DNA of 41,230 bases. It comes from Eubacteriales bacterium OttesenSCG-928-K08. Lineage in GTDB: Bacteria; Bacillota; Clostridia; Christensenellales; CAG-138. This document shows, piece after piece, positions 1 to 41,230 of this stretch. Numbering within the stretch: the first letter of the stretch is position 1; the number at the start of each line of letters is the position of its first letter. Under the pieces are notes generated by a model, which was given only the letters and a program-made list of their open reading frames with translations, searched no databases and had not been told where the DNA came from. The position numbers and the translations under genes are program-made. The DNA lies in assembly GCA_030266105.1 (NCBI GenBank), contig JAJDHH010000011.1:1-41230 (forward strand), given 5' to 3'.

Positions 1-455
1 TCGCCGGGTGAGGTTTGTGTTGCGTTTTGTGTGAGCGGCGTGCCAATGTTGCCCAGCACATGCGTAGGCCTTCCGCTCGCTTTGCAAATTTCACCCAACA
101 GCGCCGTGCAGGTGGTTTTCCCGTTCGTGCCGGTGATGCAAAGAAGGTCGCCCTTTACATAACGCGCACCAAGCTCGATTTCGCCAATAACTTCCACGCC
201 TCTTACCCGGGCCGCTTCAACAAACGGCTGAAACATCGACACGCCGGGGCTTAGGACCATCAAATCCGCGCCTTCAAGCAGCGAGACGGGGTCGATGCCC
301 AGCGCATCTTCATATTCTACGCCCTCAAGCGCCTCAACAAGGCCGGCTACGGATGATTTCGAATCGTTTATTATCACCCGCCAGCCGTTTTCATAAAGCA
401 ACCGAGCGCTAGCAATGCCTGAACGCGCCATGCCAACAATGACTGCCGTTTTCAT
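1..455 (-). CDS. murD: UDP-N-acetylmuramoylalanine--D-glutamate ligase MurD (N-terminal 151 residues, cut by window edge)
   Basis: The visible N-terminal part begins MKTAVIVGMARSG, a Rossmann-like nucleotide-binding start typical of MurD, and reaches the Mur-ligase P-loop GTNGKTT at residues 109-115. MurD adds D-Glu to UDP-MurNAc-L-Ala in the cytoplasm, an ATP-dependent step of peptidoglycan precursor synthesis. The ATG at 453-455 is preceded by AAAGGAG at good spacing, which fixes the start. The gene runs off the left edge, so the central and C-terminal domains are not visible. It follows mraY, as in many dcw clusters, but is separated from it by 198 bases containing a structured element (516-645). 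The reading frame is open for about 50 codons upstream of this ATG, but that stretch has no MurD character. Confidence 0.93.
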   Translation of the reverse strand, partial: MKTAVIVGMARSGIASARLLYENGWRVIINDSKSSVAGLVEALEGVEYEDALGIDPVSLLEGADLMVLSPGVSMFQPFVEAARVRGVEVIGEIELGARYVKGDLLCITGTNGKTTCTALLGEICKASGRPTHVLGNIGTPLTQNATQTSPG

Positions 456-515
456 GCGAACACTCCTTTCACCCTGACTTCTTATATTTTTTAACGCGAC
501 CAGCGCGCTTTTGAT

Positions 516-645
516 AAAAAAAGCCGTTCGGACCGCAGATGCTTGAGACAACGGAGCCGTAAACTGCTCTCTCAAACACCTGTCAGCTCCCTGCCACGCA
601 AGCGCCAACATGAACCGTGGCGGCCGGGATCAATCCGGAACGGCT
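516..645 (-). ncRNA. Candidate structured RNA / attenuator between mraY and murD
   Basis: Read on the minus strand, bases 645-631 (AGCCGTTCCGGATTG) pair with bases 535-522 (CGGTCCGAACGGCT) in a 14-bp stem with one bulged C and two G-U pairs. The stem encloses two further hairpins. One has arms UCCC..GCCACG and CGUGGC..GGGA. The other has GUUUGAGA/UCUCAAGC followed by GAGC/GCUC. A run of seven U residues (522-516) follows the closing stem directly, as in an intrinsic terminator. I recognise no riboswitch, T-box or SRP RNA consensus here. The pairing is seen in the sequence; a regulatory role (attenuation of murD, or a processed small RNA) is inference. No ligand can be suggested. Confidence 0.5.
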
Positions 646-653
646 GATGAAAC

Positions 654-1652
654 TTACACGTATGCCAAAAGGCAAACCATACACAGCACCGCTGTAATTA
701 TCATATACATGGCGACGATTTTAGTTTCCGGTATGCCCTTAAGCTCAAAGTGGTGGTGAAGCGGCGCCATTTTAAACACGCGCTTTTTCCTGAGCTTATA
801 GGAGCCAACCTGCAAAATCACGCTGATTGCGGATGCAACAAAGCAGCCCCCCATAATGGGCAGCAGCAGCACAGCGCGCGAGCTTAGCGCCATCATACCC
901 ACAGCGCCGCCAAGCGCCATGGAGCCCGTATCGCCCATAAACACACGCGCCGGGTATGAATTAAAGCGCAGGAAACCAAGGCACGCACCCATCACCGCCG
1001 CGCAGAACACCGCCATGCCCGAAAGATTTTCGCTATAATAAATCTGCCCCTGCTCCTTTGCAGCCGATGCCATAATGAAGAATATTATCGACATCGCAAC
1101 AGAATAAATCAGCGATACGCCTGAGGCCAGGCCATCCAGCCCATCCGTCAGGTTCACGGAGTTTACGATAGCGATCATAACAAACATAACAAAGGGTATA
1201 TACCAAATGCCAAGGTTCCACTCAACGCCCGTAAACGGCAGATAAATTACAGGGCCAATATATGTGTTGTTAAACGCATACAAGGCTACAATAAGCGAAA
1301 TGCCAACCTGCCCGATTATTTTTTGATACGCCTTAAGCCCCAATGAGCGCTTGCGACGCACCTTTATAAAATCATCCAAAAATCCAACGATGCCATAAGC
1401 AAATGTGGTCAAAAGCGCGGGCAAAACAAACTCCATGCCGGACATTGAAAACGCCAGCGTGCCTGCCAAAATGCCCGCAAGAATCATCAAACCGCCCATC
1501 GTGGGGGTGCCTTGCTTAATTAGATGTGATTGTGGGCCATCCTCACGTTCCGTTTGCCCAAACTTCAAGCGTTTGAGCAAAGGGATAAGCCAGGGCCCCA
1601 TTATAAGCGGAACCCCAAACCCAAGCAGAACGGCCAGTATAATCTGTTGCAT
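654..1652 (-). CDS. mraY: Phospho-N-acetylmuramoyl-pentapeptide transferase MraY
   Basis: A polytopic membrane protein of 332 residues with about ten hydrophobic segments. It transfers phospho-MurNAc-pentapeptide from UDP to undecaprenyl phosphate on the inner face of the membrane, giving lipid I. Visible family motifs are the metal-binding aspartates in FLDDFIKV, the NSVNLTDGLDGLA motif, FMGDTGSMALGG and the C-terminal PLHHHFEL. The frame is open to an ATG at 1670, but the ATG at 1650-1652 is preceded by GGAGG at 5-nt spacing and gives the normal N-terminus MQQIILAV, so I prefer it. It lies downstream of murE with a 93-base gap. In most dcw clusters murF would sit in that gap. Confidence 0.96.
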   Translation of the reverse strand: MQQIILAVLLGFGVPLIMGPWLIPLLKRLKFGQTEREDGPQSHLIKQGTPTMGGLMILAGILAGTLAFSMSGMEFVLPALLTTFAYGIVGFLDDFIKVRRKRSLGLKAYQKIIGQVGISLIVALYAFNNTYIGPVIYLPFTGVEWNLGIWYIPFVMFVMIAIVNSVNLTDGLDGLASGVSLIYSVAMSIIFFIMASAAKEQGQIYYSENLSGMAVFCAAVMGACLGFLRFNSYPARVFMGDTGSMALGGAVGMMALSSRAVLLLPIMGGCFVASAISVILQVGSYKLRKKRVFKMAPLHHHFELKGIPETKIVAMYMIITAVLCMVCLLAYV

Positions 1653-1745
1653 ATTTTCCTCCGGCGCCAAACGGCATTAAACCGCATGCTCCCGTTTTTA
1701 CATTGGTAATATGGTGAGCCTCAAAAACGTTGCATCTTGAAGCTC

Positions 1746-3185
1746 TTACTTCATATCCTCAATCAGCTCAAGCACCGCTTCCTTATCATCAAAGTGGAAC
1801 TTTACGCCGTTAATTTCCTGATAGTTTTCATGCCCCTTGCCCGCGACAACGATTATATCGTCAGGCTTTGCATACAATAGCGCATAGCGTATGGCCTCCT
1901 TGCGCTGCTCAACAATCACATAAGGTGTGCCCGATTTTTTAACGCCTTCTTCAATCGCCTCAAGTATTGTGAATGGATCCTCTGTGCGTGGGTTATCACT
2001 TGTGACAACAAGCATATCCGAATGCCTTCCGGCAACCTCCCCCATTATGGGGCGCTTTGCGCGATCCCGGTCGCCACCGCAGCCAAACACGGTTATTATT
2101 TTGCCTTGCGCAAACCCCCGCACCGTAGTCAAAACATTTTCAAGCGCATCGGGTGTGTGCGCATAATCCACAAATACGGAAAAACCAAGCTCGCCTGTTG
2201 GCAAGGGTTCCAGCCTGCCGGAAACGCTTTGCATATCCTCAAGCCCTTGCTTAATGGCTTCCATCGGAATGCGTAGCGCCAGCGCAACACCAACAGCGCC
2301 CATCGCGTTAAACACGCTGAACAAGCCTGGAATAGGGATGCTGATGCGTGTCACACCGCCGGGAAACTCAAGGTCGAACAGCACGCCGCGTGTTGTAATA
2401 TCTATATCCGCAGCGGAAATATCCGCCGCCTCGCGTATGCCATATGTGGTGACCGGGATTGTTAGCCCCTCCATCATCTGTTGGGCATATGGATCATCTA
2501 TGTTGATTACCGCCTGCTTGCTTTGAGTAAATAATTTTTTCTTTGCGGCGATATAGTTTTCAAAAGTCTTGTGATAGTCCAGGTGATCCTGCGTCAGGTT
2601 TGTAAACTCACAAACATCAAATTCGAGCCCATGCACCCTGTGCTGATCCAGCGAGTGGGAGGAAACCTCCATCACTACAAGCTCCACATCCTCCTTGCGC
2701 ATCTCACGCAAAAGCCGGAAAAGATCGACCGATTCAGGCGTTGTGCGCTCCGTTTCCAATGTTCTTTGGCCAATCATGTTATGAATGGTTCCGATTAAGC
2801 CAACCTTTTGGCCCGCACGCTCGGCTATCGCCTTAACCATATATGTTGTTGTTGTTTTGCCGTTTGTGCCTGTCACACCCACAAGCTTAATGTCACGCTC
2901 AGGATGCCCATAAAACTCAGCCGCCATCTGCGCCATTGCAATGCGTGTGTTTTCAACGATTATTTGCGGAATGTCGATTGGCAGCTCATGCTGCACAACA
3001 AGCGCCGCAGCGCCCTTTTCGACAGCCTGCAAAGCAAACTCATGCCCATCTGAAAAAGTGCCTACTATGCAAAAGAACAGGCAGCCAGGGCTGACCTTGC
3101 GCGAATCGTATTCCAGCGCTTGCACGTGGACATTTTCCCCAATGCACCTATGCGCAATTTGCCCACAAAGCTCTAAAAGCAGCAT
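1746..3185 (-). CDS. murE: UDP-N-acetylmuramoyl-tripeptide synthetase MurE (meso-diaminopimelate type)
   Basis: A 479-residue Mur ligase that adds the third amino acid to UDP-MurNAc-L-Ala-D-Glu using ATP, in the cytoplasm. The N-terminal UMP-binding domain contains the DSRKVSPG motif, the P-loop GTNGKTTT is at 106-113, and HTPDALENVL marks the ADP-binding C-terminal domain. DNPRTEDP begins at residue 397. In this family DNPR, with Arg, is the signature of enzymes that add meso-diaminopimelate, whereas L-Lys enzymes usually differ here. The sequence therefore predicts DAP-type peptidoglycan. The start ATG is preceded by AAGGAG at 7-nt spacing. The gene lies 17 bases after the upstream PBP gene and is surely co-transcribed with it. 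Confidence 0.96.
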   Translation of the reverse strand: MLLLELCGQIAHRCIGENVHVQALEYDSRKVSPGCLFFCIVGTFSDGHEFALQAVEKGAAALVVQHELPIDIPQIIVENTRIAMAQMAAEFYGHPERDIKLVGVTGTNGKTTTTYMVKAIAERAGQKVGLIGTIHNMIGQRTLETERTTPESVDLFRLLREMRKEDVELVVMEVSSHSLDQHRVHGLEFDVCEFTNLTQDHLDYHKTFENYIAAKKKLFTQSKQAVINIDDPYAQQMMEGLTIPVTTYGIREAADISAADIDITTRGVLFDLEFPGGVTRISIPIPGLFSVFNAMGAVGVALALRIPMEAIKQGLEDMQSVSGRLEPLPTGELGFSVFVDYAHTPDALENVLTTVRGFAQGKIITVFGCGGDRDRAKRPIMGEVAGRHSDMLVVTSDNPRTEDPFTILEAIEEGVKKSGTPYVIVEQRKEAIRYALLYAKPDDIIVVAGKGHENYQEINGVKFHFDDKEAVLELIEDMK

Positions 3186-3202
3186 GATTGATCTCCTTTT
3201 TG

Positions 3203-5326
3203 TTATTCCACCAGTGAAAAGTCCACTGTAACCTTCTCCCCAAAGGGAACCTGCGTGCCGGCCTCCGGCTTTTGCCTGACTGCAATCCCGCTTTGCTCCT
3301 CCGGCTCCATCCTAAGCTCCAGCCCTGCTGCGGTTAATAAATTGTACACCGCAAATGGCGTTTTGCCCATCACATTTGGCACTGTGACCATCGTTTCTTC
3401 CACGCTTGCAATAACATCCACGCTTGTTGCTGTTGTGTATAGCAGCACGTCGCTATCCTTAATTACGCTATCCCCGGCAAAAGGTACCTGGTTCACAACC
3501 GAGGCTTCCTCCTCACCTTCAACAAAGTTTGCGTTTATGCCGACCTTTTTTAATTCCGCGGCGGCTTGCTTTGCGCTCATGCCCACCACGTTTGGCACAA
3601 GCACGGTTTCCTGCTGGCCTTCGGGCAAAACGCCATAGTGCAAGAGCGTTTCCTGCAGCACATCCTTAACAAAAGGCGCCGCCACCGTGCTTCCAAATAT
3701 CACGCCAACCTGCGGCTCATCAACAAGAATGAGGCAAAGATATTCCGGATCATCCGCCGGAGCAAAACCTACAAACGAAGCAATTAAGCTTCCTGACGAT
3801 ACTTTGCCATCCACATACTTTTGCGCTGTGCCGGTTTTGCCGCCTACCCTGTATCCGGCTATCTGCGCGTTTTTGCCGCTGCCTTCGGCCACGACGCTTT
3901 CGAGTATTGTGCGCACTGTGGCGGATGTTTCCTTCGAAACTACACGGCGCACAACCGTGGGCTGGTTTTCTTTTTTAATTTCGCCATCCTCGCCTATCAC
4001 CTGCTTAACGATGTATGGCTGCATTAGCTCGCCGCCATTTATCGCCGCGCTAACAGCTGTTGCAAGTTGAATTGGTGTGACCGCAATGCTTTGCCCAAAG
4101 CCTATGCGCGCGATGTTATTATCCCGCACATACTTTTGGTGGATGACTATGCCGCTGCTTTCCCCCGTCAGCCCGCTTTCGGTGCTTGAACCAAAACCAA
4201 ACTTGTATATATAATCGTAAAACGTTTCCTTCCCCATTGAGAGCGCCATCGTCATAAACGCGGGGTTGCAGGAGTTACGCACGGCTTCTTCAAGAGTTTG
4301 GTGGCCATGGCCCTTTGCGCGCCAGCATTTGATGCGCTCGCCGTTAACATCCTTTGAGCCGCCGCAGTCGAATGTGTGGCTTAGGCTCATGGCTCCGCTA
4401 TCAATCGCGGCGGATAATGTGACAACCTTAAACGTTGAGCCGGGCTCATAAGCATCGCACACGACACGCTGCTTAACAAGCTGCTGCAGCGTTTCCAAAT
4501 CGCTGCGCGGCGGCGCGTTGGGATCATAATCCGGCTTAGTGGAAACAGCCAGTATCTCGCCCGTTTTGGGGTTCATCACTAACCCCTGCGCACTTTTTGC
4601 GTTGTTTACCTCCAGCGCTTCCTCAAGCTTTTTTTCAAGTATGGATTGCACAACGCTATCGGTCGTGAGCACTATGTCGCAGCCATCCACAGGCTCAATG
4701 TATTCCTGCGAGCCATAGGCAAGCGGCATATTATCACGATCCGTTTCTGTAATTAGCCTACCCGCCTCGCCCGCGAGATATTTATCATAACTGCGCTCAA
4801 GCCCTTCCTGCCCAACGCCATCCACAGTAGTAAAACCAAGTGTTTGCGAAAGCAGCGTACCCATAGGGTAATAGCGCATGGTATCTATGCCAAATGTCAC
4901 ACCATTTCCTAAATTATAGGAAATCAGTTCATCCATTTGCTCGCGGCTGATCTGGCGCTTTAGTATGATCTGCTGCTTATTTTCGCTCACGCGCTTAAGC
5001 ACATACTCATAATCCATATCCAAAACATTCGCAAGCTCTGTTGCTATGCGCATCCGTTCGCCTGCCGCGATGCGCTGCGGGTTGATTTCAACCTTGTAGG
5101 CCGTGCCGCTTTGGGCAAGCGTTTGCCCATCACGATCCAGTATGCGGCCACGCTCCGCTGAAAGGCTTGAGTCGAGCGTCCATTGCAGCAATGCTTTTTC
5201 CTGCAGCTCAGGCCCCCAAATCACCTGCACATAAAACAAGCGGCCAAGTAACAACAAAAACAAAAAGCCGATTATTCCCAGCAGATAAGTCAGTCTTTTT
5301 TTGCTTGCAATATCGGGTGCGCCCAT
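3203..5326 (-). CDS. Class B penicillin-binding protein with two PASTA domains (FtsI/PBP2B/SpoVD family)
   Basis: A septal or sporulation transpeptidase, 707 residues from the ATG at 5324-5326. That ATG has AGGAGG 5 nt upstream, so I prefer it to the in-frame ATG at 5341. One N-terminal membrane segment (LLGIIGFLFLLLLGRLFYV) is followed by the dimerisation domain and the transpeptidase domain. The active-site motif is STFK with Ser297 and Lys300; SCN and KTGTAQ follow. Two C-terminal PASTA domains begin at VLVPNVVGM and VTVPNVMGK. B. subtilis PBP2B has two PASTA domains and SpoVD one, which slightly favours a PBP2B-like division role, but the dcw position suits either. It cross-links peptidoglycan on the outer face of the membrane, probably with FtsW and the FtsL-like protein encoded just upstream. 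Confidence 0.93.
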   Translation of the reverse strand: MGAPDIASKKRLTYLLGIIGFLFLLLLGRLFYVQVIWGPELQEKALLQWTLDSSLSAERGRILDRDGQTLAQSGTAYKVEINPQRIAAGERMRIATELANVLDMDYEYVLKRVSENKQQIILKRQISREQMDELISYNLGNGVTFGIDTMRYYPMGTLLSQTLGFTTVDGVGQEGLERSYDKYLAGEAGRLITETDRDNMPLAYGSQEYIEPVDGCDIVLTTDSVVQSILEKKLEEALEVNNAKSAQGLVMNPKTGEILAVSTKPDYDPNAPPRSDLETLQQLVKQRVVCDAYEPGSTFKVVTLSAAIDSGAMSLSHTFDCGGSKDVNGERIKCWRAKGHGHQTLEEAVRNSCNPAFMTMALSMGKETFYDYIYKFGFGSSTESGLTGESSGIVIHQKYVRDNNIARIGFGQSIAVTPIQLATAVSAAINGGELMQPYIVKQVIGEDGEIKKENQPTVVRRVVSKETSATVRTILESVVAEGSGKNAQIAGYRVGGKTGTAQKYVDGKVSSGSLIASFVGFAPADDPEYLCLILVDEPQVGVIFGSTVAAPFVKDVLQETLLHYGVLPEGQQETVLVPNVVGMSAKQAAAELKKVGINANFVEGEEEASVVNQVPFAGDSVIKDSDVLLYTTATSVDVIASVEETMVTVPNVMGKTPFAVYNLLTAAGLELRMEPEEQSGIAVRQKPEAGTQVPFGEKVTVDFSLVE

Positions 5327-5382
5327 GCGTTCCTCCTGCAAAAATTATGCCTCGCCACGCACCCCGCTTTTTTTATGCAAGG

Positions 5383-5901
5383 CTACTCCGCCTGCGGGAG
5401 CTCGGGCTGTTCTTCCACCCCCAAAGGGGCCACTCTGGTGGGCAACACATCGCCCGCCCTAACATATTGCTCGGCAGCCGGGTATGACATCCCCAGCCGC
5501 TGCGCCGCCGCCTGCACATCGTAAATGTTGGCGGAATATTCCAACTCTATGTTCAGCGCACGAATGCGCGTTTGCGCCTGATCAATCTGCTCGTTAAGCT
5601 CGTTCACCTGCATATAGCTTTCTGCGATTGTATAATAACCCATAACAACCACAAGTGCCGATGCGCCAAGTAGCGCCACAGTCACCATCAGCGCTACTCG
5701 AGCGGCGCTTGATAGCCTGCGCTGCACACGCGCTTGCCTTTTAGGGCGCGGCGCTACTCGCGGGGCGGGCCTTTGCTGCGGCTGCGGCACATAGTTGGGC
5801 ACAGCCGTACCATATTGATACGTTGCATCCGCACGACCCGGCGCATACACCCGATCGCGCATCCCCAAACGTTGCACCTGCTGCCTGTTTGTCACTTCCA
5901 T
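5383..5901 (-). CDS. ftsL: FtsL-like septum protein (bitopic, leucine-zipper type)
   Basis: A 172-residue protein placed between rsmH and the class B PBP, the standard position of ftsL. It has a basic, Pro/Arg/Gln-rich cytoplasmic segment (about residues 1-67), one membrane helix (about 68-89) and a short extracytoplasmic coiled coil (QVNELNEQIDQAQTRIRALN). The segment AAAQRLGMSYP, typical of FtsL/DivIC-type proteins, comes next. The start ATG is preceded by AAGGAG at 6-nt spacing. Sequence similarity in this family is low, so the name rests on topology and context. The cytoplasmic tail is long for FtsL and low in complexity. Its expected role is to join FtsB/DivIC and the PBP in the divisome. 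Confidence 0.75.
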   Translation of the reverse strand: MEVTNRQQVQRLGMRDRVYAPGRADATYQYGTAVPNYVPQPQQRPAPRVAPRPKRQARVQRRLSSAARVALMVTVALLGASALVVVMGYYTIAESYMQVNELNEQIDQAQTRIRALNIELEYSANIYDVQAAAQRLGMSYPAAEQYVRAGDVLPTRVAPLGVEEQPELPQAE

Positions 5902-5911
5902 AGTATTCTCC

Positions 5912-6862
5912 TTAACCCGCCGTCATTCCCAGTTTTTCAATGGCTCGTAGTTTTGCGCTTCTTGCGCGGGGGTTGTCCGCCTGCTCCTGCTCCGAAGCAA
6001 TCAATGGTTTTTTTGTCAGGATTTTTGCCGTTGGCACTTTTCCGCACACGCAAACCGGCGATTTTGGCGGGCATACGCAGGGGCTTTCCCATTCCTTGAA
6101 CAGCTGCTTAACTATCCGATCCTCCAACGAGTGGAAGGTGATTATACAAAACCGGCCGCCCGGCCTTAAAATCGATTGAATTTCGCGAATGGCGTTCTCA
6201 AGCCCCGCCAGCTCACCATTAACCTCAATGCGTATCGCCTGAAAGGTTCTCCTTGCAGGGTGCTGCCCGGCAAAGCGTTTATCCGGCGGGGTTGCCTTGC
6301 ACACAATTTCGCTTAGCCTTGTTGTGGTTTTAATAGGCTGCAGCTCGCGTTCTCTTACAATCGCCCCAGCGATACGCCCGGCGTATCTTTCCTCCCCATA
6401 TTCGCGAATGATTTTTGCAAGCTCCTGTGTTTCGTAACCATTCACCACGTCATATGCGCTAAAGCTTGCGGATGTATCCATTCGCATATCAAGCGGCGCT
6501 TCCTGATGATAGGAAAATCCACGCTCCGCTTCATCAAGCTGGTGGGAAGAAACGCCCAAGTCCAGCAATGCGCCATCGATTGCGCTTACGCCCTCTTTTT
6601 GGAGCAGCTCTTTCATGTTAAAGAAATTTCCGCGTATCGCCACAAAGCTATCTGCATAAGCGCGGAGTGTTTCCTGTGCGTTTTGGATGGCATCGCCATC
6701 CCTGTCTATGCCATAAAGCTTTGAGCCTTTTGGCAGCCTTTCGAGCACAAGCTGCGCGTGCCCCGTGCCACCTAATGTGCCATCGGCAAATGTGCCGCCA
6801 CGCTCCGGCAAAAGCAGATCCAGCACTTCCTGCGCCATTATCGGCGTGTGGTATGTGCTCAT
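5912..6862 (-). CDS. rsmH: 16S rRNA (cytosine1402-N4)-methyltransferase RsmH (MraW)
   Basis: A 316-residue SAM-dependent methyltransferase that modifies the ribosomal P-site base C1402. The N-terminus HTPIMAQEVLDLL and the glycine-rich SAM motif TFADGTLGGTGHA are characteristic, as are DLGVSSHQLDEAERGFSY, the family's QHPARRTFQAIRI segment and ITFHSLEDRIVK. The length is normal. Its ATG overlaps the stop codon of mraZ by 4 bases (ATGA), so the two are translationally coupled. It is the second gene of the dcw cluster, as in most Firmicutes. The C-terminal part holds a CVCPPKSPVCVCG cysteine cluster, which many Firmicutes RsmH proteins also carry. Confidence 0.97.
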   Translation of the reverse strand: MSTYHTPIMAQEVLDLLLPERGGTFADGTLGGTGHAQLVLERLPKGSKLYGIDRDGDAIQNAQETLRAYADSFVAIRGNFFNMKELLQKEGVSAIDGALLDLGVSSHQLDEAERGFSYHQEAPLDMRMDTSASFSAYDVVNGYETQELAKIIREYGEERYAGRIAGAIVRERELQPIKTTTRLSEIVCKATPPDKRFAGQHPARRTFQAIRIEVNGELAGLENAIREIQSILRPGGRFCIITFHSLEDRIVKQLFKEWESPCVCPPKSPVCVCGKVPTAKILTKKPLIASEQEQADNPRARSAKLRAIEKLGMTAG

Positions 6863-7305
6863 ATCCCCTGCTCCGCAAGTGTGGCCCAGAACTCGTTATA
6901 ATTATCCTGTATGGATCCGCTGATCCTATCCAGAGTTTCGCTATCCCAAATTTCAACACGCGTTTGCATGCCCACAAGCGAGGTTTCGTTTTTGATGCCC
7001 GCATAATCTCTCAACTTTTGCGGAATCAGAATACGCCCCTGCTTGTCCATCTCGCAATCGGATGCATTCATAAAAAGCAGGCGGCGAATGTTTTGGCCGG
7101 CAGTGTTGGTTTCAGAAAGGCTTGTGAATTTTGCGCTGAATTGCATCCACTGATCAACCGACATCGCAAACAGGCAACGTGCATCGCCATTGTTTATTAA
7201 GCCCAGTGTAATGACGATCACTTCACCTAAATCATCCCTCCATTTTGCGGGGATGATTATTCTTCCTTTGGCGTCGATTCCATGATTAGTTGTTCCAAGC
7301 AGCAA
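6859..7305 (-). CDS. mraZ: Transcriptional regulator MraZ
   Basis: A 148-residue protein with two SpoVT/AbrB-type half domains: GIDAKGRIIIPAKWR near the N-terminus and EMDKQGRILIPQKLRD in the second half. MraZ forms ring-like oligomers that bind repeats upstream of its own gene and repress the dcw operon. The start is TTG at 7303-7305. It is preceded by AAGGGGGGG at 8-nt spacing and gives the expected N-terminus (M)LLGTTNHGID, and no upstream ATG fits. It heads the dcw cluster. The promoter (7362-7390) and three AAGTGG boxes lie about 60-90 bases upstream. Confidence 0.95.
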   Translation of the reverse strand: MLLGTTNHGIDAKGRIIIPAKWRDDLGEVIVITLGLINNGDARCLFAMSVDQWMQFSAKFTSLSETNTAGQNIRRLLFMNASDCEMDKQGRILIPQKLRDYAGIKNETSLVGMQTRVEIWDSETLDRISGSIQDNYNEFWATLAEQGI

Positions 7306-7361
7306 AAACGACGCCCCCCCTTCTTTAAACAGATAGAGATATTACCCCAACTCTCTATGAC

Positions 7362-7395
7362 ATTATAAACCACTTCACTCCACTTGTCACCACTT
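7362..7395 (-). promoter_or_regulatory. dcw operon promoter with three MraZ-type boxes
   Basis: On the minus strand GTGACA (7390-7385) is followed after exactly 17 bases by TATAAT (7367-7362), a good sigma-A promoter for mraZ. The hexamer AAGTGG occurs three times at exact 10-bp spacing (7395-7390, 7385-7380, 7375-7370), covering the -35 region and spacer. MraZ is known to bind short tandem G-rich repeats at this place. The arrangement puts all repeats on one face of the helix and would block RNA polymerase. The boxes and hexamers are seen; binding is inferred from the family. Confidence 0.8.
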
Positions 7396-7493
7396 TTGTG
7401 GAATTTGTGTTCATTTTTCATAAAAAGTCATGGTATGCGTCGTTTTTTTGTCTATTTTTTCTATTAAAAATCCTTTAATATCTTATAATGCAC

Positions 7494-8192
7494 TCATTTG
7501 TTCGAAAATTCTCTTATTAGTTTCGGTTGGAAGCCCAGGTGATCCGCCGACACCAGATGATACTCCACACCATTTCGTATTCCCTCAAATGCGCCCCGGC
7601 AGGATCGCCCATGCAAATGCCCATACAATACGATATCTATTTTTGCCTTTTCGAACTGTTCAGAAAAACCCGATGCCGCCCATTTATCATTAAACGGAGG
7701 GTAGTGCAGCATTGCTAAACGCAGCCCACCCTCAGGCAAGCCCTTTATGGAAAGCGCAAGCCTTGCAAACTCACGATCATAAAGCTTTTGATCATCCTCA
7801 CCAAATGCGGATGCGCCCGGGCAAATCCACCCGCGCGTACCACACACATGCACATTGTTAAGCGAAAAATGATCGTTTTGAATTACGTGCACGCTGCCCG
7901 GCAGCATCGCGCGTACTTTTGAAAGCGAATTCCACCAATAATCGTGGTTACCGCGAATCATTACCTTTGTGCCGGGCAATTCCTCAAGATAAGCAAAATC
8001 CTGCTCGGTATCCTTCAAATGCATCGCCCAGCTAAAATCCCCGGGCAAAAGCACAATATCCTCCGGCGAAACATTCTCGCGCCAGTTAGCGGCAATTTGA
8101 TCTGAATGCCGCTCCCAATTCTGGCCGAAGCGATCCATGGGCTTATCACCCGCGCCCGGCAGGTGAAGATCGCCAATGGAAAACACGCGCAT
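7494..8192 (-). CDS. Calcineurin-like metallophosphoesterase
   Basis: A 232-residue cytoplasmic protein with the ordered metal-ligand motifs of the superfamily: SIGDLHLPG at the N-terminus, LPGDFSWAM, IRGNHDYWW, MLHYPPFND and LYGHLHGRS. These ligands bind two metals and support hydrolysis of a phosphoester. The substrate cannot be read from the sequence. It belongs to the predicted phosphohydrolase group with GDFSWA/GNHDYWW signatures. It has no signal peptide or membrane segment. It begins 13 bases after the zinc-ribbon gene, so the two probably form a transcript of their own, upstream of the dcw promoter on the same strand. Confidence 0.88.
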   Translation of the reverse strand: MRVFSIGDLHLPGAGDKPMDRFGQNWERHSDQIAANWRENVSPEDIVLLPGDFSWAMHLKDTEQDFAYLEELPGTKVMIRGNHDYWWNSLSKVRAMLPGSVHVIQNDHFSLNNVHVCGTRGWICPGASAFGEDDQKLYDREFARLALSIKGLPEGGLRLAMLHYPPFNDKWAASGFSEQFEKAKIDIVLYGHLHGRSCRGAFEGIRNGVEYHLVSADHLGFQPKLIREFSNK

Positions 8193-8205
8193 CCGTTACA
8201 CCCCG

Positions 8206-8619
8206 CTACTCATCCTCGTCAAATTCGAAATCGTCCCTATCGTCAAAGAGTTCGTCCTCATCCTCGGCCTCTTCTTCACCATCGCCAAACTCCTCGTGAA
8301 TATCTTCAAGATCCTCAGAGGGAATGTCGCTTGGCTCGTCAACCTCAACCTCATCAAATTGATCCATATCGATGATTGTCTGTGATGGGTGGCCATCCAT
8401 TAACTTTTCAAGCTTTTCGCGCCTTTTTTTATCAGTGAAGCAATACGCGCAAAGCTCTTTTCCCTTCATGGCGGGGTTTTCTCCACAATCGGCACAGAGG
8501 TTTTGCTCCGGCTCTTCCCTCACCTGCTTTAGGTTCATGCTGCGGCGGCATATGTTACAAAACTGCTCGCCTTCTTTAATGTAGTTGAGTTCACAACGGG
8601 GGCATTTGCTCAGGGCCAT
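8206..8619 (-). CDS. Double zinc-ribbon protein with a highly acidic C-terminal tail
   Basis: I do not recognise a named family. The ATG at 8617-8619 has GGAGG 8 nt upstream, so I prefer it to the ATG at 8634, giving 137 residues. The N-terminal 60 residues hold two cysteine quartets with identical spacing, C6/C9/C21/C24 and C42/C45/C57/C60 (CX2C-X11-CX2C twice), which should each bind zinc. A short basic helix (KKRREKLEKL) follows. The last 54 residues contain 32 Asp or Glu, a disordered-looking tail reminiscent in composition of the RNA polymerase delta subunit. A nucleic-acid or ribosome-related role is possible but not shown. It is transcribed with the metallophosphoesterase from a promoter at 8751-8780. 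Confidence 0.85.
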   Translation of the reverse strand: MALSKCPRCELNYIKEGEQFCNICRRSMNLKQVREEPEQNLCADCGENPAMKGKELCAYCFTDKKRREKLEKLMDGHPSQTIIDMDQFDEVEVDEPSDIPSEDLEDIHEEFGDGEEEAEDEDELFDDRDDFEFDEDE

Positions 8620-8666
8620 GCCTTTTTCCTCCATTCACAGGCATAATTCGTCTTAACGCACTTATT

Positions 8667-8701
8667 TTGCGGCCGCAACCTTGCTGCATGCAGCAAGTAT
8701 A
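8667..8701. promoter_or_regulatory. Two adjacent perfect palindromes (operator-like) upstream of the zinc-ribbon gene
   Basis: Bases 8680-8697 (CTTGCTGCATGCAGCAAG) form a perfect 18-bp palindrome, and bases 8667-8678 (TTGCGGCCGCAA) a perfect 12-bp one, one base apart. On the minus strand a -10-like TATACT (8701-8696) touches the larger palindrome. They lie in the 5' untranslated region of the zinc-ribbon gene, about 50-80 bases before its ATG. They could be a dimeric repressor site or an mRNA hairpin. No U-run follows, so a terminator is unlikely. Confidence 0.4.
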
Positions 8702-8750
8702 CTATGCGAAACATTCTTCAATTTCATGCGCTTAAAATATCAATACGCTA

Positions 8751-8780
8751 ATATTACGCATAGCGTGCGGTTTCTGTCAA
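8751..8780 (-). promoter_or_regulatory. Predicted sigma-A promoter for the zinc-ribbon/metallophosphoesterase genes
   Basis: A perfect -35 TTGACA (8780-8775) is followed after 18 bases by TAATAT (8756-8751) on the minus strand. The start site would be near 8744, leaving a leader of about 125 bases that includes the two palindromes at 8667-8697. The 179-base gap between ysxC and the zinc-ribbon gene holds nothing else I can name. Confidence 0.6.
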
Positions 8781-8813
8781 GCGTTGTAGCTAATATTAAA
8801 GCATGCCGCAAAC

Positions 8814-9473
8814 TTATTGGGCGCTCACATGAGCATCCCGACGAACATCCTGAAGGATTTGGTCTATTCTCTTTAATAGCTCATCCTTGCCGCCGCCGGT
8901 CGAAACCGAATAGGCAATCGCGGCGGGCGGAGCGCCCAGCGCTTTTGCAGCGGCATTTGCCGCCTGCTGCCGTTTGGACCTTGCAAGTTTATCGGCCTTT
9001 GTCGCCACCAGAGTAAACGGCACGCCATAATAAAGCATCCAATTAAACATCTGCCGGTCATCCGCTGTAGGTTCATGGCGAATATCCAGCAACAAAAACA
9101 AATGTGTCACCCGCCCGGAAGAAAGATAGTTTTCCATCAACTCCCCCCAGGATTGCCGCTCAACCTTGGATGCTTTTGCAAAGCCATAGCCGGGCAGATC
9201 AACAATATAAAACGAACGGTTGATCTTAAAAAAGTTAATCAGCCTTGTTTTGCCAGGACTTTGAGAAGTTTTTGCGAGCTTGTTGCGATTGCACAGGGAG
9301 TTTATCAGCGAGGATTTGCCCACGTTGGATTTGCCGACGATGGCAATCTCCGCTTCAAGCTCCGGCGGGTAATTGGCGGAGCTTGCGCCCACGCTAACCA
9401 CAAACTCCGCTTGCTTGACGCAAAAAAGCTCCTGCTCCTTATTATCCATATTCATATTATCAAGCTCGGACAT
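8814..9473 (-). CDS. ysxC: Ribosome biogenesis GTPase YsxC/EngB
   Basis: A 219-residue TRAFAC-class GTPase needed for late 50S ribosomal subunit assembly. G1 is GKSNVGKSS, the threonine of KTSQSPGKTR supplies G2, G3 is DLPGYGFA and G4 is TKAD. The length and the EFVVSVGA lead-in to G1 fit EngB. The frame is open to a TTG at 9494, but the ATG at 9471-9473 has GGAGG at 8-nt spacing and is the better start. It lies 34 bases after lon and is probably co-transcribed; lon-ysxC is a well-known gene pair in Firmicutes. Confidence 0.95.
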   Translation of the reverse strand: MSELDNMNMDNKEQELFCVKQAEFVVSVGASSANYPPELEAEIAIVGKSNVGKSSLINSLCNRNKLAKTSQSPGKTRLINFFKINRSFYIVDLPGYGFAKASKVERQSWGELMENYLSSGRVTHLFLLLDIRHEPTADDRQMFNWMLYYGVPFTLVATKADKLARSKRQQAANAAAKALGAPPAAIAYSVSTGGGKDELLKRIDQILQDVRRDAHVSAQ

Positions 9474-9507
9474 ATATGCTGCCGCCTCCACCAATTTTTA
9501 TGCGTTT

Positions 9508-11883
9508 TTAAGCCTGCGTCCGCGTATGATAGGGCTGCGGCGCAGATGTAGGCAAATATGCCTTTTCCTCAACCTGACGAACTGGCATTCTAACCATCGT
9601 TTCTTCAAAAACATCATCCAGATGCGCTACGAACCTGAAGGAAAGCTCACTTCTTGCAGGCTCAGGAATTTCCTCCACATCCTTGCGGTTGCCTTCTGGG
9701 AGTATAACCCGGGTAATTCCCGCACGCAACGCCGCAAGCGACTTTTCACGCACGCCCCCAATGGGCAGAACACGGCCGCGCAAGGTAATTTCCCCCGTCA
9801 TGGCAACATCGTTTTTAACGGGCGTGCCTGAAAACGCGCTAAGTATTGCCACAGCAAGCGCCGCGCCAGCGCTTGGGCCATCCTTTGGCACAGCGCCCTG
9901 AGGTACGTGCAGGTGGATATCCTTTTGCTCAAACAGCTCAGGCTCAATCCCCCACTCATTCGCATGCGCCCTCACATATGTCAGCGCCGCGCGTGCGGAC
10001 TCCTGCATAACCTCGCCAAGCTTGCCCGTTAACTGCACATTCCCCGAACCCTTGAGCACGGCAGCCTCGATGCTTAAGGTCTCCCCGCCAACCGGAGTCC
10101 ATGCAAGGCCGGTCGCGACGCCCACCTCAGGCTCCAGGCGAATGGGTTCTTCATGATAGCGCCGCTTGCCAAGGAACTCCTCAAGCAATTGCCCGTTTAT
10201 CGTTACGCGGTTTTTTCCGCCAACAACCTGCACAGCGGCTTTCCTGCAAACAGCGCCCAACACGCGCTCAAGCTCACGCACGCCCGCCTCACGCGTATAA
10301 CCTTGGATTATGGACATAATCTGCCCATCCGTTATACGGAGGTTGCCTTTTGTCAGGCCATGTGCGCTAAGCTGTTTTTTTAGCAGGTGACGCTTTGCAA
10401 TTTGCAGCTTTTCTTCGGCAAGGTAGCTTTCCACATGAATAACCTCCATGCGGTCAAGCAACGGGCGTGGTATTGTATCAAGATCGTTTGCTGTTGTAAG
10501 CAGCATTGCCTTTGACATATCGTATGGAATCTCCAAAAAATGATCCTTAAAGGCAAAGTTCTGCGCACCATCGAGCAATTCAAGCATGGCCGCAGCAGGA
10601 TCGCCCCGAAAATCGGACGCAAGCTTGTCGATTTCATCAAAAAGCAGCACGGGGTTAACAGAGCCCGCCTGCCGCATCGCTGCAATCACCCGGCCGGGCA
10701 TTGCACCGATATATGTGCGGCGGTGGCCGCGAATTTCGGCTTCATCGCGCACTCCGCCCAAGCTCATGCGCACAAAATTACGACCCATCGCTTCGGCAAT
10801 CGAAGCCACGATGGATGTTTTGCCCACACCCGGCGGGCCAACAAAGCACAAAATTTCCCCATTGGGTTTGCCCGTTAGCCGCTGCACGGCAAGGTATTCA
10901 AGCACACGATCCTTTACGCGCTCCATGCCATAGTGGTTTTTATCCAGTATTTTTTGCGCGTGGTTAATATCCAGGCGGTCTTTTGTTTCTTCCGTCCACG
11001 GAAGATCCAGCAGGCATTCAATATAAGCTCTTGCCATGGGCGTTTCGTGCGAACCCATGGGCAAACCTTCAAAGCGTACAATTTCTTTTTTGAGCCGCTG
11101 CGCAACAGACTCCGGCAGGGTCTTTTTTTTCATGCGCTCGTAAAAAACCTGCGCCTCCTGCTCGCCATCATCTCCAAGTTCTTTTTTGATCACGCGGATT
11201 TTCTCACGAAGATAATGCTCCTTCTGGCTCTTTTCAATCTCCTGATGCAGCTTGCTGTTGATCTTGGCATCAACCTCAAGCACCTGAATTTCGCGGCGGA
11301 GCATGCTCAAAAGCAGCTCGATGCGCTGCTCAACATTGCTCTGCTCCAAAATCTGCTGGCGCTCACGCACATCGGTTACAAAAAGCGCTGCAACCATGTC
11401 CGCAAACTCGCCCGCATCCTCCATGGTGCCGGTAGCGGAGCGCTGGCTGCTTGTGAGCTTGCCTGTTAGTTTTGCGCATTGCGCAAACGCTTCCTGCAGC
11501 CTGCGGCGCAAGGCTTCAACCGCCACTTCGTCGCCCTTCGTTTCGCCAATGTCGCAAATTGCCGCTTCGTAATACGGCTCCTGTGAGATATATTGTTTTG
11601 CATAAGCACGCGAAACGCCCGTGAGCAGCATGTGCATGCTGCCCTCATTTTGCAGGCGGAAAACCTGCTTAACGCGACAAATCGTACCAACACGCTCAAG
11701 CTCATCGGGTTTGGGGTTGTTTTTTGTTCCATCAAGCTGCGCGCACACAAACGCGAGGCCATCCGCATTGGCAGCAGCCTGAATAGCCGCGAGCGTTTTC
11801 TTTCGCCCGGCGTCACAATGGGAGACTTCTCCCGGCAGAACGACCATGCCCCTAAGGGGAATGACCGGTAGTGTTTTTAACAT
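9508..11883 (-). CDS. lon: ATP-dependent Lon protease
   Basis: A 791-residue cytoplasmic AAA+ serine protease that degrades misfolded and regulatory proteins. In order it has an N-terminal LON substrate-binding domain (PVIPLRGMVVLPG), a coiled central region, Walker A GPPGVGKTS, Walker B LLFDEIDK and the C-terminal protease domain. The catalytic dyad is visible: Ser671 in KDGPSAGAA and Lys714 in REKSLAALRAG. The spacing of 43 equals that of E. coli Lon (S679/K722). The ATG is preceded by GAGGTGAAGGAAT. Its own promoter lies just upstream (11905-11933). I see no CIRCE or CtsR operator there. Confidence 0.97.
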   Translation of the reverse strand: MLKTLPVIPLRGMVVLPGEVSHCDAGRKKTLAAIQAAANADGLAFVCAQLDGTKNNPKPDELERVGTICRVKQVFRLQNEGSMHMLLTGVSRAYAKQYISQEPYYEAAICDIGETKGDEVAVEALRRRLQEAFAQCAKLTGKLTSSQRSATGTMEDAGEFADMVAALFVTDVRERQQILEQSNVEQRIELLLSMLRREIQVLEVDAKINSKLHQEIEKSQKEHYLREKIRVIKKELGDDGEQEAQVFYERMKKKTLPESVAQRLKKEIVRFEGLPMGSHETPMARAYIECLLDLPWTEETKDRLDINHAQKILDKNHYGMERVKDRVLEYLAVQRLTGKPNGEILCFVGPPGVGKTSIVASIAEAMGRNFVRMSLGGVRDEAEIRGHRRTYIGAMPGRVIAAMRQAGSVNPVLLFDEIDKLASDFRGDPAAAMLELLDGAQNFAFKDHFLEIPYDMSKAMLLTTANDLDTIPRPLLDRMEVIHVESYLAEEKLQIAKRHLLKKQLSAHGLTKGNLRITDGQIMSIIQGYTREAGVRELERVLGAVCRKAAVQVVGGKNRVTINGQLLEEFLGKRRYHEEPIRLEPEVGVATGLAWTPVGGETLSIEAAVLKGSGNVQLTGKLGEVMQESARAALTYVRAHANEWGIEPELFEQKDIHLHVPQGAVPKDGPSAGAALAVAILSAFSGTPVKNDVAMTGEITLRGRVLPIGGVREKSLAALRAGITRVILPEGNRKDVEEIPEPARSELSFRFVAHLDDVFEETMVRMPVRQVEEKAYLPTSAPQPYHTRTQA

Positions 11884-11904
11884 ATTCCTTCACCTCGTGG
11901 TATC

Positions 11905-11933
11905 ATTATAGCTGCAACTAACACCAAGCACAA
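11905..11933 (-). promoter_or_regulatory. Predicted sigma-A promoter for lon
   Basis: TTGTGC (11933-11928) and a perfect TATAAT (11910-11905) are separated by 17 bases on the minus strand. The expected start site is about 15 bases before the lon ATG, so the leader is very short. The rest of the 135-base uvrC-lon gap is AT-rich, without a convincing terminator. Confidence 0.65.
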
Positions 11934-12018
11934 GGCAATGGCTTTGCTGTGATAATAAGATATGCAGTTGTAAACAGAAAATTTACATTTAGAAAACTAA
12001 ACGATAACTTCACAAGCT

Positions 12019-13869
12019 TTATTCCTGCGGCGCATGGAAATGCGCATAAACCGCCTTTGCAGCGGTGCGGCCAACCAATGCCGCAAGCTCATCCTCAGTG
12101 GCGGCCGAAATAGCATCCAGCGTCAAAAACGTATCAAACAACGCCCGCTTGCGTTTTGGGCCAATTCCCGCAATTTCATCCAGCTGCGAATAGAGCGAGT
12201 TTTTTCCGCGCAAGCCCCTATGATAGGTGATCGCAAAGCGGTGCGCCTCATCCCTTAGGCGTTCGAGTAAATGCTGCTGCGGGCTGTTTTTTGAAAGCTC
12301 AAACGCCTCATCGCGCCCGGGCATATAAATGCAGCCGGAGCGCTCCGCCAGCCCAATTGCCGGAATATACTCCAACCCAAAGCTTTCGAGCACCTCAAGG
12401 GCCACATTAAGCTGACCCCGCCCACCATCGATAACCAGCAGATCCGGCAGCTCGCTAAAGCGTTCATCCTTATCCATAGCGCGCGCAAAACGGCGGGTTA
12501 GCGCCTCGCGCATTGCTGCATAATCATCGCCATGCGTTTCGGTTTTAATCCGAAATCTTCTGTAGGCTTCTTTTGCGGGCGCTCCATTTATAAACACCAC
12601 CATTGAAGAAACCGTATCCCGCCCTTGTATATGCGAATTATCGAAGCATTCCATGCGAATGGGGAAATTCTCAAGCTCCAGCTCGCCTGCAAGCGCCGCA
12701 AGCGCGCCTTCACCACGCTCCCATGCGCGGTGCTTTAGCTTTTCCTCGCGCAGCAATGTCTGTTGACCGTTTGTGTTTGCAAGCAACGTAAGCTTACGTT
12801 TTTCGCCCCTTTGGGGAACAGAAATGTACACCCGCCTGCCCCTGATCGAGCTTAACCACAGCTCGATTGCGTCCATATCTGCCGCGGACTCGTATAAAAG
12901 AATATTTGGCGGTATTTTTGCTGCCTGCGCGTAATACTGCTTCAAAAACGCAGCCATTGCCTCCGCGCGGGTTTGCGGATTATCCTCCTGCGTTTCCAGG
13001 CCCTGCAAAAAATCAAAACGCTCTGTGCCCACAACCTTGCCATTGCGCACAAAAACAGCAAACACAAGCGTATCCCCATTGTGCATGCAGCACGCGAACA
13101 CATCCTGATCTTCGCCTTTATTGTCGATTGCGGTTTGTTTTGTGCTTAGCTTTTCAACGGCCTGTATGCTGTCCCTCAAATGCGCCGCACGCTCAAATTC
13201 CATCTTTTGCGAAGCATCGAGCATTTGCTTTGTCAGTTCTTCCACAACTGCCGTAACATTCCCGTTTAAAAACGAAATGACCTGCTCCATCAGCGCGTGG
13301 TATTCCTCGCGGCTCATTTTACCCGAGCATGGCGCACAGCACTTGCCCACATGATACATCAGGCATGGGCGTTCTTTTCTTGCGATAGCTTTGTTGATAT
13401 CCTTTTTGCAATGGCGCACGGGGAAATGATCCCGCACGGTATTAAGCGCATCTCCCAGGATTATTGCAGAAAGGTATGGTCCCAAATACCTCGCGCCATC
13501 CTTCTTAAGCCTTCTAACAACCTCCACGCGCGGGTAATCCAGGCGCATATCTATGCGCACATAAGGAAAATGCTTATCATCCTTAAGCAGAATGTTATAG
13601 CGCGGCTGGTATTGTTTGATGAGGTTACTCTCAAGCGTGAGCGCCTCTGTTTCGCTTGCGGCCAATATGATCTCAAAATCCGCCACATGCGAAACCATCG
13701 CCCGCACCTTAGGTTCTTGATTTTTTGAGCTTTGGAAGTACTGCCGGACGCGATTTTTGAGCGATAGCGCTTTACCAACGTAAATCACCACGCCCTTTGC
13801 ATCCAGCATTTTATAAACGCCCGGCGTGCCGGGCAGCAATTCCAGCTTTGCTTTAATCGTATCGTTCAT
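12019..13869 (-). CDS. uvrC: Excinuclease ABC subunit C
   Basis: A 616-residue nuclease that makes both incisions in nucleotide excision repair with UvrA and UvrB. The GIY-YIG domain (GVYKMLDAKGVVIYVGKA) makes the 3' cut. The UVR motif, which binds UvrB, is near residues 205-240 (MEFERAAHLRD). The RNase H-like domain (ECFDNSHIQGRD, LLVIDGGRGQLNVA) makes the 5' cut, and helix-hairpin-helix motifs close the protein (IAGIGPKRKRALF). The ATG lies 6 bases after the maf stop codon and has no clear Shine-Dalgarno, so its translation may depend on coupling with maf. Confidence 0.97.
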   Translation of the reverse strand: MNDTIKAKLELLPGTPGVYKMLDAKGVVIYVGKALSLKNRVRQYFQSSKNQEPKVRAMVSHVADFEIILAASETEALTLESNLIKQYQPRYNILLKDDKHFPYVRIDMRLDYPRVEVVRRLKKDGARYLGPYLSAIILGDALNTVRDHFPVRHCKKDINKAIARKERPCLMYHVGKCCAPCSGKMSREEYHALMEQVISFLNGNVTAVVEELTKQMLDASQKMEFERAAHLRDSIQAVEKLSTKQTAIDNKGEDQDVFACCMHNGDTLVFAVFVRNGKVVGTERFDFLQGLETQEDNPQTRAEAMAAFLKQYYAQAAKIPPNILLYESAADMDAIELWLSSIRGRRVYISVPQRGEKRKLTLLANTNGQQTLLREEKLKHRAWERGEGALAALAGELELENFPIRMECFDNSHIQGRDTVSSMVVFINGAPAKEAYRRFRIKTETHGDDYAAMREALTRRFARAMDKDERFSELPDLLVIDGGRGQLNVALEVLESFGLEYIPAIGLAERSGCIYMPGRDEAFELSKNSPQQHLLERLRDEAHRFAITYHRGLRGKNSLYSQLDEIAGIGPKRKRALFDTFLTLDAISAATEDELAALVGRTAAKAVYAHFHAPQE

Positions 13870-13875
13870 TGTGTT

Positions 13876-14448
13876 TTATCCGTTAAGCACTTTTATTCCC
13901 GCGCCATTGAGCATTTTGTAAAGCAGCGGCACGGGCATTCCAATCACATTAAAATAGTTGCCTTCAACCTTTTCAACAAAAAGGCTGCCAAGCCCCTGCA
14001 CGCCATATGCGCCCGCTTTATCGCCCGGCTCGCCCGTTGAAACATACCAGTCGATCTCCTCTTGCGACATAGGCGCAAACACAACCTTGGTCCGCTCAGC
14101 CTGCACATCCCGCCCTGTTGAGCTTAGCACTGCAAGGCCTGTGTATACCTCATGCGTGCGCCCTTGAAGTAAATTCAATATGCGCTTTGCATCCATATCA
14201 TCAGCAGGTTTGCCTATGACTTTTTCGTCAATAAACACGATTGTGTCCGCGCCAATCACACAATCCTCCGGGTGCATTAAATAAACCGCCTGCGCCTTTT
14301 GTAATGCAAGCGCACATACGAGTTTTTCCGGTGAAAGATTTTCCGGCGCATTTTCTTCCACATTGCTCACTATCACTTCAAAATCAAGCCCCATAAGCTT
14401 TAACACTTCACGCCTTCGGGGTGATTGGGATGCTAAAATCAGCCTCAC
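13876..14448 (-). CDS. maf: Maf-like nucleoside triphosphate pyrophosphatase
   Basis: A 190-residue Maf/HAM1-fold enzyme that hydrolyses non-canonical or excess nucleotides (dTTP/UTP in the YhdE/BSU-Maf group) to monophosphates. The N-terminus RLILASQSPRRREVL and the GADTIVFIDEKVIGKP motif are diagnostic. The start is GTG at 14446-14448. It overlaps the xth stop codon by 4 bases (GTGA) and is preceded by GGAGG at short spacing. The frame stays open upstream to 14478, but that part lies inside xth and lacks family character. It forms an operon with xth and uvrC. Confidence 0.93.
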   Translation of the reverse strand: MRLILASQSPRRREVLKLMGLDFEVIVSNVEENAPENLSPEKLVCALALQKAQAVYLMHPEDCVIGADTIVFIDEKVIGKPADDMDAKRILNLLQGRTHEVYTGLAVLSSTGRDVQAERTKVVFAPMSQEEIDWYVSTGEPGDKAGAYGVQGLGSLFVEKVEGNYFNVIGMPVPLLYKMLNGAGIKVLNG

Positions 14449-15203
14449 GCTTCCTCCAGCAGCAGCGCAACAGGGCAATGATCGCTGCCGTAAACCTCAG
14501 GCATAATTTGACTATCTTGAACGCGCCCCATAAGCCGCTCGGAAACAATAAAGTAGTCGATGCGCCACCCCGTATTGTTTGCCCTCGCGTTGCCCATGTA
14601 GCTCCACCAGCTGTATGCCCCAGTCAAATCCGGATAAATGCGGCGGAACGTATCCACAAAACCACACTCGAGCAGCTTTGTCATTTTTTCGCGTTCTCGA
14701 TCCGTAAAGCCCGCGTTTTTTCTGTTTGTTTTGGGGTTTTTCAGGTCAATCTCATTATGCGCCACGTTAAGGTCGCCGCACAAAACTACGGGTTTTTCCG
14801 CATCCAGCGCCACAAGGTAGGCGCTAAAGGCTTCCTCCCAAACCATACGATACTCAATCCTTGCAAGCTCGCGCTGTGAATTGGGTGTGTAACAATTCAC
14901 AAGGAAAAAGTCGTCAAATTCAAGCGTGATGACTCTCCCCTCCTGGTCGTGCTCCTCAATCCCTATACCATAGGTTACTTTTAATGGCTTCCGCTTGGTA
15001 AACACTGCGGTGCCTGAATATCCTTTTTTAACGGCGCTGTTCCAATATTCCAAATAGTCCGGCATATCCACCTGAGCCTGCCCCTGCTGCATTTTTGTTT
15101 CCTGCAGGCAGAGTATATCCGGCTCAGTTTTTTGCACAAACTCCAAAAAACCCTTGCCCAGCGCAGCACGCAGGCCATTAACGTTCCACGATATGATTTT
15201 CAC
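14445..15203 (-). CDS. xth: Exodeoxyribonuclease III / AP endonuclease
   Basis: A 252-residue member of the exonuclease-endonuclease-phosphatase fold that nicks DNA at abasic sites and removes 3' blocks in base excision repair. Signature motifs run in order: ISWNVNGLRAA, CLQETKMQ, GTAVFTKR, CGDLNVAHNEIDLKNP, IDYFIVS and GSDHCPVALL, which includes the catalytic Asp-His pair. The start codon is GTG at 15201-15203 with AAAGGCGG at about 5-nt spacing. It is the first gene of the xth-maf-uvrC operon and is divergent from the MMPL transporter gene. Confidence 0.96.
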   Translation of the reverse strand: MKIISWNVNGLRAALGKGFLEFVQKTEPDILCLQETKMQQGQAQVDMPDYLEYWNSAVKKGYSGTAVFTKRKPLKVTYGIGIEEHDQEGRVITLEFDDFFLVNCYTPNSQRELARIEYRMVWEEAFSAYLVALDAEKPVVLCGDLNVAHNEIDLKNPKTNRKNAGFTDREREKMTKLLECGFVDTFRRIYPDLTGAYSWWSYMGNARANNTGWRIDYFIVSERLMGRVQDSQIMPEVYGSDHCPVALLLEEA

Positions 15204-15244
15204 TAAAGCCGCCTTTCCGCTTAACGCATTTTGCCTTCGTTTTG

Positions 15245-15253
15245 ATTATAGCA
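15245..15253 (-). promoter_or_regulatory. Extended -10 promoter for xth-maf-uvrC
   Basis: On the minus strand TGCTATAAT (15253-15245) is a perfect -10 with the TGn extension; a TTGAAG lies 20 bases further upstream, too far for a normal -35. The start site would be near 15238, about 35 bases before the GTG of xth. Confidence 0.55.
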
Positions 15254-15274
15254 TAGTTGCTTCATGCTTTCTTC

Positions 15275-15326
15275 AATGTGTTTTCACATTATTGCGATTG
15301 CTTGTGCGTATATATATCAGATATAC
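15275..15326. promoter_or_regulatory. Inverted repeats in the divergent xth / MMPL intergenic region
   Basis: Two inverted repeats lie between the divergent genes: AATGTG-TTTT-CACATT (15275-15290) and GTATAT-N7-ATATAC (15308-15326). TATACT at 15322-15327 could be a plus-strand -10 for the transporter gene, but I find no matching -35 at normal spacing. MMPL transporters are often controlled by TetR-type repressors. No such gene is in the window, so a regulatory function is only a suggestion. Confidence 0.3.
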
Positions 15327-15384
15327 TTAGCGGCAGAGAATGTCCACGACTAAAGAACGTGCTAAAGTAGAAGGTCGATTAACA

Positions 15385-17841
15385 ATGGAAGACAAAAACT
15401 CAGCGATAAAAAACATCGCCCGTTTTGTGGTTGACAAGCGGCGGGCTTTTTACCTGCTGTTTATTATAATGGCGCTGTTTTGTATAAACTCGATTTCGAA
15501 GGTGCAGGTCAATAACGATATCGTTTCCTATCTGCCTAACGATACTGAAACAAAACGTGGCCTGGATATTATGGAAAACGAGTTTATCACCTATGGCAGC
15601 GCGCAGATTATGGTGACAAACATCACATACGCCAGCGCTGACGAAATTAAGGAATACATCGAGCAAACACAAGGTGTTGCCGGTGTTTCATTCGATAACA
15701 CAGAGGCGCACTATAAGGATAGCGCGGCAATTTACACAATTCAATTTAAAGGCGGCACATACGATAAAATTTCCGAAACTGCGATGGCCAACATTAAAGC
15801 TTACCTTTCCGGTTACGACTATTATGTATCCTCTAGCGTCGGGCAGGATTACACAAAAATCCTCAACGAAGAAATGTCTCAGATACTTTTAGTCGCTTCG
15901 CTTGTCATCTTGGCCGTGCTGCTGCTAACATCCCGAAGCTACGCCGAAATTCCCATATTCTTAGTCGTGTTTGTGGTCGCCGCGCTTTTGAACATGGGCA
16001 CAAACTATTGGTTTGATGAAATTTCATTCGTCACAAACTCCATAGCTGTTGTTTTGCAGCTTGCGCTTGCTGTTGACTATTCAATCATCCTTTGCCACAG
16101 GTTTATGGATGAGCTTGAAATCCATGCCCCGCGCGAGGCCGCAATCAACGCGCTTTCAAAGGCTATTGTTGAAATTTCAGCATCGAGCCTCACAACAATC
16201 GCAGGTTTAATGGCGCTCACGCTTATGCACTTCAGGCTTGGTTTTGACATGGGCATAGTGCTGACAAAGGGCATCGTGTGCAGCATGATAACCGTGTTTT
16301 TGCTCATGCCCGGGCTGCTGATGCTTTTTAGCAAGGCAATCATCAAAACCCGCCACCGCAGCTTTGTGCCCCGCATAACGGCATGGGGCAAGCTAATCGT
16401 TAAGCTGCGCTATGTTTTGCCTGCGCTTTTTGTTGTGGTTGTGGGTTTTGCAATCGTATTTTCCGGCAAAAGCGACTTCGTTTTTTCGGATGAAAACATA
16501 GACACTGCCAACCCTTCAATCAGCCGCATAGCGTCAGATAAAATCGAAGGTACATTTGGCAAAAGCAACACCATAGCAGTGCTTGTGCCCACCGAGCGTT
16601 ATGAGGATCAGCGCCGGTTAATCGAAGAAGTGGAGGCGCTTGATTGCGTTAAATCCGCAATGGGGCTTGCCAACATTAAAATCGATGATCAGCACATGCT
16701 CGCAGATAGGCTAACGCCCCGCCAGTTTGCTGAGCTTGCCGACATTGAAATCGAAATGTCGCGCCTGCTGTTTCAGGCATATGGCATAAGCGTGGAGGAA
16801 TACACCCCCATATTCCAAAACGTGGATGAATACACCGTGCCGCTTATCGAAATTTTCCCGTTTTTGTGCGCACAAAAGGATGCGGGTGTGATTAGCCTTA
16901 ACGAGGAACAATCCAAAACGATCGATGAGCTGCGCGAAACATTGGAGATGGCCGTTAACCAGCTTGAAAGCGAAAACTGGTCGAGGCTGGTGTTTACTGC
17001 AAATCTTCCTATTGAGGGCCAGCAAACCGATGATTTTCAGGATGAAATACGCCAAATTGCACTAACTTACTTTGATGATGTTATTCTCGTTGGCAATTCA
17101 ACAAGCGCAAGGGATTTAAAAAACTCCTTCCAATCCGACAATCGGCGCATTACTCTTTTGACGATACTGTTTGTGTTGCTCATTTTGCTGTTTACTTTCC
17201 AGTCCGGCGGCCTGCCTGTGCTGCTGGTGATGACCATTCAGGGCAGCATTTGGATCAACTTCTCATTCCCCTACATAACGGGCAATAATCTGTTTTTTAT
17301 AGCCTACCTCATAATCAGCGCAATACAGATGGGCGCAACGATAGACTACGCCATTGTTATTACAAACCGCTACCTTGAGTTAAAGCAAACCATGGATAAA
17401 AAGCTGGCGGTGATCGAAACGCTTAACCAAAGCTTCGCAACCGTTTTTACATCGGGCGCAATGCTCACAAGCGCAGGCTTTATTATCGCAGGCCTTACAA
17501 CTGAGCCCATAATCAGCTCGATTGGCCAGGCATTAGGCCGTGGCACGCTCATTTCAATAATACTGGTTATGACAGTTCTGCCTCAGTTCCTGCTGCTGGG
17601 GGACATCATAATCGAAAAGACATCCTTCAAAATCAAAAGCAACCGCCCGCAACAAAAAGCAAGCGGCACCATGTGGCTCGATGGGCATGTAAAGGGCCAT
17701 GTTTCCGGTTATGTGGATGCTAACATAAAGGGGCTTGTGCGTGGTGAAATTGATGTGCAGCTCGCTCAACAAAACGAAGCGCCTGTTGAGCCGCCAAATA
17801 AAAGCAACGAACAGGAGGGGATAAACCATGAAGCGGAATGA
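15385..17841 (+). CDS. MMPL/RND-family transporter with a C-terminal tetrapeptide-repeat tail
   Basis: An 818-residue membrane protein with twelve predicted helices in two homologous halves, each with a large extracytoplasmic domain (about residues 40-165 and 375-575). Helices 4 and 10 carry the Asp-Tyr pairs D231-Y232 (AVDYS) and D654-Y655 (TIDYA), which in MmpL3 form the proton relay. Proton-driven export is therefore likely, probably of a lipid or other hydrophobic substrate. The cytoplasmic tail contains seven tandem tetrapeptides (17674-17757). The frame is open to an ATG at 15340, but the ATG at 15385 has AGAAGG upstream and gives the usual short N-terminus before helix 1. The stop overlaps the next gene by 14 bases. 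The substrate is unknown. Confidence 0.9.
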   Translation: MEDKNSAIKNIARFVVDKRRAFYLLFIIMALFCINSISKVQVNNDIVSYLPNDTETKRGLDIMENEFITYGSAQIMVTNITYASADEIKEYIEQTQGVAGVSFDNTEAHYKDSAAIYTIQFKGGTYDKISETAMANIKAYLSGYDYYVSSSVGQDYTKILNEEMSQILLVASLVILAVLLLTSRSYAEIPIFLVVFVVAALLNMGTNYWFDEISFVTNSIAVVLQLALAVDYSIILCHRFMDELEIHAPREAAINALSKAIVEISASSLTTIAGLMALTLMHFRLGFDMGIVLTKGIVCSMITVFLLMPGLLMLFSKAIIKTRHRSFVPRITAWGKLIVKLRYVLPALFVVVVGFAIVFSGKSDFVFSDENIDTANPSISRIASDKIEGTFGKSNTIAVLVPTERYEDQRRLIEEVEALDCVKSAMGLANIKIDDQHMLADRLTPRQFAELADIEIEMSRLLFQAYGISVEEYTPIFQNVDEYTVPLIEIFPFLCAQKDAGVISLNEEQSKTIDELRETLEMAVNQLESENWSRLVFTANLPIEGQQTDDFQDEIRQIALTYFDDVILVGNSTSARDLKNSFQSDNRRITLLTILFVLLILLFTFQSGGLPVLLVMTIQGSIWINFSFPYITGNNLFFIAYLIISAIQMGATIDYAIVITNRYLELKQTMDKKLAVIETLNQSFATVFTSGAMLTSAGFIIAGLTTEPIISSIGQALGRGTLISIILVMTVLPQFLLLGDIIIEKTSFKIKSNRPQQKASGTMWLDGHVKGHVSGYVDANIKGLVRGEIDVQLAQQNEAPVEPPNKSNEQEGINHEAE
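17674..17757 (+). repeat. Seven tandem xVxG-type tetrapeptides in the MMPL transporter tail
   Basis: Residues 764-791 of the transporter read WLDG, HVKG, HVSG, YVDA, NIKG, LVRG, EIDV. A branched or large hydrophobic residue is always second, and Gly (once Ala, once Val) fourth. The 12-base units are not DNA repeats, since codons differ, so the pattern is kept at the protein level. It could form a small beta-solenoid or a polymerising strand on the cytoplasmic side. Confidence 0.7.
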
Positions 17842-20800
17842 TCGGTTTTTTACCCTCCTGCTTGTGATGCTGCTGTGCTTAACGCAGGCTTTCCCCGCGC
17901 TTGCGGCCACAACAGAAGCTGTTGAGGATGTTTTGGCTCCCGCAGAGGAAACAAAACCCGCGCTTTATATTTCATCTGCGGATGAGTTTTTGGTATTTGC
18001 CGAAAACTGCACGCTGGATGCTTACAGCGAAGGATTATCTGTTTATCTAACGAGCGATATTGACCTTGGCGCCTTTGAATTTGCCGGTGTGCCATTATTT
18101 TGCGGCAACTTTAACGGGCAGGGTCATAGCATTAAAGGCGTAACACTATCGCAGTTTGGCTCACAGATTGGCCTTTTCCGGCAACTGACGCAGACCGCGG
18201 TTGTTGAGAACCTCACGTTATACGCAAATGTTTCGCCCGAAGGTTCAGGCATCTCCGTAGGCTTAATCGCCGGAACAAACGCGGGCAAAATCGTCAACTG
18301 CACAGCATATGGCACACTTAACGCCACGCAAAACCTTGGCGGCATCGCAGGGTTAAACAGCCAAACCGGCATAATCCGCAACTGCGAAAATCAAGCATCC
18401 ATTACTGGCGAAACATCAGTTGGCGGCATTGTTGGCAAAAACGAAGGCGCTTTATTCGGCAACAAAAACTATGGCGGCATTAACTCCACAAACATGGGCG
18501 CGGGCAGCTTGGGCACGCCAAACAACACCGGCGGCATTGCGGGCTGGTCCTGCGGCAGCATAAACAACTGCATCAACTACGGTGTTGTTGGTTACTCTCA
18601 CGTAGGCTACAACACCGGCGGGATAATCGGACTGCACAGCGGTGTGGCGCGCGGCAATAAAAACCACGGGGAAGTTTACGGCCGAAAGGATATCGGCGGC
18701 ATCGTGGGGCAGTTTGACCCGATGATAAACCTTGAGTACGCGCCCAGCGCGCTCGAAGAGCTTGGCAGTGAGCTTTCAGTTTTGTTTGACGACCTGGACG
18801 CGCTGACAAACGCAACCGGCAACGCCATATCCGGCGCGGTAAATGATTTGATGGATGTAAAACAAGCGTTAAACGGCCTGATAGACACAACCGCCGATGG
18901 CCTAAACGATGAGCTTAGCCACATACACACATCGCTTGATTCAGCGCTTGATCAGCTTGGCTATACTTCGCGCACGATCAACGAACTGGTTAGGGACATT
19001 CGCGCCTATTCCAAGGCCATGCGCGACGCAATGGAGCAAATACGCAACGCGATCGATCTGCTGCGCAAACAGGCCGCGCCGGGAAGTGAGGCAGCAGCAA
19101 GCCTTGATGCGCTGGAACAATCCATAAATGCCGTTGATAGCTCGCTTTTGCAAATGGAAGCCGATGCTAAGGCGCTTGATGAGTTTTCCTCCGACATAAG
19201 CGCAATAAATAAAAGCTCTGATCCGGCGGATATAGATAGTCTTGATACCGCCAAAATGGAGCGCTATGCGCAAAACACCGCAAAACCCGCACAAACAATC
19301 GCCAAGGAGCTTGCACATGCGCAATCCGCTTTAGCAAGCTTGCAGGCTTCCAGCTTCGCTGCTGGCGCGGCGGATGTTATTGAGGCAATCCAACAAATTG
19401 CGGATGCAATAAGCCGCATGGTTATAAGAACAGCAGCGCTTATCCGTTCGCTTCCAACAAGAGTGTCAACAGTCAACAACTCGCTTAGCTCCACCGGCAA
19501 TGTGCTGCGGCAATACATGGATGAAGCAAGCGTGCGCAACAAAAAGGTCACCGCGGAGATTGATGCGCAATTGACGCTGCTTGATGATTTTTTGACAAAC
19601 CTTGGCAACACTGTGCTTGATGCTAACAGCAGCATGGGCCATGCAATGCGCAAGCTGACACGCCAGATGGATAATGTATCCTCCGCACTCACGGGCCTTG
19701 GGAAAGTGCCGGAGCTTACGATTGACGATATATCTATAGAGCAGGCATATTCGCAGACTGACGGGCTGATCGCCGACTGTTTTAATTATGCGCTTATCAA
19801 TGGGGATGTAAATGTTGGTGGTGTAGCAGGCAACATGGGTTATGAGCTTAGCCTTGATCCTGAGCAGGATTGGGATTTAGGCGGAACTTCGCTCACGAGC
19901 GCCACGGCATTCATCCGCGCGACCCTCATCAACTCAAAAAATTATGGTGCGGTTTCTGCAAAAAACGAAAGTGGCGGCGGCATTGTTGGCCGTGAGGATA
20001 TTGGCGCGGTGATCGGCTGCACAAACATTGCGGATGTTGAGGTGCAAGGCGGAAGTTACTGCGGCGGCATCGTGGGTTTATCCCGCTCAACCATACGCGA
20101 AAGTTATGCGCAGGCGACCCTAACTGGCAGCAGCTATGTTGGCGGCATTGCTGGCAAGGCGCAGCACATTTTCGGCTGCTATTCAATGGTGCTGCTTCAG
20201 TGTGAAAACGCTGAAGCCATAGGCTCCATTGCGGGCTTAGCGCTTGGCGATGTTGCTGAAAATTATTTCCCTGAAGAAAGCGCACCCGGAATTGACGGCG
20301 TAAACTATGCGGGCAAGGCGCAGCCGCTAAGCTATGCGGAATTTATAAACACGCCGGATCTGCCCGAATCATTTAGATCCCTGCAAGTACTCTTTATGGT
20401 TGAAGGGCAAACTGTTGAAAGTTTTTCCATTCCATTTGGTGGAGAGCTTGATGATGCCCTAATACCCGAATGCCCTGAAAAAGACGGACAGTATGGCGCA
20501 TGGGCCAAGTTTGATAGAGAAAACATCAAGCGCAGCCAAATTATCGAGGCGGTGTATGCTCCGCTGCTTAAAACGGCATCATCCGGTGGCGCACAGCCCG
20601 AGCTTTTGGCCGAGGGTTTGTTTACTTCGGATGTGAAAATTGAATTGAGCGGCTGGAACGGCGAGGAAAACGACCCGCTTTTGCACAACTACTCCGTTAT
20701 TAAGGGTTACACATTTAAAATATCCGATGGGCATGGCGCTTATAGTTCCCCGGTAACGCTACGCGTGCGAGCGGAGAATATCGAAAAAGACGTGATGGTT

Positions 20801-21037
20801 TTACGCCAAACCACAAGCACTGTTGATGTTGTGGAGGCAAAATTTGATGGAAGTTATCTTGTCTTTGAGATGCCCGAAAACGGCTCATTTTTGATAATGA
20901 CAAAGAAGCCCGCCTGGTGGCTGGATACTATCGCGATTGTCGTTTTCCTGCTGCTGGTTTTGGTGTTTTTCGTTGTGCGCAAAAGGCGCAAAAAACAAAG
21001 CGCCAGCAAATCTGATAATGCTAATATTTCTTTATAA
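17828..21037 (+). CDS. Secreted, membrane-anchored GLUG-repeat protein split by a long helical insert
   Basis: A 1069-residue surface protein. A signal peptide (LLLVMLLCLTQAFPALA) is probably cleaved after residue 26. Residues about 45-300 hold repeated GLUG-type units (GGIAGLN, GGIVGKN, GGIAGWS, GGIIGLH, GGIVGQF), expected to form a beta-helix. Residues 307-627 are almost purely helical and coiled-coil-like, without Gly repeats. GLUG units resume at about 650-840 (GGVAGN, GGIVGRED, GGIVGLS, GGIAGKA). A beta-rich part follows, then a C-terminal membrane helix (about 1032-1053) and a basic tail KRRKK. The ATG overlaps the transporter gene by 14 bases and has AGGAGGGG upstream, so the two are coupled. 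A partnership with the transporter is inference; the exact function is unknown. Confidence 0.88.
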   Translation: MKRNDRFFTLLLVMLLCLTQAFPALAATTEAVEDVLAPAEETKPALYISSADEFLVFAENCTLDAYSEGLSVYLTSDIDLGAFEFAGVPLFCGNFNGQGHSIKGVTLSQFGSQIGLFRQLTQTAVVENLTLYANVSPEGSGISVGLIAGTNAGKIVNCTAYGTLNATQNLGGIAGLNSQTGIIRNCENQASITGETSVGGIVGKNEGALFGNKNYGGINSTNMGAGSLGTPNNTGGIAGWSCGSINNCINYGVVGYSHVGYNTGGIIGLHSGVARGNKNHGEVYGRKDIGGIVGQFDPMINLEYAPSALEELGSELSVLFDDLDALTNATGNAISGAVNDLMDVKQALNGLIDTTADGLNDELSHIHTSLDSALDQLGYTSRTINELVRDIRAYSKAMRDAMEQIRNAIDLLRKQAAPGSEAAASLDALEQSINAVDSSLLQMEADAKALDEFSSDISAINKSSDPADIDSLDTAKMERYAQNTAKPAQTIAKELAHAQSALASLQASSFAAGAADVIEAIQQIADAISRMVIRTAALIRSLPTRVSTVNNSLSSTGNVLRQYMDEASVRNKKVTAEIDAQLTLLDDFLTNLGNTVLDANSSMGHAMRKLTRQMDNVSSALTGLGKVPELTIDDISIEQAYSQTDGLIADCFNYALINGDVNVGGVAGNMGYELSLDPEQDWDLGGTSLTSATAFIRATLINSKNYGAVSAKNESGGGIVGREDIGAVIGCTNIADVEVQGGSYCGGIVGLSRSTIRESYAQATLTGSSYVGGIAGKAQHIFGCYSMVLLQCENAEAIGSIAGLALGDVAENYFPEESAPGIDGVNYAGKAQPLSYAEFINTPDLPESFRSLQVLFMVEGQTVESFSIPFGGELDDALIPECPEKDGQYGAWAKFDRENIKRSQIIEAVYAPLLKTASSGGAQPELLAEGLFTSDVKIELSGWNGEENDPLLHNYSVIKGYTFKISDGHGAYSSPVTLRVRAENIEKDVMVLRQTTSTVDVVEAKFDGSYLVFEMPENGSFLIMTKKPAWWLDTIAIVVFLLLVLVFFVVRKRRKKQSASKSDNANISL

Positions 21038-21058
21038 AATACTAATAATATGCCGAAA

Positions 21059-22246
21059 CTATATTCCAAACTCCGTCTTTACCTGCAAGAAGGCAGAAAT
21101 CACCGCATCCAAATCCTCTTTGTTATGCGCCGCCGACACCTGCGCGCGGATGCGCGCTTTATCCTTTGGCACAACAGGATAGGAAAAAGGAATAACATAT
21201 ACGCCAAGCTCCAGCATTCGCGCGGCAACCTTACCTGCAAGCACAGCATCATAAAGCATGATCGCCACGATCGGATGCTCGCTTTCTATAACATCATAAC
21301 CCAGCTTAGATATGCTTTTGCGGAAATAAACCGTGTTTTCCCACAGTTTTTTGCGCAAATCGCCGGATGATTTTAACAGCTCCAGCACACCCAGGGATGC
21401 TTGCGCAATAGCTGGCGCAAGCGTGTTTGAAAAAAGATACGGCCTGCTTCTTTGCCGCAAAACATCCACAATTTCCTGGCGTGCAGCCGTGTAGCCACCC
21501 GAGGCGCCACCAAGCGCCTTGCCCAACGTGCCCGTGATTATATCAACCCGGCCCATAACGCCACGGTATTCATGGGTTCCCCGCCCGGCATCGCCCATAA
21601 AACCCACGGCGTGGCTATCATCCACCATCACAAGCGCGCCGTATTCATCCGCAAGATCGCAAATGCCCTTCAAATTGGCAACGATGCCATCCATTGAAAA
21701 CACACCATCAGTTGCGATTAGGCGGATTTTTGCATCCGCTGCCTCTTCCAGGCACTTGCGCAGGCCATCCATATCGTTGTTTTTATAGCGGTAGCGTTTT
21801 GCCTTGCACAAACGCACTCCATCAATTATGGATGCGTGGTTCAATTCATCGGAAATCACAGCGTCATCTTCGCCCAGCAGGGTTTCAAAAAGCCCTCCGT
21901 TTGCATCAAAGCAGGAGGAATACAAAATGGTGTCCTGCATGCCTAAAAAGCTTGAAAGCGCCGCCTCAAGCTCCTTATGAACCTCAAGCGTGCCGCAAAT
22001 AAAACGCACCGATGAAAGCCCAAAGCCCCATTTGCCATAACTTTCTTTTGCGTCATCGATCAATGTGGGGTGATTGCACAGCCCCAGATAATTGTTGGCG
22101 CACATGTTGATAAGCCCGCTGGCGCTGTTTGTATCTATCCTGCCGCTTTGTGGGCCTGCAAGCGCCCGTTCTTCCTTGTAAACCCCTTGCTGCCGCATAT
22201 CCGAAAGAAGCTGCGCATAGTGAGCCAAAGCCTGCGTTTTATCCAT
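21059..22246 (-). CDS. kbl: Glycine C-acetyltransferase (2-amino-3-ketobutyrate CoA ligase)
   Basis: A 395-residue PLP enzyme of the alpha-oxoamine synthase family. It interconverts 2-amino-3-oxobutyrate plus CoA with glycine plus acetyl-CoA, the second step of threonine breakdown. Visible motifs are MCANNYLGL, the [11 protein letters not shown] cofactor segment and the PLP lysine K243 in [14 protein letters not shown]. The sequence fits Kbl better than BioF or HemA, with the N-terminal domain and length of Kbl. AGGAGG lies 4 nt before the ATG. The usual partner tdh (threonine dehydrogenase) is not adjacent. It converges on the plus-strand GLUG gene, with only 21 bases between stop codons. 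Confidence 0.9.
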
Positions 22247-22287
22247 AAAGCCTCCTGATTTGTAAGATTTTTACCCCGCGAAGTTTT

Positions 22288-22321
22288 AAAAAGCGTCGTG
22301 TTTTCCTATTGCCCGCTTTTT
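22288..22321 (-). terminator. Possible terminator between the FUSC gene and kbl
   Basis: On the minus strand AAAAAGCG (22321-22314) pairs with CGCTTTTT (22295-22288) around an 18-base loop, giving an A-stem/U-stem hairpin that could end transcription in either direction. It lies in the 104-base gap before the kbl ribosome binding site. Confidence 0.4.
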
Positions 22322-22350
22322 TCATTTTCCTTTTCAACGATTGCGCCGTC

Positions 22351-22980
22351 TTATTTTTCGGCTTCGATGATCGTGCATTTTTCTTCCTCAGCTTCGATGG
22401 CTGCGTCTTCTTTTTCCTCACGCAGTAAACCCTTGCGCTGCAAGGGGATAACATTCACAATTGAGGCCACCACAACGCCAATGAGCGTATACACTATGCG
22501 AAGCGCAGCGTAAACCAGCGTTTCGTCGATTGGCAGCTCTTCCTGTGTTGCCACAAGCAGCAACGCCGCAAGCGACACCACCGACACCTGCGGGATGCGA
22601 AAGACATTGCAAAAATAAAGATCCGCAAACATAAAAACAGGAATAACAAGAACAAACCAACCGCTATAATATGAAGGGATGAGCGCACCTGAAACTGCGC
22701 ACAGCAGACCCATAATGCCGCCCACAAGCGTACCCAGCACCCTCATCCAGCCGGTGCGTTTAGTATCCTCCTGCGATGGGCGAAGGCAGATGATTGCCGA
22801 AACCGTGGAAACCTGCAAAACGCCGCTGCTGTTGGTAAGCCATGCGATCACAAGGCAAACCGTTACAGCCAGCAGCGTTTTAAACACGCGCATGCCAACT
22901 TTATAATGCGCGTTTATAAGATCATTGTGGGCATGCAGGAAGCGCAGCCATTTATAGCGGATCAAACGAAATATTTTCAA
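22351..22980 (-). CDS. FUSC / aromatic acid exporter (ArAE_1-like) membrane protein
   Basis: A 209-residue membrane protein with about five or six hydrophobic helices. It resembles the membrane half of the FUSC/ArAE family: a KVGMRVFKTLLAVTVCLVI start of helix 1, then the VSAIICLRPSQEDTKRTGWMRVLGT loop. Relatives lie in the inner membrane and some export aromatic acids; the substrate here is unknown. The C-terminus ends in a short, very acidic tail (EEKEDAAIEAEEEK) instead of the larger soluble domain of many homologues. The only start upstream of helix 1 is a TTG at 22978-22980 with a weak AGGT-type signal. The ATG at 22893 would remove residues aligned to the family, so the exact start is uncertain. 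Confidence 0.8.
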   Translation of the reverse strand: MKIFRLIRYKWLRFLHAHNDLINAHYKVGMRVFKTLLAVTVCLVIAWLTNSSGVLQVSTVSAIICLRPSQEDTKRTGWMRVLGTLVGGIMGLLCAVSGALIPSYYSGWFVLVIPVFMFADLYFCNVFRIPQVSVVSLAALLLVATQEELPIDETLVYAALRIVYTLIGVVVASIVNVIPLQRKGLLREEKEDAAIEAEEEKCTIIEAEK

Positions 22981-23061
22981 TTTTTCGACCTAAGACGATA
23001 CCGCACAAAGCGCGGTGTTGCCCAATAAATATGCTGCACTTCGCCTGAGCCAAGGTTTAGC

Positions 23062-23259
23062 CTAAAGCGCGGCCGCAGCAATAAGCATAATTACCCCTAC
23101 AACAATAAATGGTATCCCAATAAAGGATGCAACAAGCGTGCATGTAAGCACTATCCCCACGATTAAAAACACAACGCCCAATATTCCTGCAACCAACCCC
23201 CCGATTAATGACAGGATTGACCAAATAAAACGAAATGGCCATGTTAAAAACCTGAACAT
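23062..23259 (-). CDS. Small hydrophobic membrane protein of unknown function
   Basis: A 65-residue protein, almost entirely hydrophobic: a short aromatic N-terminus (MFRFLTWPFRFIW) and two membrane helices. The first is about residues 14-37 (SLIGGLVAGILGVVFLIVGIV). The second is the C-terminal half, rich in Ile, Val and Ala. The ATG at 23257-23259 has AAGGAGG at 8-nt spacing, a very good translation signal, so I prefer it to the frame's first start at 23277. The strong ribosome binding site makes a real gene likely. I do not recognise a family. It lies between rlmD and the FUSC gene on the same strand. Confidence 0.7.
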   Translation of the reverse strand: MFRFLTWPFRFIWSILSLIGGLVAGILGVVFLIVGIVLTCTLVASFIGIPFIVVGVIMLIAAAAL

Positions 23260-23300
23260 ATAAGCACCCTCCTTCACTATTGCTTGAACAATTTCTTCTT

Positions 23301-23346
23301 ATGCGCATGCATTGCATATGGTTATACTATTGCATGCACATGCTTA
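23301..23346. repeat. ATGCAT-rich inverted repeats upstream of the small membrane protein gene
   Basis: GCATGCA (23306-23312) and TGCATGC (23331-23337) are inverted around an AT-rich core, with further GCATGC/ATGCAT copies in the same 46 bases. The region lies about 45-90 bases upstream of the small membrane protein start. It may be an operator or simply a hairpin in the 122-base gap after rlmD. Confidence 0.3.
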
Positions 23347-23399
23347 AAACAAGCAACAGCAGGTAACGGCAAAACAAACATATTGTGAACTTCATTGGC

Positions 23400-24755
23400 C
23401 TAATGTTTTTCAAGCAGCGCCACGCACTCAATGTGCACGGTCTGCGGGAACATATCAACAGGCTGCACCTTAACAAGCGTATAACCCAGCTCTGTGAGCA
23501 AGGCGCAATCCCTCGCCAGTGTCGCAGGATTGCACGAAATATATGCGATTTTTTTAACGCCGCGCTTGGTCGCCGCTTTCAAAAGCTCAGGCTCCGCGCC
23601 CTTGCGGGGCGGATCTATCACCATCGCGTCAAACGCGCCAAGCTCCTCAAGCACCTGCCCACAATCGCCACAAACAAAGCTCGCGTTATCGATGCCATTA
23701 TCAAGCGCGTTCTTTTTTGCGTCCTCAACGGCCTCCTTAACGGCTTCGATGCCCACAACCGACTTTGTTTTTTTTGCAAGCGGCAGCGTGATTGCGCCCA
23801 TGCCACAATACAAATCGGCAATGCGCTCTGTGCCGTTAATCGCAAGCATGTCAAAAGCGGTTTGGTATAGCACCTCGGTTTGGGATGAATTCACCTGCAA
23901 AAATGTCGCGGGGCCAACAGAAAATCTAAGCCCGCAAAGGGTTTGCATTATGTGCTCCTGCCCAAAAAGCAGCCTGTATTCCCCGCCCTGAATAACGTTC
24001 GTGTCCGCTTTGTTTATGTTGAGATATAAGCTCTTGAGGCAGCCTGTCCGCTCCTGCAGGCGGTCGATAAGCGCATCCCTGTGGGGAAGCCCTGCCGTTG
24101 CCACAACGGTGACCATAAGCTCATTTTTATCACCTACGCGCGCCACAACATGGCGCAGCAGGCCGGATCTGCTCTGCTCATCGTATGCTAAAACATTATA
24201 ATCCCGCGCCCAATCGCGCACGGCAAGCGCAGCAAGCAGCACATCCTCCCGCTGCAAAAGGCAATCCTCCACCGGCACAAGCCTGTGGCTATGCGGAGCA
24301 AAAAAGCCGATCTCCACACGCCCGTTAACATTTGCAAAGGGAAAACTGGCCTTGTTACGGTATTGATAAGGGTGCTCCATACCCAGCACGGGCGGGATGT
24401 TTACTTCTTTTAATCCGCCCAAACGAGTGAACGCATCCTCCACAACCTGGCGTTTATAGGCAAGCTGGGCCGAATAATCAAGGTGCTGGAGCGTGCAGCC
24501 GCCACATTTCCCATTTAGCCCGCAGTCAGGCAGCACACGAAATTCCGATGGCTCCAAAACCTCCAAAAGCTTGCCCACCCCAAAGGATGAGCCAACCTTA
24601 ATTATGTGGGCGCGCACGGTTTCGCCATTAAGCGCGCCGGGAACAAACACGGCGTAGCCTTCCACGCGGCCCACGCCCTGCCCCTGCGCACCAATGGATT
24701 GGATTTGCAGCGTTACTTCATCATTCTTTTTTACCACCGGGCGAAGTTTTGTCAT
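23400..24755 (-). CDS. rlmD: 23S rRNA (uracil-5-)-methyltransferase, RlmD/TrmA family
   Basis: A 451-residue SAM-dependent RNA m5U methyltransferase. An N-terminal TRAM domain (about 10-60, IGAQGQGVGRVEGYAVFVPGAL) is followed by an iron-sulfur motif with Cys78, Cys84 and Cys87 (CGLNGKCGGC) and a likely fourth Cys in VEDCLLQ. The SAM domain contains IADLYCGMGAITL, and SCNPATLARD carries the catalytic Cys. Firmicutes RlmCD enzymes of this family can act at two 23S sites (U747 and U1939), so the exact target is uncertain. The ATG at 24753-24755 has GAGG at 6-nt spacing and is preferred over the in-frame TTG at 24767. It follows pfkA directly, and its ribosome binding site overlaps the pfkA stop. 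Confidence 0.9.
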   Translation of the reverse strand: MTKLRPVVKKNDEVTLQIQSIGAQGQGVGRVEGYAVFVPGALNGETVRAHIIKVGSSFGVGKLLEVLEPSEFRVLPDCGLNGKCGGCTLQHLDYSAQLAYKRQVVEDAFTRLGGLKEVNIPPVLGMEHPYQYRNKASFPFANVNGRVEIGFFAPHSHRLVPVEDCLLQREDVLLAALAVRDWARDYNVLAYDEQSRSGLLRHVVARVGDKNELMVTVVATAGLPHRDALIDRLQERTGCLKSLYLNINKADTNVIQGGEYRLLFGQEHIMQTLCGLRFSVGPATFLQVNSSQTEVLYQTAFDMLAINGTERIADLYCGMGAITLPLAKKTKSVVGIEAVKEAVEDAKKNALDNGIDNASFVCGDCGQVLEELGAFDAMVIDPPRKGAEPELLKAATKRGVKKIAYISCNPATLARDCALLTELGYTLVKVQPVDMFPQTVHIECVALLEKH

Positions 24756-24763
24756 ATTTATCC

Positions 24764-25726
24764 TCAAAATTTCGAAATCATTTCGCTCATGTTGTAAAGC
24801 GAATGGTCAAAAACATCCTTTGCAGCAATCGCATCGCTTAGCGGCACATCGATTATCTTATTATCACGAATGCCAACAGCTCTACCGCCACAGTTTTCAT
24901 CGAGCAGCTCAACAGCATGCACGCACATCTTGGTCGCTAGCATCCTATCCTGCGCCGAAGGGTTGCCCCCGCGCTGAATGTATCCAAGCGTAACCGGCTT
25001 AATTTCCACATCGGTGTTCTCTTCGATGTACTTTGCAAAATCCACCGCCTTGCCCGCACCCTCGGCTATTATAACCATGCTTGTTAATCTCCCGCGCAGC
25101 TTGTTTTCAACAAGCTTTTGTGCGGCCTTCTCCCATGGATAGTCCACCTCGGGCAGCAGCGTAATGTCGGCAGGGCCGGTAATCCCCGCCCAAAGCGCGA
25201 TATCCCCGCACTGGCGGCCCATCACCTCCACAACACCCACACGATCATGTGCGCGCATCGTGTCGCGAATTTTGCTGATTTCGTGCATCACGTTGTTAAC
25301 TGCCGTATCAAAACCAATCGTAAAATCGGTGTAACCCATGTCGTTATCGATAGTGCCCGGTATGCACACCACGGGCACGCCCTTCTCGCTTAATGCCCGG
25401 GCGCCGCAGAATGTTCCATCCCCGCCAATTACAATGAGGCCCTCTATGTCGTATGCGCTGATTATTTGCAGCGCGCGCGAAAGGCCCTCCGGGGTTTTAA
25501 AAACTTCGCTTCTGGCTGTTCGCAAAATCGTGCCGCCGCGATCTATGATGTTATGAACATCCGAATATTGCATTTGCTTGATCCGGCCTTCCATAAGGCC
25601 CTGATAACCGTGATATATGCCCATAACAGTCATTTGTTTATCAAGCCCTGCCTTTAGCGTTGCGCGGATTGCCGCGTTCATGCCCGGCGTATCGCCGCCG
25701 CTTGTCAGGATACCTATGCGCTTCAT
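24764..25726 (-). CDS. pfkA: ATP-dependent 6-phosphofructokinase
   Basis: A 320-residue enzyme that phosphorylates fructose 6-phosphate in the committed step of glycolysis. GGDGT is at residues 101-105; Gly104 marks an ATP- rather than PPi-using enzyme. The catalytic TIDND holds Asp127 and Asp129, and MGRQCGDIA and LGYIQRGGNPSAQDR supply fructose 6-phosphate and effector contacts. The length equals the allosteric B. stearothermophilus type. AGGAGG lies 7 nt before the ATG. It follows dnaE, from which it is separated by 36 bases containing a hairpin and U-run. The dnaE-pfkA neighbourhood is known from other Clostridia. Confidence 0.97.
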   Translation of the reverse strand: MKRIGILTSGGDTPGMNAAIRATLKAGLDKQMTVMGIYHGYQGLMEGRIKQMQYSDVHNIIDRGGTILRTARSEVFKTPEGLSRALQIISAYDIEGLIVIGGDGTFCGARALSEKGVPVVCIPGTIDNDMGYTDFTIGFDTAVNNVMHEISKIRDTMRAHDRVGVVEVMGRQCGDIALWAGITGPADITLLPEVDYPWEKAAQKLVENKLRGRLTSMVIIAEGAGKAVDFAKYIEENTDVEIKPVTLGYIQRGGNPSAQDRMLATKMCVHAVELLDENCGGRAVGIRDNKIIDVPLSDAIAAKDVFDHSLYNMSEMISKF

Positions 25727-25746
25727 GGTTTTTCCTCCTGCGTTTT

Positions 25747-25772
25747 AAAAAATTCACGTGCGTTAACGCACG
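25747..25772 (-). terminator. Hairpin with U-run at the dnaE 3' end; dnaE stop codon lies in the loop
   Basis: Bases 25757-25772 (CGTGCGTTAACGCACG) form a perfect palindrome. As RNA on the minus strand it is a 6-bp GC stem with a UUAA loop, followed by UGAA and six U residues (25752-25747). The UAA in the loop is the dnaE stop codon. It looks like a weak intrinsic terminator or attenuator before pfkA. Confidence 0.5.
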
Positions 25773-28700
25773 GTGGTTTTTACATTTTCGGCCCCAAGCA
25801 AAGCGATCAGCTCCTGCATAAGGCGGCTAGAAAGGTTCACATGCTTATCCGCCGGGGTCATTCGCTTTTGCCCTGTCGCCAGGTCAAAAAGCACAACGGG
25901 TATGTTGCCCGGGCTCCTCTCCAGCAGCGCAAGTGTTTTTTGGAGCAGCTCGTTTGTGAGCTCACTATATCGCAAATAGAGCGTTATTTTTGCGTTTTCC
26001 AGCGGTATAAGCTCATCCACAAGAATGCTGTTATCTTTATTTTCCTTAAGGTTCAGCTTGCCCGTTACCATAACGGTTCTTGCCGGGAAAAAGTTGCTTC
26101 CCGCCTCCTGCAGCACACGCGGGAACAGCACAATATCCACCACGCCGGTCACTCCCTCAAGCTGAGCGTAACCCACGATCCCCGAGCCCGAGCGGGTTGG
26201 CTTGCGCTCGCAATCGCGCAGCAGCCCCGCCACCTTAACGCGCTCGTTATCCTTTGGCGGCAAAATGCCGTCGGCCTCCTGAATATCGAGCACGGAATAG
26301 GGCAAGGATGATAGTATCTGCTCGTAATCATCCAGCGGGTGACCGCTGACATATACGCCTATTGCCTCGCGTTCCTTATCGAGTATAACCTGTTTCTTTA
26401 ATTCGTCAAGCTCAGGCAGCTGTATGGTCGCCTCCCTCAAGGCTTCCTTGGCGGCTCCGCCTAAATCGAACAGCGAAATCTGCCCCTGCTCGCGCATCCT
26501 TCGCGCACCGGCGGCGCTATCGAGCGCACGCTCGTAAACATTGATGAGCTGCGAGCGCTTATGCCCCATGCTATCAAACGCACCGGCGTAAATCAGGCCT
26601 TCAACCATGCGCTTGTTAATACCCTGCGCTCTATTTATGAAGTCAAAAAAGTCGATGAACTGACCTCCGCTCTCACGCTCCTGCACGATCGAGCGCATCG
26701 CGCCCTCGCCAACATTCCTGACTGCGCACAGCCCAAAACGAATGCCGCCTGCCTCCACGCTAAAACGCGCGCCGCTCTTGTTGACATCGGGCGGGAGCAC
26801 GGGCACGCCCAAACGCCTTGCTGCATAAACATAAGCCGCCACAGCATCCACACTGCCAATGTAGCTGTTTATGAGCGCGGCCATAAACTCTTTTTTATAG
26901 TAAAGCTTTAAATGCGCCGTTCGATAAGCCACAACAGCGTAGCATGCCGCGTGCGATTTGTTAAACGCATAGGACGCAAAATCCATCATTTCATCAAAAA
27001 TCTGGTTGGCGATCTTTGCGGGCACACCGTTTTTAACAGCGCCGGGGACATTATCCTCCTCAATGCCATAAATAAAGTTCTGGCGCTCTTTTGCCATCAC
27101 ATCATGCTTTTTTTTGCTCATCGCGCGGCGCACAAGGTCGCTTCGCCCCATAGAATAGCCGCCGATATCGCGCACGATTTGCATCACCTGCTCCTGATAC
27201 ACCATGCAGCCATATGTTGCTGATAGTATCGGCCTGAGCTTTTCATGCGCATATTGCGCCTCGCCTGTGCCGTGCTTTGCTGCAACATAGCGCGGGATGG
27301 AGGCCATCGGCCCCGGGCGGAAAAGCGAGATGCCCGCGATGATATCCTCAAAGCTGTCGGGCTTTAGCTGCATCATAAAATTGCGCATGCCCGCGCTTTC
27401 AAGCTGGAACACTCCATCGGTATCCCCGGCGGCTATCATGGCGAACACCTTTGGGTCGTCATACTCCATGGTGTTGATTGGCGGCACTTCTTTGCCGCTT
27501 TCGCGGATAAATTCCAGCGTGTCGCGTATGACTGTGAGCGTGCGCAGGCCAAGAAAATCCATTTTAAGAAGGCCCAGTTCTTCGAGCGTACCCATTGGGA
27601 ACTGCGTAGTGACGGATTCGTCGTTCTTCTGTAATGGAACAACCTCCATTACCGGCAGGCGTGAAATCACCACGCCGGCCGCGTGAGTGGAAGCATGCCT
27701 TGGCTGGCCTTCTAACTTTTTGCAAAAGTCGATGAGCTTCTTAACATCCGGCTCCGTATCATAACGCGCCTTAAGCTCAGGCGAGAGCATCAGCGCGCGA
27801 TCAAGCGTCATGTTAAGCTCAAACGGAACCAGCTTGGCGATTTTATCCACATCGCCATAAGGCATGTGAAGCGCACGCCCCACATCCCGCACAGCGCCTC
27901 TTGCGGCCATCGTGCCAAATGTGATTATCTGCGCGACATGATCCGCGCCGTATTTTCTAACAACATAGTCGATAACTTCCTGCCTGCGTTCATAACAAAA
28001 GTCGATGTCGAAGTCAGGCATCGAAATGCGCTCAGGGTTCAGGAAGCGCTCAAAAAGCAGGCCGTATTTAAGCGGATCCACATCTGTAATATCGAGGCTA
28101 TAGGCCACAAGGCTCCCCGCGCCGCTGCCCCTCCCGGGGCCAACGATTATATCGCTGCGCTTTGCAAAATCGATAAAATCCCAAACGATGAGAAAATAGT
28201 CCACAAAACCCATCGTCTCTATAACATTAAGCTCGTATTCAAGCCGCTCGCGTTCGGTTTGGCCAGCCAGCGGCATTTTCTTTTCAAGCCCGCTTAGGGT
28301 AAGCTGCCTGAGGTAGCTTGCATTATCCTGGCCGCCGGGGGCTGTGAAGCCCGGCAGGTGCCGCTCGCCAAAGGCTATTTCAAGCTCGCATTTGTCGGCG
28401 ACTTCCTGCGTATTGTCGATCGCCTGCAAGTAGGCAGGCAGCGCATTTCGCATCTCCTGCTCGGTTTTAAGGTAAAACTCGTCAGAATCCATGCGCATGC
28501 GCACAGGTTCATCCACAAATGTGTTTGTTTGTATGCACAGCAGCACATCCTGAACGGCAGCGTCCTCTTTGTTGACATAGTGAACATCGTTTGTTGCAAC
28601 AAGCTTTACCCCAATTTCGTTTGCGATGCGCGCTAACCCAGGCAGCACACGCTTTTGATCCTCAAGCCCGTGATCCTGCAGCTCGATGTAAAAATCCTCG

Positions 28701-29197
28701 CCAAACATGCCCTTGAGCCTTAATGCAAGCTCACGCGCATCATCATAGCGGTTTTGCAGCAAACGCTGGGGAATATCCCCCGCAAGGCAGGCTGAAAGGC
28801 AAATTAGCCCCTCGCAATGCTGCTCAAGCAGCGCATAATCAATGCGGGGCTTATAATAGAATCCCCGCAAAAACGCCTCTGAAGAAAGGTGCATTAGGTT
28901 TTGATAGCCTGTGTGATTTTTGCAAAGCAGAATAAGGTGGGCATATTCACGGCCCTTTGCACCCTCGCGCTCCTCCATGGAGCGGGGGGCGACATATGCC
29001 TCCATGCCGATAATGGGCTTTATGCCCTGATGTTTGCACTCCTTATAAAAATCAACCACACCATACATCACACCATGGTCGGTGATCGCAAGCGCGTTCA
29101 TTCCGGATTCTTTTGTGCGCATAACAAGCTCCCCGATGCGCGCCGCGCCATCGAGCAGGCTATATTGCGTATGTACATGCAGATGGGTAAAGGACAA
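25763..29197 (-). CDS. dnaE: DNA polymerase III subunit alpha
   Basis: A 1144-residue C-family replicative DNA polymerase. The N-terminal PHP domain (1 to about 210) keeps all the metal-ligand motifs: HVHTQYSLLDG, ITDHG, GMEAYV, YAHLILL, SACLAG and NDVHY. The catalytic aspartates are D395, D397 and D399 in PDFDIDF. A helix-hairpin-helix region and a C-terminal OB fold (KVAGLLRDCERKPT) follow. The start is TTG at 29195-29197, 5 bases after the crh-like stop codon with AAAGG upstream. It gives the family N-terminus SFTHLHVHTQYS, so translation is probably coupled. Firmicutes usually also carry PolC, which is not visible here. Confidence 0.97.
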   Translation of the reverse strand: MSFTHLHVHTQYSLLDGAARIGELVMRTKESGMNALAITDHGVMYGVVDFYKECKHQGIKPIIGMEAYVAPRSMEEREGAKGREYAHLILLCKNHTGYQNLMHLSSEAFLRGFYYKPRIDYALLEQHCEGLICLSACLAGDIPQRLLQNRYDDARELALRLKGMFGEDFYIELQDHGLEDQKRVLPGLARIANEIGVKLVATNDVHYVNKEDAAVQDVLLCIQTNTFVDEPVRMRMDSDEFYLKTEQEMRNALPAYLQAIDNTQEVADKCELEIAFGERHLPGFTAPGGQDNASYLRQLTLSGLEKKMPLAGQTERERLEYELNVIETMGFVDYFLIVWDFIDFAKRSDIIVGPGRGSGAGSLVAYSLDITDVDPLKYGLLFERFLNPERISMPDFDIDFCYERRQEVIDYVVRKYGADHVAQIITFGTMAARGAVRDVGRALHMPYGDVDKIAKLVPFELNMTLDRALMLSPELKARYDTEPDVKKLIDFCKKLEGQPRHASTHAAGVVISRLPVMEVVPLQKNDESVTTQFPMGTLEELGLLKMDFLGLRTLTVIRDTLEFIRESGKEVPPINTMEYDDPKVFAMIAAGDTDGVFQLESAGMRNFMMQLKPDSFEDIIAGISLFRPGPMASIPRYVAAKHGTGEAQYAHEKLRPILSATYGCMVYQEQVMQIVRDIGGYSMGRSDLVRRAMSKKKHDVMAKERQNFIYGIEEDNVPGAVKNGVPAKIANQIFDEMMDFASYAFNKSHAACYAVVAYRTAHLKLYYKKEFMAALINSYIGSVDAVAAYVYAARRLGVPVLPPDVNKSGARFSVEAGGIRFGLCAVRNVGEGAMRSIVQERESGGQFIDFFDFINRAQGINKRMVEGLIYAGAFDSMGHKRSQLINVYERALDSAAGARRMREQGQISLFDLGGAAKEALREATIQLPELDELKKQVILDKEREAIGVYVSGHPLDDYEQILSSLPYSVLDIQEADGILPPKDNERVKVAGLLRDCERKPTRSGSGIVGYAQLEGVTGVVDIVLFPRVLQEAGSNFFPARTVMVTGKLNLKENKDNSILVDELIPLENAKITLYLRYSELTNELLQKTLALLERSPGNIPVVLFDLATGQKRMTPADKHVNLSSRLMQELIALLGAENVKTTVR

Positions 29198-29202
29198 AGC
29201 GC

Positions 29203-29457
29203 CTAGCCTTTCCGGGTCAACTCCACCATCGCGCTCATGGCGATATCCTCGTCGGGCCCGTTCACAAACAGGTGGATGCTATCCCCCTGGCCAACGCCAA
29301 GCGACAGCACGCCCATGATCGATTTCGCGTTCACTTTTTTATTCCCCTTTTCGATCATCATTTGGGAAATAAATCCGCTTGCAAGCTGCACGAACTCCGC
29401 TGCGGGGCGGGCTCGCAAGCCCTCGGGGTTTTGGATTATGAGCACCTTGTTAATCAT
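29203..29457 (-). CDS. crh: HPr-like protein of the Crh type (Arg at the phosphorylation-site position 15)
   Basis: An 84-residue HPr fold. In PTS HPr, His15 in the GLHARPA motif accepts phosphate from Enzyme I. Here the motif reads GLRARPA, with Arg at residue 15, so PTS phosphotransfer should be impossible. The regulatory Ser46 and its surroundings (NAKSIMGVLSLG) are intact, so HPr kinase phosphorylation is possible. This pattern matches B. subtilis Crh, which has Gln15 and acts only as a CcpA cofactor or in regulation. The gene follows whiA, as crh does in Bacillus. AAGGAGG precedes the ATG. It is upstream of dnaE and pfkA, which suggests a link to carbon metabolism, but that is inference. 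Confidence 0.85.
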   Translation of the reverse strand: MINKVLIIQNPEGLRARPAAEFVQLASGFISQMMIEKGNKKVNAKSIMGVLSLGVGQGDSIHLFVNGPDEDIAMSAMVELTRKG

Positions 29458-29493
29458 CGCGAAACCTCCTTAGCGTATATAGCGCTTTGTAAT

Positions 29494-29522
29494 TGGCACG
29501 CGCTTTAGCGCAAGCCATTATA
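29494..29522 (-). promoter_or_regulatory. Hairpin and -10-like element between whiA and crh
   Basis: On the minus strand TATAAT (29522-29517) abuts a 24-base hairpin (29517-29494) with nine pairs, one mismatch and a UAAA loop. No good -35 lies 16-18 bases upstream. No U-run follows, so this is not a standard terminator; it could be an mRNA stability or processing element in front of crh. Confidence 0.3.
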
Positions 29523-29533
29523 GTGTTTAATGT

Positions 29534-30463
29534 TCAGGGCAGCTCCCGCGCAATTTGCAGCAGCCTTTGCAGCCTGTGATTCATGCCGGATTTGCCAACA
29601 TTGGCAAGCTGCGCAAGCTCAAGCAAATTCATCTGCGGGTTGTTGAGCCTAAGCTCGGCAGTTTCTCTTAATAGAGGCGAGAGGCGCTTAACGGCAAATG
29701 GATCCGCCAGTATTTTTTTGATCGCATCAACCTGATCACCCGCGGCATTGACAGTTTTGCCTATGTTTGCGGTTTCGCAATTGCTTGTGCGGTTGATGTA
29801 GTTGCGCAAATCCTTTTCGGTTCTTGTTTGCTCAAAGCGCAATGTTGATGTTGATGCACCCAACAACGCCAAAAAGGACGATATCCGATCGCCGTCTTTT
29901 AAGTATACCACATATTTTTGCTTGCGGCATACTGTTTTTGCCGGACAGTCAAACTCCGACAAAAGAGTCATCAGAGTGTTTGCAAGGTGCACATCCTGGC
30001 AAACGATCTCCAGGTGATATGTCCTGCCCGGGTCGCTTACTGAGCCTGCGCCCAAAAACGCGCCACGCAAAAACGCGCGCCTTGCTTCAGGCGTTTCAAA
30101 AAGCGCTTCGGATGGAATTTGTGACAATTCCACGCCCAAATCGGTCTGCACAAGCACACCGGCATCGGCCAAAAGCGCCTCGCAGCCAACCCCGGAGATT
30201 GCAACAACATATAGCGGCCGTTTCCTGTGCTCCGCCACACGAAGCGATTGCACAATCGCCACATCATAAAGCGCGGAGGCCAGTTTTTCTATCTGCGTGG
30301 CAACCTCGGGAGTTTCGCTTACATATTGCACACCCGCAGAACGACCCAAAGTAAGCACACCCGCAGCATGAGTCATGCCCGCAAGCTGCGCGCGCTTTGC
30401 AGCGGGGCTTCTAAGGCGCACTTTGGTTAGCTCCTGCCTTACTTGCGCTGAAAACGAGGGCAT
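29534..30463 (-). CDS. whiA: DNA-binding protein WhiA
   Basis: A 309-residue protein with an N-terminal LAGLIDADG-like domain, related to homing endonucleases but lacking nuclease activity, and a C-terminal helix-turn-helix (LLELAQLANVGKSGMNHRLQRL). It is conserved in Gram-positive bacteria, where it affects sporulation in actinobacteria and division or chromosome segregation in Bacillus. The NAAGDQVDAIKKI segment and PLLRETAELRLNNPQ are characteristic. AAAGGAG lies 6 nt before the ATG. In Bacillus and many Clostridia it follows rapZ and yvcK; here rlmN is directly upstream, so that pair is elsewhere or absent. The gene order whiA-crh is kept. Confidence 0.95.
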   Translation of the reverse strand: MPSFSAQVRQELTKVRLRSPAAKRAQLAGMTHAAGVLTLGRSAGVQYVSETPEVATQIEKLASALYDVAIVQSLRVAEHRKRPLYVVAISGVGCEALLADAGVLVQTDLGVELSQIPSEALFETPEARRAFLRGAFLGAGSVSDPGRTYHLEIVCQDVHLANTLMTLLSEFDCPAKTVCRKQKYVVYLKDGDRISSFLALLGASTSTLRFEQTRTEKDLRNYINRTSNCETANIGKTVNAAGDQVDAIKKILADPFAVKRLSPLLRETAELRLNNPQMNLLELAQLANVGKSGMNHRLQRLLQIARELP

Positions 30464-30502
30464 ATTTTTCTCCTTTGCTGCTTTTATCTCCCAGCCTGAT
30501 AT

Positions 30503-31552
30503 CTAGGCTCCACTTTCTTCTTCGAGCACCCTTCGCCTAAGCTGCCCGCAAGCCCCTTCAATGTCGGCGCCCATCTCTCTTCGCACAGTGGCGGAAATGC
30601 CTCCATCACTAAGCCATGATGCAAAACGCGCCGCATCCTGGCGGGATACGCCCGCAAGCTCGCGCTCCTTTACAGGATTGAGCGGAATGAGGTTCACATG
30701 GCAGTTTATTCCCTTCAAGAGCAAAGAAAGCGCGGTGGCATCCTGCTGCGAAGCGTTCACCCCGTCAATAAGAGCATACTCAAATATCACGCGCCTGCCT
30801 GTCGTTTTTGCATAAGCATCTGCAGCTTCACAAACAGCTCTGATCGGGTACTTGCGGTTGATTGGCAAAAGATTGTCCCGCACAGCATCGTTATACGCAT
30901 GCAATGATATGCACAGCGTCACATGCGGGGCTTCATTAACGAGCCGCTCAATTTCCGGCGCAAGCCCGCATGTGGAAAGCGAGATGTTGCGCGGGCTGAT
31001 GTTTAACCCTTCCTTTGAGGTGACCCGCCACAAAAACGCAACAACCTCATCAAAATTATCCAGCGGCTCTCCGCTTCCCATAAGCACGATGTTAGTTATC
31101 GCGCGGCTTTCATGCGCCGGGCGGTTTTGCGTGCGCTCAGCCGCCACAACCATAGCAAGCATTTCGCCACAGCGAATATTGCGCACGCGCCCTTCCAATG
31201 TGGATGCGCAAAATACGCAGCCCATCCTGCAGCCAACCTGTGTGGAAAGGCAAAGCGTGTTGCCGTGCTTGTAACGCATGAGCACGCCCTCAACAAGCTC
31301 GCCATCCTCCAGCTCGAACAGGAACTTAAGCGTGCCGTCAAGCTGGGATACAAATGTGCGCTTTATAACTGCGCCGCCAAAGGGGCGCTCAGCCAATTTT
31401 TCCCTAAGAGCAAGCGGAATGTTTTTCATGTTTTCAGGCCGTTCGCCACGGTTTAGCCATTCCAGCACCTGTTTGGCGCGGTAAGCCGGTTCGTTAAGCT
31501 CCGCCATCAGCGCCTTGAGCTCAGGAAGGCCCATATCCATCAAATTTTTCAT
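30503..31552 (-). CDS. rlmN: Dual-specificity 23S rRNA/tRNA adenine-C2 methyltransferase RlmN
   Basis: A 349-residue radical SAM enzyme that methylates C2 of A2503 in 23S rRNA and A37 of some tRNAs. The iron-sulfur motif CRMGCVFC supplies Cys108, Cys112 and Cys115. The C-terminal Cys335 in GACGQL matches the methyl-carrying cysteine of RlmN. GSGEPLDN and LAISLHA-like (CISLHAYND) segments are present. The A2503 position and the absence of an extended Cfr signature favour RlmN over the resistance enzyme Cfr. The ATG overlaps the rsmB stop by 4 bases (ATGA) and has only a weak ribosome binding site, consistent with coupling. Confidence 0.95.
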   Translation of the reverse strand: MKNLMDMGLPELKALMAELNEPAYRAKQVLEWLNRGERPENMKNIPLALREKLAERPFGGAVIKRTFVSQLDGTLKFLFELEDGELVEGVLMRYKHGNTLCLSTQVGCRMGCVFCASTLEGRVRNIRCGEMLAMVVAAERTQNRPAHESRAITNIVLMGSGEPLDNFDEVVAFLWRVTSKEGLNISPRNISLSTCGLAPEIERLVNEAPHVTLCISLHAYNDAVRDNLLPINRKYPIRAVCEAADAYAKTTGRRVIFEYALIDGVNASQQDATALSLLLKGINCHVNLIPLNPVKERELAGVSRQDAARFASWLSDGGISATVRREMGADIEGACGQLRRRVLEEESGA

Positions 31553-32850
31553 AATTTTTTCTTCATTCGGGCCACAAAAAAACCCTCTGTGCCATGCAGG
31601 TGCGGCAACAGCTGCACCTGCCAGTTTTCTTTTTCCAATAGCTCATCATGCAAAGCACCGCTTAGGTCGTCAGGGGCAAAATCCGCCCTGCGCGATAAAA
31701 ATTCATTTACCTGCTGCTCGTTTTCCCGCTCGCTGATCGTGCAGCTTGCGTAAATGAGCGCACCGCCCGGGCGCACATACTCACAGCAGGTATCGAGTAT
31801 GTTTCGTTGAATTTTAACCAGATCCTCAATCGCCTCCGGCGACTTTTGGTAGCGAATATCAGGCTTGCCCGCCGCCACCCCCAAGCCCGAGCAGGGCACA
31901 TCCAGCAGCACAACATCAAAATAGCCTCGATATTCCTCCTGCAAAACGGTGGCATCCTGCATTTTAGTTTGCGCGCTTACGTTAAGGCGGGCGAGCGTTT
32001 TATCCAAAAGCGCCTTGCGGTGCGGGTGCAACTCCCACGAATGCAGTTCAATATCCTCGCCTCCCAGCGCATAGAGGTATGCGCTTTTGCCTCCGGGCGC
32101 GGCGCAGACATCCAGCACGCGCATTTTGGGGCCAACTTTGCAGGCTGCGCACACAAGCATCGACCCTTCGCTTTGCACGGTAAGCTTGCCTTCCACAAAC
32201 AAGGCTTCTTCGGCGATGTTTATTCCTTCATTAAGCCGCAAGCAATCGGGCATCCATTTACCCTGAATATAGTCAAGCCCGCGGTTTTCAAGCGCTTGCT
32301 TAAGTTCCTTTGTTGTAAATGGAGGCTGTGCGCGAAGCTGCATGCCCGGCGCGTGTGTGCGCAGCAACAGCTCCGCCTGCTCCACTCCAAAACGATCCAC
32401 CCATTGCTCGATTAACCAGCCCGGCCAGCTATATTGAACACGCAAGCGTTCAATGGGCTCCTCCGGTAAAGGCGGCGGATTATCCTTCTCTCGCGCAATA
32501 GTCCGCAAAACGCCATTAACATAACCCGCAAGCTTTTGTTTGCCGATTTCCTTAACCAGCTTTACGCTTTCATCACATGCGGCGCTCTGCGGCGTGCGCA
32601 TGAACAAAAGCTCACACACACCCAGGCGCAGCACACCACGCACAGGCGCTTGCAGCCGCCCGCGCGCATAAAACACAAGCACATAATCCAAATAATAAAG
32701 GTGATCCAGCGTTTCATAAACAAGCGCGGCTAGCCACTTAGCATCCCGCACAGGCAAACCGGCCTGCGCTGTTTTTAAGCGCAGGTTGGCGTAAGCGCCA
32801 CGCTCAGTAATATCCATAAGTGTTTCAAAGGCTAAACGGCGCAGGCTCAC
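31549..32850 (-). CDS. rsmB: 16S rRNA (cytosine967-C5)-methyltransferase RsmB
   Basis: A 433-residue enzyme that methylates C967 of 16S rRNA. The N-terminal NusB-like RNA-binding domain (about 1-135, LAFETLMDITERGAYANL) is joined to a Rossmann SAM domain with LDVCAAPGGKSAYLYAL, LLDVPCSGLGV and YASCTISERENEQQV; the two cysteines are the catalytic pair of RNA m5C methyltransferases. The start is GTG at 32848-32850, overlapping the fmt stop by 4 bases (GTGA). The gene sits in the conserved def-fmt-rsmB-rlmN order. Confidence 0.95.
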   Translation of the reverse strand: MSLRRLAFETLMDITERGAYANLRLKTAQAGLPVRDAKWLAALVYETLDHLYYLDYVLVFYARGRLQAPVRGVLRLGVCELLFMRTPQSAACDESVKLVKEIGKQKLAGYVNGVLRTIAREKDNPPPLPEEPIERLRVQYSWPGWLIEQWVDRFGVEQAELLLRTHAPGMQLRAQPPFTTKELKQALENRGLDYIQGKWMPDCLRLNEGINIAEEALFVEGKLTVQSEGSMLVCAACKVGPKMRVLDVCAAPGGKSAYLYALGGEDIELHSWELHPHRKALLDKTLARLNVSAQTKMQDATVLQEEYRGYFDVVLLDVPCSGLGVAAGKPDIRYQKSPEAIEDLVKIQRNILDTCCEYVRPGGALIYASCTISERENEQQVNEFLSRRADFAPDDLSGALHDELLEKENWQVQLLPHLHGTEGFFVARMKKKL

Positions 32851-33776
32851 TTTAGCACACGCCCTTCAAGCGGCCGCCCGCGAAGCGCTGCCGTTGCTTC
32901 CATCCGTTTGCCGCCTTGAAATTGAAGCTCCAAAATCTCAAGCGCACCATCCGCGCAGCAAGCAAAAAGGCCCGTTTTGGGATTGCCAAAAAGTAAACCT
33001 GGCTGTGATTGTGGCGGCAATGGGTTTTGTGTTATTCGTGTGCGCCAGATTTTAATCGGCGCATCATCAAGCAGTGCATATGCTCCCGGCCAGGGGTTTA
33101 CCCCCCGCACGAGGTTGTGAATGCTTTTTGCTTCGAGCGAAAAGTCGATCTTCCCCGTTTCTTTTTTTAGCATCCCGCATTTTGTCGCCAGCTTATGATC
33201 CTGCGGTGTTCGCGTAAGCTTACCCTGCTCAAGCAGTTCAATCGTTTTTTTGAGCACATCCGCGCCCAGCGCCGCCATTTTGTTATACAATTCCCCCGCA
33301 GTTTCATCGGGCAAAATTTCAATTTCGCTCTGCAACAAAATGTCGCCCGTGTCGAGGCCGACATCGGTCATCATAGTTGTTATTCCCGTCACCTTTTCGC
33401 CGTTAATCACCGCCCATTGAATAGGCGCGGCCCCTCTATATTTGGGCAAAAGCGAACCATGCACATTTATGCAGCCGTGGCGTGGCACAAGCAGGTTTTC
33501 TTCGCTCAAAATCTGCCCAAATGCGGCAGTCACCATCAAATCAGGCGCAAATTCCCGCAGCTTTAATAGCCCTTCCTCGCTTTTGATTTTTTCCGGCTGG
33601 CAAACAGCTATGCCATGCTCCAATGCAAACGATTTGACAGGCGGCGGCGTAAGCCTTGCATGGCGGCCCTGCGGTTTATCCGGCTGAGTAAAAACAAGAA
33701 GAGAGTGCTTTTCGTCCATCAGCATTTTTAGCGATGGTAAAGCAAAATCGGGCGTGCCTAAAAAAGCGATCTTCAT
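32847..33776 (-). CDS. fmt: Methionyl-tRNA formyltransferase
   Basis: A 309-residue enzyme that formylates initiator Met-tRNA with 10-formyl-tetrahydrofolate. The N-terminus IAFLGTPDFALPSL, the formyl-transfer core INVHGSLLPKYRGAAPIQWAVINGE with its Asn-His pair, and DVGLDTGDILLQ are diagnostic. A C-terminal OB-type domain (residues about 210-309) binds the tRNA. The ATG overlaps the def stop codon by 4 bases (ATGA). The products of def and fmt act at opposite ends of the formyl-methionine cycle. Confidence 0.97.
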   Translation of the reverse strand: MKIAFLGTPDFALPSLKMLMDEKHSLLVFTQPDKPQGRHARLTPPPVKSFALEHGIAVCQPEKIKSEEGLLKLREFAPDLMVTAAFGQILSEENLLVPRHGCINVHGSLLPKYRGAAPIQWAVINGEKVTGITTMMTDVGLDTGDILLQSEIEILPDETAGELYNKMAALGADVLKKTIELLEQGKLTRTPQDHKLATKCGMLKKETGKIDFSLEAKSIHNLVRGVNPWPGAYALLDDAPIKIWRTRITQNPLPPQSQPGLLFGNPKTGLFACCADGALEILELQFQGGKRMEATAALRGRPLEGRVLK

Positions 33777-34267
33777 TCGTCCGCTTCCTCGAACTCATTC
33801 TCAAGCTCCTCTAAATATCCCTCAGGGGGATCTGTTGCAATATCAACATACACCCGCCCATCAAGATGATCGATCTCATGCTGTATGGCTCTGGCAAAAA
33901 GCTCCGTTGCATCATACTCATGCCACTCGCCATCACGATCCTGCGCACGGGCCTTCACGCGCTCAGCGCGCACAACATAACCCTGCTCGCCCGGGAACGA
34001 AAGGCAGCCTTCCATAGCGCCAATCTCCCCCTCGCGGCATGTAATTTCAGGGTTTATCATTTCAATAATGCCATCGCCACAGTCGATCACCACAACACGG
34101 CGCAAAATGCCCACCTGAGAGGCCGCCAGACCCACACCATCGGCATTATACATTGTTTCCTTCATGTCGTTTAGCAGAGTAAAAAGCCGCTTATCAAACT
34201 TTTCAACCGGCCGACACACTTTATGCAGCGCAGGGTCCTCTCCCCGCAAGATTCTTCTTAGAGCCAT
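33773..34267 (-). CDS. def: Peptide deformylase
   Basis: A 164-residue metalloenzyme that removes the N-formyl group from new proteins at the ribosome. Motif 1 is GVGLAASQ (44-51), motif 2 EGCLS (86-90, metal ligand Cys88) and motif 3 QHEIDHLDG (metal ligands His130 and His134, catalytic Glu131). GAGG lies 6 nt before the ATG. It is the first gene after a strong promoter (34302-34330), so def-fmt-rsmB-rlmN may be transcribed on its own as well as by read-through from priA. Confidence 0.97.
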   Translation of the reverse strand: MALRRILRGEDPALHKVCRPVEKFDKRLFTLLNDMKETMYNADGVGLAASQVGILRRVVVIDCGDGIIEMINPEITCREGEIGAMEGCLSFPGEQGYVVRAERVKARAQDRDGEWHEYDATELFARAIQHEIDHLDGRVYVDIATDPPEGYLEELENEFEEADE

Positions 34268-34301
34268 AGTTTACCTCTTTAGTATGATTTCTGCTTAGAC
34301 T

Positions 34302-34330
34302 ATTGTACAAAAACCGCGAATTAAATGCAA
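34302..34330 (-). promoter_or_regulatory. Predicted sigma-A promoter for def-fmt-rsmB-rlmN
   Basis: On the minus strand TTGCAT (34330-34325) and TACAAT (34307-34302) are separated by exactly 17 bases. The expected start is about 30 bases before the def ATG. The promoter lies in the 112-base gap between priA and def. Confidence 0.7.
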
Positions 34331-34379
34331 TCTTCTCGCAAATCCTCAAGGCTATACTGCACAAAAATGCGGTGTCGCC

Positions 34380-36644
34380 CTAAAACAGATCCCCGGGGTT
34401 AATCTCAAGCCTGATAAGCTGCTTTGCGCTATTTTCATCCAGATAATCATACACAGCGCGAAGCACGCGGGCTGTGTTGCCCGTGCGCAAAAGCTTAACA
34501 AGCACCTGATAGCGAAACAATCCCTGCTTTTTTTGCATGGGCGCAAAAGACGCTTTTAAATACATTAGCTCGTTAACTGCCTCATCACCAAGCGCGGATT
34601 TAATCACACGCTCAAGCGCCTGCCCAAGCTCTTCACACTCGCGTTGCAGGCGCTCTTCATCCTCACCAACAAGAAGCGCGCGCAAAAACAACGCGAATGG
34701 CGGGAACAATGCGGCGCGGCGCTGCATAAGCTCATACAAAAAATATCCCTTATAATCATGCTGTGCCGCAAAAACAATGCTTGGATGCTCCGGTGTGTAG
34801 GTTTGAACCACTACGCGCCCGGGCGAGGTATCGCGCCCGGCGCGGCCCGCCACCTGCATTAAAAGCTGGAATGTGCGCTCCCCCGCGCGATAGTCTGGAA
34901 TGTGCAGCCCGGAATCCGCCGCCACAACACCCACAAGCGTGACATTTGGAAAATCCAGCCCCTTTGCAACCATCTGCGTGCCAATCAGAACCTGAGCCTC
35001 ACCCACCGCAAAGGATTTAAACATCCTTTCGTGGGCATCCTTTGTGCGCGTAGTGTCAAGATCCATGCGCAGCGTTTTTGTGCCGGGGAAAAGCTCTATA
35101 AGCTGCTCCTCCACCTGCTGCGTGCCCACGCCAAAAAGCTTAACATAAGGCCTGCCGCAGCTTGGGCAGCGGCCCGGCAAGGCTTCGTTATGGCCGCAGT
35201 AATGGCATTTTAGGCGCTCGCCCGCGCGATGGTATGTCATTGAAACATCACAGTTTGGGCACTCAAACACAAACCCGCAGCCCCGGCATGAAACAAATGT
35301 TGAATAGCCCCGGCGGTTAAGGAAAAGTATGGCCTGCTTGCCCATGCTCAGGCATTCACCAAGAAGCTGGTGCAGCCTGGCGCTGAAGATCGAATTGTTC
35401 CCCTGCGCAAATTCATCGCGCATATCAACAATATCAATATCCGGCATGGGCCTGCTCTGCACGCGCTCCGGAAGCTCAATAAGCTCATATATTCCGTATT
35501 TTGCGCGATAATAGCTTTGCAGGCTTGGCGTTGCGCTGCCAAGCACGAGCGGCGCGTTAAAAAAAGCTGTCCTGCGGCGCGCCACCTCCAGCGTGTGGTA
35601 GCGCGGCGTTTGCTCGCTTTGGTAGCTTTGCTCATGCTCCTCATCAATTACGATCAAGCCTATATCTGAAAATGGAGCAAACACGGCGCTCCTTGCGCCC
35701 ACAGCAACCTTTGCAGCCCCAAGCCTTATGCGCCGCCACTCATCAAAGCGTTCCCCTGCTGAAAGGCGGCTGTGCAGCAGCGCCACACTCTCGCCAAAAC
35801 GTGTGCGGAAAAGGCCCATAGTTTGCGGAGTAAGCGCAATTTCAGGCACGAGCAAAATTGCCTGCATGTTGTTATCCATGCAGGCCTGAATGCAGCGCAT
35901 GTAAACCTCCGTTTTTCCGCTGCCGGTCACCCCATGCAAAAGCAGCGTTTGGCCTTTTTGCGCATTCATTGCATCCATTATGCGATCGGTTGCCGCTTGC
36001 TGAGCGGGCGTAAGCGCCACATCCTTTGCGGCAGGCGCGGTTTTGCCCGTATCCGGGCGGCGAAACGTCACAAAGCCCTGCTCTACAAGAAAGCCTTTTT
36101 TGAGCAGCGCATCCACCGCGCCTTGCGAGCCCGGCAAAAACTCGGCAATATCTTTTATTGCCATTGGTGCGCCCACGCGCGCTAAAAGATCAAACACCTC
36201 AAGCTGGCGGGGGGCCTTTGCTGTTCCATCGCGCTTGAGCAGCAGCTTTCTTGTTTCGTTTAGCTCCAAATCCTCAGTCAGGCACACTGTGCGCAGCGTT
36301 TTTTCTTTAATGCGCCCGCCCCTAAGCTGCGCGGGAATCATAAGCCGCAGCGCATCCACAAGCAGGCAATGGTAGCTTTTTTGCATCCACCTTGCAAGCT
36401 CAAGCTGCTCTTTCGTAAACACAGGATATGGCTCAATCACGCGCGTTATGGATTTGATGACATAGCCGCCCTCCGGCGCATCAGAAGAAAGCCCGACAAC
36501 AAAGCCTTCAATTTCTTTGTTGCCGCGCCCAAAGGGCAGCAGCACATGCTGCCCAAGCTCCACATTCAGCGCTTGTGGCACTGAATAAGTAAAGAGGCGA
36601 TCCACCTGCGAATGCGCAACATCCACAATCACCTGCGCAAACAC
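34380..36644 (-). CDS. priA: Primosomal protein N' (replication restart helicase PriA)
   Basis: A 754-residue superfamily 2 DNA helicase that reloads the replisome at stalled forks. The N-terminal 3'-DNA-binding domain (VFAQVIVDVAHSQVDRLFTYSVP) is followed by Walker A LLLHGVTGSGKTEVY and DEEH (IVIDEEHEQSYQSEQTPRY). The zinc-binding module has CRGCGFVFECPNCD and CHYCG..CPSCG, and helicase motifs QMVAKGLDFPNV and QVAGRAGRD come after it. The GTG at 36642-36644 has AGAGGGG at 9-nt spacing. The GTG at 36653 would touch the ribosome binding site, so the former is preferred. It lies between coaBC and def, its usual Firmicutes position. Confidence 0.95.
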   Translation of the reverse strand: MFAQVIVDVAHSQVDRLFTYSVPQALNVELGQHVLLPFGRGNKEIEGFVVGLSSDAPEGGYVIKSITRVIEPYPVFTKEQLELARWMQKSYHCLLVDALRLMIPAQLRGGRIKEKTLRTVCLTEDLELNETRKLLLKRDGTAKAPRQLEVFDLLARVGAPMAIKDIAEFLPGSQGAVDALLKKGFLVEQGFVTFRRPDTGKTAPAAKDVALTPAQQAATDRIMDAMNAQKGQTLLLHGVTGSGKTEVYMRCIQACMDNNMQAILLVPEIALTPQTMGLFRTRFGESVALLHSRLSAGERFDEWRRIRLGAAKVAVGARSAVFAPFSDIGLIVIDEEHEQSYQSEQTPRYHTLEVARRRTAFFNAPLVLGSATPSLQSYYRAKYGIYELIELPERVQSRPMPDIDIVDMRDEFAQGNNSIFSARLHQLLGECLSMGKQAILFLNRRGYSTFVSCRGCGFVFECPNCDVSMTYHRAGERLKCHYCGHNEALPGRCPSCGRPYVKLFGVGTQQVEEQLIELFPGTKTLRMDLDTTRTKDAHERMFKSFAVGEAQVLIGTQMVAKGLDFPNVTLVGVVAADSGLHIPDYRAGERTFQLLMQVAGRAGRDTSPGRVVVQTYTPEHPSIVFAAQHDYKGYFLYELMQRRAALFPPFALFLRALLVGEDEERLQRECEELGQALERVIKSALGDEAVNELMYLKASFAPMQKKQGLFRYQVLVKLLRTGNTARVLRAVYDYLDENSAKQLIRLEINPGDLF

Positions 36645-36676
36645 AAAAATCACCCCCTCTTTTTCGCTAATTGAAG

Positions 36677-36698
36677 AAGTGCCGTTTTCACAGCACTT
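36677..36698. terminator. Hairpin between coaBC and priA
   Basis: A 9-bp stem with a 4-base loop: AAGTGCTGT-GAAA-ACGGCACTT on the minus strand, with one U-G pair and a GNRA-type loop. On the minus strand it is followed only by CTTCAATT, not a clean U-run, so it may attenuate rather than stop transcription or protect mRNA ends. On the plus strand a T-rich tract follows. Confidence 0.4.
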
Positions 36699-36707
36699 TT
36701 GTCGTTT

Positions 36708-37916
36708 TTATTTTTGTTGCTCAGCCCATGCTGCACTAAGCCTATCCAGCAGCCAATCCGCAATTTCATCTTTTGCTTTTAAGCCGCTTTGCTCCTTTTT
36801 GCCTGAGCGTGAGTAAAGCGTAATTTCGTTTGTATCCACCGCAAAACCACGATCCTTAGCCGCAACATCGTTGGCGGCGATAAAGTCGAGGTTCTTTTTT
36901 TCAAGCTTTGCAAGCGCGTTTTCTTCCATGTTTTGAGTTTCGGCCGCAAAACCCATCACCAGTTGGTGTTTTTTTTGCTGCCCCACTTTTTTTAGAATAT
37001 CCTGCGTTGGCACAAGCTCAAGCGTCAACCCATCGTTTCCGTTCTTTTTGATTTTGTGCTCCGCGGAATTTCGAACTGTAAAATCCGCCGGCGCCGCCGC
37101 CATAATAAGCGCGTCACAGCCCGAAAAGCGGCTCTCGACCGCCTCGCAAAGCTCAGCGCTGCTTGTAATAGATACCCGTTCCACACCAGCAGGGGTCGTA
37201 AGCGACACGGGGCCTGTGATAAGCGTTACCTTTGCTCCGCGCTTAGCCGCAGCTTTTGCAAGGCTAAAGCCCATTTTCCCGCTGCTGTGGTTAGACAAAA
37301 AACGGACAGGGTCAATGCTCTCTTTTGTTGGCCCGGCCGTTACTAAAATTCGTTTTCCCGCAAGATCCTGCTTGGGCTCAAGCAGAGCTATCACAGCGCT
37401 CACTATGCTTTCAACAGGCGCCAGCCTTCCGCGCCCCACATCCCCACAAGCCAGCAAACCTTCCTCAGGCTCCACAAAAAGTACGCCACGTTCCTTAAGA
37501 ACGCGGATGTTTTGCTCAGTCGCAGGGTGGGTAAGCATGTTTACATTCATGGCGGGCGCGATTAACACCGGCGCCAAGGTCGCAAGATATGTTGTTGTCA
37601 AAAGATCGTCGGCCACACCGTTTGCGGCCTTAGCAATAAAGTTTGCCGTTGCGGGCGCAACCAAAAAAACATCCGCCAGCTTTGCAAGCGCAATATGCTC
37701 AACATCGTAGGGTGTTTCGCGCGAGAACTGGTCGCCATACACAGGCGCGCGGCTTAGCGTTTCCAGTGTCAGCGGCGTAATGAATTGTGCGCCGCCTTCC
37801 GTTTGGATGACGCGCACATCTACATTGAGCTTCATAAGCCTGCTTGTTATTTCTGCCGCCTTATAGGCCGCGATGGAGCCGGTAACCCCCAGCACCACTG
37901 TTTTGCGTTTTTCCAT
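36708..37916 (-). CDS. coaBC: Bifunctional phosphopantothenoylcysteine decarboxylase / phosphopantothenate-cysteine ligase
   Basis: A 402-residue fused enzyme for two steps of coenzyme A synthesis. The N-terminal flavoprotein CoaC domain (about 1-180) has GVTGSIAAYKAAEI, the PAMNVNM substrate motif and the active cysteine in LLACGDVGRGRL. The CoaB domain follows (about 188-400) with LVTAGPTKESIDPVRF, NHSSGKMG and the AAPADFTV segment followed by a conserved lysine. The ATG lies 5 bases after the rpoZ stop with no clear Shine-Dalgarno. Gene order gmk-rpoZ-coaBC-priA is the Firmicutes standard. Confidence 0.97.
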   Translation of the reverse strand: MEKRKTVVLGVTGSIAAYKAAEITSRLMKLNVDVRVIQTEGGAQFITPLTLETLSRAPVYGDQFSRETPYDVEHIALAKLADVFLVAPATANFIAKAANGVADDLLTTTYLATLAPVLIAPAMNVNMLTHPATEQNIRVLKERGVLFVEPEEGLLACGDVGRGRLAPVESIVSAVIALLEPKQDLAGKRILVTAGPTKESIDPVRFLSNHSSGKMGFSLAKAAAKRGAKVTLITGPVSLTTPAGVERVSITSSAELCEAVESRFSGCDALIMAAAPADFTVRNSAEHKIKKNGNDGLTLELVPTQDILKKVGQQKKHQLVMGFAAETQNMEENALAKLEKKNLDFIAANDVAAKDRGFAVDTNEITLYSRSGKKEQSGLKAKDEIADWLLDRLSAAWAEQQK

Positions 37917-37921
37917 TTTAA

Positions 37922-38128
37922 TCAGGAACGCAGGGTATATTCATCAGGATAGTTGATCTTGATTTTGTCCTCAAAAAGTTCCCCAACAGCATAAGTTACC
38001 GGGTTTGTGTTCCCAAGCCTTTCGGGATCGTTAAGCAGCTGCCTTGCACGGCAGGCAACGGCCATCACCAGCATGTAGCGGCAGCCGACTTTCTCCTCAA
38101 GTTCATTAACGCCAGGATAGTTCATCAT
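37922..38128 (-). CDS. rpoZ: DNA-directed RNA polymerase subunit omega
   Basis: A 68-residue small RNA polymerase subunit that helps fold and assemble beta-prime. The core CRYMLVMAVACRARQLL and the PVTYAVGELFEDKIKI segment match the Firmicutes omega family. The start overlaps the end of gmk by 23 bases. AGGAGG lies 11 nt before the first of two adjacent ATGs, so the second ATG is also possible. Its place directly after gmk is highly conserved. Confidence 0.93.
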   Translation of the reverse strand: MMNYPGVNELEEKVGCRYMLVMAVACRARQLLNDPERLGNTNPVTYAVGELFEDKIKINYPDEYTLRS

Positions 38129-38753
38129 AAGAATCCATTCCTCCTAATAGTAAGCTAACCAAATCTTCCCTTCTTGATACACGGCTCTTCTCAGCGTGCA
38201 TGATTGCAGTTATGCCCTCAAGCGCAGACTCCACCGTGTCGTTTATCACAACATAATCATATAGCGAAATGCACTGCATCTCCTGGTAGGCCGCCTGTGT
38301 GCGCCTTACAATGGCCTCCTCGCTTTCTGTTCCCCGGCCAACAAGGCGGCGCTTTAGCTCATCCATACTGGGGGGAGCAACAAATATGAGCACAGCACCC
38401 TCATAAACCTCTTTAACCTGCAGGCCGCCCTGCACATCAATTTCCAAAATGACATCCTTGCCCTGTTCGAGTTGCTCGAATACGTATTTTTTAGGCGTAC
38501 CGTAAGAATATTCACTAAACACACGGGTGTATTCGAGGAACTCGCCCCTATGCGCCATCTGCGAAAACTGCGCCTCGTTAACAAAAAAATAGCTTTTGCC
38601 CTCAACCTCGTTTGGGCGCTTTTTGCGTGTGGTGGCGGAAACCGAATAGGTCGCGTTATCATCCTGAGCAAGCAAGCCTGCGCACACGGTTCCTTTGCCC
38701 ACACCCGACGGGCCGGATAAAACAATCAACAACCCCGGCTTTTTATCCTGCAT
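38106..38753 (-). CDS. gmk: Guanylate kinase
   Basis: A 215-residue enzyme that phosphorylates GMP to GDP with ATP. The P-loop is GPSGVGKGT (14-22). The GMP-binding part shows SVSATTRKKRPNEVEGKSYFF and SYGTPKKYV, and DVILEIDVQGGLQVKEVY is the Walker B region. The length is normal. GGGGG lies 6 nt before the ATG. It follows remA by 31 bases and overlaps rpoZ at its 3' end. Confidence 0.97.
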   Translation of the reverse strand: MQDKKPGLLIVLSGPSGVGKGTVCAGLLAQDDNATYSVSATTRKKRPNEVEGKSYFFVNEAQFSQMAHRGEFLEYTRVFSEYSYGTPKKYVFEQLEQGKDVILEIDVQGGLQVKEVYEGAVLIFVAPPSMDELKRRLVGRGTESEEAIVRRTQAAYQEMQCISLYDYVVINDTVESALEGITAIMHAEKSRVSRREDLVSLLLGGMDSYDELSWR

Positions 38754-38784
38754 AGTTAACCCCCATGTAAAATAAAGCTTCGTT

Positions 38785-39039
38785 TTATTCCGCGTTTTCG
38801 CTTGAGCTCACGCGGTTGGCAATCGTTTCAGGCTGCACTGCGCACAGCACGATATGCCCGCTATCCATCACAATTACGGCGCGGGTGCGGCGGCCATATG
38901 TTGCATCCACCAGCATGCCCTTTTCGCGCGCTTCCTGAATAATGCGCTTAACAGGCGCACTATCCGGCCCGATTATGGCAAGCACCCTGTTTGCGCAAAC
39001 GATGTTGCCAAAGCCTATGTTAACAAGCTTAATGCTCAT
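38785..39039 (-). CDS. remA: RemA-family extracellular matrix regulator (DUF370)
   Basis: An 84-residue DNA-binding protein. The [22 protein letters not shown] start, the central [11 protein letters not shown] and the [16 protein letters not shown] block closely match RemA. In B. subtilis it activates biofilm matrix and osmoprotection genes and forms large rings that wrap DNA. It sits between yicC and gmk, exactly as in Bacillus and Clostridia. The ribosome binding site is weak. The last dozen residues are acidic and polar and vary within the family. Confidence 0.95.
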
Positions 39040-39048
39040 GCTTCACAC

Positions 39049-39927
39049 TCACTCGATGTTTTGTACCTGCTCGCGGATTTTTTCCACCTCGCCCTTGCCT
39101 AAAAGCACGGCGTTAACAAGCTCGGTGTCGTTTGCCTTGGAGCCGATCGTGTTAAACTCGCGGTTTAGCTCCTGCACAATAAAATCCAGCTTTCGGCCGG
39201 AGGGTTCTTTTGACAAAAAAGTGTTTTTCATTTGCGTAACATGGCTGTTAAGGCGGGTGATTTCCTCATCCACGCTCGCTTTATCCGCAAACAAAGCAAC
39301 CTCCGTTGCAAGGCGCGAGCGATCCACCTCAACCTCCTGCAAAACAAAAGCAATGCGTTCGTTTAGCTTCGCGCGGTATTCTTCCACGACCAATGGCGCG
39401 CGTTCCGCTATGCGCACGCCCAAATCGCAAATGACCTGCACACGGGCTTCCAAATCCTTAAGCAGGCGCTCGCCCTCAGCCTCACGCATTGTGATTAGCT
39501 CTTTAAGCGCCGCTTCCATTGCATTTTGGGCAAGCAGGAGCACCTCATCGCGATCCTCCTCAGCCTCAATCACGCTCACCGCATCCGGCAAGCGCAAAAC
39601 ATTTGCAGCGTTCAAGCGGCCATCCACATCGTAGCGGCCGGCGATTTCTTTTGCAGCGGTTATATATTGTGAAACAATCGCTTCATCGACCAATATTGAT
39701 TTTGAGTCGTTACGGGTGTTTCGATAGTTGATGTATACATCAACATGCCCACGGCTTATGGAGCCTGCGATTTGCCTTCTGAGTGTATCCTCCAAAAAAA
39801 CAAGGTGGCGTGGCAGGCGCAATGAAATATCCAAATAGCGGTGATTGACGGATTTTAACTCCACCGTAATTTCCCGGCCCTCACGCCCCGCAAAACCTCG
39901 CCCATAACCAGTCATGCTGCTGATCAA
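39049..39927 (-). CDS. yicC: YicC/YloC-family endoribonuclease
   Basis: A 292-residue protein of the YicC/YloC family, reported as RNA endonucleases. The N-terminus MISSMTGYGRG, KSVNHRYLDISLRLPR and the C-terminal GRKLDFIVQELNREFNTIGSKANDTEL are diagnostic. The start is TTG at 39925-39927 with GGAGG 8 nt upstream; the ATG four codons later would leave a 20-nt spacing. It is the first gene of the yicC-remA-gmk-rpoZ-coaBC-priA operon and has its own promoter (40013-40041). Confidence 0.93.
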   Translation of the reverse strand: MISSMTGYGRGFAGREGREITVELKSVNHRYLDISLRLPRHLVFLEDTLRRQIAGSISRGHVDVYINYRNTRNDSKSILVDEAIVSQYITAAKEIAGRYDVDGRLNAANVLRLPDAVSVIEAEEDRDEVLLLAQNAMEAALKELITMREAEGERLLKDLEARVQVICDLGVRIAERAPLVVEEYRAKLNERIAFVLQEVEVDRSRLATEVALFADKASVDEEITRLNSHVTQMKNTFLSKEPSGRKLDFIVQELNREFNTIGSKANDTELVNAVLLGKGEVEKIREQVQNIE

Positions 39928-40012
39928 ACGCGTTTCCTCCTAAAAAGCCTCACTGTTTTATGAAGCCACTTTCTTAACAAAAGTCACACATGGTGGAATT
40001 CCCACAAACTTC

Positions 40013-40041
40013 AGTATATCATCCATGGCAGGCTTTGTCGA
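40013..40041 (-). promoter_or_regulatory. Predicted sigma-A promoter for the yicC-remA-gmk operon
   Basis: On the minus strand TCGACA (40041-40036) and TATACT (40018-40013) are separated by 17 bases, each one mismatch from consensus. The start site would be about 80 bases before the yicC start. The leader contains a short palindrome around GGGAATTCC. Confidence 0.65.
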
Positions 40042-40132
40042 TTGCCGCCGCCAATTTATTCGATATTTTGTGGTTTTCGCCACTCTTGCGCTATTAAACG
40101 GTAGCACAAAAGGAACCTCACAGGCTTATCTT

Positions 40133-40141
40133 ATTATACCA
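40133..40141 (-). promoter_or_regulatory. Second, extended -10 promoter upstream of yicC
   Basis: On the minus strand TGGTATAAT (40141-40133) is a perfect -10 with TGn extension; the -35 region 17 bases upstream (GTTTCA) is weak. It lies in the 288-base gap between the HypE-like gene and yicC. That gap otherwise holds the promoter at 40013-40041 and no gene I can support. Confidence 0.45.
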
Positions 40142-40215
40142 ACAAAAAGCGAGTTTGAAACAGTTAAACCGATCTTTTCTTCACAATTTGTTCATAACTT
40201 CGAATTCAATCATTT

Positions 40216-41166
40216 TTAAAACAGCCGGTAAAGCTCATCCGCTTCAGGCGGAGTAACTTCTTTGCCATTTAAGCGCAATGTTTTTCCGCCCGCTTTGCCA
40301 ATAACCGCCGCTGCTATGTTCAGCGCTTTAAGCCCCTTTGTCATAGCCTCACCATCTTCACAGGCGATAAGCATACAGCCGCTCGATAAAAGCCTGAGCG
40401 GATCAAGGCCAAGCTCAGCACACAGATCAACAGTAATTGGGTGCACGGGGATTTCGTTTAGCTCCATGCCCACGCCCGTGGTGTGGCACATTTCCCATGC
40501 TGCGCCCAACACGCCGCCCTCAGTTACATCGTGCATGGCCGTTGCCCCATGGCGCGCGGCATAGCGCCCCTCAGGCACAACGCTAAGGTGCTTTATCCAG
40601 CTTGCAAGCTCCTTAAATTCCTGTGCGTTTAATATTTTAAGGCGTTCCTTAAAATCGGCGGCAATTAGCATGCTGCCCTCAAGCCCTGCCCATTTGGTGA
40701 GCACAATGTCGTTGCCGGGCTGCATGCCTAAAAGCCGATTTTCTGCAGGCATGCGCGCGACCACCGTCGTGTTGGTGATAAAGCGGGTTACGCTATCCGT
40801 CACCTCGGTGTGGCCGCCAAGTATATCCACGCCCACCTCATGCGCGGCGTCGGATAGTTCCTGAGCGATACTTTCAATCTCTTGCTCTGTTGCATCAGGC
40901 GGGGCAAGCAATGTCACCATCAGTCCCACCGGTTCAGCGCCCGCGGCGGCAGCATCGTTGCAGTTGACATGCACGCTTAACCTGCCCAGGTGATTTGTTG
41001 CCGCCGTAACAGGGTCTGTGGATAGTATTGTCAAATCCCCACCGAGGTTTAGCGCGGCGCAATCCTCACCCACCTGGGGCGTACCCAGCGATTCCTCGCG
41101 TGTTTTTGAGTATTTGCTGAGCACAAGCCTTTCAAGCTGCTCGTTGTTTAGCTTACCTAAGCGCAT
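40216..41166 (-). CDS. HypE-like AIR-synthase family protein
   Basis: A 316-residue protein of the PurM/HypE/SelD/ThiL superfamily, which bind ATP and form phosphate-activated intermediates. Typical parts are VGEDCAALNLG, STDPVTAATNHLGRLSVHVNCNDAAAAGAEPVG, ILGGHTEVTDSV and MHDVTEGGVLGAAWEM. These resemble HypE most. However, true HypE ends with a conserved C-terminal cysteine that carries the carbamoyl/cyano group; this protein ends in ELYRLF with no cysteine. No other hydrogenase-maturation gene is visible. I therefore leave it unnamed; its substrate is unknown. GGGGG lies 5 nt before the ATG. Confidence 0.8.
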   Translation of the reverse strand: MRLGKLNNEQLERLVLSKYSKTREESLGTPQVGEDCAALNLGGDLTILSTDPVTAATNHLGRLSVHVNCNDAAAAGAEPVGLMVTLLAPPDATEQEIESIAQELSDAAHEVGVDILGGHTEVTDSVTRFITNTTVVARMPAENRLLGMQPGNDIVLTKWAGLEGSMLIAADFKERLKILNAQEFKELASWIKHLSVVPEGRYAARHGATAMHDVTEGGVLGAAWEMCHTTGVGMELNEIPVHPITVDLCAELGLDPLRLLSSGCMLIACEDGEAMTKGLKALNIAAAVIGKAGGKTLRLNGKEVTPPEADELYRLF

Positions 41167-41182
41167 TTAATCCCCCCGCCTT

Positions 41183-41230
41183 CTATTGTTGACTTAAACC
41201 GGTCATATCCAAAAACGCCGCTTCATCCAG
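41183..41230 (-). CDS. C-terminal tip of an unidentified gene (cut by window edge)
   Basis: The only frame that ends just before the HypE-like gene reads LDEAAFLDMTGLSQQ and stops at TAG (41185-41183). Close packing with the next gene (16 bases) suggests a shared transcript. Fifteen residues are too few to identify the protein. Confidence 0.35.
   Translation of the reverse strand: MDEAAFLDMTGLSQQ

Follow-up and report, generated by a model that had tools for sequence, protein, structure and literature searches.

In the stretch of DNA analysed here (the window, 41,230 nucleotides from Eubacteriales bacterium OttesenSCG-928-K08), an MMPL/RND transporter gene and the gene of a predicted secreted, membrane-anchored GLUG beta-solenoid protein form a module whose two products are, with high confidence, functionally paired. 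Their status as one module, which an earlier note had proposed from the sequence, is strongly supported by co-occurrence across genomes and by gene fusions. Since the two genes hardly ever occur apart, their products probably constitute one export machine.

The transporter gene is located at 15385–17841 of the plus strand and encodes 818 aa (Pfam PF03176, E 2.5e-40), with homologues starting near 15385, and an alternative in-frame ATG upstream (at 15340) would yield 833 aa. The partner gene (17828–21037, plus strand; 1069 aa), which has full-length homologues at 24–31% identity, overlaps it by 14 bases (17828–17841), and its ribosome-binding site (AGGAGG, 17813–17818, plus strand) is situated inside the MMPL frame, 9 nt upstream of the partner ATG. 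Both the overlap and this internal site had been read correctly from the outset. All other domain-bearing genes scanned via Pfam in the window lie on the minus strand (including those for a Mur ligase, a penicillin-binding protein, Lon, UvrC, DNA polymerase III alpha and PriA), and the description of the pair as the sole plus-strand module holds among these genes; a plus-strand ORF at 38942 carries no domain and overlaps yicC. A search for a sigma-70-type promoter upstream of the MMPL gene found none. A foreign origin of the module DNA was considered, for which the difference in G+C (0.46 to 0.51 vs. about 0.50 to 0.54 in the surroundings) is not decisive.

The MMPL product matches PF03176 with 138.9 bits (cut-off of 20.5) and stays under the NCBIfam cut-offs of HAE3 (TIGR00921; 134 vs. 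351.9 bits), actII (TIGR00833; 118.4 vs. 874.7 bits), HpnN (TIGR03480; 62.5 vs. 751.85 bits) and MmpL3 (30 vs. 1400 bits). Both Asp-Tyr proton-relay pairs, i.e., D231-Y232 (16075–16080) and D654-Y655 (17344–17349; plus strand and 818-aa numbering for both), are kept, as had been noted before, and are invariant in an alignment of six homologues. The pump fold was taken from the AlphaFold model of a fused homologue (L065, see below) rather than of the window protein; 49 natural sequences were used, and the model comprises the pump, the signal segment and the first solenoid part. Its pump aligned with MSMEG_3496 of the MmpL family over 663 residues (Z 42.9, rmsd 4.6) and with MmpL5 at Z 42.7, the nearest folds being MmpL5 and MmpL4 (Z about 43, rmsd about 5), which were also the best PDB sequence matches of the pump. 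In the second periplasmic part of this model (about 361–563), helices do not exceed about 21 residues. As modelled, the pump has the duplicated transmembrane-porter fold of MMPL/RND transporters and is MmpL4/5-like, minus the long coiled-coil insert.

Towards its C-terminus, the MMPL protein carries a G.V.G.V-repeat motif (SGTMWLDGHVKGHVSGYVDANIKGLVRGEIDVQL; 17662–17763, plus strand) that is probably cytosolic and occurs in 47 of 78 homologues, shorter homologues lacking it. This motif of ~35 residues resembles one or two bactofilin-like solenoid turns. Pfam returned no family above its cut-off for the motif, and its assignment as a bactofilin was rejected (the best weak match, to Bactofilin, had an E of 0.15 and concerned one homologue's motif).

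The co-occurrence of pump and partner was examined in a class sample (341 genomes) and a phylum sample (398 genomes), both evenly drawn and seeded with the window protein alone. The MMPL subfamily was present in 36 of the 341 class-sample genomes and is sharply bounded, since even its weakest match had an E of 5e-178. Significant partner matches were obtained in 32 genomes, each of which also carried the MMPL gene, and none of the 341 genomes had such a match without it. In all 31 matched genomes besides that of the window, the partner adjoins the MMPL gene on the same strand, and direct reading of the remaining four MMPL-bearing genomes revealed the partner beside the MMPL gene in these as well (36/36). 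Fisher's test on the automatic rows yielded a p-value of about 6e-40, with related genomes treated as independent. The phylum sample contained the MMPL gene in six of 398 genomes and the partner beside it in all six (two of which, the window's genome and G128, are shared with the class sample). Chance adjacency of the two genes is ruled out by these samples.

A further scan of named genomes (80 loci), seeded from a six-sequence alignment in which four members had the partner, revealed the pair in 76 loci, two of them fused, with the partner directly downstream in most and overlapping or nearly so. The four loci without the pair comprise two on contigs ending just after the MMPL gene and two that are partnerless, i.e., 76 of 78 testable loci carry the pair. 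The cross-genome survey that the earlier note had called for thus came out clearly in its favour, and pump and partner are regarded as one module because of this co-occurrence (36/36, 6/6 and 76/78) together with the gene fusions. Within the 103 genomes of the window's family, a close MMPL was present in six, with a full-length partner directly downstream in four and none in G016 and G018, to which the two partnerless loci (L089 and L092) appear to correspond. A partner elsewhere in these two incomplete assemblies is excluded only at an E of 1e-10. Because the MMPL gene is kept there without an adjacent partner, the pump may work alone in this clade. The control was a set of 11 genomes from the window's family whose only MMPL belongs to another type of roughly 700 aa; none had a full-length partner. 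The distance matrices of pump and partner correlated with an r of 0.79 (permutation maximum of 0.24), which co-inheritance alone would also give.

Some individual loci deviate in their organisation. G408 carries two MMPL genes of the subfamily (on contigs C82 and C83), with a partner match by similarity at C82 alone. One MAG has an apparently identical pair with identical neighbours on two contigs (L106 and L107), reflecting either duplication or assembly redundancy, and at L052, L102 and L105 the partner is split across two ORFs by a frameshift or an assembly error.

The fused loci, L049 (from a Roseburia MAG) and L065, encode pump and partner as single ORFs of 1806 and 1921 residues, respectively, and the fused form is also found in two further genomes of L065's genus (three genomes in total). 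The junctions differ: in L049, the C-terminal motif of the pump precedes the former signal peptide, while this motif is absent in L065. With one common junction in three genomes of one genus and the other junction in Roseburia, an assembly artefact is unlikely. The order within the fused ORFs (pump, cytosolic end, hydrophobic segment, solenoid) gives a consistent topology. In a tree built with a quick method, the fusions fall in two lineages, support values not formally excluding a single fusion origin, and the partnerless genomes form one nested clade, so that a single loss of the partner suffices.

The partner, all of whose features lie on the plus strand, starts with a predicted signal peptide (residues 1–27; 17828–17908; ALA-A site, model helix at 3–20) and ends with a predicted C-terminal membrane helix and basic tail (residues 1030–1057; 20915–20998; from hydrophobicity and the model). 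Its only hydrophobic segments are residues 7–25 and 1032–1050, the second with the basic tail, in agreement with the signal peptide and membrane anchor described before. A C-terminal hydrophobic helix is present in the last 90 aa of 60 of the 66 complete homologues and further upstream in at least two of the remaining six. In the model, these ends enclose a first beta-solenoid part (residues 44–304; 17957–18739; pLDDT mostly >90), a helical region (residues 306–623; 18743–19696), a second beta-solenoid part (residues 631–830; 19718–20317) and a membrane-proximal beta-domain (residues 852–1026; 20381–20905; pLDDT of about 71–87).

Foldseek alone gave zero matches for the partner at an E of 0.001. 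With VIA-align, the solenoid matched an IgA1-protease GLUG helix (7uvk; Z 26.2 over 255 residues, model range 45–708) and aligned with AlgE4 and AlgE-type epimerases over model residues 73–818, the two solenoid parts being continuous in the AlgE4 alignment. The beta-repeat body has the GLUG beta-helix fold, and homologues pass the cut-off of GLUG PF07581 (21.1 to 54.6 bits), although the window protein's own Pfam match remains below it (16.4 vs. 20.5 bits). Because the solenoid alignment continues across the helical region, the latter forms an insertion, a loop within the solenoid, and not, as first supposed, a stalk between body and anchor. The partner model thus shows a single GLUG beta-solenoid carrying a helical loop of roughly 320 residues; the beta-domain and the membrane helix at the C-terminus come after the solenoid.

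The helical region has a hydrophobicity period of 3.56 residues in the window protein, with a signal stronger than that of any of 200 shuffles, and most of 54 homologues have periods of 3.5 to 3.6. It was modelled as several ~50-residue helices (pLDDT of 43–63) rather than a single long hairpin, and in those homologues where a pattern could delimit it (49 sequences), its length varies between 156 and 858 residues. Likenesses of the region to ClyA, McpS and designed bundles (Z 10 to 12) were discarded, as helical models reach this range without kinship, and sequence matches to SMC, myosin and tape-measure proteins were attributed to coiled-coil composition. Pfam revealed no M26 or other peptidase family in the partner among matches to an E of 0.1, no match to the lipoyl and barrel domains of HlyD/MFP adaptors, and no MmpS domain among its matches at the locus; an NCBIfam HlyD match of 10.9 bits (cut-off of 208.65) was confined to the coil.

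Our preferred reading, to which we assign a probability of roughly 0.55, is that of a proton-driven exporter of amphipathic or lipid cargo, in which the partner is a dedicated extracytoplasmic subunit giving an MmpL4/5-type helical extension in trans. The MMPL protein is the energised membrane pump, as its family, fold and both Asp-Tyr pairs show. A role of the partner as its dedicated extracytoplasmic subunit is strongly supported by the near-invariant linkage and the fusions; the partner would be exported by its signal peptide and held by its C-terminal membrane helix, with the long helical loop projecting from one turn of its solenoid. The partner might dock onto the porter domains of the pump, and its loop, perhaps as an oligomer, might supply in trans what MmpL4/5 carry as an inserted coiled-coil domain. 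Cargo would then leave the membrane and move into or through the thick wall, and the solenoid could bind wall glycan or the cargo itself. Amphipathic molecules or lipids are suggested as cargo by the pump family, which, besides a neighbouring TetR gene (see below), was the only indication of the cargo obtained. The variation in loop length fits a variable spacer equally well as a conduit. A bolder version, in which single-membrane Clostridia would possess a wall-crossing RND exporter with a helical conduit provided in trans by the solenoid partner, and thereby a Gram-positive equivalent of what adaptor and tube are in tripartite pumps, is put forward only tentatively.

An interface between pump and partner, as anticipated in the earlier note, was not predicted: the L065 fragment, cut after the first solenoid segment, showed no confident docking. 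Both of its domains fold well (pLDDT of 87), and with a disordered linker (pLDDT under 40) and a pTM of 0.66 the model is silent on how pump and solenoid are placed. The missing interface in this fragment, together with the loss of the partner in one clade, would suit two proteins that are merely neighbours by shared descent and act separately. This is nevertheless very improbable, since the pairing is found in every MMPL-bearing genome of the class and phylum samples despite changing flanking genes, and pump and partner have been fused in two lineages.

The relation between the two proteins could also be the reverse, with the partner being the working surface protein (an adhesin or glycan-binding scaffold) and the pump serving it by moving a lipid or glycolipid by which the partner is anchored or modified or which the partner displays. 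We consider this unlikely, albeit the strongest of the alternatives. It would agree with the closest folds of the GLUG solenoid, i.e., the beta-helices of IgA1 proteases and of proteins acting on polysaccharides (Z 26 to 15), with a loop length that is highly variable, as in surface proteins, and with the faster divergence of the partner (median identity among homologues of 30%, vs. 46% for the pump). However, with a signal peptide and a membrane helix of its own, the partner does not need the MMPL protein for its export, and where it is fused to the pump it stays at the membrane. Less probable still is a sensor module, in which the partner would sense an extracellular ligand and gate the MMPL protein in the manner of helical receptor ectodomains. 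This role would suit a protein that combines a long helical bundle with just one membrane helix, and the helices show a weak fold similarity to the McpS ligand-binding domain (Z 12, a range where helical matches mean little), but the cytosolic side has no signalling domain (the tail of the window protein counts about 12 residues) and a sensor is already offered by a TetR regulator.

This regulator, of the TetR_C_8 type and about 199 residues long, accompanies the pair in 30 of the 80 loci (upstream in 28, mostly divergent) and is absent next to the pair in the window. It is the sole often-recurring neighbour, flanking genes otherwise changing, and no conserved cargo genes were found near the pair in the 80 loci. 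In Staphylococcus aureus, a divergent TetR/RND pair, FarR-FarE, confers fatty-acid resistance (PMC10019231). By analogy, the TetR neighbour points to an expression that responds to a small molecule, and the shared layout, in which a TetR-type gene diverges from the gene of a Gram-positive MMPL/RND pump, is taken as a lead on the cargo, nothing beyond. The passages of that source consulted describe no GLUG partner of FarE, and the window in turn lacks the adjacent TetR gene.

The closest known systems are MmpS4-MmpL4 and MmpS5-MmpL5 of mycobacteria, which likewise combine an RND/MMPL pump with an operon partner and provide the nearest solved fold and PDB sequences. In these systems too, a helical part reaches beyond the membrane (PMC12501195, PMC12803245), and the coiled coil of MmpL5 is required for efflux (PMC12501195). 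In mycobacteria, however, this extension is located inside the pump and the partner is a small MmpS, whereas in Clostridia, which lack a mycomembrane, it is found on the partner, a 1069-aa C-terminally anchored solenoid. The M26 IgA1 proteases share the GLUG beta-helix (Z 25–26, 255 aligned residues, rmsd 2.4–2.7) but not the remainder, as the partner has no M26 peptidase domain and adds a helical loop, a C-terminal anchor and linkage to an MMPL pump. Each of the components (MMPL pumps, operon partners, GLUG solenoids) is already known, and what appears new is their combination as pump and partner: no description of an MMPL-GLUG pairing was found in the literature searched, whose limited coverage leaves absence unproven. 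The pair is spread over Lachnospiraceae, Oscillospiraceae and other gut and rumen Clostridia, and gives unannotated GLUG surface proteins a transport context. Gram-positive RND pumps are little understood, and the pair bears on the open question of how cargo passes the thick wall; being near-invariant, it offers a defined two-protein system for purification, imaging and deletion.

Finally, contig C79 of the window's own genome carries a roughly 700-aa MMPL gene of another type without the partner (38413–40452, minus strand) and, 10 kb from it on the opposite strand (28163–28690, plus strand), the gene of a separate GLUG protein, about 400 aa long, whose N-terminus resembles a zinc ribbon (loci L001 and L006). 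These two were rejected as a second pair of the system described here.
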